A stretch of DNA of 64,000 nt from Deltaproteobacteria bacterium (GTDB lineage: Bacteria; Myxococcota_A; UBA9160; UBA4427), in NCBI GenBank assembly GCA_029261855.1, contig JAJDAN010000032.1:62001-126000 (forward strand). The letters run 5' to 3'. This document shows, in pieces, positions 1-64,000 of the stretch. The position numbers were made by a program, and so were the translations under genes. The notes under the pieces were generated by a model. It searched no databases, was not told where the DNA came from, and was given only the letters and a program-made list of their open reading frames with translations. The first letter of the stretch is position 1. Each line of letters starts with the position of its first letter.

Positions 1-238
1 GCAGCTTGTCGCCGTACACCTTGAGGGATCGCTCGGCTTCTTCCTTGACGGAGTCCCAGAAGTCGGCGGGCAGGTAGGCGCCCTCGAGCTGCTGGAATTC
101 CACCGGCAGGTGGTAGGCATGCAAGAGCAGGATCTCGCTCTCGTGCACCTTGGCCAGATGAGCCGCCCAGCCGACCACCCGGTCTGCGTGTTGGGAGAAG
201 TCGATTGGGCACAAGATCTTGCGGACCTGGATGGGCAT
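1..238 (-). CDS. Universal stress protein (UspA family), N-terminal part
   Basis: The reading frame starts at ATG 238 with a good ribosome site (GGAGGA, about 8 nt upstream) and runs off the left edge, so only about 79 residues are visible. The N-terminus reads MPIQVRKILCPIDFS and continues with LAKVHESEILLLHAY, the first beta strand and first helix typical of the UspA fold (Ile-Leu-x-Pro-x-Asp-Phe-Ser, then the hydrophobic LLLHA strand). Usp proteins are cytoplasmic and often bind ATP through a later G-x2-G-x9-G motif, which lies outside the window, so nucleotide binding cannot be judged. The neighbouring tRNA-Ala is divergent. Confidence 0.85.
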   Translation of the reverse strand, partial: MPIQVRKILCPIDFSQHADRVVGWAAHLAKVHESEILLLHAYHLPVEFQQLEGAYLPADFWDSVKEEAERSLKVYGDKL

Positions 239-393
239 GATGGAGTCCTCCGTGCAGGTAGCAGGGGGCACACCCGCACAGGGTCAGCACCGAGGCCTCG
301 GATGTCCAGCCATTTCTCGTCCCTCTCGTCACGTGCGCCCGCACCAGTAGCGACCTGGCGAACATGCGGGCTAAGCTCCCCGCCCCAGATCGT

Positions 394-469
<76 letters not shown>

Positions 470-998
470 TTGCCGCAAACCTGTTCGCGACCCATCGGGG
501 AGCACTCGGGGAGTGGCCCAGGGGCACGTGGCCTCCCCACGCCGCGCTTCTAGCTGCCCCAACCTTGCCGGCGCCCCGGGCCACTCTTCTTCCGAACGAA
601 CAGAGACGGCCCGGGATGGACTGGCGCCTGCTGCGCCCGGCCGAGGTGCAGCGCCTCGCGACACTGAGCCGGACTCGGCTGGCGCTTCTCGGGTTGCCCC
701 CACGACTGGTCGGCCGCCGCCTCGTATCGGCGGCGCGTATGCCAACCCCCCAGCTGTGCAACCTCATGCGCGCGAGGAGCCCACACCGGCCGCCCCCGAG
801 CCTCCCCCACCGGACCAACCCCGGCGCAACCCACCGCCGCCCCAGCACTCTCGCCGAGCGGACGCGAACCCAACCCAGGAGCGGTGCGGGCCGCAAGGTC
901 GTCGATCTCGCAGATCGCCGCGACTTCCCGCCGCGACCCGGCATGGGCCGCTCGGCCCCGACGGGGGTCGGGTAGACTCCGTCGCGGTTCAATAGAGA
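470..998. other. Non-coding or unassigned stretch between tRNA-Ala and cassette array
   Basis: No convincing gene was found. The open frames here are GC-rich shadows, some formed by reading through the tRNA on the opposite strand. A heptamer ACCCAAC near 868 could be a poor inverse core (RYYYAAC) for an attC ending at 1005, but matching L boxes are not clear. The segment could instead hold an attI-like site or remnants. No trace of an integrase reading frame was seen. Confidence 0.4.
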
Positions 999-1005
999 GT
1001 TAGGC
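999..1005 (+). other. Integron core site GTTAGGC opening the array
   Basis: A perfect GTTRRRY heptamer lies 7 bp before the ATG of the first cassette gene. Whether it is the right half of an attC belonging to a vanished cassette, or the crossover point of an attI, cannot be settled because upstream L boxes are not clear. Confidence 0.6.
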
Positions 1006-1011
1006 GGCAGG

Positions 1012-1791
1012 ATGCCTGCTGTTCTGGCGATTCGGGATCTTCCGGACTTTCTCACAGCGGACGACTGGGAGTGGAAGCCGTTCGTGAGCCCTGTTGCTGG
1101 CGCGCCGATGTGGATTGGGGTGGAGCCGTCCGGAACAGAGTGGCTGGTCAAGGCCGAGGGAGGCTTCCGTTCCTATCGCGAGCGCACATTCGCCGCGTTG
1201 GCCCAGGAACTTGGCATCTCGTGCCAATCGTCCGTCCTGTTGTCGGTTCCAGAGGACAGCCCACCCTACAAGGAGGCGGGGCCACCGCACGAGTGTTCTC
1301 AACTCGCGATAACTCTCATTGCGCATCACGGTCAATCGTCTTGCGGCGACGATTGTCCTTTGACCAATCTCTGGTCAGAGTCGGAGAGCGCGCCGGACAA
1401 GGCAAAGCTGCTCATGGAATCCGGAATTCAGCACGCAGCCTCTCTGATTGAGGGAGACTTCCTTGCCCACTTCTGTGGCGCGAACGAACGAGCCGAGAAG
1501 ATTCTGACCCCAGATCACGAGCTCGTTCTCATCGACAACTCCCAGGCGTTCTCAACGGGTCCGGCGGATGTTGCCGAGAGCCCGTGGCTTGCCACCAGCG
1601 ACGGCACACCTTCCCCTGTCGCGTGGGCCCTCCTTGAGCAGCTCGCCGCGCGCTTTGCGGCTCTCAGCGACGAGAAGCTCGCTGAGTGCACCGCGATCCC
1701 TTCGACATACGCCGTGGAGCAGCTCTGGCCGATTCCGCCCATGATCGTGGCCGCGCGCGAGGCCGCAAGGCATCTCGTCGCGGCCCTCTAG
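1012..1791 (+). CDS. HipA-like (phosphatidylinositol-kinase-fold) cassette protein
   Basis: The product has 259 residues. The layout resembles the HipA / PI3-4-kinase-like fold: an N-terminal lysine in EWLVKAEGG (Lys47), a following Glu in SYRERTF (Glu57), a C-terminal GANERAEKIL segment (156-165), and LIDNSQAF (173-180), which matches the metal-binding Asp strand of such kinases. In active HipA-type enzymes the catalytic loop usually reads like N-x-D-R-x-x-x-N. Here it reads A-N-E-R-A-E-K, so the catalytic Asp and Asn appear replaced by Glu and Lys, and activity is uncertain. It is the first cassette gene; its ATG follows the core site by 7 bp and an attC follows its stop by 11 bp. There is no antitoxin-like partner. 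The assignment rests on motif layout only. Confidence 0.5.
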   Translation: MPAVLAIRDLPDFLTADDWEWKPFVSPVAGAPMWIGVEPSGTEWLVKAEGGFRSYRERTFAALAQELGISCQSSVLLSVPEDSPPYKEAGPPHECSQLAITLIAHHGQSSCGDDCPLTNLWSESESAPDKAKLLMESGIQHAASLIEGDFLAHFCGANERAEKILTPDHELVLIDNSQAFSTGPADVAESPWLATSDGTPSPVAWALLEQLAARFAALSDEKLAECTAIPSTYAVEQLWPIPPMIVAAREAARHLVAAL

Positions 1792-1801
1792 CCCGCCTGC
1801 C

Positions 1802-1933
1802 GCCTAACAAGTCGTTGCAGCGGACGTGCTAGCGCCTGGGCGTTCTCGTGGCGTGGTAGGATCAAGTTCTTCTTGCGTGTTCAGTGGGCTCTCGGCAGGT
1901 TGCCGCACGCCGCTGAACGCCGGTCCGTTGGGC
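1802..1933 (+). other. attC site 1 (end of HipA-like cassette)
   Basis: The inverse core GCCTAAC (1802-1808) and L'' GTTGCAGCGG (1814-1823) face L' CCGCTGAAC (1910-1918) and the core GTTGGGC (1927-1933). L'' pairs with L' except for one extra base in L'', the extrahelical-base arrangement expected of attC. Length is 132 bp, within the normal attC range. Confidence 0.85.
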
Positions 1934-1945
1934 GGCGAACATCCG

Positions 1946-2296
1946 ATGCGATTGCCTTTCTGGGCCTCTGTCCTCTTCGTCGCTCTCGGCTGCGACGCCG
2001 TCCCTCAGGGCGAGATCCGAGCCCAGTCCTTCCCCGAAGGTGGCGACTCCGCTTGGGTGTTCCCTCGCGCCGACTTTCGCGAGATCAACCACGAACGTGT
2101 CTGTGCAGAGGCTGTCGCACCCGACGACTGTGTCGCCACGCTCGCCGAGTTCCTATCGGAAGTCGAGGCGGACGTTGCGAGCCAGTCCTACGGCTGGATC
2201 TGCTGCGCGCCCGGAGTCGGATGCGTAGCCCAGGTTGAGTCATGCCATCCGGGTGAGGCGAGCCCTGATACGAGCGGTCCGCTAGGCAGCATATGA
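1946..2296 (+). CDS. Cassette-encoded secreted or lipoprotein, unknown function
   Basis: The product has 116 residues from ATG 1946, 12 bp after the attC core. The N-terminus (MRLPFWASVLFVALGCDAV) is a signal peptide with a passable lipobox ending ALGC. The remainder is soluble with Cys pairs (ICCAPGVGC, ESCHPG), which suggests an exported, possibly disulfide-bonded protein. No family was recognised. The stop codon overlaps the start of the next gene (ATGA at 2293-2296), so the two may be co-translated from one cassette. The longer frame upstream of 1946 lies inside the attC and is not used. A core-like GCTAGGC at 2280-2286 near its end is ambiguous. Confidence 0.55.
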   Translation: MRLPFWASVLFVALGCDAVPQGEIRAQSFPEGGDSAWVFPRADFREINHERVCAEAVAPDDCVATLAEFLSEVEADVASQSYGWICCAPGVGCVAQVESCHPGEASPDTSGPLGSI

Positions 2297-3060
2297 AGCT
2301 CGGTCGAATAGCCCTCGCGGTCGTCGCCCTGTGCGAGCTCGCTGCTGCGGCCTGCGCTTCATCAACTGCGGCGCAGCCCGACTACGAGGTAGCAGAAAAT
2401 CGATACCTGGACGTGCTGCGAGGATCGGTGTCGAATCCCAAGCCGATGGCGCATCCCCAGCTCGCTGAGGCGGCGTCCTCGTTGTTCGAGCCGGAAGCGA
2501 TCAAGCTGGACTTCTCGACAGTTCAACTATTCACGGACGGCTCGAAAAAGACCCACGCTGGAACCATCTGGTACTCCAAGGGTAGGATTTTCTTGGAGTA
2601 CACCGCTATCCCAGACGGTGAGACACCTTGGCAGTTTGCGACCGTGGGGGACAAGTTGCTCGGGTGGAAGCACGACGACTCAACGCTGACGAGCTTCAAG
2701 CGCTATCCGGGAGACACCGTTGACTTCCTTTGGTACCTGGCAGACGTGTCAGCCATTAAGGCATCGCTTCACTTCATGTTCCTTGAGAAGCCCGAAGCCT
2801 TCAACGTGCATGACAACCCGCCATGGCGGCGGCTGGTCCTGCGCGAGCCACTGGAAGGTTTCAGTGAACTGGCCATCCGGGTCTCACCTCTGTGGCTTCG
2901 CGAAATGGTCTACACCGTTCCCGCTGGTGCGGAGGTTCGGATGATGGTTGAGCCGCCGCGAGCGATCGATGTCCTTCCAGAGCGGCTCGAATCCAGCGTT
3001 CCTAAGCTCGATATCAAATCGAGAGAGTGGACGATCAAGAGCCAGATGGAGTACCTGTGA
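2293..3060 (+). CDS. Cassette-encoded lipoprotein with LolA-like appearance, unknown function
   Basis: The product has 255 residues. It has a signal peptide with a lipobox near residues 18-21 (AAAC in ELAAAACASS), so it is probably lipid-anchored. The body contains short beta-rich segments (GTIWYSKGRIFLEY, WQFATVGDKLLGW, LTSFKRYP) whose pattern resembles the LolA/LolB lipoprotein-carrier fold; this is a resemblance only. The start ATG 2293 overlaps the previous stop (ATGA), and an attC begins 14 bp after the stop. No partner gene suggests a pathway. Confidence 0.6.
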   Translation: MKLGRIALAVVALCELAAAACASSTAAQPDYEVAENRYLDVLRGSVSNPKPMAHPQLAEAASSLFEPEAIKLDFSTVQLFTDGSKKTHAGTIWYSKGRIFLEYTAIPDGETPWQFATVGDKLLGWKHDDSTLTSFKRYPGDTVDFLWYLADVSAIKASLHFMFLEKPEAFNVHDNPPWRRLVLREPLEGFSELAIRVSPLWLREMVYTVPAGAEVRMMVEPPRAIDVLPERLESSVPKLDIKSREWTIKSQMEYL

Positions 3061-3074
3061 TGACGCCCGATGCT

Positions 3075-3207
3075 GCCTAACATTGGCTTGCAGCGGACAA
3101 CAGACAGCTGAGCGTTCCTGAATTCGGTAGCATCCTGGCGTCGGGAATCTGTGGCATGGCGCTGACATCAGCGCTGCCTGTCGCAGCTGAAGCCCGATCC
3201 GCTAGGT
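3075..3207 (+). other. attC site 2 (end of two-lipoprotein cassette)
   Basis: Inverse core GCCTAAC (3075-3081), L'' TTGCAGCGG (from 3089), L' CAGCTGAA (around 3185-3192) and a terminal GCTAGGT (3201-3207). The terminal core departs from GTTRRRY at its second base, so recombination at this site may be impaired. Length 133 bp. Confidence 0.75.
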
Positions 3208-3279
3208 AGCAGCCTTGAGCTCATTCGTGACCGCATCGGCCACATCACTCCGGTTTCTTGCCGGTGACTGGAGCGATGG

Positions 3280-4176
3280 ATGAGTCGAGACCATAGGTTC
3301 GGCGGGCAATGGACTGCTGAGAAGCTGGAGCGAGTCCGGAAGTACCTCGAGGCCTACACGAAGATCTTCACGGTGAACGAGAGGGCCAAGCATCTTCGGA
3401 CCATGTACGTCGACGCATTCGCGGGCAGCGGTCATCGAGTCCCCTCCACCGGAACGGGTCCCGGCACCCTGCCGCTCCCGACGAGTCAGCCGGACCCCGA
3501 GGCTCTTGAGTACCAGAAGGGCAGTGCGGCAATCGCCTTGGAGGTCGAGCCGGGATTCGATTCGTACCTCTTCATCGAGACTGATCCCACGCGAGCTGCA
3601 GGCCTGGAAGGGCTGCGGGATTCGCACCTCGACAAGGCGCCCCGAATCTCCATCGCCAGAGACGATGCCAACCTTGTACTGGGCCGGTTCGCCCAAGAGA
3701 CAGATTGGAGGCGCAATCGGGCGGTCGTCTTCCTCGACCCGTACGGGATGGCCGTCGATTGGGCGACAATTCAGGCGTTGGGCGGAACCCACGGCGTTGA
3801 TCTCTGGATCCTCTTCCCGTTGGGGCAGGCGGTGAACCGCCTCCTCATGAGGCGGGAGATTCCGACAGACGGGTGGGCTGACGCCCTCACCAGGTGCTTC
3901 GGCACTGACGAGTGGCGCTCAGAATTCTACGAGCCCTCGGCACAGATGAACTGGATCGATGCGGAACCCGGGGTCGAGAAGATCGCGACCTTCTCCACTA
4001 TCGCCGTGTTCTTCCAGAAGCGGCTCGGGACATGCTTCAGCAGGGTCGCGGATAATTCGCTACGGCTCTGCAACTCCAGGAACACCCCCCTCTTCCTTCT
4101 TTGCTTCGCATCCGCGAACGAGAAGGGCGCTCCGACCGCAATTCGGATCGCCAACGACCTGCTCAGGGAGGGGTGA
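3280..4176 (+). CDS. tcmP: Three-Cys-motif partner protein, TcmP family
   Basis: The product has 298 residues. TcmP proteins are uncharacterised and occur next to a protein carrying a three-cysteine motif, which is exactly the case here. The sequence has class I methyltransferase-like signatures: YVDAFAGSG (43-51) resembles motif I, FIETD (98-102) an acidic motif II, and FLDPYGM (151-157) a motif IV of the DPPY type seen in nucleic-acid methyltransferases. Methylation is inferred from these motifs and has not been shown for the family. The stop overlaps the ATG of the next gene (TGATG at 4174-4178), indicating translational coupling. It is the first gene of a two-gene integron cassette. Confidence 0.8.
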   Translation: MSRDHRFGGQWTAEKLERVRKYLEAYTKIFTVNERAKHLRTMYVDAFAGSGHRVPSTGTGPGTLPLPTSQPDPEALEYQKGSAAIALEVEPGFDSYLFIETDPTRAAGLEGLRDSHLDKAPRISIARDDANLVLGRFAQETDWRRNRAVVFLDPYGMAVDWATIQALGGTHGVDLWILFPLGQAVNRLLMRREIPTDGWADALTRCFGTDEWRSEFYEPSAQMNWIDAEPGVEKIATFSTIAVFFQKRLGTCFSRVADNSLRLCNSRNTPLFLLCFASANEKGAPTAIRIANDLLREG

Positions 4177-4916
4177 TGGCCGGCAAATCAGAGATCGAGT
4201 GGACAGACCTCACTTGGAATCCAGTTACGGGCTGCTCGAAGATCAGTCAGGGCTGCAAGTTCTGCTACGCCGAGCGAATGGCCAAGCGACTCCACGCCAT
4301 GGGCGTCGACCGGTATCGTGATGGCTTCAAGACGACGCTTCACGCGGATCTCCTGGAGGTTCCGAAGCGCTGGCGTGGTCGCAAGCGGGTATTTGTCAAC
4401 TCGATGAGCGATCTCTTTCACCGCGATGTACCCACACAGTTCATCCGCGACGTATTCCGGACGATCGAAGAGGCGCCCAATCACGTCTTCCAGGTCCTGA
4501 CCAAGCGGAGCGGCAGGCTGGCGCGGCTGGCGGACACGCTCGAGTGGCCTTCCAATCTCTGGATGGGGGTAAGCGTTGAGCACGAGCGAACCGCTGGGCG
4601 AGTGGACGATCTACGTGTGGTGCCGGCCGCGGTTCGCTTCTTGTCCTGCGAGCCGCTGATCGGGCCGCTGGACGGTCTTGAACTTAGAGACATCGATTGG
4701 GTCATTGTGGGTGGTGAGTCAGGCCCGGGCGCGCGTCCGATGAGAGAAGAGTGGGTTCAATCGATCCTTAGCCAGTGCGAATCGGTCGATGTTCCGTTCT
4801 TCTTCAAGCAGTGGGGCGGCGTACGCAAGAAGACAACAGGCCGACGCCTGAACGGAACGACCTATGATGAGTTCCCGCAGACAAGCTTCGAAAGCGCGGG
4901 CACGGCTGCTGCCTAA
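4176..4916 (+). CDS. DUF5131 / phage Gp37-Gp68 family three-Cys-motif protein
   Basis: The product has 246 residues. Near the N-terminus Cys20, Cys27 and Cys30 form C-x6-C-x2-C (GCSKISQGCKFCYAE), resembling an iron-sulfur or radical-SAM-like cluster site. Family hallmarks follow: VFVNSMSDLFH, VLTKR, WMGVSVE, SCEPLIGPL, WVIVGGESGPGARPM and FFKQWGG. Members occur in phages and accessory islands beside TcmP; no reaction is established. ATG 4176 is chosen over the longer frame because it overlaps the tcmP stop and starts the conserved MAGKSEIEWT sequence. The TAA stop lies inside the attC inverse core (GCCTAAC, 4911-4917), as tight a cassette packing as possible. Confidence 0.85.
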   Translation: MAGKSEIEWTDLTWNPVTGCSKISQGCKFCYAERMAKRLHAMGVDRYRDGFKTTLHADLLEVPKRWRGRKRVFVNSMSDLFHRDVPTQFIRDVFRTIEEAPNHVFQVLTKRSGRLARLADTLEWPSNLWMGVSVEHERTAGRVDDLRVVPAAVRFLSCEPLIGPLDGLELRDIDWVIVGGESGPGARPMREEWVQSILSQCESVDVPFFFKQWGGVRKKTTGRRLNGTTYDEFPQTSFESAGTAAA

Positions 4917-5039
4917 CATCGGCGCTGAAGCAGCCGAGCCCGATATCGTGGGCGCCGGGGTTCGTGGTGGTGTTGCGGCCGTGATGGCCCCCTCAACCTA
5001 TCGGCCGGCGCTCGCAGCTGAGCGCTGGATCCGTTAGAC
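4911..5039 (+). other. attC site 3 (end of TcmP/DUF5131 cassette)
   Basis: Inverse core GCCTAAC (4911-4917, containing the stop codon of the preceding gene) and terminal core GTTAGAC (5033-5039), with an L' region GCAGCTGAGCGCTGGATCC before it. The GATCC preceding the core is shared with attC site 2. Length 129 bp. Confidence 0.8.
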
Positions 5040-5089
5040 GGCTGAACCGGCGCTGGCCTCATCAAGCAGTCCCGGGACTGTGCGTCAGC

Positions 5090-5218
5090 ATGGGCGCGCG
5101 GGCTCGAAGAGCCTCCACCGTTCAGTGCTGGATCGCAACGTGCCTGAATGCGACTCCCTGGCTGATCACCACTGCAATCCTCATTCTTGTCACTCTCGAA
5201 GCAACCGTATGCAGCTGA
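5090..5218 (+). CDS. Possible tiny membrane protein of a short cassette
   Basis: A 42-residue frame from ATG 5090 occupies the only open space of a short cassette (about 5034-5325). A single hydrophobic helix is predicted by eye (WLITTAILILVTLEATV, about residues 24-40). No clear ribosome site was seen and there is no homology that I recognise. The end runs into the degenerate attC. The cassette could equally be non-coding or carry a promoter. Confidence 0.3.
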   Translation: MGARARRASTVQCWIATCLNATPWLITTAILILVTLEATVCS

Positions 5219-5331
5219 CTTGCTGGCGCCTGAGACCTACTGGCGCGTGGTAGAATCGCGTGCATCCCAGGTGTTCTGCAGCCGCGAGCTAGATCGCCGC
5301 AAGCCGCTGAACGCCGATCCGTCCGCGAGGC
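5199..5331 (+). other. Degenerate attC site 4
   Basis: The internal part resembles attC site 1: GGCGCCTG, TGGCGCGTGGTAGAAT and GCCGCTGAACGCCGATCC occur in the same order and spacing as their counterparts there. The left core has decayed (AAGCAAC) and the right one reads GTCCGCGAGGC instead of GTTRRRY. It is probably not recombinogenic. Confidence 0.55.
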
Positions 5332-5334
5332 AGC

Positions 5335-5868
5335 ATGGCACGAGCCCACCGGACGCCCTTTCGATTCCTGTCGACCGTTCTTGTGGGGTTCGCGCTATCG
5401 GCTGGCTGCGCCCATCGTCAAGCCTATCCGGGCCCGCAACGGCCGGCCGCAGAGATCGCCACGGTCTATGGCGTTGCCGCCACCGCTGGACCAAACATGT
5501 TCGCCGTTCAAATCGAGAAGATCGACGGCTTGGCATCGATCCACGGCTGGTCCGGCCCTGAGGGCATCGCAGAGCTTCTTCCCGGGACCTACGAACTGGA
5601 GCTGTCTGCCGACTGGATGGCAGGCGGTCTCATCGTGATGGCGCTCGACGCCTTCAACGACAACAACCCCCGGGCTATCCGCCTCACTGTCGAGGCTGGC
5701 CGGGACTACGAGATCGACTTCGATGTGGAGGCGGGCTTCTACTTCATCAGCATCTTCGGGCACGAGGAGTGGGAGGACCTGCCTCCGCCCCCGACTGGCC
5801 TGGCTCGGTGCTCCTTGACTCCTACAAAGCTGGATCGCGAGAGGTGCGAAGGAAGCCTGTCGGAGTAG
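5335..5868 (+). CDS. Cassette-encoded lipoprotein with YPGP motif
   Basis: The product has 177 residues. It has a signal peptide with lipobox (LSAGC, Cys25). After the cysteine come YPGPQRP and EIATV, a GWSGPEG...LLPGTYELE segment, EAGRDYEIDFDVE and a C-terminal CSLTPTKLDRERC. All of these recur in the same order in the lipoprotein at 20423-20971 of this window, so the two are paralogues. YPGP/LLPG lipoproteins of this general kind are common in Gram-negative bacteria, but their function is unknown to me. ATG 5335 follows the decayed attC core by 3 bp. An attC begins 15 bp after the stop. Confidence 0.75.
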   Translation: MARAHRTPFRFLSTVLVGFALSAGCAHRQAYPGPQRPAAEIATVYGVAATAGPNMFAVQIEKIDGLASIHGWSGPEGIAELLPGTYELELSADWMAGGLIVMALDAFNDNNPRAIRLTVEAGRDYEIDFDVEAGFYFISIFGHEEWEDLPPPPTGLARCSLTPTKLDRERCEGSLSE

Positions 5869-5883
5869 TCAGAAGAGGATGAT

Positions 5884-5991
5884 GCCCAACATCGACTGCA
5901 GCAGTCGAGAGCCCACTCATGGGTGCAGCGGACCCGAGGGGGCTGTGGCGGGTAGCCTGGGGCCGCGAACCACCGCGTACCGTCGTGAGGC
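5884..5991 (+). other. attC-like site 5, last of the array
   Basis: The inverse core GCCCAAC (5884-5890) lies just after the lipoprotein stop, with CTGCAGCAG downstream and a terminal GTGAGGC (5985-5991) that differs from GTTRRRY at one base. Internal L boxes are weak. It marks the right boundary of the array. Confidence 0.5.
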
Positions 5992-6076
5992 AGCTGCTCT
6001 GTTCCCGCAAGTCGGCGGGCCGACTTGCTGCGCTGATGGCTCTTTGCGCTGAGGGCTCCAGCTGCGGGCGATGGGG

Positions 6077-6847
6077 TCAGTAGACCTTCAGGGCCAGGGC
6101 GGTGAGGGCTCCGATCAGGAGGGCTCCGTCCAGGGCGATGTGGGCGTAGCGCTCGGTGTTTCGGAAGCAGGCCAGGGCGGCGAGCTCGGCGGCGGGGATG
6201 GCGGCGAGGGGTCTCGTGGCTTCGGGGCCGACGAGGGCGATGAGCACGCCGATCGCGGCCAGTGCTCTCGCGGCGGCGAGCAGGCTGGCGACTGGCGTCG
6301 CCTCTCGCAGGTTGCTCGCCAGCAGGTTGGCGGCGATCGACGTCGAGTAGATGGCCAGTAGCCACGGAATCAGTTCGCTCTCGGATGCCGAGAGCGCTGG
6401 GATTCCCGCCGTGACTGCCACCCAGGCGCTTGCCACGTACACGGGCTTCGCGGCGCGCCAGGGTTTGAGGCGGCGGTGTAGCAAGCCGACGAGAAGGACG
6501 GCGGCACACAGCAGGGCCACGTCAAGCGAGGTCGCGAGGGCCAGCGCGAGTGAGACGACGGTCGCCAGGGCCGTGACGCCCCACAGCGCCCGCCGTTGCG
6601 CCTCGACGAAGGCGGTCCGAAGCGGCGCGCTGGCACCGTCCATGCCGGTGTCACGCAGTCGGTCGACGTTGTACACGACGAGTGTTCCCGAGGCCGCGAG
6701 GGCCCCGAGGACAGCAAGTGCCCCGCCGCGCGGTGCACCCAGGGCGGCCGCGGCCGCCACGATCAGGCCGGCTGCGACACCGGCCGGGATCAGGCTGACG
6801 AATGCCAGCCAGTCGAAGATCCCAGCGAGGTCGCGTCCCCGGGCCAT
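6077..6847 (-). CDS. UbiA-like integral membrane protein
   Basis: The product has 256 residues with about seven or eight hydrophobic helices. The first cytoplasmic loop carries VYNVDRLRD, an N-x-x-D-R-x-x-D motif like the first Asp-rich motif of UbiA prenyltransferases. The position of the second Asp-rich motif reads NLLASNLREA, without the usual aspartates. The protein may therefore be a UbiA-fold member with altered metal or pyrophosphate binding. It is divergently transcribed from the MobA-like gene; the 127 bp between them presumably holds both promoters. UbiA enzymes attach polyprenyl chains to quinones or other aromatic acceptors; the substrate here is unknown. Confidence 0.55.
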   Translation of the reverse strand: MARGRDLAGIFDWLAFVSLIPAGVAAGLIVAAAAALGAPRGGALAVLGALAASGTLVVYNVDRLRDTGMDGASAPLRTAFVEAQRRALWGVTALATVVSLALALATSLDVALLCAAVLLVGLLHRRLKPWRAAKPVYVASAWVAVTAGIPALSASESELIPWLLAIYSTSIAANLLASNLREATPVASLLAAARALAAIGVLIALVGPEATRPLAAIPAAELAALACFRNTERYAHIALDGALLIGALTALALKVY

Positions 6848-6974
6848 GCGGCGACGCTAGCCTGCATCCCGCGCGTCGGGCCGCCGGTGGTCGTCGCCGT
6901 AGCGGGCTGTGGCGCTCGCCCCGCGACGCTAAGCTCGAACGACTCTGCTTTTCGAAACGTCGAGGGTTCTCGGG

Positions 6975-7994
6975 ATGGGTGTCCCCGCCATCATCACAGC
7001 TGGGGACCGCGCGGCCGCCAGGGCGGTCTATGGAGAGAGCAAGGTCTACCTCGAAGTCGAGGGGTTGCCGCTCGTCTCCAGGGTCGTGCAGGTCCTGCAG
7101 CGGGTTCCGGAGGTCACCGAGGTCTGGGTGATCGGGAACGCTGCGCGTCTCGAAGCCGCGTTGGCCGCGCCCGAGGTGCAGGCGAGTCTCTGCAAGCCGC
7201 TGCACGTCATCGAGCAGAAGCGCAATCTGTTCGAGAACTGTTGGGAGAGCTACCGCCGGGCGCTGCCCGGAGCGCCTCCCGAGGGCCGCGACCCGGTGGG
7301 CGACGACCGCGACTTCCCGGTCCTCTACCTGTCGGGGGATCTGCCGTTCGCGACGCCCGAAGAGCTCTCCGCATTCATCCGCCTGTCCGAAGAGGCCGAC
7401 TGCGACTACGCGTTGGGACTCGTCCCGAAGGAATCGCTGGCTCCGTTTCTGCCCGCGACCGCCGGCGGCCTGGGCATCGACGTCGCGTACTTCAACATGC
7501 GCGAAGGCCGGTTCCGGCAGAGCAACCTGCACTTCGCGAAGCCCGGTCGCATGGGAGCGCGCGAGCTGATCGAGGAAATGTACGAGCACCGCCACCAGAA
7601 GCGCATCTGGAACATGCTGGCGCTCGGCGTGAAGCTGCTGTTCAACCAGGGGGCCGGGCCGCGCGTCGTGTTCTGGTACTCGCTCATTCATTTGAGCGGG
7701 TTGCTCGACCGCTGGCGCTTGTCCGGGCTGGCGGACTGGGTGCGCCTGGCCAACACACTGAGACGGACCGAGCGGGTTCTCGGCGGGCTGCTCCGCACCC
7801 GCTTCCGCTTCATCGTCACCGAGGTGGGCGGCTGTGCGATCGACGTGGATACCGAAGGCGAGTTCGACGCCGTGAAGGCGCGCTTCCAGGAATGGTCCGC
7901 CCAGCAGGAAGAGCGCGCGAAGGCCGCCTACGGCCGTCTCGGTCCTGAAGCGAGCGCGGGCGAGGGAGCCACGAGCAGGGCGAGCGATGGCTGA
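6975..7994 (+). CDS. MobA-like NTP-transferase domain protein
   Basis: The product has 339 residues. The N-terminal half has the nucleotidyltransferase layout: VPAIITAGDR at the start, GESKVYLEVEGLPLVSRVV as in MobA/GlmU-type enzymes, and VLYLSGDLPF for the metal-binding Asp strand. The C-terminal half (RIWNMLALGVKLLF...VTEVGGCAIDVDTEGEFD) is typical of uncharacterised MobA-like proteins and ends with the D-x-D-T common to sugar-nucleotide transferases. Its stop lies 7 bp inside the next gene, ygfZ, so the genes are coupled. The activated substrate cannot be deduced. Confidence 0.65.
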   Translation: MGVPAIITAGDRAAARAVYGESKVYLEVEGLPLVSRVVQVLQRVPEVTEVWVIGNAARLEAALAAPEVQASLCKPLHVIEQKRNLFENCWESYRRALPGAPPEGRDPVGDDRDFPVLYLSGDLPFATPEELSAFIRLSEEADCDYALGLVPKESLAPFLPATAGGLGIDVAYFNMREGRFRQSNLHFAKPGRMGARELIEEMYEHRHQKRIWNMLALGVKLLFNQGAGPRVVFWYSLIHLSGLLDRWRLSGLADWVRLANTLRRTERVLGGLLRTRFRFIVTEVGGCAIDVDTEGEFDAVKARFQEWSAQQEERAKAAYGRLGPEASAGEGATSRASDG

Positions 7995-9033
7995 CGTCGC
8001 CGACGAGGTTCGCGCCGGCCGCACGAGTCCGGGGCTCTTCGACCTGAGCGGGGCTGCGGGGCCCTCCTTCGCACGCGGCGTGATCGACGTCCGCGGGCGC
8101 GATGCCCCCCGCTGGCTCGACGGCATGATCACCAACGACGTCAAGCAGATCGCTCACGACGGCGCCCGCAACGGATGCTATGCGGCGCTGCTGACCACGA
8201 AGGGACGCATCGTCGCGGACCTGCACGTGCTCGCGCGCGAGCACGGATACTGGCTCGAGACGGCCGCCGCGGTCACGGACGACGTGATCGATCGGCTGCA
8301 GAAATACATCGTCGCCGACGACGTCGATCTCGCCGACGCTTCGCCGGCCTGGGTGCGGCTGGGGGTCGAGGGACCGGGATCGACGGCGATGCTCGCGTCG
8401 ACCCTGGACGACACCGCTCTCGCGGACGTACCCGCCGCCGGCTGGACGGCCGGTTCCATCGCCGGGGTCGCCAGCGTGCTGGCGCGCTTCGGCTGGTCGG
8501 GCGAGGACGCCTGGCAGCTCTTCGTTCCCACCGACGGCGCGACCGCCGTGCGGGATGCACTGACGGCTGCTGGCGCGACGCCCCGATCGACCGAGGCGCT
8601 CGAGGTGCTGCGGGTCGAGGCGGGCATCCCGCGACTCGGCCCCGAGCTCGGCGAGGAGATCTTCCCCGACGAGGCCCGGCTCGACGCGGCAATCTCCCGC
8701 ACCAAGGGGTGCTACACCGGGCAGGAGATCGTCGCCCGCTTGTTCTCTCGCGGGGCGGTCAACCACCTGCTCGTCGGGCTGCGCTTCGAAGGTGAAGCCG
8801 TACCGGCCGGGGAAGCGAAGCTGTACGCCCCGGGTGCCGCGGGTGCACGCGAGAAGGCGACGGGCGAGGTCACCAGCGCCTGTGTGTCTCCCACCGCCGG
8901 CGTCATCGGACTCGGCTACGCCCGGCGCGAGCACGCCGAGCCGGGAACGGCGCTCGTCTGCCGGACGGACGCGGGTGAGATGTCGGCGACGGTCGCGGCG
9001 CTGCCGCTGGTCGAACGCGCCGCAGGCGAGTGA
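7987..9033 (+). CDS. ygfZ: Folate-binding protein YgfZ (CAF17/IBA57 family)
   Basis: The product has 348 residues. The family signature K-G-C-Y-x-G-Q-E is intact as KGCYTGQE (240-247) and includes the conserved cysteine. The N-terminal part (VIDVRGRDAPRWLDGMITNDV) is the usual aminomethyltransferase-like folate-binding domain. YgfZ proteins act in the cytoplasm in assembly or repair of iron-sulfur clusters, with tetrahydrofolate. The start ATG 7987 overlaps the previous stop, and its own stop overlaps the GTG of the next gene, so three genes are translationally linked. Confidence 0.9.
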   Translation: MADVADEVRAGRTSPGLFDLSGAAGPSFARGVIDVRGRDAPRWLDGMITNDVKQIAHDGARNGCYAALLTTKGRIVADLHVLAREHGYWLETAAAVTDDVIDRLQKYIVADDVDLADASPAWVRLGVEGPGSTAMLASTLDDTALADVPAAGWTAGSIAGVASVLARFGWSGEDAWQLFVPTDGATAVRDALTAAGATPRSTEALEVLRVEAGIPRLGPELGEEIFPDEARLDAAISRTKGCYTGQEIVARLFSRGAVNHLLVGLRFEGEAVPAGEAKLYAPGAAGAREKATGEVTSACVSPTAGVIGLGYARREHAEPGTALVCRTDAGEMSATVAALPLVERAAGE

Positions 9034-9758
9034 GTCACAGTCGCGAGCGAGCGGGGCGCGGCGTCATCGTCGTCTTCGCAAAAGCGCCCGGCGCGGGTCT
9101 CGTGAAGACCCGGATGGCTCCGCCGCTGACCCTCGCGCAGGCGTCGGACTTGTACGTGAACCTGCTCGACGACGTACTCGCCACCACCGCGGCGCTGGCG
9201 GCCGAGCAGGGACTCGGCGCGGTGCTGGCCGTCCATCCGGGTGCCGCGGTCATGGACCTGGCGGCGCGCGCGCCCGTCGAATTCCGGGTCGTGGCCCAGC
9301 GCGGTCGCGATCTGGCCCAGCGCATGAGCTGGGCCGCCGCCGAAGCGATGGCGGGCGGCGCGCGCTTCGTCCTGCTGCGGGGTAGCGACAGCCCGACCCT
9401 GGACGGCGAGACCGTGGCCGCCGTCGTCGCGCGTCTCGAACACCCACACGACGCTCGCGACGTCGTGGTGTGCCCGGACCAGGGCGGTGGCTACAGCCTC
9501 GTGGGGCTTCGGCGCTTCCGGCCCGGCCTCTTCGACCACCCCATGAGCACGCAATCGGTACTGACCGACACGTTGGCCCGGGCGAAGGCGCTGGGCCTGA
9601 CGACGGACGTCGTCGGCGCGAGCTTCGACATCGATACCGCCCAGGACCTCGCCCTGCTTGGCGCGGCGCGGGCCGCAGGTGCCGGGTCGCACTGCCCGCG
9701 GACGCTCGCCTGGCTCGACGACAACCTGGTGGAAGACGCGCTCTGGCCCAAGGCCTGA
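9030..9758 (+). CDS. TIGR04282/DUF2064 glycosyltransferase-like protein
   Basis: The product has 242 residues from GTG 9030 (GTGA overlap with the ygfZ stop). Family features are IVVFAKAPGAGLVKTRM at the start (a nucleotide-binding loop with Lys and Arg), LRGSDSPTLDGETV, VVCPDQGGGYSLVGLRR and FDIDTAQDL. Members are GT-A fold enzymes annotated as rSAM/selenodomain-associated transferases or arsenosugar-biosynthesis glycosyltransferases. The gene sits with another nucleotidyltransferase-like gene, but no radical-SAM partner is nearby, so its acceptor is unknown. Confidence 0.8.
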   Translation: MSHSRERAGRGVIVVFAKAPGAGLVKTRMAPPLTLAQASDLYVNLLDDVLATTAALAAEQGLGAVLAVHPGAAVMDLAARAPVEFRVVAQRGRDLAQRMSWAAAEAMAGGARFVLLRGSDSPTLDGETVAAVVARLEHPHDARDVVVCPDQGGGYSLVGLRRFRPGLFDHPMSTQSVLTDTLARAKALGLTTDVVGASFDIDTAQDLALLGAARAAGAGSHCPRTLAWLDDNLVEDALWPKA

Positions 9759-9774
9759 CCGGATCGGCCCCGCT

Positions 9775-10125
9775 TCAGTCGTCGAGGGCGTGACCGCGCA
9801 TCGCCCAGGTCGGGGCGATCTGCAGCTTCTCCATCTTGGCGTAGAGCGTGCGGCGTCCGATCCCCAGGCTGCGGGCGGCGGCGGAACGGTTGCCGCGACA
9901 CTCGCGGAGGGTCTTGGTGATCTTCCAGGCCTCGGCGAGCTCGAGCCAGGCGCGAAGCGAGGGCGCGTCCGCGGTGTCCGGTTGGGCCTTCGCCTGCTCG
10001 AGGAACTGCTCGAATTCGGACTCGACGCTACCCCGGGGCTTCGCCTCGGCCGCGGCGCGACGGGGGGAAAGGTCCGTGGGATCGGAGAGGCTTCGTTCAC
10101 TGCTGTGGATCGGTTCGATACTCAT
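9775..10125 (-). CDS. Small Fis-type helix-turn-helix regulator
   Basis: The product has 116 residues from ATG 10125, chosen because AGGAAGG precedes it closely; the longer frame upstream lacks such a site. The C-terminus carries a Fis-type DNA-binding helix-turn-helix (TLRECRGNRSAAARSLGIGRRTLYAKMEKL), the module that ends NtrC-type regulators. There is no receiver or AAA+ domain; the N-terminal half is acidic and unassigned. It is convergent with the DUF2064 gene and divergent from glnB. A role in nitrogen control is possible from position only. Confidence 0.7.
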   Translation of the reverse strand: MSIEPIHSSERSLSDPTDLSPRRAAAEAKPRGSVESEFEQFLEQAKAQPDTADAPSLRAWLELAEAWKITKTLRECRGNRSAAARSLGIGRRTLYAKMEKLQIAPTWAMRGHALDD

Positions 10126-10341
10126 GCCGGCCTTCCTGTGCAAAGCCCGTACCGACACGTGTTGCGCGGGGACCCACCCAATCGCGGCGCCAGACGACCC
10201 CCAGCGGCGCACGCGGTCCGGCTGCTCGCCAGTCGTGCAGCGCCTGCTCAGGGAGTGGGCAAGTTGCGGCCCAGCTGATGCCGCCACCGCCGTCCGCTCC
10301 ACCCAGGGTGCGTTTCAGGGGGGATCCGGTCCAGGCGGGGT

Positions 10342-10357
10342 GGGTACGCATCTTGCG
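10342..10357 (+). promoter_or_regulatory. Candidate sigma-54 (-24/-12) promoter for glnBA
   Basis: GGGTACGCATCTTGCG matches TGGCAC-N5-TTGCW at the essential GG and GC, spaced 10 bases apart, and at most other positions. It lies about 170 bp upstream of glnB on the same strand, where nitrogen-regulated sigma-54 promoters are expected. No convincing NtrC site was seen, so this is a candidate only. Confidence 0.35.
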
Positions 10358-10435
10358 AACACCTCGGCGCGGGCACGGTCGAGACCCTGCCCATGTGTTC
10401 TCCTCCCGGCCCAAGCGGGGGCGCGAACGTGATAA

Positions 10436-10867
<432 letters not shown>

Positions 10868-10907
10868 GAAAGCAGCGTCCCCTCCAATCCGCAAGAAAGG
10901 AAGCACG

Positions 10908-12323
10908 ATGAACGCGAAGGAATGTCTGGCATTTGCCAAGAAGAACAACGTCGAGATGGTGGATCTTCGCTTCTGTGACTGGCCGGGAACCTGGCAGCAT
11001 TGCTCCTATCCCATCGCCATGTTCGACGAGGACGTCTTCGAAGACGGCATGGGCTTCGACGGCTCGTCGATCCGCGGTTGGCAGGCGATCAACGAGAGCG
11101 ACATGCTGATGGTCCCGGACCCGAGCACGGCGTTCATCGACCCCTTCTTCAAGCACTCCACGATGGTCATCCTGTGCAACATCGTGGACCCGGTCACCCG
11201 CGAGCCCTACCACCGTGACCCGCGCTACATCGCCACCAAGGCGACCAACTACCTGAAGGCGTCGGGCATCGGCGACACCTGCTTCGTCGGTCCCGAAGCC
11301 GAGTTCTTCATCTTCGACGACATCAAGTTCGGCACGGGTCCCAACGAGGGCTTCTTCTTCATCGACTCGATCGAGGGCTCGTGGAACACGGGCGCCGACG
11401 AGCCGGGCGGCAACCTCGGCTACAAGCCGCGCGCCCAGGAGGGCTACTTCCCGGTCCCGCCCGTCGACCACTTCCAGGACCTGCGCACCGAGATGGTGCT
11501 CAACATGCAGAAGCTGGGCATCGTGGTCGAGGCGCAGCACCACGAAGTGGCGTCCGGCGGTCAGGCCGAGATCGACATGAAGTTCGACGAACTTCTGAAG
11601 ATGGCCGACCAGGTGATGCTCTATAAGTACATCGTCAAGCAGACAGCGCGTCAGGCCGGTGTGACCTGCACCTTCATGCCCAAGCCCGTCTTCGAGGCGA
11701 ACGGCTCGGGGATGCACACCCACCAGTCGATCTGGAAGGACGGCGTGCCGCTCTTCGCAGGCGACGGCTACGGGGGCTTCTCGGAGCTCGGCCTCCACTA
11801 CGTGGGCGGTATCCTGAAGCACTCGCGCGCGCTCGCGGCACTCACGAACCCGACCACGAACAGCTACAAGCGACTCACCCCGGGCTACGAGGCTCCCGTG
11901 AACCTCGCGCTCTCGAGTCGCAACCGGTCGGCGTCCTGCCGCATCCCGATGTACAGCCAGAGCCCGAAGGCCAAGCGCATCGAGGTCCGCTACCCCGACC
12001 CGTCGTGCAATCCCTACCTGGCCTTCTCCGCGATGCTGATGGCGGGGCTCGACGGGATCGAGAACAAGATCGATCCGGGCGAGCCGCTGGACAAGAACAT
12101 CTACTCGCTCCCGCCGGAAGAGGCCGCCCGCATCCCGAGCATGCCGGGAAGCCTGGAAGAGGCCCTGGGATGTCTCCAGGAAGATCACGAGTTCCTGCTC
12201 AAGGGCGACGTCTTCACCGCGGATTCGATCTCGAACTGGATCGAGTACAAGCGCGAGGCGGAGGTCAACCCGATCCGCCTGCGGCCGCACCCGCACGAGT
12301 TCGAGCTGTATTTCGATATTTGA
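10908..12323 (+). CDS. glnA: Glutamine synthetase, type I
   Basis: The product has 471 residues from ATG 10908, preceded by AGAAAGGAAG; the longer open frame upstream overlaps glnB and is rejected. Visible signatures are [13 protein letters not shown], the metal-binding [26 protein letters not shown], the ATP-binding [10 protein letters not shown] and NRSAS. Tyr399 in [10 protein letters not shown] is the adenylylation site, so activity is probably tuned by GlnE and PII. The enzyme makes glutamine from glutamate, ammonia and ATP as a cytoplasmic dodecamer. It forms an operon with glnB and ends at a strong terminator. Confidence 0.97.
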
Positions 12324-12346
12324 TCCCAGCTCGAGAATGTGTTCAA

Positions 12347-12382
12347 GCAAGGCCCCGTCGACTTCGATTGGCGGGGCCTTGC
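12347..12382 (+). terminator. Strong hairpin terminator after glnA
   Basis: A perfect 11-bp stem, GCAAGGCCCCG (12347-12357) with CGGGGCCTTGC (12372-12382), closes a 14-nt loop 23 bp after the glnA stop. A T-run is absent, as is common at high GC. It overlaps the open frame upstream of the next gene, which argues for that gene's start at 12399. Confidence 0.8.
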
Positions 12383-12398
12383 GCCATACTGGGCGCTC

Positions 12399-13919
12399 GT
12401 GAGCAAGGACCCGAGTCTCCGCGCGCCGTCGCGCATCCCTCGTGTCGGTGACCTGATCGATCTCGAGGTGGCTCTCGAGGAGGATCGGGAGCGGCCGATC
12501 GAGGTGCTGCTCGCTCGCGATGCGCGCATCGGGCGCGAGCTTGCTGCGGCGGGTCTGGATGATCGCGGTCTGGTGCTCGCCTGGGTGGACCGGGTGCGGT
12601 CTTCGCCCGAATCTCCCGGGCAGGCCATCGAGGCCTTGTTGCGGCTGTCGTCGTTGCTGCTCGTCGGGGCCGGACTGTTGTCGGGCGCGCTCGCTGTGGC
12701 GGGCTGGTTGTGGACCGGCGCGCGCGTTCCCGTCAACGTGGTGCAGCTGTGGCCGGCGCTCGTGGGTCTGCAGCTGGTGCTTGCCGTGTTCTGGGTACTG
12801 GTGCGCCTGGCGCCGGGTTGGCTCACGCGCAGCGTTGGCGACGGCTTGTCGACCTGGTTGCCGACCGCGTTCGGCGCGCTGGCCGTGCGCTTCGCGCCGC
12901 CGGGCGCACGCGACGCCTGGAATCGCTTTCGCGCTCTCGACCGGGTCTACGCGGGTCTACGCTTCTGGCGCGCGACCCAGCTCTCCCAGGCGTTCGCGGT
13001 GGCCTTCAACGTGGGTGCGCTGGCGGCGCTCTTCTTCATCCCGACCGTCGACGATCCCGCCTTCGGCTGGCGCAGCCGCCTGATGGATGCCGGCGAGCTG
13101 CAGCGCGTGACGACGGTGATCGCGACGCCCTGGGCGGCGGTCTGGCCCGATGCCCTGCCCACACGCGACGAGATCCTGGCGACCGCGGACTCGAGCCTCG
13201 AGTCCGCAGTCGACGCAGAGGCAGGCGCCGCCGGGCACTCCGAGGTGTGGGCCGCGTGGTGGCCGTTCCTGGTGGCGTCGTTCGTCGTCTACGGGCTGCT
13301 GCCCCGGCTCGTGCTGCGGGGCGTGGCGGGCCTGCGCATGCGCCGGCTGCTCGGCGGAATCGATTTCGATCACGAGGGCTGCGTGCGCTTGCGGGAACGT
13401 TTGCGGCGTCCCGTCGTCGACGGTCGGGCTGCGGGGGAGGAAGTCACAGGCGCTCACCCCGGGAGCCTGGAGCCGCCGCTCGCGCCACTCGAGCTGCCGG
13501 ACCGCGTACAGGTGGTGCGCTGGGCGGGCGTGCCGGGGACCGCCGAGCAGCTCGGCGAGCGCCTCGCACGCGTCTTCGGCGTGATGGTCGACGGGGCCGA
13601 GACGGCGGGCGGGCTCGATCTCGACGCCGACGCGGCAGCGCTCGCTGCGCTGCGCGATGCGGCGGCGGTACTCGTGGTCGTCGAGGCCTGGGAGGCGCCG
13701 AGCGCCGACTACCTCGATTTCCTGCGGAAGCTGCGGGGCGGTCTCGGGGAACGGGCACCGGTGATCGTCTTGACCTGCGATGTGGGGGTCGATGGCCAGC
13801 CCACGGACGTCGACCCGCGACACCTCGCGCTCTGGCGTCGGCACCTGGCCGCGCTCGCCGACCCGTGGCTGCGGGTCGAGGCGCTGCCGGCGGACGCGAG
13901 ACCCCGGGGCGCGTCATGA
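12399..13919 (+). CDS. DUF2868 membrane protein
   Basis: The product has 506 residues from GTG 12399, just beyond the glnA terminator. About four hydrophobic helices are visible: two near residues 75-135, one around 190-205 (FAVAFNVGALAALFFIP) and one near 275-295. A soluble C-terminal domain follows (VQVVRWAGVPGT, AVLVVVEAWEAP, VIVLTCDVG). DUF2868 proteins are paired with DUF3482 GTPases in many bacteria, and here the stop overlaps the GTPase start (ATGA, 13916-13919). The function of the pair is unknown; a membrane receptor plus GTPase switch is an inference from architecture. Confidence 0.8.
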   Translation: MSKDPSLRAPSRIPRVGDLIDLEVALEEDRERPIEVLLARDARIGRELAAAGLDDRGLVLAWVDRVRSSPESPGQAIEALLRLSSLLLVGAGLLSGALAVAGWLWTGARVPVNVVQLWPALVGLQLVLAVFWVLVRLAPGWLTRSVGDGLSTWLPTAFGALAVRFAPPGARDAWNRFRALDRVYAGLRFWRATQLSQAFAVAFNVGALAALFFIPTVDDPAFGWRSRLMDAGELQRVTTVIATPWAAVWPDALPTRDEILATADSSLESAVDAEAGAAGHSEVWAAWWPFLVASFVVYGLLPRLVLRGVAGLRMRRLLGGIDFDHEGCVRLRERLRRPVVDGRAAGEEVTGAHPGSLEPPLAPLELPDRVQVVRWAGVPGTAEQLGERLARVFGVMVDGAETAGGLDLDADAAALAALRDAAAVLVVVEAWEAPSADYLDFLRKLRGGLGERAPVIVLTCDVGVDGQPTDVDPRHLALWRRHLAALADPWLRVEALPADARPRGAS

Positions 13920-15346
13920 CCGCCCCGGTCTTCGCCGTCGTCGGGCACGTGAACCGCGGCAAGTCGAGCGTGGTCTCGACGCTTTCCGCCGACCCGTCGG
14001 TCGCCGTCGACGATACGCCCGGCACCACCCGCGCGGCCCGCGCCTACCCGATGCGGGTGGACGACGAGGTCCTGTACACGCTGTACGACACGCCCGGGTT
14101 CGAGCGCGCGCGGCACGTGCTCGCCTGGCTGCGCGAACGCGAAACCGGCACCGGGGAACGCGCCGCACTGGTGCGGCGCTTCGTCGACGAGCACGCGGGC
14201 ACGGGAGAGTTCGCGCCCGAATGCGAGCTGCTGAAGCCGATCCTCGACGGCGCGGGAATTCTCTACGTGGTCGACGCCTCGATCCCGGCGACGCCCGCGG
14301 TCGAGGCCGAAACCGAGATCCTGCGCTGGACGGGACGACCCCGCATGGCGCTCCTGAATCCCATCGGCGAGCGCGACTTCAGTGCCCAGTGGCGGCCGAT
14401 CCTCGACCAGTACTTCAGCCTGGTGCGGGTCTTCGATGCCCACGAAGCGGACTTCGCGCGGCGTATCGGGTTGCTGCGTTCCCTCGGCGAGCTTTCCGAA
14501 GACTGGCGGCCCGCGATCGACCGGGCCATCGAAGTGCTCGACGGCGATCGCGGCTTCCGGTTGCGGGAAAGCGCGCGCGTCGTCGCGGACGCGCTCGTCG
14601 ATCTGGTGACGCACTGCGAGGAGAAGCGCCTCGACAGCGACGCAGCGTCGGACCCCGAGAAGAGCGGGCTCGAAGCCCGCTACTACGCGCAGCTCGCGGA
14701 ACGCGAGCTGCGCCTGCGTCGCGACCTGCGTCGCCTGCATCTGCACGACGATCTCCAGGTCGAGCAGGCCGTCACCGACGCCGCGAGCGTCGAACAGCTG
14801 GACGAAGATCTCTTCGACCTCACGACCTGGTCCCAGCTCGGCCTGTCCCGCAGCCAGCTCGCGGCGGCCGGTGCGGCGGCGGGTGCCGTGGTGGGTGCCG
14901 GGGTCGACGTCAGCGTCGGCGGTTCGTCCCTTCTGCTGGGGACGGCGGTCGGCGGCATCGCGGGCGCCGCATCGGCGCTGTGGGGTTTCGGTCAGCTGGC
15001 CCAGGTGCGGGTGCTCGGGCTCCAGCTCGGCGGTCGCTTGCTGCGCATCGGTCCGATGTCGAATCGGAACTTTCCCTGGGTGATCCTCGACCGCGCGCTG
15101 GTGTTCCACGCGGCCGTCGCACACCGCGCCCACGCGCGTCGGACGCCCGTCGACCTGAGGGCGGCGGAAGGCGTCGTGGCGGCATTGCCTCGCGACGTGC
15201 GCGGCAAGCTCGAGTCGGCCTTCGAGGTGCTTCGCAAGTCGCCCGGGCCCGATGCGCTGCACGCCGCCACCGCTTCCCTGGCGGGAGAGATCGAGGCGAT
15301 CCTGCGAGAGCGGGAGCCCGGTCGAAGTCCCCCTACACCGAGGTAG
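13916..15346 (+). CDS. GTPase with DUF3482 domain
   Basis: The product has 476 residues; ATG 13916 overlaps the previous stop. The G domain begins with the P-loop GHVNRGKSS (about 9-17), followed by DTPGTTR (switch I threonine) and LYDTPGFE (G3). The G4 position reads NPIGE, not NKxD, so nucleotide specificity may be relaxed. The C-terminal DUF3482 part has Ala/Gly-rich hydrophobic stretches (AAAGAAAGAVVGAGV and LLGTAVGGIAGAASALWGFG) that could insert in or lie on the membrane. It is co-translated with the DUF2868 membrane protein, presumably its partner. Confidence 0.85.
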   Translation: MTAPVFAVVGHVNRGKSSVVSTLSADPSVAVDDTPGTTRAARAYPMRVDDEVLYTLYDTPGFERARHVLAWLRERETGTGERAALVRRFVDEHAGTGEFAPECELLKPILDGAGILYVVDASIPATPAVEAETEILRWTGRPRMALLNPIGERDFSAQWRPILDQYFSLVRVFDAHEADFARRIGLLRSLGELSEDWRPAIDRAIEVLDGDRGFRLRESARVVADALVDLVTHCEEKRLDSDAASDPEKSGLEARYYAQLAERELRLRRDLRRLHLHDDLQVEQAVTDAASVEQLDEDLFDLTTWSQLGLSRSQLAAAGAAAGAVVGAGVDVSVGGSSLLLGTAVGGIAGAASALWGFGQLAQVRVLGLQLGGRLLRIGPMSNRNFPWVILDRALVFHAAVAHRAHARRTPVDLRAAEGVVAALPRDVRGKLESAFEVLRKSPGPDALHAATASLAGEIEAILREREPGRSPPTPR

Positions 15347-15372
15347 TATCGCCGGTCGGGGTCTCTCGCCGG

Positions 15373-17211
15373 ATGGTCTACTGCTTCAGCGAGTTCGAGA
15401 TCGACGAAGACCCGCTGGAGTTGCGGCGGGAAGGACAGGTCCTCGATCTCCAGCCCAAGGTCCTGGCGGTACTGCTGCTGCTGGTTCGCAGTGCCGGTCA
15501 GGTGGTTACCAAGGACGAGATCCTGGCTGCGGTCTGGCCGGACGTCGCGGTGACCGAGGCTTCGCTCACCCGCTGCATCAGCATCATCCGCCGAGAACTC
15601 GGGGACGATGTCGTCAACACCTTGCGGGGTCGCGGGTACCGCATGGGGGTATCCGTCCGCGAGGCCGGCGCACCGCCGCCGCCCGCGCGCCGGAACCGGG
15701 GCTGGCTGTGGGCGGCGTGTGTCGGCGGGGCACTGCTGCTGGTCGTCGCAGCGTGGCTCGGCAGGCCCTTCGCGGAGCTCCCGATTGCGACGAGTTCGGA
15801 GCCTTCGCTGCATCGCACGACGGACGTCGCGGTGATCCCCATCGAAGTGATCGGCATGGAAGACCCCGACGAGCTCGGTCGGCGCATTGCGCTCGAGGTG
15901 ATCGATCGACTCGCGAAGGCCGATGAGCTGCGGGTCGTGCCGGCTTCGACTGTCTCCGGTGTGTCGACGGCGGGCGTCCCGGCCGAAGTCGGTCGGCGCC
16001 TCGGGGCGGGCACCCTGGTGCTCGGCACGATCCGGCCTCGTGCGGGCGCGCTGCGCGTGAGTGTCGAGGTTGTCGAGACGGATACGGGCTTTCCGTCCTG
16101 GTCGCGTTCGTTCGACCGGCCCGCGTCCGAGGCCGAAGCGTTGCCGACGGAGATCGCGGCCCGTGTGGCAACGGTGCTCGGCGCTTCGATCGAGGGCGCC
16201 GTGGGCTACGTCAATGAGGCGGAGATCGAGTCCGCCCGCCTCTACGTCGAAGGGCAGGAGGCGGTGATCCGCGAGAAGCGCGAGCACCTGCTGCGAGCGG
16301 TCGCGTTGTTCGAGCGATCGGTCGAGCTGGACCCGAAGCACGCGCGAGCCTATGTGGCCCTGGCGTCCGCCTACGAACGCCTGTGGGGAGAGGACGAACC
16401 GGGTGCGCCGTGGCTCGACCGGGGAGAGGCGGCTGCCCGGATCGCGCTCGAACTCGTGCCCGAGCACCCCGAGGCGCTGGCGGTGCTCGCTGCCCTGCGC
16501 CGGGACCACAAGGACTGGGCTGGCGCGGTCGCGGGATACGCGGCCGCGATTCGCATGGGTCCCACGGCGCGTGCCCACACCGGCATGGCGCGCGTGCTGT
16601 GCATGATGGGCCGACCGGAAGCGGCCGAGGTGCACGCACGCCGCGCAATCGACCTCGAGCCGACGTCCGCCGACGCGCACTTCACGCTGGCGAGAGTCCA
16701 CTACTACCTGGGGAATCCGGACGCGGCCATCGCGCACCTCGAGCTGGCGGCCAGCCTGGACCCGGGTCTCAAGGATCTGCCAACCCTGCTGTCTCGCGCC
16801 TACCAGGCGGCGGGCCGTCTCGACGAAGCGCGGGAGGCGTTCCTGCTGGTCTCCGCGCGCTGGTTCCGTCCCGTCCTGCGCGTCATGGACCGGGTATTCG
16901 GAACGAACGGGTCGCTCCGGGTCGTCCTGGCCCTCGACGAGTTGCGGCGCGGGACGCGCTGCCCGACCACCGGGATGGGGCAGGCGCTCGTGTGGGCGCG
17001 ACTCGGTGAACCCGAACGCATGTACGAGTGCCTCGAGATGACCGCCCGCAAACACCCGTGGTACGCGGCGTCCGAACCGGGCTTCGCCCCCTATCGGGAC
17101 GACCCGCGCTTCCGCGACGTGCTGGTCCGTGAGGGGCGCCTCCCGCTGGACGGCTCTGAGTGGCCCGTCGCCAGCGCGATCCGGTCGGATCCGATTCAGA
17201 TCAGGAACTGA
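15373..17211 (+). CDS. ToxR/CadC-like membrane transcriptional regulator with TPRs
   Basis: The product has 612 residues. Residues 1 to about 100 form an OmpR-type winged helix (LDLQPKVLAVLLLLVRSAGQVVTKDEIL...VTEASLTRCISIIRRELGD...TLRGRGYRM). A single transmembrane helix follows at about 108-127 (LWAACVGGALLLVVAAW). The periplasmic part resembles the FlgO/adenylate-cyclase-associated region (VAVIPIEVIG...LGAGTLVLGTIRPRAGALRVSVEVVE) and continues into tetratricopeptide repeats. Such one-component regulators bind DNA from the membrane. It lies directly upstream of the dockerin/cohesin operon on the same strand, which it may control. Confidence 0.85.
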   Translation: MVYCFSEFEIDEDPLELRREGQVLDLQPKVLAVLLLLVRSAGQVVTKDEILAAVWPDVAVTEASLTRCISIIRRELGDDVVNTLRGRGYRMGVSVREAGAPPPPARRNRGWLWAACVGGALLLVVAAWLGRPFAELPIATSSEPSLHRTTDVAVIPIEVIGMEDPDELGRRIALEVIDRLAKADELRVVPASTVSGVSTAGVPAEVGRRLGAGTLVLGTIRPRAGALRVSVEVVETDTGFPSWSRSFDRPASEAEALPTEIAARVATVLGASIEGAVGYVNEAEIESARLYVEGQEAVIREKREHLLRAVALFERSVELDPKHARAYVALASAYERLWGEDEPGAPWLDRGEAAARIALELVPEHPEALAVLAALRRDHKDWAGAVAGYAAAIRMGPTARAHTGMARVLCMMGRPEAAEVHARRAIDLEPTSADAHFTLARVHYYLGNPDAAIAHLELAASLDPGLKDLPTLLSRAYQAAGRLDEAREAFLLVSARWFRPVLRVMDRVFGTNGSLRVVLALDELRRGTRCPTTGMGQALVWARLGEPERMYECLEMTARKHPWYAASEPGFAPYRDDPRFRDVLVREGRLPLDGSEWPVASAIRSDPIQIRN

Positions 17212-17250
17212 TCAGGCAACACCGCGGCGTGTTCGGGTACTTCTCGGACG

Positions 17251-17673
17251 ATGTCCGTCCCCTTGTCACGCACAACGAGTCGAGTCGCCGCGTTCGTCGC
17301 AGCCGTCCTGCTGACGGTTCTCGTGGTCTCCCTCGGGGACGCGGGCGTCGCCTCCATCGATCGCGGCGACGTCGACGCGGACGGAGATGTCGACCTCGAC
17401 GACCGCACCCACCTTGTCCAGCACTTCGGACAGCGTGAGGGAGATCCGGGCTGGAGTCCCCGTGCCGATCTCGACGGGGACGGAGAGGTGGACTTCGCCG
17501 ACTACCAGGCCTGGATCGCAGAACACGAAGGTCTGCGGCCCGTCGCGGCCGAGCCCCCGCCACCCGAGCCCGCCTGCGGATGCGTGGGCGTCGAAGCCTT
17601 CGCGGTCGTCCTGGCGTGTCTCCCCGCGCGCCAGCGCCTGCGTGAACCGTTCCAGAAGAGGAGAGAACGATGA
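17251..17673 (+). CDS. Small secreted dockerin-like protein with C-terminal sorting-like tail
   Basis: The product has 140 residues. A signal peptide or anchor (VAAFVAAVLLTVLVVSL) is followed by two EF-hand-like calcium loops of dockerin type I form, DVDADGDVDLDD and DLDGDGEVDFAD, separated by the usual helix (THLVQHFGQ). After a Pro-rich spacer the end reads CGCVGVEAFAVVLACLPARQR with further Arg and Lys. The Cys-Gly plus hydrophobic helix plus basic tail looks like a surface-sorting signal, which is inference. The stop overlaps the next start (ATGA, 17670-17673), so the two dockerin proteins are coupled. Confidence 0.7.
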   Translation: MSVPLSRTTSRVAAFVAAVLLTVLVVSLGDAGVASIDRGDVDADGDVDLDDRTHLVQHFGQREGDPGWSPRADLDGDGEVDFADYQAWIAEHEGLRPVAAEPPPPEPACGCVGVEAFAVVLACLPARQRLREPFQKRRER

Positions 17674-19775
17674 CTCATTCGAATTTCAGGGCCCACTTGC
17701 TGCTGTGTGTTCTGCTCGCGTCGGTGTCGGCGTTGTTGCCGGGCCGTGTGGAGTCCCAGGTCGTCGAACTCAATCCGGTCCCGCTCGGCGGGACGATCCG
17801 GATCGGCGACAACCTGGTGCGCACCCTCACGGTCACCGCGACCTCGAGCGTCGGAAGCTCGACGGTGCAACTGACCCCGAATGCGGTGGACGCCGTCTAT
17901 TCGACCATCGTGCAGGTGCCGGCGGACGGATCCGCGGTCTATCGGATCACGGTCGACGCGGGCCTCACCAGCGCCGACGGCACGCAGCTCTACAGCTTCC
18001 GGTTCGAGAAGTCGCTCGGGACGCTGGTGCGTGACGGCGAGCCCGCCACCATCGACCTCGTGATGGACCCGGCGACCCGCGTCGAGGCCACGGTGACGGC
18101 CTTTCCCGGCGAGCTGCTCGACAACGTGAGCCTGCGGGCGCAGCGCTTCGGTTCCGGGGGCTTCGCGTTCTTCATTACCGCGCTGGACGCGCCGCCGGGT
18201 GGCGCTGAGACGCTGACCCTGGACCTGCCGGTGGCCCCGGGCATTCAGCTCAACTGCGCGGGCAGCGCCAACATGACCAACGGGCGCGGGGCTGCGCTCG
18301 AGCCCTTCCAGCTGGTGACCGTGCCGGAGGGCGACGTGGGGACGTGCGCGTTCGACGTCGCGCCGCCGCCGATGCTCGAAGGTTCGATCAGCGGAACCCT
18401 CGACTTCGAGGGCGACCTGTCCGTCGACCAGTACGAGGTCTTCGTGAGGGCCGTCAGCGGTGGCGGCGGCTCGAGCCTGCCGAACCAGGTGCTGCTGCCT
18501 CCGTTTACTGGCCCGGGCAACCGCACCGGCTACGAGTTTCCGCAGGTCGAAGAGGGTGAGTACAACGTCGATCTCGCCATCGACCTGAACGACGGCATCG
18601 ACCGGCTGACCGCCCGGCTGGCCACCCGGGTTGGCGTCACCGGCGACACGGTGGTCCACGGTCAGTTCTGCCAGGCCTATCTGGAGACGAGCTTTTCGCT
18701 CGGCGGTGTGACGCGGCCAGAAGACTGGGAGTTCGGCGAACGCCCCGTGTCGCTGGGACGCCTGGGCGACGGTTTGTCGAGTTCGAGCACGCCTCTCGAT
18801 CCGCGCGCCGGTGGGCCCTTCCGGTTCGTGCTTCGGGAGGGCACCTGGCGACAGGGGATGAGCTTCGCGATCCGCCGCGAGAGCTTCGAGCCGGGCGGGT
18901 TCATGAACACCCGGACCACCGGCACGGGCTTCCGCTTCGAGCAGAATCTCCCCGTCGCGTGCGGTGAGACCGTCGTCGCGCCCGTGCGCGTGCTCGAGAC
19001 CGGACGCGTCGAGATCCACTTCCAGTCGACAGACGGCAGCTTCCTGCAGGACCCGCTCATCCGCGCTTTCTGCAGTCACCGGGACGAGCAGACCGCCGAG
19101 GTCATCTACAGCTACGAGACCCTGTCGAGTTCTTCCAGCTCGGCGTCGCTGCCGGTGGGCATCGTGCCCGTCGAGGCGCCGGCCGGCGTTTGCACCTTCA
19201 CGGCAACGGCGCGGGTCGGCAACGTGAACGTCAGTTTCGGCAGCCTGAACGACTTCGAGATCCTGCCGGGGGTCGACGTCGAGATCGGCCTGGGCGGCCC
19301 CCGGGTCGAGATCCTGTCGCCGGTGCCGGGCGAGATCGTCGAGGACGACGAGATCGTCGTCGAGGGTCTGGCGACCGACGACGGCGAAGTCGTGAGTGTC
19401 GTGGTGAACGGCGTGCCGGCGCTGCTGCAGTCGACCGACAACCCGAGCGACCCCGCCGAGGTCTCGTTCTCTGCTGTGGTGCCGATCGCGAACGGCCCGA
19501 ACGTCATCACGGCCGTTGCAACCGACGACGACGCCAACCAGACCCAGGCGAGTCTCGGTATCGAGAACCTGCGCGAAGACGAGCCGCCCCTGCTTTGCGA
19601 CGTCGACGGCAACGGGGTCGTCGACGCATTGGATGTCGGTCTCATCTTCGCCGCCCGCGGAAACCTCGCGAGCGGGCCGGATGACCCGCGCGATTCCAAC
19701 GGCGACGGCGTCATCAGCGTGAACGACGGCCGCCTGTGCGTGCTGCACTGCACCAACCCGCGTTGCCAGCCCTGA
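17670..19775 (+). CDS. Large secreted protein with Ig-like and C-terminal dockerin module
   Basis: The product has 701 residues. It has a signal peptide (LLLCVLLASVSALLPGRVESQ), a long beta-rich region of unknown type, and then an Ig-like or glucodextranase-B-like domain near residues 545-635 (RVEILSPVPGEIV...VVSVVVNGVPALL...GPNVITAVATDDDAN). At the C-terminus are two dockerin calcium loops, DVDGNGVVDALD and DSNGDGVISVND. No catalytic domain was recognised. ATG 17670 has GGAG upstream and overlaps the previous stop. Dockerins bind cohesin domains; the next gene encodes a cohesin-like protein, so a surface complex is plausible. Confidence 0.7.
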   Translation: MTHSNFRAHLLLCVLLASVSALLPGRVESQVVELNPVPLGGTIRIGDNLVRTLTVTATSSVGSSTVQLTPNAVDAVYSTIVQVPADGSAVYRITVDAGLTSADGTQLYSFRFEKSLGTLVRDGEPATIDLVMDPATRVEATVTAFPGELLDNVSLRAQRFGSGGFAFFITALDAPPGGAETLTLDLPVAPGIQLNCAGSANMTNGRGAALEPFQLVTVPEGDVGTCAFDVAPPPMLEGSISGTLDFEGDLSVDQYEVFVRAVSGGGGSSLPNQVLLPPFTGPGNRTGYEFPQVEEGEYNVDLAIDLNDGIDRLTARLATRVGVTGDTVVHGQFCQAYLETSFSLGGVTRPEDWEFGERPVSLGRLGDGLSSSSTPLDPRAGGPFRFVLREGTWRQGMSFAIRRESFEPGGFMNTRTTGTGFRFEQNLPVACGETVVAPVRVLETGRVEIHFQSTDGSFLQDPLIRAFCSHRDEQTAEVIYSYETLSSSSSSASLPVGIVPVEAPAGVCTFTATARVGNVNVSFGSLNDFEILPGVDVEIGLGGPRVEILSPVPGEIVEDDEIVVEGLATDDGEVVSVVVNGVPALLQSTDNPSDPAEVSFSAVVPIANGPNVITAVATDDDANQTQASLGIENLREDEPPLLCDVDGNGVVDALDVGLIFAARGNLASGPDDPRDSNGDGVISVNDGRLCVLHCTNPRCQP

Positions 19776-19801
19776 TCCTTCCCAACCGAACGGAGCATGT
19801 C

Positions 19802-20413
19802 ATGAACCGCAATCTTCTCTTCCTTCTCTTTCACAGTGTGCTCGCTGGGCTTGCTCTGGTGGCGCTGCTGCCGACGAACTCGGGCGCGGCCACGATCTCG
19901 GCGGTGCCCGGGATGCAGGACGTCGAAATCGGCGGCAGCACGACGATCGACATCCTGATCTCGGACCTGGGCGGCGAGATCGTCAGCGCCTACGACCTCG
20001 ACCTCCTCTATGACGCGAGCGTGCTGCTCGCGACGGACGTGGTCTTTGGCACGTCCCTGGGCGACGAGCTGTTCTTCGAGGTCTTCGGCGATTTCGACCT
20101 GTCGGTCGCGGGGCTCGTCGACTTCGCACAGCTCTCGCTGCTCGACGACGACACGCTCTTCCCCTTGCAGGGCGGGCAGGAAGTGGTGGTTGCGCGGGTC
20201 GTGTTCGAAGCGGTCGCCACCGGTACTAGCGGGCTGTCTTTTGCGTTCGACGCCTTCAACGACGTGAAGGGACGCGACGCCGCAGTGCTGCCCATCGAGG
20301 CCGGCATGGGCAGCATCCGCGTCACGGACTCGGGAGCGGCGATCCCCGAGCCTTCGTCGGCGGTGCTGTTCGCGGTCGGTCTGCTGCTGACACGGCGGCG
20401 CTTGCGGAGCTGA
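19802..20413 (+). CDS. Cohesin-like domain protein with PEP-CTERM anchor
   Basis: The product has 203 residues, ATG 19802, with GGAG upstream. After a signal peptide the mature part follows the cohesin pattern: EIGGSTTIDILISDLGG, VSAYDLDLLYDASVLLATDVVFG, a central LAQLSLL-like segment (VDFAQLSLLDDD) and VVVARVVFEAVATGTSGLSF. The C-terminus AAIPEPSSAVLFAVGLLLTRRRLRS is a PEP-CTERM tripartite signal (PEP, hydrophobic helix, Arg tail), processed by exosortase in species that have one. It is third in the operon after two dockerin proteins and is the likely anchoring scaffold. Confidence 0.8.
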   Translation: MNRNLLFLLFHSVLAGLALVALLPTNSGAATISAVPGMQDVEIGGSTTIDILISDLGGEIVSAYDLDLLYDASVLLATDVVFGTSLGDELFFEVFGDFDLSVAGLVDFAQLSLLDDDTLFPLQGGQEVVVARVVFEAVATGTSGLSFAFDAFNDVKGRDAAVLPIEAGMGSIRVTDSGAAIPEPSSAVLFAVGLLLTRRRLRS

Positions 20414-20422
20414 GGCGCGGGG

Positions 20423-20971
20423 CTAGTCCTGAACCCAGGCGAGGCAGCGTTCGCGGTCGATCTCCGTCGGCGTGAGGTCGCACAGCGCGGGGCCCGGATC
20501 ATGGCGCGCCTGCTCGCGCGGTGACTCGCGAAGCTCTCCGACGCGATAGCGCTTGATCCAGTAGAAGGTGCGCGCCGGATCGGTATGGATCTCGTACCGG
20601 TAGCCCGCTTCCAGCGTCATGGGGAGCGTGCGCGGATCGTGGTCGCGCCCGGGCCGTGTCGGCACGAGCGGAAGATCGGTCCAGTACCCGACGCTCTGCT
20701 TGCGAGAGGAGATCTCCACCTGGTAGCTGCCCGGGAGCAGGTGGACGCGACCGTCCGGGCCCGAGAAGCCGTGGTACGTGGCTTCGCCGTTGATCGTCTC
20801 GATCACGACGGACCCGCCGCCGCCATCGGCGTGGGCAACCGTGGCGATCTCCTTGTACGAGCGCGCGGGCCCGGGGTAGCCCTGATGCGAGCGACAGCCC
20901 ATGGGCAGCAGCAGCGAGGCGATCAGCACGGCGAGCAAGCAGGGGAGCGGCGGCCATTGCGTTCGTGTCAT
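20423..20971 (-). CDS. Lipoprotein with YPGP motif, paralogue of the cassette lipoprotein
   Basis: The product has 182 residues. It has a signal peptide with lipobox (LLPMGC). The mature part contains YPGPARS, KEIATV, YHGFSGPDG, LLPGSYQVE, LEAGYRYEIHTD and CDLTPTEIDRERC. The same blocks occur in the same order in the cassette lipoprotein at 5335-5868, which carries YPGPQRP, EIATV, LLPGTYELE and CSLTPTKLDRERC. Function unknown; probably periplasmic or outer-membrane. It is convergent with the cohesin gene, 9 bp apart, and lies downstream of the acyl-CoA ligase on the same strand. Confidence 0.7.
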   Translation of the reverse strand: MTRTQWPPLPCLLAVLIASLLLPMGCRSHQGYPGPARSYKEIATVAHADGGGGSVVIETINGEATYHGFSGPDGRVHLLPGSYQVEISSRKQSVGYWTDLPLVPTRPGRDHDPRTLPMTLEAGYRYEIHTDPARTFYWIKRYRVGELRESPREQARHDPGPALCDLTPTEIDRERCLAWVQD

Positions 20972-20996
20972 TGCGGACTCCTGGCGGCGGAGCGGT

Positions 20997-22649
20997 TCAG
21001 CGCTTGATTTCGAACCCCTCGGCGCGGCCGTCCCAGGTTTGCGGGGTGACCCCGCGCTCGCGCAACACGAACTTCTGCACGCGGTTCGTGGGGGTCTGCG
21101 GCAGGCTCTCGAAGAACTCGATGTAGCGGGGCACGAAGAAGTAGGGGGCCGTGTCGTTGATGAAGCGGGCGATGTCTTCGGCGCTGGCCTGCTCGCCGGG
21201 CTTCAGCACGATGCAGGCCTTCAGCTCGGCTTCGGCCTCGAGCTCTGCCGATGTGACACCGTGCACCGCGCACTGCATCACCGCCGGGTGCGCGGCGAGC
21301 GCCGCCTCCACCGAGAACGAGGAGATGTTGCGGCCCTTGAAGCGAATGAAGTCCTGCTTGCGGTCGACGAAGTAGTGCTCGCCCGCTTCGTCGCGTCGGC
21401 CGAGGTCGCCGGTGTGGTACCAGAGGTTCCGGAACGCGCGCAGGGTCGCTTCGGGGTTGCGCCAGTAGCCGCTGAAGATGGTGTGGGGCTCGCTGGGTCG
21501 CACGCAGAACTCGCCTGTTTCGCCGTCCGCGACCTCGCGGTCGTCGTCGTCGAGGAGCTTCATCTCGATGCCGCTCTCGACGTCGCCGAGGGCGTTCGGC
21601 GCGTAGGCCTTCCCAGGCGCGCGGGTCAGCAGGCCCAGCACCTCGCTCTGGCCGTAGCCCTGGAAGATGTGCTCGAGGCCGAAGCGTTCCTTGAAGACGG
21701 GCACGAGATGGTCGGGGGTGGGGACGAAGCCCGCGACGCGTACGGGGTTGTCGGCGTCGTCGTCCCGCTTCGGCGCGTTCAGCAAGAACATGTGCATGGC
21801 GCCCAGGGTGAAGACGAGGGTTGCGCCGTAGTGACGGGTGCGGTCCCAGAACTCGCTGGCCGAGAATGCCGGGTCCATGGCACACGGGATGCCCGACACC
21901 AGGGCCCGGTAGACGTTCGCCACCCAGGCCGCAGACTGGTACATGGGCAGGCAGTTGTAGACGACGTCGCCCTCGCGCACGGAGCTGTTGCGCACGCCCG
22001 AGAGCGCCGCGCGGATCCACACGTTGTGGCTCTGCATCACGCCCTTCGAGCGCCCCGTCGTGCCGGAAGTCCACAAGACGGACGTGGTGTCTCCGTAGCC
22101 CTGCTCGTCGTAGTCCTGCTCGTCGTAGTCCTGCCCGCCGTGGTCCGGTGCTTCGCCGGGCTTCGCGATCAGCTCCTCGAGGGGGACGAGGGGCACACCG
22201 AGCTCGCGCGCATGGGCGGAACCGTCCCCGCGCACGAAGATGCGTTCGAAGCGGTGGCCGGTCAGCCGCGCCGCCTCGGCGACCCGCGGCAGCAGGTGGG
22301 CGTCGGCCACCAGCACCCGAGCGCCGCCGTCCTCGAACGACTCCGCGAGCCAGCGGCCCTTGTAGTCGACGTTGGTGGGGATCCAGACCGCGCCGAGGCG
22401 GTTCAGGCCGAAGGTCGACCAGATCCACTCCGGGCCGGTGTCGAGCAGGAACGAGACCGAGTCGCCCGGGCCGACGCCGGCCTCGGAGAAGGCCCGGGCG
22501 CTGGCGTCGGCGAGCGCGTCGATCCGGCCGTACGAGAAGTGTTCGGTGTCCCACACGATGAAGTCGTCATCGGGGATCGCCTCGGCCTGGCGCTGCAGGC
22601 AGCGGCCCAGCAGCCGGTCGGCGGGATCGTCGAGCTCGAGCAGGTTCAC
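20997..22649 (-). CDS. AMP-dependent acyl-CoA synthetase/ligase
   Basis: The product has 550 residues from GTG 22649, which overlaps the P450 stop (GTGA). ANL-superfamily motifs are visible: the P-loop TSGTTGRSKG, GYGQSE (A5), YHTGDLG (A7/A8 hinge region) and TPTNRVQKF carrying the catalytic lysine near the C-terminus. The enzyme adenylates a carboxylic acid and transfers it to CoA in the cytoplasm; the acid is unknown. A three-copy 15-bp tandem repeat (22093-22137) adds QDYDE repeats just before the P-loop. The overlap with a P450 gene suggests a joint catabolic or tailoring pathway. Confidence 0.88.
   Translation of the reverse strand: MNLLELDDPADRLLGRCLQRQAEAIPDDDFIVWDTEHFSYGRIDALADASARAFSEAGVGPGDSVSFLLDTGPEWIWSTFGLNRLGAVWIPTNVDYKGRWLAESFEDGGARVLVADAHLLPRVAEAARLTGHRFERIFVRGDGSAHARELGVPLVPLEELIAKPGEAPDHGGQDYDEQDYDEQGYGDTTSVLWTSGTTGRSKGVMQSHNVWIRAALSGVRNSSVREGDVVYNCLPMYQSAAWVANVYRALVSGIPCAMDPAFSASEFWDRTRHYGATLVFTLGAMHMFLLNAPKRDDDADNPVRVAGFVPTPDHLVPVFKERFGLEHIFQGYGQSEVLGLLTRAPGKAYAPNALGDVESGIEMKLLDDDDREVADGETGEFCVRPSEPHTIFSGYWRNPEATLRAFRNLWYHTGDLGRRDEAGEHYFVDRKQDFIRFKGRNISSFSVEAALAAHPAVMQCAVHGVTSAELEAEAELKACIVLKPGEQASAEDIARFINDTAPYFFVPRYIEFFESLPQTPTNRVQKFVLRERGVTPQTWDGRAEGFEIKR
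22093..22137 (-). repeat. 15-bp tandem repeat (3 copies) inside acyl-CoA ligase
   Basis: Three near-identical 15-bp units encode QDYDE-like pentapeptides immediately before the nucleotide-binding loop. The frame is kept, so the insertion is tolerated. Confidence 0.85.
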
Positions 22650-23827
22650 GGAAGCTGGATGGGAACCTTCGCGTAGCCGCGAACGGTGCTGGTGTGGACG
22701 CGTTCGGTCTCGTCCCAGACGACGTCCCATTCCGGGAAGCGCGTCAGGGTCTCTTCGAGAGCGACGCGTCCTTCCATGCGGGCGAGGGACGCGCCCAGGC
22801 AGAAGTGCACGCCGAAGCCCAGGGACACGTGGCGGTCGATCACGCGGTCGACGTCGAAGCGGTCCGGATCTTCGTACTCGCGGCCGTCGCGCCCCGCCGA
22901 GCCCGTCAGCAGCAGCACCCTGCTGCCTTCGGGCAGGGTCTCGCCGTGGAGCGTAACCTCGGCGGTCAGGCGTCGCGCCTGCACGGGGGAGGGCGCCTCG
23001 TAGCGCAGCAGCTCTTCCACGGCGTTGGGGATGCGCGAGGGATCGGCGACGAGCTTCGCGCGTTCGGCGGGGTTGGCGGCGAGGGTGGTGGCCGTCCAGC
23101 CGAGCAGCCGCGCGACGGTCTCGTTCCCCGCGCCCGAAAGCAGACTGATGAAGGCGAAGAGCTCTTCGTCGTCGAGGCGTCGCTTCGAGCCGTCCTCGAG
23201 CTCGATCTCCGCCTCGATGAGATCGGTCATCATGTCGTCCCGGGGTGACTTCCTGCGCGCGGTGACGTAGTCGGCATAGTAGCCGTTGAGCTTGCCCATG
23301 ATGTCCAGGTGGCGCTCGCCCCCGGTCTCGCCTTCGTCCCGGTGGAGCAGGCTATCGGTCCAGCGCCGCAGCTCTTCGCGGTCCGCTTCGGGCACGCCGA
23401 GCATCGTGCTGATCACCATGACCGGGAGCTTTGCGCCGAAATCCTCGAGGTAGTCGAAGCCGCGGTTGCCCACCTGTTCGTCGAGATAGCCTCGGGCGAG
23501 GTCGCGGATCATCGACTCGAGGGCGCGGATGCGACGCGGCGAGAAGGCGTGGCTGACCAGCTTACGCAGCTGCGTGTGTTGGGGGCGATCCTTGAAGATC
23601 ATCATGGGGAACCGGTTCGGCTCGTCCTGCATGAGTTCGAGCACGGTGCCGTAGGCGGACGAGAATCTGCGGTCGTCGAGGGAGGCGGCCACCACGTCCT
23701 CGAAGCGCGACAGCGCATAGAAATCGAGCTTGTCGTTGCGGTAGACCGGCGCCTCGTCCCGCATCCGTCGCCAGGTCGGGTGGGGGTCGTGGTCGATCTC
23801 GTAGTCGTAGGGGTCGTAGTAGATCAT
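22646..23827 (-). CDS. Cytochrome P450 (bacterial class I type)
   Basis: The product has 393 residues, the length usual for soluble bacterial P450s. The haem-binding loop is FGFGVHFCLG with the Cys ligand. The K-helix E-x-x-R is EELLR. The I-helix reads LLSGAGNET, with Glu-Thr in place of the common Asp-Thr acid-alcohol pair. The enzyme inserts oxygen into an unidentified substrate and needs ferredoxin and reductase partners, none of which lie nearby. The stop is coupled to the ligase start. Confidence 0.93.
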   Translation of the reverse strand: MIYYDPYDYEIDHDPHPTWRRMRDEAPVYRNDKLDFYALSRFEDVVAASLDDRRFSSAYGTVLELMQDEPNRFPMMIFKDRPQHTQLRKLVSHAFSPRRIRALESMIRDLARGYLDEQVGNRGFDYLEDFGAKLPVMVISTMLGVPEADREELRRWTDSLLHRDEGETGGERHLDIMGKLNGYYADYVTARRKSPRDDMMTDLIEAEIELEDGSKRRLDDEELFAFISLLSGAGNETVARLLGWTATTLAANPAERAKLVADPSRIPNAVEELLRYEAPSPVQARRLTAEVTLHGETLPEGSRVLLLTGSAGRDGREYEDPDRFDVDRVIDRHVSLGFGVHFCLGASLARMEGRVALEETLTRFPEWDVVWDETERVHTSTVRGYAKVPIQLP

Positions 23828-23868
23828 GTCGGGTCGAGGGTAACTCTGCTTGGACTCTCTCTCTACGG

Positions 23869-23930
23869 ACCCTCTTCAGGGCTCTCTTCAGGCTCTCTTC
23901 AGGGCTCTCTTCAGGGCTCTCTTCAGGGAC
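23869..23930 (-). repeat. 12-bp tandem repeat at the ThuA-like gene stop
   Basis: On the minus strand units of TGAAGAGAGCCC (one shortened) follow each other from the stop codon of the ThuA-like gene towards the P450 start. Each full unit carries an in-frame TGA, so the stop codon has been multiplied. Confidence 0.8.
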
Positions 23931-24789
23931 AGGGGCTCGCGCGGTCCGCCGCCCAGACGATGGCTTGCTCTAGCATCTGCTCGTGGTCGGGCCTCGCGTA
24001 GGTCTCGGCGGTGTGCCCCAGGGCGGAGAAGAAGCTGCGTCCGCGGCCCGGGCAGGCGATCCACACGATCGGATGGTCGTCGCCCATGGCCCACTCCCCC
24101 GGGTCGTAGCTGGTCTCGTCGAGGGTCGCGAGCACGTGCGCGCCGCCTTCCCGCGCGCTCTTCTCGAAGCTGTACCACTCGTCGGTGTGCGTGAAACGCT
24201 GGGGGAAGTGGCGCACGATCTCGTGGTCGAAGTCCTCGATCTGCACGGTGGCTTCCTGGAACTGCGGCCAGGTCGGGTGTCCGATGAAGCGGCCGCCGCC
24301 GAGCAGGGAGTCCGTGTACCAGTCCCAGTAGCGGTAGCGCGTGCCGGCGGCACCGTGCACGCCCACGAAGCCGCCGCCGTCTTCGGACCAGCGGATGAAG
24401 GACTGCTTCTGCGCTTCGGTCCAGTTGTCGCCGGTGATGTTGTTGCCGAATACCACGTCGAAGAGCGCGAGCTGCTCGTCGTTGAAGACGGCGGCGTTCT
24501 CGGTGGCGAAGACCGTCCAGCCGTTCCGGACGGCGACCGCCTCGACGGACGCGCGCGCGGCGGGGATCGCGTCTTCGTGACGGAAGCCGGACGTCTTCGA
24601 GAAGAGCAGCAGGGCGAGGGGAGCCGCGTCCAGTTCCGGCGGCAGCTTCGGCGGGACGACGTCGATGACCGGGTCCTTGTAGCCCAGTGCCGGCGCGATG
24701 CGCTGCCACGCCGCGTAGCCGAACAGGCCGAGCAGGACGACGAGCAGTCCCCCGACGATGCCAAGGGTCCGGAGGGACCTGGGGGTCAT
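23923..24789 (-). CDS. ThuA-like domain protein, membrane-anchored
   Basis: The product has 288 residues from ATG 24789, overlapping the previous stop (ATGA); the longer frame upstream is a shadow of the oxidoreductase. An N-terminal helix (LGIVGGLLVVLLGLFGYAAW, about 9-28) anchors it. The domain carries ThuA features: LALLLFSKTSGFRHEDAI, FDVVFGNNITGDNWT, FVGVHGAAGT, IGHPTWPQF, DHEIV, RFTHTDEWYSF and WIACPGRGRSFFSALGHTAE. ThuA-fold (glutamine-amidotransferase-like) proteins are linked to sugar metabolism or degradation of plant compounds; the activity here is unknown. Confidence 0.82.
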   Translation of the reverse strand: MTPRSLRTLGIVGGLLVVLLGLFGYAAWQRIAPALGYKDPVIDVVPPKLPPELDAAPLALLLFSKTSGFRHEDAIPAARASVEAVAVRNGWTVFATENAAVFNDEQLALFDVVFGNNITGDNWTEAQKQSFIRWSEDGGGFVGVHGAAGTRYRYWDWYTDSLLGGGRFIGHPTWPQFQEATVQIEDFDHEIVRHFPQRFTHTDEWYSFEKSAREGGAHVLATLDETSYDPGEWAMGDDHPIVWIACPGRGRSFFSALGHTAETYARPDHEQMLEQAIVWAADRASPCP

Positions 24790-26252
24790 GTCGACCTCTT
24801 CTCGCTGTCTGCGAGGCGCTTGATCTCGGCGAGACGTTTGGCCTCTGGGCGGCGCTTGTATTCCGGGTCGATGGGGTAGCAGCCGGACACCAGGCCGTTG
24901 CGCGGCGCCGTCGTGCAGTCGCTGAAGGTGCGACAGACGAGCGGCTTCTGCAGCGGGCGCCCGGCGATCACGTCCGTCGGCAGGTCGGGGTAGGAGAGCA
25001 TCATGCGCCCGAGTCCCACGAAGTCCGCGCCGCCGTTCCGGACGACGGCCTGGGCGACGTTCGGCAGCCATTCCTGCAGGTAGCTATAGGCGGAACCGAC
25101 GACCGCGAGCTCGGGGAAGTGCTGCTTGAGGCTGCGGGTCGCCTCGAGCTGGCGCGCGACGCCCACCAGCGGATCTTCCGGCGGCCGGTAGCCGTCCGAC
25201 GGCGGGTAGAAGGCGGGGCGTTGGCAGTGCGGGTTGTAGTACGGGCTGCCCGCGGTGGTGCAGAGCAGCGAGACGCCGGCGTCGACGAGCAGCGCGACGA
25301 GGGCGACCGTCTCTTCGAGATCGACGTCGCGTCCGCTCGTGTTCCCGCCGAACGGACGGTGGTCCGAGGTCACCGCCTCGCCGACGCCGTCGTCTCCCGG
25401 CGCATAGGGGTGCAGGTCGAAGATCGAGAGCCGCACGCCGACGAGGAGCCCCGGTGCTTCGGCGCGCACCGCGGCGATCGCCCGGCGCAGGAAGCGCGAG
25501 CGTCCGGCGAGGTCGCCGCCATAGGGACCGGGCCGTTCGCGGGCGGACAGCAGCTCGTGGCCCAGGTAGCCGTGGCAGGCCTTGACGTCGACGAACCCGA
25601 AGCCCGCCCGCGCGGCCAGCTTCGCGACGCGCGCGTAGTCGCCCACCAGGTCGTCGAGCTCGCCGTCCGAGAGCAACGCGGCGTCGGACGTCACACCCAC
25701 GCGCGCGTCGAGGACCGGGTGCCGGAACGCGATGCGCGGGGCCGGGCTTCCTTGCGGGCGCGAGAAGCGCCCCGAGTGCGTCAGCTGCAGCCCGGTCAGC
25801 AGATCGCGCGTGCCTGTCCCCGTCTCCTCGCCGCTCTCGGAAGCGGCATGCGCGGCGGTGAGCAGGTCGTGCAGCTCGAAGAGGTCTCGCTCGCTTTCGG
25901 GGTTGCTGCAGAGCTGGTTGGGGTTGGCGCGTCCCGTCGGCTGCACGGCGTACGCCTCGCCGCCCCAGACGAGCTTCGCGCCGCTGCTGCCGAAGCGCTG
26001 CCAGCGTCGCCGCAACAGGTCCGTCGGTCGGCCTTCGGGCGTCGCGTCCCAACCTTCCATGGGCAATACCGCGAAGCGGTTGCCGATGCGTCGCTCGCTG
26101 CTGCTCGCGCCGCCAAGGACGTACGGCTGGGCAAGGGGCCCGTTCGCCGGCACCGCATCGTCGACGGGCAGGGTGATCCCGAGCGCTTCGAGCCGCGCGT
26201 CGAGCTGATCGCGGCCGCGCAGGCGTGTCATCTTCACGGCCTGGCGGGTCAC
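24786..26252 (-). CDS. NADH:flavin oxidoreductase, Old Yellow Enzyme family
   Basis: The product has 488 residues. GTG 26252 overlaps the stop of the upstream gene (GTGA) and has GGAGCAGGG in front; ATG 26231 is an alternative. FMN-barrel features of the OYE family are [59 protein letters not shown] with the His and Tyr of the active site, GVRLSIFD and [16 protein letters not shown]. The C-terminal Cys-containing tail ([19 protein letters not shown]) resembles long members. They reduce activated C=C bonds or demethylate substrates. The gene is coupled to its neighbours on both sides. Confidence 0.88.
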
Positions 26253-27244
26253 CAGCCCTGCTCCAGTCGACGCGCGATGTCTTCGAGGACGGCGCGGTCG
26301 CTTTCCGGCCGCTCGGGTGCCTCGGCGTGGGTGCGTGGGCTCGCGATGCGTCCGCGCAGGTGCAGGAAGATGGCGGCGTCGTGCTTGTAGGCGGGAACCG
26401 GGTCGCGGAACGCGAAGCATCCCAGGTACTGCAGCAGATCGTTGAGTGCGTAGAAGCCCGGGTCCCCGTCCTGCCACAGCCGATCGCGCACTGCGAAGTG
26501 CTCGGGGGCGAAGGCCGACAGCCCGAGCAGGTAGTCGCTGCCGTACATCACCATGTCGATGGCGAGGTCGTTGCCGGTGAGCACCAGGAAGTCGGGCCGA
26601 CGTTCGTCGCGCAGGACGAGGCGTTGCCATTCGAGCTCGCGTGAAAGCGACGAGTGCTTGGCGCCGATGCACTGCGGGACGTCCATCAGCGCCGCGTAGG
26701 CGTCGAGGTCGTAGATGCGGCCGTACGGCACGAACATGGGCCCGAGCTCGAAGCCGATGAAGCGGTCGCTGGTGCGTCCGAGCTCGGCGTGGGCGCCCGC
26801 CCAGTCCGCGCCGTCGAGGGACGTGAGTCCGTGGGAGGGGAACACGACGGGCGTGCCGCCGCGCGCTTCGATGGCTTCCATGGCCTTCTTGTAGGCGTCG
26901 CGCTGCAAGGCATCGCCGGGTGCGTCGGCGACGTGGGCGCCAGCCACGAAGTCCTCGCCCACCACGGACTTCGCGGTGTCGAGCACCTGCAGTCGCGTGG
27001 CCTCGTCGAGTAGCTGGACGTAGCCGGTGTCCATGTTGACCGCCGGGACGAGCCCCGCTTCGGCGGTTCGCGCGAGCAGGCTGCGATACGCCGGCCAGTC
27101 GATGGCGCCCGCTTCGCCGAAAGGCAGCAGCCCCGCCGACATGCCGCGGATGGTGCGACCCGGTCGCACGCGTGCGCTGGGGTGGACGGAGCTGGGCTGG
27201 ATGGAGCTGGTGTCGGATTCGCGGCTCGGGGTCCTCGCGGTCAT
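26249..27244 (-). CDS. Dihydrodipicolinate-synthase-family aldolase/lyase
   Basis: The product has 331 residues. It has the TIM-barrel layout of the DapA family: [24 protein letters not shown] at the N-terminus, [22 protein letters not shown] with the candidate Schiff-base lysine, and [20 protein letters not shown]. It differs clearly from the genuine dapA at 40474-41346 and is probably a catabolic lyase. The first 30 residues are Arg/Ser-rich, so the true start may be later. It heads the minus-strand group oxidoreductase, ThuA-like, P450 and ligase. Confidence 0.75.
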
Positions 27245-27262
27245 GGGCTAGACCTTACTCCC

Positions 27263-28642
27263 TTGACCCCCCTGTCGACCGCCGATGATCCCCTGGGCGC
27301 GGGGCGCCTCGACCCGGCCGCCGTCGCCCGCGACCGCGCGCGGCTCGAGGCGCTGGCCGGCCGGCCGCTCGCTGCGCGACTCGTCGGCTATCTGCGGATG
27401 CTCGGTCCCGGCTATCTGCAGAGCGCCATGACCCTGGGCGGCGGCACCGCTTCGTCGGCGCTGTTCGCCGGCGCCATCTTCGGCTACGAGCTCCTGTGGG
27501 TCGCGCCGCTGGCCATGGGGCTCGGCGTCATCATGCTGGCGGCGGTGTCCTGGCAGACCTTGTCGACGGGCCGCCGCCCGTGGCCGGCGATGCGCGATCA
27601 CGCGGGGCCGTTCTTCGCCTGGGCGTGGGCGCTGGGCGCGCTGCTGTCCTCGATCATCTGGCAGTTCCCCCAGTACGCGCTGGCGTCGGCGGTGCTCGTG
27701 GACCTCGCCGACCTCGCCGGCTATCCGGGCACGCCGTCCGTCGCGGCGGGAGCCGGGGTGCTGGTGTGGGCGGTCGCCGTCTCCGGCCTCTACGGACGAT
27801 CCGCCCGCTGGGTACGGGTCTACGAGGTGCTGCTGCAGGCGATGGTCTGGGGGATCGTCGGCTGTTTCGCCTGGGTGGTGGCGCGCACGGGCGTGTCGGA
27901 CTGGGGAGAGCTGCTGCGCGGCTTCACGTCGTTCTCGGTCCCGGACACCCGCAACGGCATTGCTGGTGTGACCCTCGTGCTGTCGGGTCTGTCGGCGGCG
28001 GTCGGCGTCAACATGGTCTTCCTGTATCCCTACACGCTGCTCGCCCGCGGCTGGGGGCGCGCCCACCGCGAGTTGTCTCGGGTCGATCTGCTCTTCGGGA
28101 TGTTCGTGCCGTACACCATCGCGGTGAGTCTGGTGGTGATCGCGACGGCCAACACGCTGCACCTCGACGCAGCCTACGACGGAATGCGCTTGTCGCCCGT
28201 CGAGGCCGCCCGGGTGCTGGCCGAAGGCGTCGGGGTCGGGGCCGGCCGTCTGGTGTTCGGGCTGGGCATCCTGGGGATGGCGCTGTCGTCGATCACCCTG
28301 CAGATGCTCACCTGCGGCTTCGTGGGGGTGGAGCTCTTCGGTCTGACCGTCGGCACCTGGAAGCACCGGCTCGCCACCTGGCTGCCGGTGCCCGGTGTGC
28401 TCGGCTGCGTGTACTGGACGGACATCGCGGTCTGGGTGGCGGTCCCGACGAACATCGTGTGCGGGATCTTCCTGCCGGCCGCCTATGCGGGCTTCTGTCT
28501 GCTGCAGCGAAGCCGCGCCTACCTGGGGGACGACCGGCCATCGGGTGTCTTCGGGGCGGTCTGGCTCGCGGCGATGGTCGCCATCACGATCTTCGGGATC
28601 GGCTTCCTCGGGTGGTACGTGGTCGGTATCCTCGTCGGATGA
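27263..28642 (+). CDS. Nramp-family transporter lacking the canonical metal-site motifs
   Basis: The product has about 459 residues with 11 or so transmembrane helices. It has the Nramp N-terminal GPGYLQSAMTLGGGTASS, but where metal transporters have D-P-G-N it reads L-G-G-G. The helix-6 M-P-H region reads NMVFLYPYTLL. Such Nramp-related proteins probably do not carry Mn or Fe in the usual way. The start is uncertain: TTG 27263 is chosen because the longer frame would cross the divergent gene's start at 27244. The stop overlaps the hydrolase ATG. Confidence 0.75.
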   Translation: MTPLSTADDPLGAGRLDPAAVARDRARLEALAGRPLAARLVGYLRMLGPGYLQSAMTLGGGTASSALFAGAIFGYELLWVAPLAMGLGVIMLAAVSWQTLSTGRRPWPAMRDHAGPFFAWAWALGALLSSIIWQFPQYALASAVLVDLADLAGYPGTPSVAAGAGVLVWAVAVSGLYGRSARWVRVYEVLLQAMVWGIVGCFAWVVARTGVSDWGELLRGFTSFSVPDTRNGIAGVTLVLSGLSAAVGVNMVFLYPYTLLARGWGRAHRELSRVDLLFGMFVPYTIAVSLVVIATANTLHLDAAYDGMRLSPVEAARVLAEGVGVGAGRLVFGLGILGMALSSITLQMLTCGFVGVELFGLTVGTWKHRLATWLPVPGVLGCVYWTDIAVWVAVPTNIVCGIFLPAAYAGFCLLQRSRAYLGDDRPSGVFGAVWLAAMVAITIFGIGFLGWYVVGILVG

Positions 28643-29550
28643 CCCTGGCCCCCCTGGACGACCCGCGCTTCGAAGGCACCATACGACTCCGCGATGGTCG
28701 TCGCCTCGGCTTCGCGGAATTCGGTCCCTCGAAGGGCCGACCGCTGCTCTGGTTTCACGGCACGCCCGGTGCGCGGCGACAGATCGCCCCCGAAGCGCGA
28801 GCGCTCGCGCACGAGCGCGGGGTTCGCATCGTCTCCGTCGAACGCCCGGGTATCGGCGACTCGACGCCGCATCGCTACGACGAGCTGGTCGACTTCGCGG
28901 AGGACATCGAGCAGCTCTGCGACGCCCTCGACATCGAGCGCTTCGCGTTGGCGGGCTTGTCCGGCGGCGGGCCCTACACCCTGGCCTGCGCGCACGAGAT
29001 GCCCGAGCGGATCGCGATGGTGGCGGTGCTCGGCGGCGTCGCACCCACCGTCGGGCCGGATGCCGTCGGGGGCGGCGCCAGCGCGATGATTCGCCTGAGC
29101 GCACCCTTCGTCGGACGCGGGTCCGTGGCGCTGGGTGGCCTCATGCGCGGACTCGTGCGGACCCTCGAGCCGTTCGCCGATCAAGCCGTCGATCTCTTCG
29201 CCCGCGGCATGCCGCCCGGCGACCAGCGCGTGCTCGCCGAGCCTTCGATCCGCCGCATGTTCCAGGAAGATCTGCTCCTCGGCAGTCGGCGCAACATGGC
29301 TGCCATCTTCCACGACGTCGCGCTCTTCGGACGCGACTGGGGGTTCCGGCTGCGGGACGTGAACGTTCCCGTCTTCCTGCGCTACGGCGATTCGGACCGG
29401 ATCGTCCCCGCCGAGCACGGGCAGCACCTGGCGTCGCGGCTGCCGGACGCCAAGCTGCAGGTACACGCAGGCGAAGGACACCTGGGTTCGCTGGGCGCAT
29501 CGCGCGAGATCTTCGACGCCATGCTCGACCGCTGGGACATACAGCCTTGA
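28639..29550 (+). CDS. Alpha/beta hydrolase
   Basis: The product has 303 residues; ATG 28639 overlaps the transporter stop. It has the fold's LLWFHGTPGARR oxyanion loop, the nucleophile elbow GLSGGG (Ser) and RYGDSDRIVPAEHG containing the acid. The His is in AGEGHLG near the end. All catalytic positions are present. The substrate is unknown; similar proteins are esterases or epoxide/haloalkane-type hydrolases. Its stop lies inside a 20-bp tandem repeat. Confidence 0.88.
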   Translation: MTLAPLDDPRFEGTIRLRDGRRLGFAEFGPSKGRPLLWFHGTPGARRQIAPEARALAHERGVRIVSVERPGIGDSTPHRYDELVDFAEDIEQLCDALDIERFALAGLSGGGPYTLACAHEMPERIAMVAVLGGVAPTVGPDAVGGGASAMIRLSAPFVGRGSVALGGLMRGLVRTLEPFADQAVDLFARGMPPGDQRVLAEPSIRRMFQEDLLLGSRRNMAAIFHDVALFGRDWGFRLRDVNVPVFLRYGDSDRIVPAEHGQHLASRLPDAKLQVHAGEGHLGSLGASREIFDAMLDRWDIQP

Positions 29551-29637
29551 GCCCGCGAGAACAGCCTTGAGCCCGCGAGAACAGCCATGAGCCCGCGAGA
29601 ACAGCCTTGAGCCGGAGAACAGCCATGAGCCCGAAGA
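29541..29637 (+). repeat. 20-bp tandem repeat across hydrolase stop and next start
   Basis: About 4.9 copies of ACAGCCTTGAGCCCGCGAGA run from the last codons of the hydrolase to the first codons of the next gene. Two copies have ATG in place of TTG, and the last of these (29625) is the likely start of the downstream gene. Confidence 0.9.
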
Positions 29638-30932
29638 GCGACTACGCCGGGCCCTTCGACCCGGACGCGAGTCTTGCGAGCTTCTCGCGCCAGGCGCTGT
29701 CGCACCTGGGTCGCGAGTATCTGCTGAACGGCCACCTCCAGGACCGCGTGGGGCTCCCGCTCATCGCGAAGCGCTTCGGGGGCGACGCCTACGTGGGCGT
29801 TTCCATCGAAGAATGGATGGCGGCGAGCCCCATCTATTCGAAGCGCATGCAGCGGGCGCTCGGCTTCGAGGGCGACAGCGTCGAGACGGTCTTCAAGAAC
29901 CTGCAGCTCGAGATCGGCGCCCCCCAGCAGTTCATGGACTTCCAGTTCCGCCTCGACTCGCCGACCTACGGCGAGTTCTGGCTGGCCCACTGCGGCGCGC
30001 TCATGGACGTCGAGCCCTTCGGCGAAGATCGCGTCAAGCTCATGTGTCACGACATCGAAGACCCCACCTTCGATGCGACTGCCGCGGCCACCCACCCCTT
30101 CATGAAGATGCGGCCGATCCACCGACCGCCGCGTTCGCCCGCGGGCCGCTTCCCGGCCTGCCGCTGGTCGGTCTTCATCGACGACGACGACGGCGGAACG
30201 GCGACCCCCTACGAACAGCACGCGAACCTCGCCATCGTCGCGGGCTCGAAGATCGCGAACGTCGCCATCGAAGCTCCCGCCGCATCCGCCGAGCCCGGTG
30301 GCTGGCTGGACTACTCGGGGCCGTTCGACCCGGGCATGCAGCTCGAAGATCTGTCGCACCGAGCGCTCGTCGTGCTCGCCCAGGAGGTCGCGGTGCAGAG
30401 CCACCTGCTGGCTCGCAGCTTCCTGCTGTGCGTATCGCAACGCGAGAACGACGAAGTCGCCCGCGATCTTGCGACGTCCCAGTGGACGGGGATCGCAGCG
30501 CTCACGGCGGAACGCATCCGCAGGCCCTTGGGGATCGAAGACGACGACGGCATCGAGGCCATCGCGAAGGTCTTCCAGCTGCACCCGTGCTTCCACCCCC
30601 GCAGCTACGTGGACTTCCGGGTCGAGATCACCGGCCCGCGCAGCGCGCGCATCGCCATCGGCGATTGCCCGGCGCTCCGTGAAGGCGACGCGCTGTCGTG
30701 GTTCGCGACCCTGGGCGTCGCCCCGCATCCGGCCCTGGACGCCATCGCGTCTCGGGTGAATCCGCGCGCACGCTGTCACCCGGTCGAGAAGCCCGAGGGC
30801 GCGGCGTTCGCCTGGGACGTGGTGATCGACCCGAACGCCGAGCCCCAGCCCGACCCCCAGGAGCTGAAGCTCGCGCGCATCAGCCGCGGCGCGGCGTTCC
30901 AGTTCGAGCAGCGCCGCAATCTGCGGTCCTGA
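29625..30932 (+). CDS. Tandem-duplicated protein of unknown function
   Basis: The product has 435 residues from ATG 29625. The two halves are related: DYAGPFDPDASLASFSRQAL (near residue 6) matches DYSGPFDPGMQLEDLSHRAL (near residue 226), and each is followed by FMDFQFRLDSP / YVDFRVEITGP and a Cys-containing stretch (HCGALMDVEPFG; IGDCPALREGD). The first half also has RPIHRPPRSP and PACRW. No family was recognised. The flanking hydrolase and VOC genes are co-oriented, which suggests a shared small-molecule pathway. An upstream TTG at 29607 is a less likely start. Confidence 0.7.
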   Translation: MSPKSDYAGPFDPDASLASFSRQALSHLGREYLLNGHLQDRVGLPLIAKRFGGDAYVGVSIEEWMAASPIYSKRMQRALGFEGDSVETVFKNLQLEIGAPQQFMDFQFRLDSPTYGEFWLAHCGALMDVEPFGEDRVKLMCHDIEDPTFDATAAATHPFMKMRPIHRPPRSPAGRFPACRWSVFIDDDDGGTATPYEQHANLAIVAGSKIANVAIEAPAASAEPGGWLDYSGPFDPGMQLEDLSHRALVVLAQEVAVQSHLLARSFLLCVSQRENDEVARDLATSQWTGIAALTAERIRRPLGIEDDDGIEAIAKVFQLHPCFHPRSYVDFRVEITGPRSARIAIGDCPALREGDALSWFATLGVAPHPALDAIASRVNPRARCHPVEKPEGAAFAWDVVIDPNAEPQPDPQELKLARISRGAAFQFEQRRNLRS

Positions 30933-30960
30933 CCGCGTCCGCAACCCGCGAGGAGCCCCC

Positions 30961-31425
30961 ATGCCTGCACTCCGCTTCAACCACATGGAGCTCACCCTGC
31001 CCCAGGGGTCTCTCGACGAGGGCGGCATCCGAGAAGACATCAAGCGCTTCTACGGCGACGTGTTCGGCTTCGAGGCCCTCGACGTGCCCGTCGTCGGTCA
31101 GAACGGACTGCTGCTGCGGACCGACGTCGAGACGAGTCAGTTCCTGCTGATGACCCAGTCCGACACCCCGCTCGAATCCCCGGGCTACGACCACCTGGGC
31201 TTTCTCTACGACACCCGGGAAGAGGTGGATGAGATCCGCGAGCGCTGTGAGAAGTGGAAGGAGCGCGACCCGCGAGTCGCCCTCAAGCTCTACGACGACC
31301 TCGACACCCCCGAATCGACGATCCACGCCTTCTACGTGAAGTACCTGCTGCCCATCTGGTTCGACGTGCAGTGCACGGAGTACAAGCCAGACGCCCCGCC
31401 GCGGCGCAGCTGGACCTTCGGCTAG
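30961..31425 (+). CDS. VOC-family protein (glyoxalase/dioxygenase fold)
   Basis: The product has 154 residues with RFNHMELTLP at the N-terminus and YDHLGFLYDTREEVDEI in the middle, both presenting His at the metal-ligand positions of the vicinal-oxygen-chelate fold. The C-terminal half ends with FYVKYLLPIWFDVQC and lacks an obvious Glu ligand. VOC proteins are dioxygenases, isomerases or resistance proteins; which one applies is unknown. The TAG stop shares bases with the stop of the convergent phosphoesterase (CTAG, 31422-31425). Confidence 0.75.
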   Translation: MPALRFNHMELTLPQGSLDEGGIREDIKRFYGDVFGFEALDVPVVGQNGLLLRTDVETSQFLLMTQSDTPLESPGYDHLGFLYDTREEVDEIRERCEKWKERDPRVALKLYDDLDTPESTIHAFYVKYLLPIWFDVQCTEYKPDAPPRRSWTFG

Positions 31426-32204
31426 CGGGCCGGTGCCAGCGGGAACGACCTCTCGCCAGCCAGGTGGCTGATCACGTAGTTGGCCCCGGGGTGGCGCAGA
31501 TCGCGCATGCGGTCGATTACCGACTGATGGTCGTAGTCGACTCGTCTGTGCTCCACGCGATGACCGTCGTCGTCCCATTCGAGCAGCACGTAGCTGGCGC
31601 GCAGGTCCGGGGCGTAGGGGTTGCTGACGCTTCCCAGGTTCACGACGTGGAAGTCGCCAGCGCGTTCGTCCACGGGCATGTGGTGGTGTCCGGCCAGGAC
31701 CAGGTCGGCCTCGCAGCCTTCGACTGCCTGGAGCAGGTCTTCGTGAGAGGCGCCGGCCAGGATCCCGAGACCGTCGTCCCGCCCGGGTGCGGCGTGAACC
31801 GCCAGCACCCGGGTGCCGTCCGGCAGCGTCTTCCGGATTTCGAGCGGTAGCGCTTCGAGCCAGGCGAGCCAGGGCGTCCGGCTCAATGCGCCCTGGGTCC
31901 ATGCGAAGCTGCCGGCGCACTCGACCAGGGCCGGCAGTCGCGCCGGGTCACGGGCGGCGTCCTCCATCGAGGGGGGCGGGCGGTCGACCCCCGTGAAGAC
32001 GTAGCGATCGGTGTTGCCCCGGATCACGCGCGCCGCCGGCAATCCCGCCAGGGTCTCGAGCACCCGCAGCGGTTCGGGGCCCAGTGCGACGAGGTCACCG
32101 AGGATCCAGTGTTCGTCGACGCCGCCGCTTCGCTCGATGTCGTCGAGCACTGCGTCCAGGGCCACGTCGTTTCCGTGGATGTCGGAGAACAGCGCGACTC
32201 GCAC
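31422..32204 (-). CDS. Metallophosphoesterase (calcineurin-like)
   Basis: The product has 260 residues from GTG 32204. Calcineurin-type motifs are SDIHGN (7-12), ILGDLVALGPEP (about 34-45), IRGNTD (61-66) and AGHHHMP, giving the two-metal site. The family includes YfcE-like phosphodiesterases. The TTG 32225 alternative would start inside the 62-bp repeat and is less likely. The gene follows the redoxin on the same strand, with the repeats between. Confidence 0.85.
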   Translation of the reverse strand: MRVALFSDIHGNDVALDAVLDDIERSGGVDEHWILGDLVALGPEPLRVLETLAGLPAARVIRGNTDRYVFTGVDRPPPSMEDAARDPARLPALVECAGSFAWTQGALSRTPWLAWLEALPLEIRKTLPDGTRVLAVHAAPGRDDGLGILAGASHEDLLQAVEGCEADLVLAGHHHMPVDERAGDFHVVNLGSVSNPYAPDLRASYVLLEWDDDGHRVEHRRVDYDHQSVIDRMRDLRHPGANYVISHLAGERSFPLAPAR

Positions 32205-32208
32205 GCGG

Positions 32209-32340
32209 CTAGGAGCGTGACCCAAGACGCAAGTCTTGGGACGCGACGACGCAAAGGTCGCTGACCACAGCTAGGAGCGTGACCCAAGACGCAAGTCTTG
32301 GGACGCGACGACGCAAAGGTCGCTGACCACAGCTAGGAGC
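32209..32340 (-). repeat. 62-bp tandem repeat carrying two hairpins, between redoxin and phosphoesterase
   Basis: Two exact 62-bp units (32209-32270 and 32271-32332) and 8 bp of a third. Each has a perfect hairpin CCCAAGAC-GCAA-GTCTTGGG (32221-32240 and 32283-32302) with a GNRA-type loop, and a smaller one, GCGAC...GTCGC. It follows the redoxin stop directly and could act as a duplicated 3' structure or terminator without a U-tract. Confidence 0.9.
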
Positions 32341-33154
32341 TCGTCTGCTCTCGGAAGGCAGTGAGCAGGTCTTCTGCCTTGATGCGGATGCGCCAGTTGT
32401 CGGTGAGGTCTCGCCAGACGATGACGCCGTTCTCGATGATGAACGTGGCGGGGCGGGGCACGTCGGGCTTGTCGCGGTTCGGCGACCCGCCTTCGTGGCG
32501 GAGACCCAGGGCGTCGGTCAGCTCGAGGTTCTCGTCCGACAGGATCGGGAAGTCGAGATCGAAGCGTTGGACGACGCCGCGATTCTCTTCGACGGTGTCG
32601 GGGCTGACGGCGATGACCCGGGCGCCGGCGGCTTCGAACTCAGTGATCTTTGTCTGCAGCCCGTGCAGCTCCGACATACAGAACGGTCACCAGTGGCCCC
32701 GATAGAAGACCAGGATCAGCTTGTCCTGCGCGGCGTCGGCGATGTCGATGGCCTCGCCGTCGGTGGATGCCAGGGTGATGGCGGGCAGGCGCGTGCCGTC
32801 GTCCACCACGCGTCCGGCGTCGGGCAGCTGGTAGGACAGGAAGAAGGCGTAGAAGCAGAGCAGCCCCAGCATCGACACGGAGACGAACAGGCCAATGCCG
32901 CTGCCGGCGCGGCCGAGGCTCGAGCGGGCGCGGCCCAGGGCCAGGACGGAGACGCCCACGGCGCCCAACAGGATGAGCAGGTTCAGCCACGGGAAGTCGC
33001 GGAAGACCGGCCACATCGAGAAGTAGACGAAGTATGAAAGCAACCCGAAGACGGCCAGCACCGGCCCCACCCAGGCGAGGTAGTTGAAGGTGCCCGACGC
33101 GGAAGTCGGAAGAGGCGGCTGGGGCGCGTTCTCGGCTGAACCGGATTCGCTCAC
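32333..33154 (-). CDS. Membrane-anchored selenocysteine-containing redoxin (peroxiredoxin-like)
   Basis: Two frames join across an in-frame TGA at 32687-32689. Read through as selenocysteine (residue 156) the product has 273 residues and the redox site reads VFYRGHW-U-PFCMSELHG, matching the usual RGxWCPxC of AhpC/TSA-type peroxiredoxins with U in place of Cys. The downstream part has ARVIAVSPDTVEENR and FPILSDENLELTDALGL, as in peroxiredoxins. Three transmembrane helices precede the domain (about residues 25-110). The start GTG 33154 is divergent from the CoA-transferase. A small hairpin follows the UGA. No sel genes are in the window. Confidence 0.85.
32654..32668 (-). promoter_or_regulatory. 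Candidate bacterial SECIS hairpin
   Basis: On the minus strand CTGCA-CGGGC-TGCAG forms a 5-bp stem with a G-containing loop, beginning 18 nt after the in-frame TGA (32687-32689). The distance fits bacterial SECIS elements. The stem is short and has not been tested by folding. Confidence 0.45.
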
Positions 33155-33251
33155 GGCCCGAAGGCTACCCGACGATTCGCCGCTAGTCTTCTCCTTCTTC
33201 CCAGACCTCCGTTTCCCAACCCTTTTCTCACTACAAGACAGGAGCCTTCGG

Positions 33252-35621
33252 ATGTCGTCCGACGAGACCCCCCTCGCGGAAATCCGCGTTCTCGACCTGG
33301 CCGACGAGAGCGGCGAGCTGGCCGGGCGCCTGCTTGCGGATCTCGGCGCCGACGTGGTGCGGGTCGAGCCCGCCGAGGGTGCTGCCAGCCGTCAGGCGCC
33401 GCCGCTCCACGACGGCCGCAGCCTCCATTTCGCGTATCGCAACTTCAACAAGCGCGGCATGACCTTCGACGCAGGCCGCGTGCGGGACCTGGCCGGGCGT
33501 GCGGACGTCCTGATCGAGAGCTTCGGGCCCGGCGGCCTGGCGGAGCGCGGCCTCGACCCCGTTGCACTGCGCGCAGCCAACCCGGGTCTGGTGATCCTTT
33601 CGATTTCGGACTTCGGTGCCACTGGCCCCTACCGCGACTGGGTGGCGAGCGATGCGACCCTCGAGGCGATGGGAGGCATGCAGTGGCAGGCGGGTCTCCC
33701 CGAACGCGAACCGCTGTTGCCGCCGGGTACACCTGCCTGGGACATCGCCGGAATCCTGGGCGCGTTCTCGGTGCTGTCGGCCCTGTGGCAACGCGAGCAG
33801 ACGGGCCACGGCCAGGCCATCGACCTGTCGACCCTTGAGTCCCTCGCCCAGCAGACCAACTGGGCGTTCTCGAACGGCACCTACAACCGAGCCAAGGGCC
33901 AGGACGTCGCCGAGGTCCGCATGGGGTCGGGGCCCATGTACAAGATCTACAAGTGCAAGACCGGCTACGTGCGGTTGGTGATCCTGTCGCCGCGGCAGTG
34001 GCACGCCATGCGCGAATGGCTCGGCGACCCGGAGTACCTGCGCGACCCCGTCTACGACGGCTTCCTGGGTCGCATGATGATCGCCGACGCTCTCGCCGTC
34101 ACCATCGGTGACCTGTTCGAGACCATGGACCACGAGGCGCTCGCGAAGGAAGCCCAGCGCCGGGGCATCGTCTGCACGCCGGTACTCGCGCCCGACGAGG
34201 TGCTCGTCAACGAGCACTTCGCGTCGCGAGACACCTTCCCCGAAGTCGAGTACGCGCCGGGCGCCACGGGCCCCATGCAGGCGGGCTTCTTCGAGATCGA
34301 CGGCGAACGCCAGGGCTATCGCGTCCGAGCACCCGAAGTCGGCGAGCACGACGCCGACTTCGCCGCCGGCATCTGGGCCGAGCCGCGGGAAGCGCCCGCC
34401 GGGCCCGTGCCCGACCCGGCGCTGCCCTTCACCGGGCTGCGGGTCATCGACTTCGGGGTCGGCGGGGTCGGCGTCGAAGCCAGTCGGCTGTTGGCCGTGT
34501 ACGGCGCCGACGTCATCAAGATCGAGAGCCGCACGGCGCCGGACTTCATCCGCGTGGTGATGTCCACCGAGATGAGCGCGTCGTTCGCGTCGTCGAGCAC
34601 GTCGAAGCGCGCATTCGGGGTCGACCTCAAGCAGCCGCGCGGGCGCGAGCTGGTGCACCGCCTGATCGAACAGGCGGACGTCGTCATCGAGAACAACTCG
34701 ACGGGCGCCATGGAAAAGATGGGCGTCGGCTGGGAGACGATCCGCAAAATCAATCCGCGCATCGTGATGGGCAGCGCGCAGCTGCTGGGCGCACATGGAG
34801 CCTGGGCGGACTGGATCGGCTACGGGCCGAACACCCAGCCCGTCGGCGGCCTGGTGCATCTGTGGAACTACCCCGACCAGGAAGACCCGGCGGGCTCGAC
34901 GTCGATCTTTCCCGATCATCTGGCGGGTCGCGTGACGGCCGTCGCCGTGCTGGCCGGCCTGCTGCGCCGTCAGCGCACGGGGCTGGGTGGGCACGCGCAG
35001 CTGGCCCAGGTCGAGACCGTGACCGGCGTCATCGGTGACCTGCTGCTGAAGACCGGGCTCGAGCCCGGCAGCGTGCAGCCGCTGGGCAATCGCAGCGACT
35101 GGGGTTCACCCTGGGGCTCGTACCCGTGCGCGGGCAAAGAGCAGTGGGTGGCGATCACCGTTCGCAGCGACGAGCAGTGGAAGAAGCTCGTGGTGGCGAT
35201 CGGCGACCCGGACTGGGCGAAGCAGTCGGCCTTCGACACGGAGGCCGGCCGTCGCGCCGCCGCAGACGAGATCGACGCGCAGCTGCGGGAGTGGACGAGC
35301 GGCCAGACCAGGAACACGGTCACGTCGACCTTGCAGATGTTCGGAGTACCGGCGGCGCCCATGCTGACGGGCAGCGAGCAGGCGACCGACCCGCACTTCC
35401 AGGCCCGCGGCTACCCGCGCTGGGTCGACCAGCAGGGGCTCGGTTGGATGGCCTTCGAGGGCGAGTGCTTCAAGGCGAGCGGCATGTCCCGGACCATCGT
35501 CACCCAGGCCCCGAAGGTGGGAGAGCACACGCGCGAGATCGGACGCCACCTGCTCGGCCTCGCGGAAGACGATCTCGACGCGCTGATCGAGTCCGGCGTG
35601 CTGCAGATTCCGAAGGACTGA
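33252..35621 (+). CDS. Class III CoA-transferase with two CaiB/BaiF domains
   Basis: The product has 789 residues from ATG 33252 (ACAGGAG upstream), about twice the length of a usual CaiB. Each half starts with the family pattern: IRVLDLADESGELAGRLLADLGADVVRVEP in the first and LRVIDFGVGGVGVEASRLLAVYGADVIKIES near residue 397 in the second. Later come NPGLVILSISDFGATGPY and NPRIVMGSAQLLGAHG. The enzyme should move CoA between carboxylic acids in the cytoplasm. Because family III enzymes are dimers of interlocked subunits, the fusion probably encodes a whole pseudo-dimer. Confidence 0.88.
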   Translation: MSSDETPLAEIRVLDLADESGELAGRLLADLGADVVRVEPAEGAASRQAPPLHDGRSLHFAYRNFNKRGMTFDAGRVRDLAGRADVLIESFGPGGLAERGLDPVALRAANPGLVILSISDFGATGPYRDWVASDATLEAMGGMQWQAGLPEREPLLPPGTPAWDIAGILGAFSVLSALWQREQTGHGQAIDLSTLESLAQQTNWAFSNGTYNRAKGQDVAEVRMGSGPMYKIYKCKTGYVRLVILSPRQWHAMREWLGDPEYLRDPVYDGFLGRMMIADALAVTIGDLFETMDHEALAKEAQRRGIVCTPVLAPDEVLVNEHFASRDTFPEVEYAPGATGPMQAGFFEIDGERQGYRVRAPEVGEHDADFAAGIWAEPREAPAGPVPDPALPFTGLRVIDFGVGGVGVEASRLLAVYGADVIKIESRTAPDFIRVVMSTEMSASFASSSTSKRAFGVDLKQPRGRELVHRLIEQADVVIENNSTGAMEKMGVGWETIRKINPRIVMGSAQLLGAHGAWADWIGYGPNTQPVGGLVHLWNYPDQEDPAGSTSIFPDHLAGRVTAVAVLAGLLRRQRTGLGGHAQLAQVETVTGVIGDLLLKTGLEPGSVQPLGNRSDWGSPWGSYPCAGKEQWVAITVRSDEQWKKLVVAIGDPDWAKQSAFDTEAGRRAAADEIDAQLREWTSGQTRNTVTSTLQMFGVPAAPMLTGSEQATDPHFQARGYPRWVDQQGLGWMAFEGECFKASGMSRTIVTQAPKVGEHTREIGRHLLGLAEDDLDALIESGVLQIPKD

Positions 35622-35630
35622 CGCGAGCCG

Positions 35631-36356
35631 TCAGGCGCGCGTCGCTTCGAGCATGGCGCGCAGGGCTGCCGTCGGCGTCGGGTCGTTCGGGTCGGGTCGG
35701 TAGGGGACGAGCGAGTGCTTGAGGGCGCCCTTCAGGCCGAAGACCTTGGGGGCGACGCAGTAGAGCGCGGGGTCGTCCGCGTCTTCCTCGTCCGGGCGTG
35801 CGACGGCGACGAAGGCCGTCAGGCAGGGGCAGTCGAACGGGCAGCGGTTGTCGCCGCCCGCGCCGGCGCCGGCTTCGAGTCCGCGCACGATGCGTTCCGC
35901 CAGGTCCGGCGGACGACTGCCGGCCATCGGGTCTTCCGAGGCGAATGCCGCCAGCGCGACTTCGACGACCTCGGCGCCGCGCAGCATGTTGCCCTGCACC
36001 GAGACCGCCTGGGCACCGCGCGACCCCGACCACGCGACGGTGTCGTCCCCGGTGTGTGCCAGCGCGCAGGGCTCCGGGTCGAGGACCGCGACGGCGAACT
36101 GCTGGTCCTTCCATTCCGAGAGCCCGAAGCGCCCCGACGCCTCGCGAGCCGCCCTCAGGACCTCTTCCGCCCCCGCGCCGGCGGCCAGCGCCTCCCGGGC
36201 CTGGTTGCGGGCATGCAGGTTGGTGTAGGCCTGCGCGGCGACGACGCCGCGTCCGGGCACGATGCCTCGCACCAGCTCGACGCCGACGGTGCAGGTGGCT
36301 GCACCGACGCCCACCTCGCGGGTCACGGGATCCACGGCGACGATCGACCAGGTCAC
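35631..36356 (-). CDS. DUF1028 protein (Ntn-hydrolase-like)
   Basis: The product has 241 residues with TWSIVAVDPVTREVGVGAATCTVG at the start, GRGVVAAQAYTN, FAVAVLDPEPCALAHTGDD and AVSVQGNMLRG, the DUF1028 signature. The fold is Ntn-hydrolase-like with the chain starting near Thr2, but no activity is established. A Cys cluster (NRCPFDCPC) is unusual. It is convergent with the CoA-transferase and divergent from the SnoaL-like gene. Confidence 0.85.
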   Translation of the reverse strand: MTWSIVAVDPVTREVGVGAATCTVGVELVRGIVPGRGVVAAQAYTNLHARNQAREALAAGAGAEEVLRAAREASGRFGLSEWKDQQFAVAVLDPEPCALAHTGDDTVAWSGSRGAQAVSVQGNMLRGAEVVEVALAAFASEDPMAGSRPPDLAERIVRGLEAGAGAGGDNRCPFDCPCLTAFVAVARPDEEDADDPALYCVAPKVFGLKGALKHSLVPYRPDPNDPTPTAALRAMLEATRA

Positions 36357-36432
36357 CCGGAAACGCTACCGCAGGCTACCCTCGGAGCCGTACCCGCTCG
36401 CCCGCGTCCGAGAAAGTCCGAGGAAGGCTCCG

Positions 36433-36987
36433 ATGAAGATCGATCCGAACAAGACCTGGAAGCTGGTGGAGGCGCGTCTCGAATTCGAGAGCGATCCGGT
36501 CCTGCGGCGGAACCTGCAGCTGGTGCTCGACCACATGAAGGCCGAGGCCCGCGGCGACATCGAGGGAGTCGTCGCCACTCTCTGCGAGGCCCCGCGCTAC
36601 ATCACCCACGCGGTTCCGGGCGAAGTGATGCTGAACCCCGAAGGCAGCAGGGACGCCGTCCGCAAGTTCTACGACCTCACGATCATCCAGACGGGCGCGC
36701 ACCAGCTCGAGCTCGACTGCGACCGCGTCATCGTCGACCGCGACTCGGTGTTCACCGAAGGCGTCATGCGCATCGCCTACCCGGGCAAGACCCTGCAGGG
36801 CATGGGGATCGAGATCGACGATCCGGACGCCTACTACGTCTACGAAGCCCGCATGGCGGTGGTCTGGCCGGTGGACTCCGAAGAAGAGAAGCTCGTCGGC
36901 GAAGAGACCTACACGGGCACCGACGGCTTCGCGGGCATCGCCGACCGCAAGATCAGCCAGGCGGACATCGTCCCGCTGGAGATCTAG
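36433..36987 (+). CDS. SnoaL/NTF2-like protein
   Basis: The product has 184 residues from ATG 36433 with AGGAAGG upstream. The helix-plus-curved-sheet pattern of the SnoaL/NTF2 cone fold is visible: LVLDHMKAEARGDIEGVVATL, then EVMLNPEGSRDAVRKFYDLTI and VFTEGVMRIAYPG. Such proteins are polyketide cyclases, steroid isomerases or hydrolases. It is convergent with another NTF2-like gene 7 bp away, in a region with P450s and CoA enzymes. Confidence 0.7.
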   Translation: MKIDPNKTWKLVEARLEFESDPVLRRNLQLVLDHMKAEARGDIEGVVATLCEAPRYITHAVPGEVMLNPEGSRDAVRKFYDLTIIQTGAHQLELDCDRVIVDRDSVFTEGVMRIAYPGKTLQGMGIEIDDPDAYYVYEARMAVVWPVDSEEEKLVGEETYTGTDGFAGIADRKISQADIVPLEI

Positions 36988-36994
36988 GGCCCGG

Positions 36995-37555
36995 TCAGTC
37001 CTCGCGGTCCGCGATCGTCTCGTACCAGTCGAAGCCTTCGCGCTTCGTCCAGCCGGGCATGTGCGAGCCCTTCTTCATGCGCTCGACCATCTCGGGCTTG
37101 AGCTGGTCGTTCTGCATCATGGCCCCGAAGACCGCGCCGGCGTTGATGTGGTCGAAGAAGTCGCGCTGCCAGCTCCACTGGAAGTTGCCCGCGTAGCGGA
37201 ACCACGACCCGCCCGTCCCGGCGATCTCGTACGGTTTGCCTTCCGGGTCGGTGTCCGGCGCGATCTGTCGCCAGACGCCGAGCACCTCGCCCTTCTGGTC
37301 GTCGATCAGGGTGCGGACGTACGGGTAGACCCAGTGCTCGAGGCCGGCCATCTCGGTGCCGAACACCCAGTCGTGGATCTCCTGACGATTGCGGGCGGCG
37401 AACTCCCACTTCGCGCCGTTGTTCCAGGTGTAGAGGGCATCTTCCGTGTAGAAGGCCGACATCTTCGACCAGTCGCCGCTGGCGCCGGCCTCGTCGTTGG
37501 CGGCCACCCAGCGGCGGACCATTTCTTCGAGCTCGTCTCGGGGGAAGGCGGGCAC
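36995..37555 (-). CDS. SnoaL/NTF2-like protein downstream of CYP51
   Basis: The product has 186 residues from GTG 37555, 35 bp after the CYP51 stop and on the same strand. NTF2-type features are RRWVAANDEAGASGDWSKMSAFYTEDALYTWNNG and RQEIHDWVFGTEMAGLEHW, followed by a Trp-rich sheet (GSWFRYAGNFQWSWQRDFFDHI). The longer frame upstream lies inside the P450 gene and is rejected. Co-transcription with CYP51 suggests an isomerase or carrier for the same substrate class, which is inference. Confidence 0.75.
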   Translation of the reverse strand: MPAFPRDELEEMVRRWVAANDEAGASGDWSKMSAFYTEDALYTWNNGAKWEFAARNRQEIHDWVFGTEMAGLEHWVYPYVRTLIDDQKGEVLGVWRQIAPDTDPEGKPYEIAGTGGSWFRYAGNFQWSWQRDFFDHINAGAVFGAMMQNDQLKPEMVERMKKGSHMPGWTKREGFDWYETIADRED

Positions 37556-37589
37556 TGTTTCTCCGTTCGGGATGAGGTCCTGGAGACCG

Positions 37590-38957
37590 TTAGCGCCGGC
37601 GGCGGTAGTGCGCGCGGCAGGGTTGCTGGAGCTGCACGACCATCTTCGAGTGGTCGTTCTTGTAGCTGGCGTCGGGCTGGCACAGTTCGAGCTCGTACTC
37701 GCGCAGCAGCACACAGAAGATCGATTTGAGCTGCATCATCGCGAACGCCGCGCCCACGCAGCGGTGGCGTCCGGCGCCGAACGGGATCCACGCGAAGTTC
37801 TGGCGATCTTCCTCGCGCCCGTCGTCGTAGCGCGCGGGGTCGAAGGCGTCCGGGTCGGGGAAGCATTCGGGCAGCCGGTTCGAGACGGCGGGGGACACGG
37901 CCACGAGCTTGCCCGCGGGCACCTTGAAGCCGTCGTAGTGGAAGTCGTGCATGACCTTGCGCATCAGGATGATGAGCGGCGGGTGCAGGCGCAGCGCTTC
38001 CTTGAGGCCGGCCTCGAGGACCGGGATGTCGCGCAGGGCCTGGTAGGTGATGTCTCCACCGCTCGCGTGCAGGCCGTCGATCTCGTCGACGACGCGCGCG
38101 TGGTATTCCGGATGTCTCAGGAACTCGATCAGAGACCAGGCGGCGGTGCCGGACGTGGTGTGATGGCCGGCGAACATCAGCGAGATGAACATGCCCGTCA
38201 CCTGGTCGATTGTGTAGCGGGGCTGGCCTTCTGCATCGCGCAGGGAGAGCAGGATGTCGAACAGCTCGCGCTGGTCGCCTTCGACGTGCTTGCGTCGTTC
38301 GAAGAGCGCCTCGAGCTTCGCCACCAGCTTGCGACGCGCCCGGTCCCGGGTCCAGAAGACCGGCAGCGGCAGGTGGGGGTTCACGTAGGCGATGGCGTCC
38401 GTGCCCTTTTCGAGGTCGTAGAAGATCTTGAAGTAGTCCGGGCTGAGCTCGCTGCGGAACTGCTTGCCGATCAGGCACGCGCTCGACGTGTACAACGTGA
38501 GCTCGGCAAAAAAGTCGAGCAGGTCGATCTCGCCCTCGTCCCCCAGGCCGTCGAGCATCCCGCGCACCTCGGCGGCGATCACCTCGGCGTGCCCGCGCAT
38601 GTAGGAGTCGCGCAGGGACTGGTTCTTCATGGCCTGCTTGCGCTGCTCGGGGGTGCCGTCGAAGACGACGCCCTGGCCGAACACGGGGGTCATGAAGGGA
38701 TAGGCGGCGGCCTGGTCGAGCTGCTCGTCGGGCGCGCGGAAGAAGGCTTCCTGGGCCGGCTCGCCGCTGAAGAGCACGACGCGGTTGCCCGCGAAGTTCA
38801 TCTCGCCGACGTCGCCGCATTCGTTGCGGACCCGCCAGAAGAGATCGATGGGGGCGCGCCGCAATTCGAGTAGATGACCGAGGCCGGGGAGATTGCGGGA
38901 CAGCACCGGCGGCGCCTGGCCGGCGACTTCCGGGTCGATGGGGACGGCTGCGGTCAT
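37590..38957 (-). CDS. Cytochrome P450 of the CYP51 (sterol 14-demethylase) type
   Basis: The product has 455 residues. Strong CYP51 signatures are AYPFMTPVFGQGVVFD in the B' helix/B-C loop, LYTSSACLIGKQFR, the I-helix MFAGHHTTSGTAAW, ALRLHPPLIILMR, the haem loop FGAGRHRCVG and the C-terminal NDHSKMVVQL. These follow the mycobacterial CYP51 sequence as I remember it almost throughout. CYP51 removes the 14-alpha methyl of sterol precursors. A TetR gene is divergent 54 bp away. Ferredoxin and reductase genes are not adjacent. Confidence 0.9.
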   Translation of the reverse strand: MTAAVPIDPEVAGQAPPVLSRNLPGLGHLLELRRAPIDLFWRVRNECGDVGEMNFAGNRVVLFSGEPAQEAFFRAPDEQLDQAAAYPFMTPVFGQGVVFDGTPEQRKQAMKNQSLRDSYMRGHAEVIAAEVRGMLDGLGDEGEIDLLDFFAELTLYTSSACLIGKQFRSELSPDYFKIFYDLEKGTDAIAYVNPHLPLPVFWTRDRARRKLVAKLEALFERRKHVEGDQRELFDILLSLRDAEGQPRYTIDQVTGMFISLMFAGHHTTSGTAAWSLIEFLRHPEYHARVVDEIDGLHASGGDITYQALRDIPVLEAGLKEALRLHPPLIILMRKVMHDFHYDGFKVPAGKLVAVSPAVSNRLPECFPDPDAFDPARYDDGREEDRQNFAWIPFGAGRHRCVGAAFAMMQLKSIFCVLLREYELELCQPDASYKNDHSKMVVQLQQPCRAHYRRRR

Positions 38958-39011
38958 GGCGGACGAGACTAGCTATTTACATTTCGCCTGCAAGGTATAT
39001 GCTTCGTGCTC

Positions 39012-39659
39012 ATGGCCGTACGACCGCAAGTCACTGTTTCAAAAGCGATTTCGAAGAAAGCGCGCAGAACCCATGCCGAGCGCCGGGCCGCCACCCAGGC
39101 GCGCTTGAAGGACGCGGTGCTCGAGAGCATCGAGGCCGTCGGTCTCGAGCGGACGACGGCCAGCGAGATCGCCCGGCGCGCCGGCGTCAGCTGGGGGGCC
39201 GTCCAGCACCACTACGGGGACAAGCGCGGGATCTTGATCGCCGTGCTCGAGGACTCGACGAACCGCTTCATCGCACACCTCGAACAGGTCGCCGTCGAGG
39301 GCCGCAGCCGCGAGCAGCGCGTGTCGGACTTCGTCGACCGCGCCTGGGAACACTTCCAGGGCGCCCACTACCGTTCGACCTTCGAGATCCTGCTTCATCT
39401 ATCGGGCGCGGACGAAGACCTCGCGGATCTCCCACGCTCCCTCGCCGAACTGCAGGGCCCGAGCTGGGCCGCAATCTGGCGGCGCATCTTCCACGACGCC
39501 GCGCTCGCACCCGCGCGAGACGTCGCGCTGCAGCACTACGCGTCCTCGGTGCTGTCCGGCATCGCGTCGCTTCGCATCCTCGAGGGCGGCGAAGCCCAAC
39601 GCGACATCGAGCTCGGCTTTCTCAAAGACACGCTCAACCGCGAGCTGCGCGCGGGCTGA
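39012..39659 (+). CDS. TetR-family transcriptional regulator
   Basis: The product has 215 residues from ATG 39012 (GTG 39006 is possible). The N-terminal DNA-binding domain has LKDAVLESIEAVGLERTTASEIARRAGVSWGAVQHHYGDKRGIL, a clear TetR helix-turn-helix. The C-terminal half is the ligand and dimer domain. The short AT-richer interval to the divergent CYP51 gene (38958-39011) must hold both promoters, so autoregulation and control of CYP51 are likely. It is convergent with dapB. Confidence 0.9.
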   Translation: MAVRPQVTVSKAISKKARRTHAERRAATQARLKDAVLESIEAVGLERTTASEIARRAGVSWGAVQHHYGDKRGILIAVLEDSTNRFIAHLEQVAVEGRSREQRVSDFVDRAWEHFQGAHYRSTFEILLHLSGADEDLADLPRSLAELQGPSWAAIWRRIFHDAALAPARDVALQHYASSVLSGIASLRILEGGEAQRDIELGFLKDTLNRELRAG

Positions 39660-39671
39660 GCGCTTCGGTCG

Positions 39672-40454
39672 CTAGAGCCCGAAGATGTCCTCGATGGGGT
39701 AGAGGCCCGGGCTGCGGCCCACCAGCCACTTCGCCGCACGCACCGCGCCCGCGGCGAAGTGCTCTCGCGTCGCGGCCCGGTGCGCCAGTTCGATGCGTTC
39801 GCCGCGCCCGACGAACAGGACGGTGTGCTCGCCCGGGTTGTCGCCGCCGCGCAGGGTCTGCACGCCGATGGTGCCTGCCGCGCGCGCGCCCACGTCGCCG
39901 GCCCGTTCGAGTAGCAGGTGGTCGGCGAGCTTCTGCTGCCGCCCTTCGGCGACGGCCTCGGCCAGGCGCAGGGCCGTTCCGCTCGGGGCATCGCGCTTGG
40001 CGCTGTGGTGCATTTCGACGAGCTCGGCGTCGAAGTCGGGCCCGAGCTTCGCGGCGGCCTCGCGGACTAGCCACGCGAGCACGTTCACGGCGAGCGAGAA
40101 GTTTGGCGCGTGACACACCGGGACGCGGTCCGAGAACGCGCGCAGCTGTACGAGCCCCTCGACGTCGAAGCCGGTCGTGCCCGTCACGTAGGCGACTCCC
40201 GTATCCGCGGCGACCGCCAGGTTTTGCAGGGTGGACTCGGGCAGCGAGAAGTCGATCACGACGTCTGCGCCCGCGAAGGCGAGCTTCGGGTCGTCGCGGA
40301 GGGTCACGCCGTCGCAGTCGCTGCCGACCGCTTCGTGGCCCGGGCGCTCGAGTGCGCCTCCGACGACGAGTTCCGGGTCGCGCCTCACGGCCTCCCGCAC
40401 CATCTGGCCCATGCGCCCGAGGGCGCCCACGACGGCGACGCGTTTCTCGCTCAT
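39672..40454 (-). CDS. dapB: 4-hydroxy-tetrahydrodipicolinate reductase
   Basis: The product has 260 residues. The NAD(P)-binding loop is VVGALGRMGQMV, FSLPESTL and TGTTGFD follow, and the substrate-binding signature is ELVEMHHSAKRDAPSGTAL with the catalytic His-His and Lys. It catalyses the second step of the diaminopimelate branch of lysine and peptidoglycan synthesis. ATG 40454 lies in the second copy of a 23-bp duplication that also contains the dapA stop and provides an AGGAG ribosome site. It is the last gene of argH-lptM-lysA-dapF-dapA-dapB. Confidence 0.96.
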   Translation of the reverse strand: MSEKRVAVVGALGRMGQMVREAVRRDPELVVGGALERPGHEAVGSDCDGVTLRDDPKLAFAGADVVIDFSLPESTLQNLAVAADTGVAYVTGTTGFDVEGLVQLRAFSDRVPVCHAPNFSLAVNVLAWLVREAAAKLGPDFDAELVEMHHSAKRDAPSGTALRLAEAVAEGRQQKLADHLLLERAGDVGARAAGTIGVQTLRGGDNPGEHTVLFVGRGERIELAHRAATREHFAAGAVRAAKWLVGRSPGLYPIEDIFGL

Positions 40455-40495
40455 GAAAGGCCCAGCTCCTGTCTCATGAGAAGCCCAGCTCCTTG
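40450..40495 (-). repeat. 23-bp duplication at the dapA/dapB junction
   Basis: Units 40450-40472 and 40473-40495 differ at a few positions. Both contain CAGGAGCTGGG or AAGGAGCTGGG and TCATGA on the minus strand. One copy ends dapA, the other supplies the ribosome site and start of dapB. Confidence 0.85.
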
Positions 40496-41346
40496 AGGAC
40501 CACCTGCAGGGCTTCCCGGTTCGGTTGGGTGATGGCTGTGAGCGGCAGGCGGATCTCGTCGCCCACGAGTCCCATGATCGAAAGCGCCGCCTTGACCGGG
40601 ATGGGGTTCGTCTCGCAGAAGAGTGCGTCGAAGAGCGGCAGCAGGCGCTGGTGCACCGACAGCGCCACGGCCATGTTGCCGGCCTTGAATTCGCGCACGA
40701 GCGACAGCATCTCGTTCGGCGCCACGTTCGACGTCGTCGAGATGACGCCGTCGCCACCGACGGACATCAACGGCAGCGCCAGGGCGTCGTCGCCCGACAA
40801 GACGGTGAAGTCGTCCGGGCACTGCGCCACCACGTGCGCGATCTGGTCGATGTCGCCGCAGGATTCCTTGACGCCCACCACGTATTCGATCTGCGCCAGC
40901 TGGGCGAGGGTCGAAGGCAGGATGTTCGAGGCCGTGCGGCCCGGGATGTTGTAGACGAGAAGAGGCAGCTCGCTGGCGCGCGCCACCGCCTCGTAGTGGG
41001 CCACCAGCCCGGCCTGGGTGGGCTTGTTGTAGTAGGGCGAGATCAGCAGGGCGCCCGCAGCGCCAGCCGCCTTGGCGTGCTGGGTCAGGCGGATCGCTTC
41101 CTGGGTGTTGTTCGAGCCCGTGCCCGCCACCACGGGGACCCGGCCGGCGGCGGCGTCCACGACGATCTCGATCACCCGGTCGTGTTCCTGATGGGACAGG
41201 GTGGCCGATTCGCCGGTGCTGCCGCAGGGGACCAGGCCGTCGATGCCGGCGCTGATCTGTCGCTCGACCAGCGCCCGCAGGGCGGGCTCGTCGATGGCAC
41301 CGTCCCGGAACGGGGTGACCAGTGCCGTCATCACGCCTTCGAACAT
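40474..41346 (-). CDS. dapA: 4-hydroxy-tetrahydrodipicolinate synthase
   Basis: The product has 290 residues, the canonical length. TIM-barrel lyase signatures are VTALVTPFRDGAID, VPCGSTGESATLS, LLVYNIPGRTASNI with the catalytic Tyr, and VVGVKESCGDIDQI with the Schiff-base Lys. It condenses pyruvate with aspartate semialdehyde. GGAGGCGACC precedes the ATG. A 17-bp tandem repeat separates it from dapF upstream. Confidence 0.97.
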   Translation of the reverse strand: MFEGVMTALVTPFRDGAIDEPALRALVERQISAGIDGLVPCGSTGESATLSHQEHDRVIEIVVDAAAGRVPVVAGTGSNNTQEAIRLTQHAKAAGAAGALLISPYYNKPTQAGLVAHYEAVARASELPLLVYNIPGRTASNILPSTLAQLAQIEYVVGVKESCGDIDQIAHVVAQCPDDFTVLSGDDALALPLMSVGGDGVISTTSNVAPNEMLSLVREFKAGNMAVALSVHQRLLPLFDALFCETNPIPVKAALSIMGLVGDEIRLPLTAITQPNREALQVVLKELGFS

Positions 41347-41372
41347 GGTCGCCTCCTCTCTTCGTTCTTCTT

Positions 41373-41419
41373 TCTCTATACCTGGCTTCTCTCTATACCT
41401 GGCTTCTCTCTATACCCGG
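41373..41419 (-). repeat. 17-bp tandem repeat between dapF and dapA
   Basis: About three copies of a CTCTCTATACCTGGCTT unit (plus-strand reading) fill the short spacer after the dapF stop. Confidence 0.85.
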
Positions 41420-41422
41420 TTT

Positions 41423-42364
41423 CTAGTCGACCGGGAAACGGCCGCGGAAGACTTCGGCGGCGGGCCCGGTCATGAACACCGGCGCGTCGTCGCCCTGCCA
41501 TTCGATGTGGAGGTCGCCGCCCCGCAGCTCGACTCGCACTTCGCGGTCGACGCCGCCGCGCAGCATGGCGGTGACGCCCACCGCGCAGGCGCCACTGCCG
41601 CAGGCCAGGGTCTCGCCCACGCCGCGCTCCCAGGTGCGCTGGCGAATGTGGCTGCGGGACACGATCTCGATGAACTCGACGTTGGTGCGCGCCGGGAAGG
41701 CCGGGTGGTTCTCGACCAGGGGCCCGACGGTCGCGACCGGCGCCGTCTCGACGTCGTCCACGACGATCACCGCGTGCGGGTTGCCCATGGAGGCCGAGGA
41801 CACGACGACGGAATCGCCGTCGCCGCCCAGGCTGCCGGCGAGGTTCCCGGCGAAGCTGCCGGCGAGGTTGCCGGCGAAGCTGCCGGCGAGGCTGCCGGCG
41901 AAAGAGAGCGTCACATCGAGCACCGGCCCGTCCCCGCTCGCGATCGTCGTCGGGATCTTGGCGGGGGCCAGCACTGGGCGTCCCATGTCGACGCGCACGA
42001 GGTCGTTGCCCGCCCAGCGCGGCACCACCACGCCGCCCAGGGTCTCGACCCGCAGCGCGTCCTGGTCCGTATATCCACGGTCCCGCAGGTACTTGTAGAA
42101 CGCGCGGATACCGTTGCCGCACATCTCGACCTGGGAGCCGTCCTGGTTGTAGATCTCCATGCGGAAGTCCGCCGTGTCCGGGTCGCGGGGGCGGCGCGCC
42201 ACCAGGATCTGGTCGCAGCCGATGCCCAGCTGGCGATGGCCGATGCGCCGGGCGAAGAGCTCCATGTCCGGCAGCTCGTTCGCGATGCCATCGAGCATCA
42301 CGAAGTCGTTGCCGGCGCCGTGCATCTTGGTGAACTCGATCGAGGGAAGTTCCTGGTCCGCCAT
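41423..42364 (-). CDS. dapF: Diaminopimelate epimerase with a repeat insertion
   Basis: The product has 313 residues from ATG 42364 (GTG 42370 is possible). The two active-site cysteines lie in EMCGNGIR and ACGSGACAVG; FTKMHGAGNDFVMLD and GNPHAV are further signatures. It converts LL- to meso-diaminopimelate. An in-frame insertion of about 24-28 residues (SFAGSLAGSFAGNLAGSF and on), encoded by six 12-bp repeats, sits between DVTL and VSSASMGNPHAV, a surface loop region. That makes the protein longer than usual without removing catalytic residues. Confidence 0.95.
   Translation of the reverse strand: MADQELPSIEFTKMHGAGNDFVMLDGIANELPDMELFARRIGHRQLGIGCDQILVARRPRDPDTADFRMEIYNQDGSQVEMCGNGIRAFYKYLRDRGYTDQDALRVETLGGVVVPRWAGNDLVRVDMGRPVLAPAKIPTTIASGDGPVLDVTLSFAGSLAGSFAGNLAGSFAGNLAGSLGGDGDSVVVSSASMGNPHAVIVVDDVETAPVATVGPLVENHPAFPARTNVEFIEIVSRSHIRQRTWERGVGETLACGSGACAVGVTAMLRGGVDREVRVELRGGDLHIEWQGDDAPVFMTGPAAEVFRGRFPVD
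41829..41900 (-). repeat. 12-bp tandem repeat (6 copies) within dapF
   Basis: Six consecutive 12-bp units of the form A[AG]GCTGCCGGCG with small variations. The total of 72 bp keeps frame and encodes alternating SFAG/NLAG/SLAG tetrapeptides. Confidence 0.92.
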
Positions 42365-42377
42365 CTTCACGATTCTC

Positions 42378-43646
42378 TTACAGGTCTTCGGGGATCGTCT
42401 CGCCCCGGATCAGGTCTTCGAGGCTCTCTCGCTCGCGCACCACCCGGTACTGGTCGCCGCGCACCAGCACCTCGGCGGCCCGGGGGCGCCCGTTGTAGTT
42501 CGACGACATTGCGAACCCATAGGCGCCCGCCGAGCGAACGGCCAACAGGTCGCCTTCTTCGACGCGCGGAAAGCTCCGATCCTTCGCAAGAAAGTCACCG
42601 GACTCGCAGACGGGACCCACGATGTCGATCTTCTGTACGCCGCCGCGGGCGGGGCCCACAGGCTCGACGCGCTGGTACGAGCCGTAGAGCGCCGGTCGCA
42701 GCAGGTCGTTCATTGCGCCGTCCACGATCACGAAGTGCTTGTCGTCGGTTCCCTTCTGGTAGAGGACCTGCGTGACGAAGATGCCGGCGTTGGCGGTGAT
42801 GGAGCGGCCCGGCTCGAGGACGATCTCGCAGTCGAGGTCGCCCACGCTGCCCTCCACGGCGGCCGCATACTCGGCGGGCGAGGGCGGCACTTCTTCGGCG
42901 TAGGTCACCCCGAGACCGCCGCCCACGTCGATCACGTCGATGGCGTGACCGGCGGCTCGAAGCTCGACGACGAGGTTGCGTACCAGCGCCAGCGCGTCTG
43001 CGAACGGGTCGATGCTGACGAGCTGGGACCCGATGTGACAGTCGACGCCGCGCACGTCCACGTGCGAAAGCGCCTTGGCCTCGGCGTAGGCCTCGACGGC
43101 CTCGCCGATGGGAATGCCGAACTTGCTCGTCTTCAGACCCGTCGAGATGTAGGGATGCGTCTTCGGGTCGACGTCGGGGTTCACGCGGAAGGCCACGGGT
43201 GCTCGCACGCCCAGGCTCCCCGCCACCGAGTCGATGTGACGCAGCTCGCCGCGGCTCTCGACGTTGAACATCTTGATGCCCGCCTCGAGGGCGGCCTGGA
43301 TCTCGTCGTCGCGCTTGCCGACGCCCGAGTAGACGATCTTGCTGGCGTCGGCCCCGGCCCGCAGGGCCCGGAAGAGCTCGCCGCGGCTGGTGACGTCGAC
43401 GCCCGCGCCGCGCTTCACCAGGGTGCTCACCACCGCCAGGTTCATGTTGGCCTTGATGGCGTAACAGATGACGTGAGGGCGGCCGGCGAAGGCCGCGGCC
43501 AGCGCGTCGTGCGCGGCTTCCAGCGCGCCGGCGCTGTAGAGATAGACGGGCGTTCCGGTCTGGGCGGCGATCTCGGCGACGGGGACGTCCTCCACGTGGA
43601 GGTTTCCGTCCCGTCGAGGGAACGCCTCGAAGGGGGGATTGCTCAT
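42378..43646 (-). CDS. lysA: Diaminopimelate decarboxylase
   Basis: The product has 422 residues. The PLP lysine is in HVICYAIKANMN; HIGSQ, DVGGGLGVTY, EPGRSI and VGPVCESGDFLA with the active-site Cys are all present. It makes lysine from meso-diaminopimelate, the last step of the pathway. It lies between lptM and dapF, an order also seen in enterobacteria (yifL-dapF region), with 13 bp to dapF. Confidence 0.97.
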   Translation of the reverse strand: MSNPPFEAFPRRDGNLHVEDVPVAEIAAQTGTPVYLYSAGALEAAHDALAAAFAGRPHVICYAIKANMNLAVVSTLVKRGAGVDVTSRGELFRALRAGADASKIVYSGVGKRDDEIQAALEAGIKMFNVESRGELRHIDSVAGSLGVRAPVAFRVNPDVDPKTHPYISTGLKTSKFGIPIGEAVEAYAEAKALSHVDVRGVDCHIGSQLVSIDPFADALALVRNLVVELRAAGHAIDVIDVGGGLGVTYAEEVPPSPAEYAAAVEGSVGDLDCEIVLEPGRSITANAGIFVTQVLYQKGTDDKHFVIVDGAMNDLLRPALYGSYQRVEPVGPARGGVQKIDIVGPVCESGDFLAKDRSFPRVEEGDLLAVRSAGAYGFAMSSNYNGRPRAAEVLVRGDQYRVVRERESLEDLIRGETIPEDL

Positions 43647-43659
43647 GCTTCCTCGCGAC

Positions 43660-43692
43660 GGTTTGGAGAGAAGGTTTGGAAGAGAGAAGGTT
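43660..43692 (-). repeat. Imperfect 13-16 bp tandem repeat between lptM and lysA
   Basis: GGTTTGGAGAGAA, GGTTTGGAAGAGAGAA and the start of a third copy follow each other between the lptM stop and the lysA ribosome site. Confidence 0.75.
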
Positions 43693-43840
43693 TACCGCTT
43701 CTCGGCGCTTTGCGCGTGCTCGGCAGGGTCTGGGCCAGGCTGCGGGGCCGAGCGAACCGGCTTGCCGTAGCGGCCGCAGGACGCGACCGCGAGCACCAGA
43801 ACCGACCCGAGCAGGGCCAGAAACAGAAGCGTGCGCGGCT

Positions 43841-43844
<4 letters not shown>
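43692..43844 (-). CDS. lptM: Small LptM (YifL)-like lipoprotein
   Basis: The product has 50 residues. The signal peptide (TLLFLALLGSVLVLAVASC) ends in a lipobox-type ASC, and the mature start CGRYGKPVRS matches the short CG-x-K-GP-like motif of LptM. In E. coli LptM helps LptD mature in the outer membrane, and its gene lies beside lysine genes, as here. ATG 43844 overlaps the argH stop (ATGA). Symbol by context and motif, not by length alone. Confidence 0.7.
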
Positions 43845-45277
<1,433 letters not shown>

Positions 45278-45354
45278 CCGGGTAATCTCGCGGTTTCCCG
45301 GGTGATCCACAAGCCGCGCCCACGCGGGGTACGCTGGGACTGGGGGGATCGTTC

Positions 45355-47799
45355 TTGGCCGCGCGCAAGAAGAAGGCCGCCTCGAAAAAGGCAGCCTCGA
45401 AGAAGAAGGGCGCGAAGAAGAAGCCGGCGCGGCGGAAGGCGCCTGCTCGCCGTCGCGGCTGGATCCGGCCCCTGGGAAGGGTGGCTGCGGTAGCTGCGGT
45501 CGTAGTCGGCTTCTGGGCGTCGAGCTGGGTGCTCGAGCAGGACCGCATCGTGCGGGCGAAGTTCGAGGGGCGCCGCTTCTCGGTGCCCTCCCGCGTGCTG
45601 TCGTCGCCGACGGTGCTGTACCCCGGGCTCGACTGGAAGCGCATCGAGCTGCCCGAGACCCTGGGCCGACTCGGGTACCGCGAGGATTCCGGCAGCGGAG
45701 AGCTGCCCTCCGGGCGCTACCGCTGGGGCCGTGGCCGCTTGCGGGTCCATCTGCGTGCGTTCGATCACCCGTCCCGGCAAGAACCGTCCCGAGACGTCGG
45801 GATCCGGCTGGCGGGAAACTTCATCGATTCGATCGTCGAGCTGCCGGGCCAGGGCGAAGTCGGCATGGTGGTGCTCGAGCCGGAGCTCGTCGGTGCCTAC
45901 TACGGGCCCGAGGAGCGCGAGCAGCGCGACCTGGTTCGCCTGGACGAGCTGCCCCGGCACCTGTCCGACGCCGTGCTCGCCGTCGAGGACCAGCGCTTCG
46001 AGAGTCACCACGGGGTGGACTTCCGACGCATCCTGGGCGCCTTCCTCGCCAACGTCCGGGCGGGGGGCATCCGTCAGGGGGCGAGCACCCTGACCCAGCA
46101 GCTCGTCAAGAACTTCTTCCTCACACCCGAGCAGACCCTGCAGCGCAAGTTCACCGAGGCCGTGATGGCCCTGCTGGTGGAGGCCCGGTACGACAAGGAG
46201 GCGATCCTCGAGAGCTACTTGAACGAGATCTACCTCGGCCAGCGCGGCTCGACGGAAGTGCACGGGGTCGGAGAGGCGTCGCGGTTCTACTTCGGCAAGC
46301 GCGCCCAGGACCTCAGCGTCTCCGAGTCTGCGTTGATCGCCGCGATCGTGCAGTCGCCGAACCGGCTCAGCCCCCACCGCCACCCGGACCGCGCCCTCGA
46401 CCGCCGCAACCTGGTGCTGGGACTGATGCTCGAGCAGGGACGCATCACGCGCGCCGAGCACGACAAGGCGCATGAGGAAACGATCCGTGTGGCGTCGGTC
46501 ACGCCCGAGGTTGGCGAGTCACGCTACTTCCTCGACGTGCTCCGGAGACAGCTGCCCGAGGTATACGACCGGGACGTGCTCGCCGCGGAAGGACTCGAGA
46601 TCTACTCGACCCTCGACCCTCGACTGCAACGCGCCGCGGTGCGTGCATTGCTGCGCGGGCTCGAGCGCATCGAGGCGAAGTACCCGGCGCTGCGAGAGGA
46701 AGATCCGCAGCGGAGACTGCAGGGATGCCTCATCGCGATGCGGCCCCAAACAGGGGAGGTCCTCGCGCTCGCCGGCGGCCGCAGCTACGGGGACTCGCAG
46801 TTCGATCGCTGTACCCAGGCGCGGCGTCAGGCGGGGAGCACCTTCAAGCCCTTCGTCTACATCGCCGGCCTCGAGCCCCGGGACGGGACGCCGGCGATCA
46901 CGACGGCAAGCCTGCTCGACGACGCGCCGCTCGAGGTCGACACCAACCAGGGCGTCTGGAAGCCGCGCAACTACGACCACGAGTTCCGCGGTCCGGTAAC
47001 CGTGCGCCACGCACTCGAGGGGTCGCTCAACATCCCGGTGATCCGGCTCGGAATGGAGATCGGAGTCGACCGCGTGGTGGACGTCGCGCGTCGACTCGGA
47101 GTCACGAGCGATCTGCCTCGGGTTCCCAGCCTGGCACTCGGCACCGCAGCGCTCGCGCCGATCGAGGTCGCGCGCGCGTACGCGACGATCGCGAATGGGG
47201 GGATCCGTCCGCAGCCTCACACCTTCGAGGACGTGGTCGCCCGGGGTGAAACCCTCGAACGGCGCAAGCTTCGCTTCGAACGCGTGCTCGACGCCGGCGT
47301 CGCCTACCTGGCCACCTCGTTGCTCGAGGGGGTGGTCGACCGCGGCACGGGTCGGCGGGTGCGATCGATGGGGATCGAAGGACCCGTGGCAGGCAAGACC
47401 GGCACCACCGACGACGAGTACGATCTGTGGTTCGTCGGCTTCACGCCCGAGCTCGTGGCCGTCGTGTGGGTGGGCTTCGACGAGCCGCGTACCATCGGTG
47501 TCCAGAGCAGTTGGGGGGCGCTCCCCATATGGGTGGACTTCGTGAAGGATGCATACGGAAAACGAGTGCGGGGGTTGTTCTCGGCTCCACCGAGCGTCCG
47601 TGAGCTGGAGATCAACCCGGAAACGGGAGCCGTCGCCATGGCGGGCTGCCCGGTGAGGGCGAACGAGGTATTCCTGCGCGGCACCGAGCCAACGCGAATT
47701 TGCGATTGGCAGAACACCGACGGGGAACCCGACGAAGGTTCGAGCGGGCGTCGACCCCAGCGCGGCGGCAGCTTCTGGGACCGGATCTTCGGCAGGTGA
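45355..47799 (+). CDS. mrcB: Class A penicillin-binding protein, PBP1b type
   Basis: The product has 814 residues from TTG 45355. A very Lys/Ala-rich cytoplasmic tail (residues 1-34) precedes one membrane helix (VAAVAAVVVGFWASSWVL). A UB2H-like segment follows (LGRLGYREDSGSGELPSGRYRW). The GT51 glycosyltransferase has AVEDQRFESHHGVD and GASTLTQQLVKNFFL. The transpeptidase has GSTFKPF (S-x-x-K), SLN and KTGTT. It polymerises and crosslinks peptidoglycan in the periplasm. UB2H is the domain that in E. coli binds activator LpoB, so PBP1b rather than PBP1a is preferred. Confidence 0.92.
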   Translation: MAARKKKAASKKAASKKKGAKKKPARRKAPARRRGWIRPLGRVAAVAAVVVGFWASSWVLEQDRIVRAKFEGRRFSVPSRVLSSPTVLYPGLDWKRIELPETLGRLGYREDSGSGELPSGRYRWGRGRLRVHLRAFDHPSRQEPSRDVGIRLAGNFIDSIVELPGQGEVGMVVLEPELVGAYYGPEEREQRDLVRLDELPRHLSDAVLAVEDQRFESHHGVDFRRILGAFLANVRAGGIRQGASTLTQQLVKNFFLTPEQTLQRKFTEAVMALLVEARYDKEAILESYLNEIYLGQRGSTEVHGVGEASRFYFGKRAQDLSVSESALIAAIVQSPNRLSPHRHPDRALDRRNLVLGLMLEQGRITRAEHDKAHEETIRVASVTPEVGESRYFLDVLRRQLPEVYDRDVLAAEGLEIYSTLDPRLQRAAVRALLRGLERIEAKYPALREEDPQRRLQGCLIAMRPQTGEVLALAGGRSYGDSQFDRCTQARRQAGSTFKPFVYIAGLEPRDGTPAITTASLLDDAPLEVDTNQGVWKPRNYDHEFRGPVTVRHALEGSLNIPVIRLGMEIGVDRVVDVARRLGVTSDLPRVPSLALGTAALAPIEVARAYATIANGGIRPQPHTFEDVVARGETLERRKLRFERVLDAGVAYLATSLLEGVVDRGTGRRVRSMGIEGPVAGKTGTTDDEYDLWFVGFTPELVAVVWVGFDEPRTIGVQSSWGALPIWVDFVKDAYGKRVRGLFSAPPSVRELEINPETGAVAMAGCPVRANEVFLRGTEPTRICDWQNTDGEPDEGSSGRRPQRGGSFWDRIFGR

Positions 47800-48332
47800 T
47801 GCAGTTGGCAACGGAAGCGGCGCGGAAGTGGTGGCTCTGGGGTCTGTTGGCGGTCCTGCTCTGCTCGTCATCCTGCGCGATCCACTTTCGACGCCCGACG
47901 ACCACCGTCGAAGCGCTTCGCATCAGCGAGGTCGTGAGCGAGGGCGACGCGGCGCGGCGCGCCTCGAATCGCCTGGTGGTGAAGGGCCTCGACGCTGACA
48001 GCCAGCAACAGTCGGATCGCGCCCTTGGCATCTACGAGGAAGCCCTTAGGGTAGACGCGACCAACCCGTACGCGTACCTCGCCATCGCACGGCATCACGT
48101 CGATGGTGACGATCCGACCTGGGCGCTGTCCTTTGTCGACAAAGCCGGCTCGCTGTTCCGCGCCGACGGCGGTGTCTCCCCGAGGGTTGAGCCGCACCTC
48201 GTCGGACTGCGCGGCCAGGCGTTGTATGCGAGCGGGCAGATCGATGCGGGTCTGCCGCTACTCGAGCAGGCGTGGACCGTCGCGCCGGACGTCTGGGCGG
48301 ACGGTCAGCTCAGCGCGTCCGAGCTGAGATAG
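47799..48332 (+). CDS. TPR-containing lipoprotein
   Basis: The product has 177 residues; ATG 47799 overlaps the PBP stop (TGATG). A signal peptide with a lipobox-like SSSC is followed by ALGIYEEALRVDATNPYAYLAIARHH and a second TPR-like helix pair (QALYASGQIDAGLPLLEQAWTVAPD). The translational link to a PBP1b-type gene suggests a lipoprotein partner or activator of that enzyme, comparable in role to LpoA/LpoB, although sequence similarity to them is not claimed. Confidence 0.75.
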   Translation: MQLATEAARKWWLWGLLAVLLCSSSCAIHFRRPTTTVEALRISEVVSEGDAARRASNRLVVKGLDADSQQQSDRALGIYEEALRVDATNPYAYLAIARHHVDGDDPTWALSFVDKAGSLFRADGGVSPRVEPHLVGLRGQALYASGQIDAGLPLLEQAWTVAPDVWADGQLSASELR

Positions 48333-48341
48333 GATCGGGCC

Positions 48342-48836
48342 GTGGCGCCGAAGCTTCGCATCCTGATCGGCGTGCTTCTCGTGGCATTGCCGCTCGATCA
48401 ACTCTGCAAGCTCGCCATCGAGTCGCGGCTCGTCTTCGGTGAGCGGATCTCAGTCGTCGACGGTTTCTTCTACCTCACGCATGCCCGCAACCCGGGTGCC
48501 GCGTTCGGGCTCTTCGCGTCGATGGCCGAAGACGGAAGGCTCGTGGGCTTCGCGATCGTGTCGCTGATCGCGATCGTGGTCATCGCCGGCTTCTATCACC
48601 GACTGGCCCCCGGGGACCGCATGCAATCGCTCGGGTTGAGTCTCGTGCTCGCGGGTGCCGCCGGAAACTTCATGGATCGCATCTGGCGCGGGGAGGTCGT
48701 TGACTTCCTGCACTTCCGGTTGTGGCCGGGCTACGCGTGGCCCGACTTCAACGTTGCCGACGTTTGCATCATCATGGGGGTCGTCGCCCTCATGACAGAT
48801 CTACTGTCGCGCGAAGCGATGGCGCGCTCGGTCTGA
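48342..48836 (+). CDS. lspA: Lipoprotein signal peptidase (signal peptidase II)
   Basis: The product has 164 residues from GTG 48342. Four membrane helices are visible. Motifs are LDQLCKLAIES near the start, FYLTHARNPGAAFGLFA, and the catalytic aspartates in AAGNFMDR and WPDFNVADVCI. It cleaves the signal peptide of prolipoproteins in the inner membrane. It is third in the mrcB-like/TPR lipoprotein/lspA group, 9 bp after the TPR gene. Confidence 0.95.
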   Translation: MAPKLRILIGVLLVALPLDQLCKLAIESRLVFGERISVVDGFFYLTHARNPGAAFGLFASMAEDGRLVGFAIVSLIAIVVIAGFYHRLAPGDRMQSLGLSLVLAGAAGNFMDRIWRGEVVDFLHFRLWPGYAWPDFNVADVCIIMGVVALMTDLLSREAMARSV

Positions 48837-49194
48837 CGAAGCCGCGCGGGGATCGAGGCACGAGACTGTGCCGGATCGCGCGCGTAGCTGGGATGCCGTT
48901 CTCGGGGCGCCAAAAATTTTCGACCAGCGCGCAAATTTTGGATTCGTGTTCTGGAACGCGTGCATCACGCCCGAAACGTCTACGCAAGACGGTGTCGGAT
49001 GGCCGGTCGGTGGGCGATCCGTCGTTGACAAGAATCGCGCATCCCTATAACTCTGGCCCTGCCCCTGAAACACGGGTGCCACCTGATCGACACGACTCGC
49101 AAATCGCGATTATCGCTATCACGACCTTTCTAACCCCCTGATGCTTCGGCCGCTTCGCCCTGTTGCCGCGTCGCCGCATCAAGAGAGGAACCGG
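48837..49194. other. Intergenic region before the IclR gene
   Basis: No gene was found in these 358 bp. The stretch 48905-49130 is clearly AT-richer than its surroundings, contains the palindrome 48910-48941, and probably holds the promoter and operator of the IclR gene. No RNA gene was recognised. Confidence 0.5.
48910..48941. promoter_or_regulatory. AT-rich inverted repeat upstream of IclR gene
   Basis: CCAAAAATTTT and CAAATTTTGG form a nearly perfect inverted repeat with an 11-nt centre. It could be a regulator operator or a terminator after lspA (68 bp downstream of its stop). Confidence 0.4.
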
Positions 49195-49980
49195 ATGAGC
49201 AGCAAGCCGAAGAGTGACTACAGCATCCAGACCGTGAGCAACGCCCTGCGCTTGCTCGAGGTCTTCTACGACGAGCCCGAGCTGGGCGTCAGCGAGCTTT
49301 CCCGGCGCCTCGGTCTTCACAAGAACAATGTCTTCCGCCTGCTGGCCACACTCGAGCTCGGCGGCTACGTCGAGCAGAGCAGGACCAACGACGAGTACCG
49401 TCTGGGCGTCCGCTGCCTCGAGCTGGGACGCGCCTACTCGCGGAGTCACAGCCTGGTCGAGCGTGCACGTCCGGTCTTGACGGATCTCGTCGCGGAGCTG
49501 GGGGAAACCGCCCACCTCGGTGTGCTGCGCGACCACCAGGTCGTCCACCTCGACGGCATCGAGCCCAGGCGCTTGCTCGTCACGGCTTCGCGCGTGGGCC
49601 AGCGCCTGCCGGTGCACTGCAGCGCGCTCGGCAAGGTGCTCGTAGGTTGTGCCGACCCCTCGGTGCGGAAGTCCTACTACGAGAACGTCGTGACCTCGGG
49701 CCTCGAAGCCGTCACCCCGGACACCGTGGTCGACGGCGCGAAGCTCAACGATCTGTTCCGAACCGTCGGGGGCCAGGGCTACGCGCTCGACCTCGGCGAG
49801 TGCGAGGTCGGTCTCAACTGCATCGCCGCCCCGGTCTACGGGGGTTCTGGCGAAGTCGTCGCTGCCCTCTCGGTGTCGGGCCCCGCCGTCCGGCTCAGCG
49901 AGGACGTGCTTTTCTCGAAGGTGCTGCCGGTGCTGACGGCAGCCGCGCGCAGGCTTTCGGACTCCCTCGGCTCGTACTGA
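49195..49980 (+). CDS. IclR-family transcriptional regulator
   Basis: The product has 261 residues from ATG 49195 with AGAGAGGAACC upstream; 18 extra residues in the longer frame are rejected. The winged helix is TVSNALRLLEVFYDEPELGVSELSRRLGLHKNNVFRLLATLELGGYV. The effector domain has LPVHCSALGKVLVG and GLNCIAAPVYGGSGEVVAALSVSGPA. It lies directly upstream of the malic enzyme gene on the same strand, which it may regulate. An upstream inverted repeat is a candidate site. Confidence 0.93.
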   Translation: MSSKPKSDYSIQTVSNALRLLEVFYDEPELGVSELSRRLGLHKNNVFRLLATLELGGYVEQSRTNDEYRLGVRCLELGRAYSRSHSLVERARPVLTDLVAELGETAHLGVLRDHQVVHLDGIEPRRLLVTASRVGQRLPVHCSALGKVLVGCADPSVRKSYYENVVTSGLEAVTPDTVVDGAKLNDLFRTVGGQGYALDLGECEVGLNCIAAPVYGGSGEVVAALSVSGPAVRLSEDVLFSKVLPVLTAAARRLSDSLGSY

Positions 49981-50050
49981 GTCCGAGTACTCAGTCCGAG
50001 TACCAGGTCCGAGTCATCGGTCCGAGTACCCAGTCCGAGCACCAGGGCCG
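49978..50050 (+). repeat. 13-bp tandem repeat after the IclR gene
   Basis: About five copies of a CAGTCCGAGTAC-type unit with small differences start at the stop codon of the IclR gene. Confidence 0.85.
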
Positions 50051-50207
50051 GGCCGGTGGCGCTTGCCGAACGCAGGTGCCGGGGTGACTTGGCCGCGGAT
50101 CTGATAGACTCCTGAGCTTTCGCCCCCTCCTTCCAGGCAATGGGCGGAGCGTCCTTCCGGGGACGGCTCCTGGCCGCTGCTCAGCTGCAGACAGAGAAAG
50201 CACTCGC

Positions 50208-51494
50208 GTGACACTCAAGGAAGACGCGCTCGCGTACCACGCGTCCGGACGCCCTGGCAAAGTCAAGGTGATGCCAACGAAGCCGACGGACACGGCGCAC
50301 GATCTGGCATTGGCCTACACCCCTGGGGTAGCCGCTCCGTGCCTCGAGATCGCCGAGCGCCCGGACGACGCCTATCTCTATACCGCCAAGGGCAACCTGG
50401 TCGCCGTCATCTCGAACGGCTCCGCGGTGCTCGGCCTCGGAAACATCGGGGCCCTGGCCGGCAAGCCCGTGATGGAAGGCAAGGGCGTTCTCTTCAAGCG
50501 CTTCGCCGACATCGACGTGTTCGACATCGAGATCGACAGCAGCGATACGGAAGAGATCATCCGCACCTGCCAGCTGATCGCGCCCACCTTCGGGGGCATC
50601 AACCTCGAGGACATCCGCGCCCCCGAGTGCTTCGAGATCGAAGAGCGCTTGATCGAGCTGCTCGACATCCCGGTCTTCCACGACGACCAGCACGGCACAG
50701 CCATCATCTCTGGCGCAGCCTTTCTGAACGCCTGCGAGATCAACGGACACGAGATCGACAAGCTGAAGATCGTGGTTTCCGGCGCCGGCGCGGCGTCCAT
50801 CTCCGTCTGCAAGCTCTATAAGCGACTCGGCGCGCGCCCCGAGAACATCCTGATGATCGACAGTCGCGGCGTCATCTACAAAGGTCGCGAAGCCGGGATG
50901 AACAAGTACAAAGAGGAGTTCGCGGCCGAGACCGACGCGCGGACCCTCGCCGACGCCATGGTCGACGCCCAGGTCTTCATCGGGTTGTCCCAGGGCGGTG
51001 TCGTGTCGAAGGAAATGGTCGAATCCATGGGTCCGCGGCCGATCATCTTCGCCATGGCCAACCCGAACCCCGAGATCACGCCCGACGACGTCAATGCGGT
51101 CCGCAGCGATGCCATCATGGCGACGGGGCGGTCCGACTACCCGAACCAGGTGAACAACGTCCTCGGCTTCCCGTTCATCTTCCGCGGCGCGCTCGACGTG
51201 CGCGCAACCAAGATCAACGAGGAAATGAAGCTGGCCGCGGTGATGGCCCTGGCCGAGCTCGCGCATCGCGGCGAGGCGGTGCCCGACGTCGTGAAGCGCG
51301 CGTACCCGGGCGAGGACTTCGACTTCGGCCCGTCCTACATCATCCCGAAGCCCTTCGATCATCGCGTGCTGCAGTACGTCGCACCCGCCGTGGCCCAGGC
51401 GGCCATGGAGACGGGAGTCGCCCGACGCCCCATCGACCTGCGCGAGTACGAAGAGCGGCTGCTGCGGACGACCGGAGAGATCGCGAAGCTCTAG
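50208..51494 (+). CDS. maeB: NAD(P)-dependent malic enzyme
   Basis: The product has 428 residues from GTG 50208. It has the short bacterial malic enzyme form without the phosphotransacetylase-like domain of long MaeB. Motifs are [16 protein letters not shown], the nucleotide-linked [40 protein letters not shown] with metal ligands, [22 protein letters not shown] and AMANPNPEI. It decarboxylates malate to pyruvate with NAD(P)H production. The symbol reflects the closest E. coli type, not proven cofactor choice. Confidence 0.93.
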
Positions 51495-51540
51495 CGGTCC
51501 GTTCCGGGGGCTGCGCGGCCTATCGCGGTGGGCGCGGCTC

Positions 51541-52311
51541 TCAACCCGGTGGTGGCGCGGCCTCGGCTTCCGGCTCCGCCTGCTTCTTGCGGTTGCGGTC
51601 GAAGATCCAGGCGGCGCCCACCCCGATCAAGTAGAGGCCGAGCAGCGGCACGGCCAGGAAGACCTGGCTGACCGGGTCCGGCGGTGTCAGCACGGCGCCG
51701 GTCACGAAGACCGCCAGGATCGCGTACGGAGTCGCGCGGAACAGCTGCTTCGAATCGACGATGCCCGCGATCGACAGGAAGAAGACGAACAGCGGAAGCT
51801 CGAAGGCGACGCCGAACACGAGGAACATGCGGGAGGTGAGGGCGAAGACCTCGCGCATCGTCCAGGCCGACACGACGAACTCGCTGTCGAACCCGGTCAG
51901 GAAGCCGAACATCAACGGGAAGACCACGGAGTACCCGAAGATGGCGCCGCCGGCGAACAGGACTGTCGAGCTCAAGACGAAGGGGATCACGGTCTTCTTC
52001 TCGCTCGGGTACAGGCCCGGCGCCACGAAGGACCAGAGCTGCCAGAACCAGATGGGCAGCGAGATCACGAAGCCGGCGAGCATCGCGCACTTCACGTAGG
52101 TGAAGAAGATCTCCGTGGGCGCGATGGCCTGCAGCTTGCCCGCGCCGGGGCCGAGCGCGTCGACGGCCGGCGCCATCAGGTAGCCGAAGATCTGCTCCTT
52201 GAATCCCCACGCCAAGCCGATGCCGACCGCCCAGCCAGCGATGACCTTCGCGACGCGATTGCGGAGCTCGGCCAGGTGCTCCGTGAGCGGCAGCGCCTCG
52301 TCAGTCTCCAC
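51541..52311 (-). CDS. tatC: Sec-independent protein translocase TatC
   Basis: The product has 256 residues with six membrane helices. Signatures are LPLTEHLAELRNRV with the conserved Glu at the N-terminus, LPIWFWQLWSFVAPGLYPSEKK, the FELP-containing FGVAFELPLFVFFLS and VTGAVLTPPDP. TatC binds twin-arginine signal peptides. The start overlaps the end of the TatA/B-like gene by 11 bp, forming a tatA-tatC operon. Confidence 0.96.
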   Translation of the reverse strand: METDEALPLTEHLAELRNRVAKVIAGWAVGIGLAWGFKEQIFGYLMAPAVDALGPGAGKLQAIAPTEIFFTYVKCAMLAGFVISLPIWFWQLWSFVAPGLYPSEKKTVIPFVLSSTVLFAGGAIFGYSVVFPLMFGFLTGFDSEFVVSAWTMREVFALTSRMFLVFGVAFELPLFVFFLSIAGIVDSKQLFRATPYAILAVFVTGAVLTPPDPVSQVFLAVPLLGLYLIGVGAAWIFDRNRKKQAEPEAEAAPPPG

Positions 52312-52708
52312 GATGCGGCGTGTCTTTCACGGGCGGGGCTTTCTCCGCAGTTGCGGTCGAGACTTCGGCTGAAGCTTCGGCTGGGGTTCCGGCTGGGGTT
52401 CCGGCCCGAGGAGAGTCCGCCTGGCTCCCGGGATCCCCACCGGTTGCGTCTTCTGACGGACCGGCGTCGAGCACCGGCTGCGCGACGTCGCCGGCCTGGG
52501 CGGGCGGTTGGGTATCGGACGCCGGCGCCGGGGTCTTTCTCGGATCCATCTCGAGGTCGAAGCTACGGCGCAGCTCGCTCGAAGCGTGCCGGAACTCCGA
52601 CAGCCCCTTGCCCAGCTGTCGGGCGAGTTCCGGCAGTCGCTTCGGTCCGAAGACCAGCAGCGCGACGACCGCGATCAGGAGCATCTCCCAGCCACCGATT
52701 CCGAACAT
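52301..52708 (-). CDS. tatA: Twin-arginine translocase subunit TatA/TatB family
   Basis: The product has 135 residues from ATG 52708. The N-terminus MFGIGGWEMLLIAVVALLVFGPKRLPELARQLGKGLSEF is the single membrane helix, FGP hinge and amphipathic helix of TatA/TatB. The C-terminal half is a Pro/Ala-rich tail with AGTPAGTPA repeats encoded by 12-bp tandem units. Length and tail also fit TatB, so A versus B is not settled. Confidence 0.88.
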   Translation of the reverse strand: MFGIGGWEMLLIAVVALLVFGPKRLPELARQLGKGLSEFRHASSELRRSFDLEMDPRKTPAPASDTQPPAQAGDVAQPVLDAGPSEDATGGDPGSQADSPRAGTPAGTPAEASAEVSTATAEKAPPVKDTPHRGD

Positions 52709-52820
52709 GTCACCGAAGTTAGCAGGGGTGGTGGAAGGAGTGGTTTCGGGCAGGACGTCGACGAACCCCCCGCGCATTCATCGTCGAGTCCCGCCCGAAA
52801 CCGAGCCTCACACCCCCCAA

Positions 52821-52865
52821 GGTGTTCGGGAAGAAGGTGTTCGGAAAGAGGGTGCCCGGAAGCTT
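52821..52865 (+). repeat. 15-bp tandem repeat upstream of tatA
   Basis: Three copies of GGTGTTCGGGAAGAA-like units lie in the 170-bp gap between the tatA start and the end of the PilZ-like gene. Confidence 0.85.
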
Positions 52866-52878
52866 CCCAGGCGGACGC

Positions 52879-53241
52879 TCACGCCGGGCGCACGAGACGC
52901 GGGCGGTGGGTGTCCAACGCCTCGACGGTCAGCTCGAAGCGTCCTTCGCCGCGCCGGTCGCATTCGACGACGCGCGCCAGGGTTTCCGATCCCACCGCGT
53001 CGTCGAGGCCTTGCAGGTTGATGCGAAGCAACTCCCCGACTGCTTCCGGCGTCGACGTCACCAGGTGCAACGCGTCGCCTTCGGCCTGCCGGGTGAACGC
53101 CGTCTGCACGCCGTGGTCGGACGTGGCTCGCGGGTACACGCTGTAGCGGGCGATCCGGATGACGGCGCCGTGAGCGTGGGCACCCTGGCCGTCGCTTCGG
53201 CCGGGCTGGGGCTCGCAGGTACCGCGCACGCCTGCGCTCAT
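52879..53241 (-). CDS. Small PilZ-like protein coupled to HD-GYP regulator
   Basis: The product has 120 residues; ATG 53241 overlaps the regulator's stop (ATGA). The central part, VIRIARYSVYPRATSDHGVQTAF then EAVGELLRINLQGL and ARVVECDRRGEGRFELTVEAL, follows the beta-barrel rhythm of PilZ domains. A classic RxxxR...D-x-S-x-x-G c-di-GMP motif is not clear, so the assignment is tentative. Co-translation with a putative c-di-GMP phosphodiesterase supports a role in the same signalling route. Confidence 0.5.
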   Translation of the reverse strand: MSAGVRGTCEPQPGRSDGQGAHAHGAVIRIARYSVYPRATSDHGVQTAFTRQAEGDALHLVTSTPEAVGELLRINLQGLDDAVGSETLARVVECDRRGEGRFELTVEALDTHRPRLVRPA

Positions 53242-54518
53242 CCAGCCACCCCGAAGACCGGGTGGGTCTCTGGGCCGGGCGCCTCGGCTCCGATCTCCAC
53301 CGTGCCGTTCTCGACCATGCGGACGAAGGCCAGCACGATGGCGGGGTCGAAGCGCGTACCCGACTGCTTCTGGATGTGCACGAGCGCAGCTTCGGTGGTC
53401 AGGGCGGCTCCTTCGCCCATGCCGCTGGTCAGCTTGTCGAAGGTGTCCACGACGGCGATGACCCGCGCGGCGAGGGGAATGGTCTCGCCCTCGAGTCCTT
53501 CTGGGTAGCCGCTGCCGTTCCAGTGTTCGTGGTGATGTCGGATCGCTTCCGCGACCGGAGCATCGAAGCCGAGCGGCCCCACCAGGCGGGCGCCCATGTC
53601 GGGATGCTCCTCTTCCTGGGCGACGTTCGGCCGGCTGCGCAGCTGCGCGCGTTCGCGGTCCTCGTCACTCAGCCCGACCTTCCCGATGTCGTGAAGGAAG
53701 GACGAGATGCGGATCTGCTCCCGCAGCTCTTCGGGGACCCCGAGCTGCTCGGCCAGCAGGTCCGCGTAGAAGCCGACCCGTTGGGAGTGCTTGCGCAGCT
53801 CGCCATCGCGGCTTTCGAGCGCCTGGGCGAGCACGTCGAGGAACTCGAGCGTCTCGTCGGCGGAAGAGGCGGCGGGCTCTTCCCCGGGGTCCTGGGTGCG
53901 GGCTTCCCTACCGGCTGCGAGAGGAGCTTCCGGGGAGGACGCCTGCGCTTCGGCGTCGGCCGTGTCGGCTCCCGGGTCGAGGGCGCTGCGCAGGGTTGCC
54001 TGCAGGTCGTCGTTCGACTCGAGCTCGTCGATCAGCTGGCCGCTGTCGCGGTCCTTGCCGAGCACGCTGCCGACACCCTCGAGGAACTCGACCAGGTGCG
54101 ACCGTTGCTGTTTGCGCTCGAGCGCGCGACTCACCGCGCCGCTCACCTCGACGACGTCGAAGGGCTTCGAGATGTAGTCGCAGATACCGGACCGCAGACC
54201 CTGTACGGCGGTCTTCACGCTGCCGTTCCCGGTGATGACGATGATCTCGATCGCGGGATGCTCGGCGCGCACCGTCCGCATCAGCTCTTCGCCGTTCATT
54301 CCGGGCATCTGCAGGTCGATGGTGACGAGGTCGACCTCTGTGGTGCGCAGGATGTCCAGCGCGCTGCGGCCGCTGTCCGCCATCAACACCTTGTGGGCTG
54401 GCGACAGGATCATCTTGAGCGACTCGCGCGGTCCGGACTCGTCGTCGACGATCAGGATCGTCGTCCTGCTGAGCATGTACTGGGTGGGCCGGATCTGGGT
54501 CTGGGGGATGTGGGCCAT
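53238..54518 (-). CDS. Response regulator with HD-GYP domain (c-di-GMP phosphodiesterase type)
   Basis: The product has 426 residues from ATG 54518 with GAAGGA upstream. The receiver domain has ILIVDDE and phospho-Asp68 in VTIDLQMPG, with YISKPFD carrying the conserved Lys. After an acidic linker rich in Ala, Glu and Asp comes the HD-GYP domain: HSQRVGFYADLLAEQLG, FLHDIGKVGLSDEDR, HPDMG and RHHHEHWNGSGYPEGLEGE. This is the RpfG-like arrangement that degrades cyclic di-GMP. No histidine kinase is directly adjacent in this transcript, but a hybrid kinase lies about 1.7 kb upstream. Confidence 0.92.
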   Translation of the reverse strand: MAHIPQTQIRPTQYMLSRTTILIVDDESGPRESLKMILSPAHKVLMADSGRSALDILRTTEVDLVTIDLQMPGMNGEELMRTVRAEHPAIEIIVITGNGSVKTAVQGLRSGICDYISKPFDVVEVSGAVSRALERKQQRSHLVEFLEGVGSVLGKDRDSGQLIDELESNDDLQATLRSALDPGADTADAEAQASSPEAPLAAGREARTQDPGEEPAASSADETLEFLDVLAQALESRDGELRKHSQRVGFYADLLAEQLGVPEELREQIRISSFLHDIGKVGLSDEDRERAQLRSRPNVAQEEEHPDMGARLVGPLGFDAPVAEAIRHHHEHWNGSGYPEGLEGETIPLAARVIAVVDTFDKLTSGMGEGAALTTEAALVHIQKQSGTRFDPAIVLAFVRMVENGTVEIGAEAPGPETHPVFGVAG

Positions 54519-54789
54519 GTCACGAGTCCTTCGCAAGGCTCGTGCCAGCGGCAGTCTTCGTGCTCCCGATGGTGCAAGTCCCTGAATCCGTGGGCGTTGC
54601 GGGCGCAGCGGCTCGGGCCGTCTGGAAGCGGTTCGCGCGCCGCGTCGTTCGGGCCCGAACACCCGGTCTTCGGCGGTACGCAGCAAGGCCGCGCAGGTGA
54701 CGGGTTTCGCGGAGGAAGCGCTCGGCGTTCCGAATCGAACGGAAGGTGTTCGCTGTACGCCCCGGTGCACCCGGTCGGGGGCCCCGGCG

Positions 54790-56214
54790 TCAGCGGGCTC
54801 GCGGTGTCCTTTCCTTTGCGTCTTCTCCCTCTGCCACGGCGAACTTGTCCATCTTCAGCTTGAGGACGCGACGGGTGATCCCCAGATCCGCGGCCGCCCG
54901 GGTCTGGTTCCATTCGGACCGTTCCAGGGCCTCGCGCAAGAGATCGCGCTCGAAGCGGGCCACGGTGTCCTCGAAGCCGACGCGTCCGGCGCGCCAGTCG
55001 TCCCGCAGCGAATCGGTGAGGCTGCTGCGGGCGATGTCCTCGGGCAGGTCTCCGAGCTCGATCAGCTCGTTCTCGCAGAGGGCCAGCCCGTGCTCGATGG
55101 CGTTCTCCAGCTCGCGCACGTTCCCCGGCCAGGCGTAGGTCTCCATTGCGTTCAGCGTGGCTGGCGCGAAGGTGCCGCGGCGCCCCGACTCCTCCGCGGT
55201 GCGCGTCAGGTACCGCTCGGCGATCAGGCGGATGTCTTCACGCCTCTCGCGAAGAGCGGGCATGCGGATGGGCACGACGTTGATGCGGTAGAAGAGGTCG
55301 GCGCGGAAGCGACCGGTTTCCACGTCTTCGGTCAGGTTGCGGTTGGTCGCCGCGATGATGCGGACGTCGATGTCGATGGGAACCGAGCTTCCGACGCGCT
55401 CGATGCGGCGCTCCTGCAGGACCCGCAGCAGCTTCACCTGGACGTTCGGGTCGAGCTCGCCGATCTCGTCGAGCAGCAGCGTACCCCCGGCGGCGCGCTC
55501 GAAGCGACCGATCCGCTGGGCGACGGCGTCCGTGAACGCGCCGCGCTCGTGACCGAAGAGCTCGCTCTCGATCAGGTTGTGGGGGATGGCGCCGCAGTTG
55601 ACCGCCACATAGGGGCCCTCGCTGCGGGGAGAGAGCTGGTGGATGGCGCGGGCGGCGAGCTCCTTGCCGGTGCCGCTCTCGCCGGAAATGAGGACGCTTG
55701 CCCGCGACGGCGCCACGCGCTCGACTGCGCGGAAGATGTCCTGCATGACCGGGCTCCGGCCGATCATGCCGCCTACCTGCTGGCGGCCGCTGACCTCGGC
55801 GCGCAGGCGCACGACTTCTTCTTCGAGGGCGCCGTGCGCGAGCAGCGCGCGGACCTTCAGTCGCAGGGCTTCGGGCTCGAAGGGCTTGGTGACGTAGTCG
55901 GCCGCGCCGCGTTTCATGGCCTCGACGGCGGTTGCCACGGCCTTGGTCGCCGTCAGGACGATCACGGGGATGCGCATGCCGCGCTCCTCGAGCTCCTTCA
56001 AGAGTTCCAGGCCGTTGCGCCCCGGCATCAGCAGGTCGAGCAGGATGAGGTCCGGCGTCTGGACGTCGATCGCGTCGAGGGCCGCGTCGATGCCCGCGGC
56101 GGTGGCCACGTCGCACTCCTGCTTGAGCAGCATGCGAAGCGACTCCTGCACGCCGCGCTCGTCGTCGACGACGAGTACCCGGTGCGCGTGCGACTCACCC
56201 GCCTCATTCGGCAT
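54790..56214 (-). CDS. NtrC-type sigma-54-dependent response regulator
   Basis: The product has 474 residues from ATG 56214 (GTG 56220 is possible). The receiver has VLVVDDE and phospho-Asp60 in ILLDLLMPG. The AAA+ domain has GESGTGKE (Walker A), GTLLLDEIGEL (Walker B), ATNRNL and FRADLFYRINVVPI. The C-terminal Fis-type helix-turn-helix is NQTRAAADLGITRRVLKLKM. The sigma-54 contact loop reads GAFTDA, where most members have GAFTGA. The gene follows the hybrid kinase after about 45 bp, so the two form a two-component system with unknown signal. Confidence 0.93.
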   Translation of the reverse strand: MPNEAGESHAHRVLVVDDERGVQESLRMLLKQECDVATAAGIDAALDAIDVQTPDLILLDLLMPGRNGLELLKELEERGMRIPVIVLTATKAVATAVEAMKRGAADYVTKPFEPEALRLKVRALLAHGALEEEVVRLRAEVSGRQQVGGMIGRSPVMQDIFRAVERVAPSRASVLISGESGTGKELAARAIHQLSPRSEGPYVAVNCGAIPHNLIESELFGHERGAFTDAVAQRIGRFERAAGGTLLLDEIGELDPNVQVKLLRVLQERRIERVGSSVPIDIDVRIIAATNRNLTEDVETGRFRADLFYRINVVPIRMPALRERREDIRLIAERYLTRTAEESGRRGTFAPATLNAMETYAWPGNVRELENAIEHGLALCENELIELGDLPEDIARSSLTDSLRDDWRAGRVGFEDTVARFERDLLREALERSEWNQTRAAADLGITRRVLKLKMDKFAVAEGEDAKERTPRAR

Positions 56215-56259
56215 GCGCACGAAGGTACCGCAGTCGCGGCGGCCCCTTGGGCAGGCTCC

Positions 56260-58368
56260 TCAGCGAGTCGCGGTGGGCGCGGGCAGATCGATCACGACGG
56301 CCGTCTCGGCGGGGTTCGACGTGTCGATCCGCAGCGTTCCACCCTGGCGTTCGATCATCGACTCGGCGACCTCCGCGGCGAGGCTCGTGTCGCGGAAGGT
56401 TTCGAGAGCGAGATCGCCGTCGCTCGGGCTGTCGCTGACGCGGTAGCGCAGCAGAATACGGATCTGGGCCCGTTCCGGGCTCTCCGCGCGATGGCGAGAG
56501 GCCAGGTACAGGTCGCCGCGATCGGGCACCTCGTCGATGGCGCGGTCCAGCAGGCCGGCGAGCGCCGTGCGCAGGATGCCTGCGTCGCCGATGGCCTCGG
56601 GTCGCGCGCGGTCGAGTTCCTTGAGGATCAGCAGTCGCTTGGCCTGGATGTGTGTCCGCTGTTCGTCGAGCAGGGTCTCGAGCAGCGCCGTCATGTCGAC
56701 GGGCACGGCGGGCGGAGGGCTGTCTCCTTCGCCCATCTGTTCCAGGCGTTCGACGACTTGCTCGATCCTGCGGACGTCGTCCGCCACCAGGCGTCCGAAA
56801 CGGTCGCGGAACTCTTCGTCCGCATAGTGGTCGTGGAGCAGGTCCGAGAAGGTGCGGATCGAGACGAGGGGATTGCGGACCTCATGGGCCACGGCCTTGG
56901 CGAGTCGCGCGATGGATTCCGACCCGGAAGCCGGGCTGACCGGAGCTTCGGACGTGGGGCTCGGGGCGGCGGCGTCGAACTCCTCGCCAAAGCCATTGGG
57001 CAGCTCGAGATCGATGATCTCGAGGGCTTCGGGCAGGTGCTCGCCGTCGAGCTCGGGCTCGAGCAGCACGGTCGGCTCGCCGCCTCCTTCGACTCCACCG
57101 ACGGTCGCGCCCTGCCCGGCGCGCAGGTCTTCGCGCAAGTCTTCGTGGGGGGGCAGCGGCCAGGGGTCGGGTTCCTGGGCGATCGGCGGTGTTTCTTGCG
57201 GGGGCGCCGTCACAGCGTCGATCCGCTCGACGTCGGGACCGAAGCGAAGGTCCGCGACCCGGACGCCGCTGGCCCGGGGGTCGACGTGGGCGAGCGTGCG
57301 GATCACCACGGCCTCGAGCTCTGCCAGGTTGCCCGGCCAGGGCTCGCTGCGCAGCAGGTCGATGGTCGGCGGGTCGAAGGTCTTGGGGCCTTCTTTTCTT
57401 GCCGCCGCCCAGGCACGGGCCGTGTCCGCGACGAACGCCGGGATCACCTGGGGGTGATCGCGCAGCGGCACGGTGCAGATCGTCAGCTCGGCGAACGCCA
57501 GGGCCAGACGCGCATCGAGTCGGTTCGAGTCGCTGCCCGCACTCGCGAACCAGCGAACGTTGCCGCGCAGGAAGGTGGGCAACGACGCGGGCGGGCCGAA
57601 CTCGATCCAGTCGAGCACCCGAGCCTGCACGGCGTCGTCCAGGCGATCGATCCCGTCGAGCCAGATGCCGAAGCAGCCGTCGGATCGTCCTGCCTCGCGG
57701 ATGCCGTCCTCGATCTGGGCCGTCAACTCGTCGGGTCGCGGGGCGGACCCGCAAGCCACCCGAACGAATGGGCCGGGTTCGGCGCTGGACGCGATATGGA
57801 CGTAGCGAAGCAGCAGTCCGCGCCCGGTACCGGTCTCGCCCCGGGCGAGCACCGGTTCCGCGGCGAGACGCGGATCGACGGCCAGGGCCAGCTCGCGCGG
57901 CTCGCCCGTCGAGAACCAACGGACGAAGCGCGACGACAGCTGGTCGCGACCGATCCGCTGGGAAAGAGGCAGCACGCGCGTGCGGGCGAGTGCCGAGGCG
58001 ACCGCCGACTGCAGGGTTCGCGCGTCCGGGGGCCCGGCGATGACGCGCGCCTCGAGGGCATCGAACAGCTGCAGGGTCGCTTCCAGCTCGTCGGGGTGCG
58101 TGACCAGGATCCACGCGCAATCGGGATTGCGGCGCCCGATGCGGCGCGCGAGATCGAGCTCGGGCTCGGGGTCTGCCAGGCTCGCGGACACGTCGAGCAC
58201 GACCACGTCCGCGGGCGGAGCCGCATCGAAGACCGAATCGCCGGGGCTCCCGAGCACGACCTCGTGGCGTCCGCGCGTGGCTCCTGCCAAGCGTCCCAGC
58301 GCCCCACGCGGTCCCGCGTCCCGGTGGACGATCCAGATGGTCGTGTCGAAAGGCTGCATTCGTTGCAT
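56260..58368 (-). CDS. Hybrid histidine kinase with receiver-like and sigma-54-activator-like regions
   Basis: The product has about 702 residues; the start is uncertain among 58389, 58368 and 58359. The N-terminal part (IWIVHRDAG...DVVVLDVSASLAD) looks like a degenerate receiver. Next comes a reduced AAA+ region with a Walker-A-like RGETGTGRGLLL and a late PWPGNLAELEAVV as in NtrC proteins, but without GAFTGA. The C-terminus has the HisKA box AVAHEVRNPLVS (His about 495) and a weak ATPase domain in which the N-box Asn appears missing (GLLDRAID). It is probably the partner of the downstream NtrC-type regulator; catalytic competence is doubtful. Confidence 0.75.
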   Translation of the reverse strand: MQRMQPFDTTIWIVHRDAGPRGALGRLAGATRGRHEVVLGSPGDSVFDAAPPADVVVLDVSASLADPEPELDLARRIGRRNPDCAWILVTHPDELEATLQLFDALEARVIAGPPDARTLQSAVASALARTRVLPLSQRIGRDQLSSRFVRWFSTGEPRELALAVDPRLAAEPVLARGETGTGRGLLLRYVHIASSAEPGPFVRVACGSAPRPDELTAQIEDGIREAGRSDGCFGIWLDGIDRLDDAVQARVLDWIEFGPPASLPTFLRGNVRWFASAGSDSNRLDARLALAFAELTICTVPLRDHPQVIPAFVADTARAWAAARKEGPKTFDPPTIDLLRSEPWPGNLAELEAVVIRTLAHVDPRASGVRVADLRFGPDVERIDAVTAPPQETPPIAQEPDPWPLPPHEDLREDLRAGQGATVGGVEGGGEPTVLLEPELDGEHLPEALEIIDLELPNGFGEEFDAAAPSPTSEAPVSPASGSESIARLAKAVAHEVRNPLVSIRTFSDLLHDHYADEEFRDRFGRLVADDVRRIEQVVERLEQMGEGDSPPPAVPVDMTALLETLLDEQRTHIQAKRLLILKELDRARPEAIGDAGILRTALAGLLDRAIDEVPDRGDLYLASRHRAESPERAQIRILLRYRVSDSPSDGDLALETFRDTSLAAEVAESMIERQGGTLRIDTSNPAETAVVIDLPAPTATR

Positions 58369-58577
58369 ATGCGTGATGCGATCCTGCACACGTGCAGGGT
58401 CGTTGGGGATGCACGTCCCCGGTCAACAGAGGGCAAGCACCATGCCAACGGTGCGGTTCGCGTCGGGGCGCGGCAAGGGCTGCCGCAACCCACCGGCCGC
58501 GTGGCCGTTCCGTCAGCTGCCGGGGGCGGGGCCTGCGACCGCGTGTCGTCCCTTGGAGACGCGGCGGTCTCACAAAT

Positions 58578-58595
58578 GCGGAAAAGTCTTTCCGC
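58578..58595. promoter_or_regulatory. Perfect palindrome upstream of secreted protein gene
   Basis: GCGGAAAAGTCTTTCCGC has two 7-base arms around 4 bases and lies 18 bp before the GTG start at 58614. It could be an operator or a leader hairpin. Confidence 0.4.
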
Positions 58596-58613
58596 TTCCG
58601 GCATGCTTGGCGC

Positions 58614-59354
58614 GTGGTCCTCCACGAGTCCAACTGTTTCGCGGCCGCTGCCTTCTGCGCCTTGCTTGCGTTCGCGCTGCCGGCGACTGCATCCGACGCT
58701 TCCGACGCCCCGGGCCGGACGAGCGGCGGCGCCGGCTTCGATCTCCTGGGCGCCTGGCACCTGACCATCCACTACCGGGACGAGGCGAGTGGCAACCCCG
58801 AGGCGGATCGCTGGGACGACCGCGTCTGGCTCTTCGAGAAGCGCGGCAGTCGCGTGCAGTGGACCGAGTTCACGATCGTGGTCTTCGAGAACCGCGAGGG
58901 CCGCTTCGAGACGACGGAGACCGAACGCACCCTCCGCACCCTCGGCTTCTGGGACGCGAACCCGGACCAACTGGCGCAGATCGAGCGCGGTCTGCTCGTC
59001 AATCCGCGCGGGTCGAAGTCGAAAGGCATGCGCGGGTCGTCGCGCAAGGGCTTTCGGTCGGTCGGGGGCCTGCGAAGCGAGTCGGTCTCGGTGATCGGCT
59101 ACAGCGAGTCGTGGAGCGTCGAGGGCCTGCCCGGGAAGCCGGTCTTCACCCAGGATGTCGTGATGGGGTCAGGCCGGACCGAGGACATGGAGGGTCGCAC
59201 CCGCTACAGCACCGAGCGGCTCGAAGACCACGGGCGCACCCTGCGCGGATCGTTCGTGCGGGACGGTACGCGGCGCGGAACCTTCGTCTTGCGGCGCGCG
59301 GGCGAGCCGGCGGTGATGGGAGGCTCGCAGGACCGCGGGCAGCCCGGGTCATGA
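58614..59354 (+). CDS. Secreted protein of unknown function
   Basis: The product has 246 residues from GTG 58614, chosen because it starts a good signal peptide (CFAAAAFCALLAFALPATASDAS); the longer frame upstream is Arg-rich shadow. The mature protein is beta-rich with LLGAWHLTIHYRDE, RVWLFEKRGSRVQWTEF, VVFENREGRFETT and GTFVLRRAGEP, which suggests a lipocalin-like or similar barrel. No family was recognised. Its stop overlaps the start of the GNAT gene (ATGA). Confidence 0.7.
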   Translation: MVLHESNCFAAAAFCALLAFALPATASDASDAPGRTSGGAGFDLLGAWHLTIHYRDEASGNPEADRWDDRVWLFEKRGSRVQWTEFTIVVFENREGRFETTETERTLRTLGFWDANPDQLAQIERGLLVNPRGSKSKGMRGSSRKGFRSVGGLRSESVSVIGYSESWSVEGLPGKPVFTQDVVMGSGRTEDMEGRTRYSTERLEDHGRTLRGSFVRDGTRRGTFVLRRAGEPAVMGGSQDRGQPGS

Positions 59355-59842
59355 CCGCCCCCGCGAAGAGCGGCGCAGGGAAGGTGAGGTCGGCGCGGGT
59401 CCAGGACCTCGACCGGGTCGCCGCGCTGTGGGGAGCCATCACCGCCCACCACGCCCAGCTCGATCCACTCTTCACCATGCGGCGCGACGCCGACGCCGAG
59501 CTCCGCGAGCTGCTCTCCGCCATGCTGCGCGACCGCGACGCGGAGATCCTGGTCTACGACGTCGACGGTGACATCCCGGGCATGTGCATCGTCCGGATCG
59601 ACCGGGCGCCGCCGATCCTGGAAGAGGTGGAACGCGCTGAGATCACGGACCTCGGCGTGCGGGCCAGCCTGCGTCGGCGCGGCATCGGGCGCGAGCTGGT
59701 GGCCGAGGCCCTGCGCTGGATCGCGGCCAGCGGCGTCTCGCGGGTCGAGGTGCAGGTCGCCCACGGCAACGTCGAGGGCCAGGCCTTCTGGCGGGCGGCG
59801 GGCTTCGGTGACTTCATGGACGTGCTGCACAAGCGTCTGTAG
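59351..59842 (+). CDS. GNAT-family N-acetyltransferase
   Basis: The product has 163 residues. Motif A is present as DLGVRASLRRRGIGRELVAEAL, the acetyl-CoA pyrophosphate loop (R/Q-x-x-G-x-G/A). Then follow RVEVQVAHGNVEGQAFWRAAGF and DVLHKRL, the usual end. The acceptor is unknown. ATG 59351 overlaps the previous stop; the much longer in-frame extension crosses the antisense of the kinase and is rejected. Confidence 0.88.
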   Translation: MTAPAKSGAGKVRSARVQDLDRVAALWGAITAHHAQLDPLFTMRRDADAELRELLSAMLRDRDAEILVYDVDGDIPGMCIVRIDRAPPILEEVERAEITDLGVRASLRRRGIGRELVAEALRWIAASGVSRVEVQVAHGNVEGQAFWRAAGFGDFMDVLHKRL

Positions 59843-59907
59843 TCTCCGCGTCCGGCCCGGGACCGGGTCGGCACAACTCGCAACCCCCAGAAGACCAGGA
59901 ACACGCC

Positions 59908-61239
59908 ATGGCCGAGTCGGCCCCGAACCCCCTCGCGGCAGAGCTGAACGAAAAGCTCCGCACCGCCTCCCCTGAGATCTTCGAGATGCTCAGCGCGTTC
60001 GGACGACGCGCGTACTTTCCGAAGGGCATCCTTTCCCAGAGCGCCGAGGCGCGCGAGAAGGCCGACCGCTTCAACGCGACGATCGGTATCGCGACGGAAG
60101 GCGACGGCCCCATGTTCCTGCCGTCGATCGCCGAGCACATCGTCGGGATCGAACCGAAGGACATCTTCACCTACGCGCCGCCGGCGGGCCGGCCGGGTTT
60201 GCGAGAGGCCTGGCGTCAGAAGCTGTTGGTCGAGAATCCGTCGTTACAGGGCAAGGTGTTCGGCAATCCGATCACCACCAATGCGATCACTCACGGCTTG
60301 TCGCTCGTGGGCGATCTATTCGTCGACTCGGGAGACCTGCTGCTGCTGCCCGACAAGCTGTGGGGCAACTATCGTCTGCGCTTCGAGGTGCAGCTGGGCG
60401 CGAGCATCGCGACCTTCCCATTCTACGCAGGCGCGGGCTTCAACGTGGAGGGCTTCCGCGAGGCTCTGGCCGAGCATTCTGCCGGGCGCGAGAAGATCAT
60501 CGTGCTGCTGAACTTTCCGAACAACCCGACGGGCTACATGCCGACCTCCGAAGAGGGGGACGCCATCGCCGCGGCCCTCATCGCCCAGGCCGCGCGGGGG
60601 ACGAAGGTCATCGCGATCACCGACGACGCGTACTTCGGCCTCTTCTATCACCTCGGCGAGGCGTCCATGACCGAGTCGCTCTTCGGGCGGATCACCAACC
60701 AGCACCCGAACCTGCTGGCGGTGAAGCTCGACGGCGCCACCAAGGAGCTCTTCGTCTGGGGGCTGCGCTGTGGTTTCGTCACCTTCGGTCCCGGACGCGC
60801 CGAGACGGCGGAGGCCGTGTGTGAGGTACTCGACGCCAAAGCGCGCGGTGCCATCCGGGCGACCATCTCGAACGTTCCGCAGCTGTCCCAGACCCTGATC
60901 GAAAAGGCGCTCGCCTCGCCGAACATCGATGCGGAGCGCCGGCAGAAGTGCGAGATCCTGAGTGCGCGCGCCTCCAAGGTGTACGAGGTGGCGAACGCTC
61001 CGCGCTTCGCGGAGAGCTGGGAGGTGTACCCGTTCAACAGCGGGTACTTCATGCTCATCCGCGTGCTGGGTGTCGACGCCGAGGAGCTGCGCGTCCATCT
61101 GCTCGACAACTACGGGACCGGACTCATCGCCACGAGCGCGACGGACCTGCGGGTCGCGTTCTCCTGTCTCGAGGTCGAAGAGGTGGAGCCGTTGTTCGAG
61201 ACGGTGCACGAGGCGATCCAGAAGCTGCGCGAGAAGTAG
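59908..61239 (+). CDS. PLP-dependent aminotransferase class I/II
   Basis: The product has 443 residues from ATG 59908. Fold type I motifs are NAITHGLSLVGDL, LLPDKLWGNY, LLNFPNNPTGYMPT with the conserved Asn and Pro, ITDDAYFGLFY with the PLP-binding Asp and Tyr, and LDGATKELFVWGLRCGF with the Schiff-base Lys and phosphate-binding Arg. The substrate cannot be read from sequence. It is convergent with the M20 peptidase gene. Confidence 0.9.
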   Translation: MAESAPNPLAAELNEKLRTASPEIFEMLSAFGRRAYFPKGILSQSAEAREKADRFNATIGIATEGDGPMFLPSIAEHIVGIEPKDIFTYAPPAGRPGLREAWRQKLLVENPSLQGKVFGNPITTNAITHGLSLVGDLFVDSGDLLLLPDKLWGNYRLRFEVQLGASIATFPFYAGAGFNVEGFREALAEHSAGREKIIVLLNFPNNPTGYMPTSEEGDAIAAALIAQAARGTKVIAITDDAYFGLFYHLGEASMTESLFGRITNQHPNLLAVKLDGATKELFVWGLRCGFVTFGPGRAETAEAVCEVLDAKARGAIRATISNVPQLSQTLIEKALASPNIDAERRQKCEILSARASKVYEVANAPRFAESWEVYPFNSGYFMLIRVLGVDAEELRVHLLDNYGTGLIATSATDLRVAFSCLEVEEVEPLFETVHEAIQKLREK

Positions 61240-61330
61240 CCCCGGATCGCGCGACCCTGCGTCTCGCGCCCCTTGGACCCTCGCCCCTCGCCTCTCGCAA
61301 AGGGAGCCTTCGTTCCCGGTGAGTTTCTCG

Positions 61331-62911
61331 CTACTCGGCTCGTGGACCAGTTTCCGATGAGGCAGCAGCGTCGAGCTCTTCCAGGATCGCGACGAGCGCG
61401 TCCACGCCCCGCCCGAGGTTTTCGATGGATATGCGCTCGTTACTGCCGTGGATTCCCTGGGTGTCCTCCGCCGACAGCCATCGGGGCACGAAGCCGTAGG
61501 CGACGATCCCGAGGTCGCGGAAGTAGTGGGCGTCGGTGAAGCCGGCGGTCAGGCGCGGGACGACGACGGCCCCCGGGTCTTTCCGGGCCGCCACCCGTTC
61601 GATGGCGCGATAGAGCGCCGTGTCCGTCGAAGAGCCGTTCGACGGGAAGCTGAGCAGGATGGAGACCGAGACCGATGCTTCTGCGACCACGTTCGCAATT
61701 GCGCCGGAAAAGTCTTCACAGCGCTCTCCCGGCAGGAGACGCGCGTCCAGATGCGCCCGCGCCGTCGCCGGCGCCGCAGTGGTGGAGCTCGACCCTTCGA
61801 GGACCGTGATCGAGATCGTGTTGCGGACCAGCGCGTTGCGCGCCGGGTTGGCGAGGAAGCGGCGGCGGAAGGCGCGGTCTTCGGCGAGGGCCGTCGCGAG
61901 ATCGCGGTAGCCGGCCCGGTCCTCTTCGCGAGCGACGGGCGCGAGCGTGGCGAACATGCGCTGGACCTCGGGCACGACGCGCACGCGCGTCTCGATGCGG
62001 CGGACGGAATCCAGGGCGGCGATCAGTCGCGGCACCGCTGCGTCCGGGCGCGGGGTTGCGCTGTGTCCCGGCGGTCCGCGCGCAGTCAGCTCCAGCCAGC
62101 AGGGGCTCTTCTCGGTGACGGCCACGCCCCAGATGCCGGGCTCGTCCGGGGTGGCGGCCCGAATGCTGCCGCCCTCGGTCAGCAGGTACTCGGCGCCCTG
62201 CAACAGCTCGGGCCGCTCTCGCGTGAGCCAGCCCGCACCGTAGACACCTCCGCTCTCCTCGTCGGGTGTCGCCAACCAGATGATGTCGCGCGTCAGGGGC
62301 TGGTCACGCCGGGCGAGTTCGATCAGCGCGAACAGCTGGATGACCCCGACACCCTTGGCGTCGAGAGCGCCGCGACCGACGACCTGTCCGTCGACGATGC
62401 GTCCCTCGAAGGGAGGCACCGTCCACTCGTCGGCGTCCGCCTCGACGACATCGAGATGCGACAACAGCACGATGGGTCGCGCGGGACTCGAGTCGGTCGC
62501 ATCGGCGGCGGAGTCCTGCCGACCGGGCAGGCGTACCCAGGCCAGCGCGCGTCGCGGTGCTTCGCCTTCGGGCTGCTCGCCGGGAATTCCGACCACTTGC
62601 GCCTCGAGCCCGGCTTCGCGCGCGACTCCCGCCAGGTAGGCGGCCAGGGCGCCCTCGTCACCGGGGGGGTTCACGGTCGGGATCGCGATGGCTCTCGAAA
62701 GCACTTCCGCCGCGCGCTCCCCGACCGGCACAGGCGGCCCGCCGAATGGCCAGATCGCCTGTGCGACAGACGGCACGAATGGGATGGCCAGCGCGACCAG
62801 CGCGCACACAGCGAGCCCCCCAGGGGATAGTGATCGGAAACAGAAGGAAAGTGGGTTGAATGGGCCCCGCGTGCGCAACGTGCGTCCTTTCCTTGGCCTC
62901 AATCGATCCAC
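61331..62911 (-). CDS. M20-family metallopeptidase
   Basis: The product has 526 residues from GTG 62911. An N-terminal hydrophobic helix (LAVCALVALAIPFVPSVAQA) points to export or anchoring. Zinc-site motifs of M20 are complete: LLSHLDVVEADADEW (His, Asp), VGRGALDAKG (bridging Asp), ATPDEESGG (general base Glu-Glu) and the late HGSNERIS. The lid domain lies between. It acts on peptides or N-acyl amino acids; the longer bacterial M20 carboxypeptidase-S-like type fits best. Confidence 0.9.
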   Translation of the reverse strand: MDRLRPRKGRTLRTRGPFNPLSFCFRSLSPGGLAVCALVALAIPFVPSVAQAIWPFGGPPVPVGERAAEVLSRAIAIPTVNPPGDEGALAAYLAGVAREAGLEAQVVGIPGEQPEGEAPRRALAWVRLPGRQDSAADATDSSPARPIVLLSHLDVVEADADEWTVPPFEGRIVDGQVVGRGALDAKGVGVIQLFALIELARRDQPLTRDIIWLATPDEESGGVYGAGWLTRERPELLQGAEYLLTEGGSIRAATPDEPGIWGVAVTEKSPCWLELTARGPPGHSATPRPDAAVPRLIAALDSVRRIETRVRVVPEVQRMFATLAPVAREEDRAGYRDLATALAEDRAFRRRFLANPARNALVRNTISITVLEGSSSTTAAPATARAHLDARLLPGERCEDFSGAIANVVAEASVSVSILLSFPSNGSSTDTALYRAIERVAARKDPGAVVVPRLTAGFTDAHYFRDLGIVAYGFVPRWLSAEDTQGIHGSNERISIENLGRGVDALVAILEELDAAASSETGPRAE

Positions 62912-62981
62912 GGATCATCGTGCGATTCCGGACGCCAGTGGCTAAGTATACCGCCGGACTGAATCCGCCGGAGGGGACGGA

Positions 62982-64000
62982 TTGAACGCGCCCCAACATG
63001 CGCGCGGCCATGAGGGATCTCATGCGCCCGCCGAATTGCAGAGGACTGCGCGACGATGTGCGCGCGGTCCGTCGCGTCGTTGGGCCGTGCTCTCGGTCCT
63101 GATCGCACTCGCGTTCGTGTCCGGTGTCGGTGCTTCGCAGGAAGGCACCGAAGCAGGCGAAGTGGTCGCGTCCTTCGATGCGGTTTCCATCGACACGTTG
63201 CCGTTGCACGGACCGTCTGCCTCCGACACGCAAGCGTCCCTGCCGCCGGTTTCCATGGCGCCGGGCTTCGACCGGGTCGACGAGCCGGCGACCGCCGAGC
63301 TGATCGTGGTGACGAAGGGAAGGCTCGCGGCCGGGCAGAGCCTGGGCGGCGAGCTCGGCAAGCGAGGCATCCCCGCTGCGGTGGTGCACCTGATCGCGCA
63401 GGAAGTCCGGCCCTACTTCGACTTCCGTCATTCGCGGCCCGGTCACCGCTACCGACTCGCCCTGGACGCGGACGGCAACGTCGTCGACTTCCGCTACTCG
63501 ACGAGCCTCGAGGAGAGCGTCTATCTCTTCTGGAACGGCGAAACCTACGAGGTGCGCGAAGAGTATGCGGAGCTGACGTCCCGGGTCGTCACGCTCGCGG
63601 GCATCGTCGAGAGCTCGCTCTACGACGCGATCCGTCTGCTCGGAGAGGACCCGCAGCTGGCCGACGACTTCTCCGAGGTCTTCGCCTGGGACATCGACTT
63701 CACCCGCAACGTCAAGTCGGGCGATACCTTCCGCGTCCTCTACGAGCGCCTCTATCTGACCGACGACGACGGCAAGGAAGTGTACATCCGACCCGGTCGC
63801 ATCCTGGCCGCGCGCTACCAGGGCGGCGTGGGAGATCATTCCGCCGTCTACTTCGAGTCGGGCGAAGGGGACGGCAGCTACTTCCGACCGGACGGTACGA
63901 GTGTCGAGCGTGCCTTCCTGGTGGCACCGCTGCGCTACAGCCGCATTTCTTCGACGTTCACGAACGCGCGGCGGCATCCGATCCTGAAGGTGACCCGGCG
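62982..64000 (+). CDS. M23-type peptidoglycan endopeptidase, N-terminal part
   Basis: The open frame starts at TTG 62982, five bases after a strong GGAGGGG, and runs off the right edge with about 339 residues visible. A basic N-terminus and hydrophobic stretch (WAVLSVLIALAFVSGVGAS) form a signal or anchor. The region LIVVTKGRLAAGQSLGGELGKRGIPAAVV, then RPGHRYRLALDADGNV, FAWDIDFTRNVKSGDTFRVLYE and LVAPLRYSRISSTFTNARRHPILKVTR is the MepM/OapA-like prelude to a LytM domain. The zinc site itself would lie beyond the window. It probably cleaves peptidoglycan crosslinks in the periplasm. Confidence 0.88.
   Translation, partial: MNAPQHARGHEGSHAPAELQRTARRCARGPSRRWAVLSVLIALAFVSGVGASQEGTEAGEVVASFDAVSIDTLPLHGPSASDTQASLPPVSMAPGFDRVDEPATAELIVVTKGRLAAGQSLGGELGKRGIPAAVVHLIAQEVRPYFDFRHSRPGHRYRLALDADGNVVDFRYSTSLEESVYLFWNGETYEVREEYAELTSRVVTLAGIVESSLYDAIRLLGEDPQLADDFSEVFAWDIDFTRNVKSGDTFRVLYERLYLTDDDGKEVYIRPGRILAARYQGGVGDHSAVYFESGEGDGSYFRPDGTSVERAFLVAPLRYSRISSTFTNARRHPILKVTR

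Follow-up and report, generated by a model that had tools for sequence, protein, structure and literature searches.

An uncultured myxobacterium (Deltaproteobacteria bacterium, Myxococcota_A; UBA9160; UBA4427) carries, on the minus strand of the 64,000-nucleotide stretch of contig analyzed here (the window), a gene that on sequence evidence is a bacterial selenoprotein, its single in-frame TGA reflecting Sec recoding and not an error, a pseudogene or codon reassignment. Our analyses suggest that the product is probably a Sec-containing selenol/thiol oxidoreductase of the inner membrane, consisting of three helices and a periplasmic domain and employing chemistry like that of ResA/TlpA. The first-pass annotation had proposed a selenocysteine-containing, membrane-anchored redoxin at this locus, and the Sec machinery of the genome, the TGA shared with seven orthologues and the Cys orthologue L062 all bear this out; its coordinates were also right, although the strand had been left unstated.

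Conventional ORF calling splits the gene into a 155-aa piece (32687–33154) and a 114-aa piece (32333–32677). Read with TGA as U, these join, as the first-pass annotation had supposed, into a continuous 273-codon frame that contains TGA once, at codon 156, within the sequence LILVFYRGHW-U-PFCMSELHG (Table 1). Homology does continue on both sides of this codon: Pfam AhpC-TSA (PF00578) matches residues 120–247 without a break at the UGA (E = 1.1e-24; 87.1 bits, with a gathering cut-off of 26 bits), and Pfam Redoxin likewise spans residues 120–253. The protein therefore combines UPFC with an AhpC/TSA domain above the gathering score, the two features that define the Prx-like UxxC selenoproteins (PF00578). 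GC3 is 0.92 upstream and 0.87 downstream of the UGA.

Table 1. Features of the Sec redoxin gene, in positions of the window
Feature	Position	Strand	Basis
Whole gene, predicted 273-aa membrane-anchored Sec redoxin	32333–33154	minus	Open frame with TGA = U, Pfam, orthologues
GTG start	33154	minus	
TAG stop	32335–32333	minus	
In-frame TGA, Sec156	32687–32689	minus	Frame; seven other orthologues with TGA, L062 with TGC
AhpC/TSA (redoxin) domain, residues 120–247, across the UGA	32414–32797	minus	Pfam
Cys159, probable resolving residue of UPFC; matches the peroxidatic Cys in peroxiredoxin alignments	32678–32680	minus	Invariant, 52/52
Pro235, cis-Pro position of thioredoxin-fold oxidoreductases	32450–32452	minus	Invariant, 52/52; Pro of L024 compared with ResA
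Transmembrane helix 1, residues 25–47	33014–33082	minus	Hydropathy, model
Transmembrane helix 2, residues 55–75	32930–32992	minus	Hydropathy, model
Helix 3, residues 79–108	32831–32920	minus	Hydropathy, model
Candidate bSECIS hairpin, CTGCA-CGGGC-TGCAG	32654–32668	minus	G at second apical-loop position; not significant alone

When the domain is aligned with peroxiredoxins, among them an archaeal BCP (2cx3), the peroxidatic Cys falls on Cys159, and the Thr/Ser located three residues before it, the Thr of TxxC in the peroxiredoxin motif, falls on Sec156. The same register is seen with L111, a Sec-peroxiredoxin encoded in the same genome (FTPGU), in which the Sec aligns with Cys159 and the Thr with Sec156. 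The first-pass annotation had described a peroxidatic Sec, a description that these alignments do not support. ResA, for its part, matches the domain at GxWCPxC, and in a paralogue (L024) the Pro equivalent to Pro235 aligns with the PLPTSFLID segment of ResA (the PTS/PTT loop), which we take to be the cis-Pro loop of thioredoxin-fold oxidoreductases. The sequence thus contains, in a redoxin fold, both a UxxC and the Pro of the cis-Pro loop that mark the ResA/TlpA type. Eight positions are invariant in all 52 relatives (F150, R152, W155, U/C156, P157, C159, D207 and P235); since W-U-P-x-C and the Pro at the ResA cis-Pro loop are among them, the site looks like the UxxC center of a thioredoxin-like oxidoreductase and not like a peroxidatic Sec.

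A rival, though improbable, reading is that the protein is a true peroxidase whose peroxidatic residue is Sec156 or Cys159 and whose substrates could be, for example, lipid hydroperoxides of the inner membrane. The best structural and sequence neighbors of the domain include BCP/PrxQ peroxiredoxins, and a Foldseek search with the structure model (mean pLDDT 59.7) matched peroxiredoxin Q/BCP and not ResA; because these whole-domain matches are to BCP/PrxQ proteins, a peroxidase role retains some probability. Moreover, Cys159 occupies the peroxidatic position, and R234, invariant among direct orthologues, could stand in for the catalytic Arg that comes before the next strand in peroxiredoxins. 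However, the canonical PxxxTxxC (or U) motif is replaced here by RGHWUPFC, with Sec in place of the Thr and Arg152 in place of the Pro, and an Arg at R234 is found in only 10 of the 52 relatives, in an alignment that is ambiguous there by one residue, whereas Pro235 is found in all of them. In addition, the genome already encodes a canonical TxxU peroxiredoxin, L111.

Hydropathy profiles place three hydrophobic helices ahead of the redoxin domain in the orthologues and in two paralogue groups, and an AlphaFold model delimits the same number in the window gene, as the first-pass annotation had also reported; the quality of this model is low, and its secondary structure alone was used. The N-terminal helices have no match in NCBIfam and none in a whole-protein Pfam search. 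The Arg-rich segment GRARSSLGRAG separates the hydrophobic core of helix 2 from that of helix 3, and the corresponding loop of the orthologues is also rich in Arg/Lys. By the positive-inside rule this loop would be cytoplasmic, and the redoxin domain is therefore predicted to lie in the periplasm. In L024, L033, L037 and their relatives, a group with the signature FFR[AG]HWUPYC, the Arg/Lys-rich loop is found between helices 1 and 2, not 2 and 3; the redoxin domain of this group may possibly be cytoplasmic, a topology opposite to that of the window gene. The first-pass annotation had regarded fusion to a membrane anchor as an unusual setting; judged by the hydropathy of its relatives, it is instead the rule for this redoxin family in the order, and the predicted membrane-bound form is kept by relatives across both the order and the class.

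This layout bears on a further possibility, that the gene makes two products: when selenium is scarce, the UGA would terminate translation and yield a 155-aa three-helix protein with a role of its own, making the locus a selenium-dependent switch. A stop at codon 156 would indeed leave the entire membrane part intact, but any selenoprotein gene yields a truncated product without selenium, and we consider such a switch very unlikely. The genes around the locus (a CoA-transferase and others) are shared with the same-genus genome only; we found no conserved neighbors beyond the genus, and no functional partner emerges from the gene order. Just downstream of the stop codon, positions 32208–32331 form a perfect tandem duplication of 62 nt, each unit of which holds the inverted repeat CCCAAGAC-GCAA-GTCTTGGG; this is perhaps a duplicated terminator or an intergenic repeat.

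The assignment of codon 156 as selenocysteine draws on its conservation. Seven other orthologues, with identities as low as ∼50%, have TGA at exactly this codon (the same-genus genome L031, L060, L061, G070, G148, G193 and G316), and together with the window gene these span at least three families of Myxococcota in independent assemblies. L031 is 72% identical to the window gene, and its sequence does not differ from that of L059 (“Myxococcota bacterium isolate IP29b_bin.86”). The first-pass annotation had proposed alignment with Cys homologues, and one was found: the eighth orthologue, L062 (51% identity), has Cys, encoded by TGC, at codon 156. Among 80 genomes of the order, 55 contain a relative at E ≤ 1e-20, and one in-frame TGA is present in 82 of 84 matches and absent from the other 2; in every TGA relative whose sequence was read, the codon falls on the UPxC site. 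The sharing of this codon is, on these counts, far beyond chance. In a phylogenetic tree the Cys-containing L062 clusters with the Sec orthologues, and two to three changes are required to account for the distribution of Sec and Cys, from which it follows that the two residues have interchanged. Moreover, dN/dS downstream of the UGA was 0.21/0.54 between G000 and the same-genus orthologue G001 and 0.30/1.82 between L060 and L062, ratios that identify purifying selection on the sequence 3′ of the UGA.

The genome also encodes a complete set of genes for selenocysteine insertion, a search for which the first-pass annotation had suggested. Profile searches detected SelA (447.5 bits), located on the same contig ∼22 kb past the end of the window, SelB, above its cut-off and encoded by a 651-aa gene, and SelD, also above its cut-off and itself containing a single in-frame TGA, in a GGUARK motif. 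tRNA-Sec passes the Rfam gathering score with 66 bits and is called by ARAGORN as well, with a TCA anticodon. With this gene complement, the organism is predicted to be able to insert Sec. At least 10 genes of the genome are UGA-recoded (L107, L108, L111, L112, L113, L117, L121, L122, L124 and L011), a count that is a lower bound. TGA lies within 8 of the 19 AhpC-TSA domain matches of the genome, among which are a UGC type, a GULFC type and a TxxU peroxiredoxin of the canonical kind; to these come a SelW-like CGRU protein and SelD.

Against this evidence, it is exceedingly improbable that the TGA truly ends translation, stems from a sequencing error or marks a degenerating gene, with two separate or broken products as the outcome: five neighboring genes do use TGA as their stop, and annotation pipelines would call two ORFs here, but the same codon is TGA in the gene and its seven orthologues from independent assemblies, selection is purifying downstream of it, and the Sec machinery is complete. 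Equally remote is a genome-wide reassignment or suppression of UGA, for example as Trp, which would make the residue something other than Sec: the frame is open with TGA read as any residue, but TGA terminates those five neighboring genes in the window and is therefore not reassigned, relatives without TGA have Cys and never Trp at the homologous residue, and a tRNA-Sec with a UCA anticodon is present alongside SelB.

The recoding signal itself is less clear. A hairpin with stem CTGCA/TGCAG and loop CGGGC begins exactly 18 nt 3′ of the UGA, where the first-pass annotation had noted it, and the loop fits the usual rule for bacterial SECIS elements, which calls for a G at its first or second base. 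The hairpin is, however, weaker evidence than that annotation implied: a G-loop hairpin of equal strength arises in 35% of synonymous shuffles of the gene (p = 0.35), and a comparable one is present in the Cys orthologue L062. We therefore rejected it as stand-alone proof of a SECIS element. A hairpin with a GG-containing loop is found in the window gene and nearly all TGA orthologues, with 87.5% of cells paired; among direct orthologues both bases have changed in only one stem pair, and pairing as good was reached by 11 of 500 shuffles. Pairing and covariation are thus suggestive only. The SECIS-like hairpin retained by the Cys orthologue (L062:2291-3040) is CTGCAGGATCTGCAG, and its Cys may reflect a recent change from Sec.

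Immediately 3′ of the UGA, conservation of synonymous codons is not significantly raised among the direct orthologues (p = 0.21), and it is raised in two paralogue groups (p = 0.0002 and 0.014), which share conserved unusual codons after the UGA, e.g. GAG-TTA-CGG-CGA. In L024 and its relatives, the nucleotides of the first 13 codons after the UGA are near-invariant across genera (p = 0.0002 relative to the rest of the gene) and include the unusual codons GTC GCC GAG TTA/TTG CGG CGA TGG, making this segment a strong candidate for a SECIS element under selection. These codon statistics demonstrate nucleotide-level selection after the UGA in the wider family; in the window gene itself such selection is no more than plausible.

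Prx-like UxxC/UxxU thiol:disulfide oxidoreductase selenoproteins (PF00578) are a recognized class, predicted with high confidence in Table 1 of PMC13188914 and represented by the 225 members of “Prx-like 1” in the GOS survey (PMC2398784). The window gene shares with them the AhpC/TSA domain, a Sec in the first position of UxxC, many Cys homologues and the bacterial Sec machinery, and adds a membrane part of three transmembrane helices at the N terminus, with a domain predicted to be periplasmic. The main texts of these two papers describe no transmembrane or three-helix Prx-like form, although earlier membrane-bound members may be recorded in their supplements; PMC13188914 does list membrane-related selenoproteins such as YeeE/YedE and a rhodanese/DsbD fusion. 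Our literature search, which covered openly available main texts, found no paper treating the selenoproteins of Myxococcota. Thus, the selenoprotein class is known, and what is new, in the literature searched, is the conserved three-helix anchor in Myxococcota.

ResA has an extracytoplasmic domain. The window gene shares with ResA/TlpA proteins a GxWCPxC-type active site, the redoxin fold, a membrane anchor, an extracytoplasmic domain (here predicted) and, through paralogue L024, the PTS/PTT cis-Pro loop. It differs from them in having Sec for the first Cys and a three-helix membrane part where they have a single signal anchor, and in lacking conserved cytochrome c maturation neighbors. Although its score against the ResA family (NCBIfam NF002854) is 41.4 bits, far under the cut-off of 170, so that it is not filed as ResA, its sequence suggests that it may work like one. 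The family of SelL-related redox proteins (NF040769) aligns with the initial portion of the domain (residues 123–219), its 45.7 bits being well under the cut-off of 120. L111, with 30% identity over 109 residues, belongs to the same superfamily and also has an in-frame UGA; in contrast to the window gene, with Sec for the Thr and Cys at the peroxidatic position, its Sec occupies that position and follows a Thr.

In the oxidoreductase model that we favor, SelB with Sec-tRNA would insert selenocysteine at UGA codon 156, and the product would be an inner-membrane protein of 273 aa whose three N-terminal transmembrane helices are followed by a C-terminal thioredoxin/peroxiredoxin-fold domain facing the periplasm. 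The active site, W-Sec-P-F-Cys, would lie at the N terminus of the first helix of the fold, together with the invariant Pro at the cis-Pro position. The attacking nucleophile would most likely be the Sec selenolate, whose target could be a disulfide, sulfenic acid or peroxide; Cys159 would resolve the intermediate to form a Sec–S–Cys bond, which a thiol donor would then reduce, as in CxxC enzymes of the ResA/TlpA type. We infer this order of chemistry, the topology and the reducing partner.

These findings have practical consequences, as automatic annotation cuts such genes at the UGA and the active site is lost. They place a membrane-anchored selenoprotein in many genomes of an uncultured order of Myxococcota and provide a testable case for why an oxidoreductase facing the periplasm keeps the more reactive Sec, with the Cys orthologue L062 as a natural control. 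More tentatively, and with the odds rather against it, this order may run a selenium-based thiol relay of the inner membrane with a conserved set of membrane-anchored Sec redoxins, in at least three groups whose topologies are possibly opposite. If this is true, the protein described here would belong to a standing electron-transfer module instead of being one stray selenoprotein.
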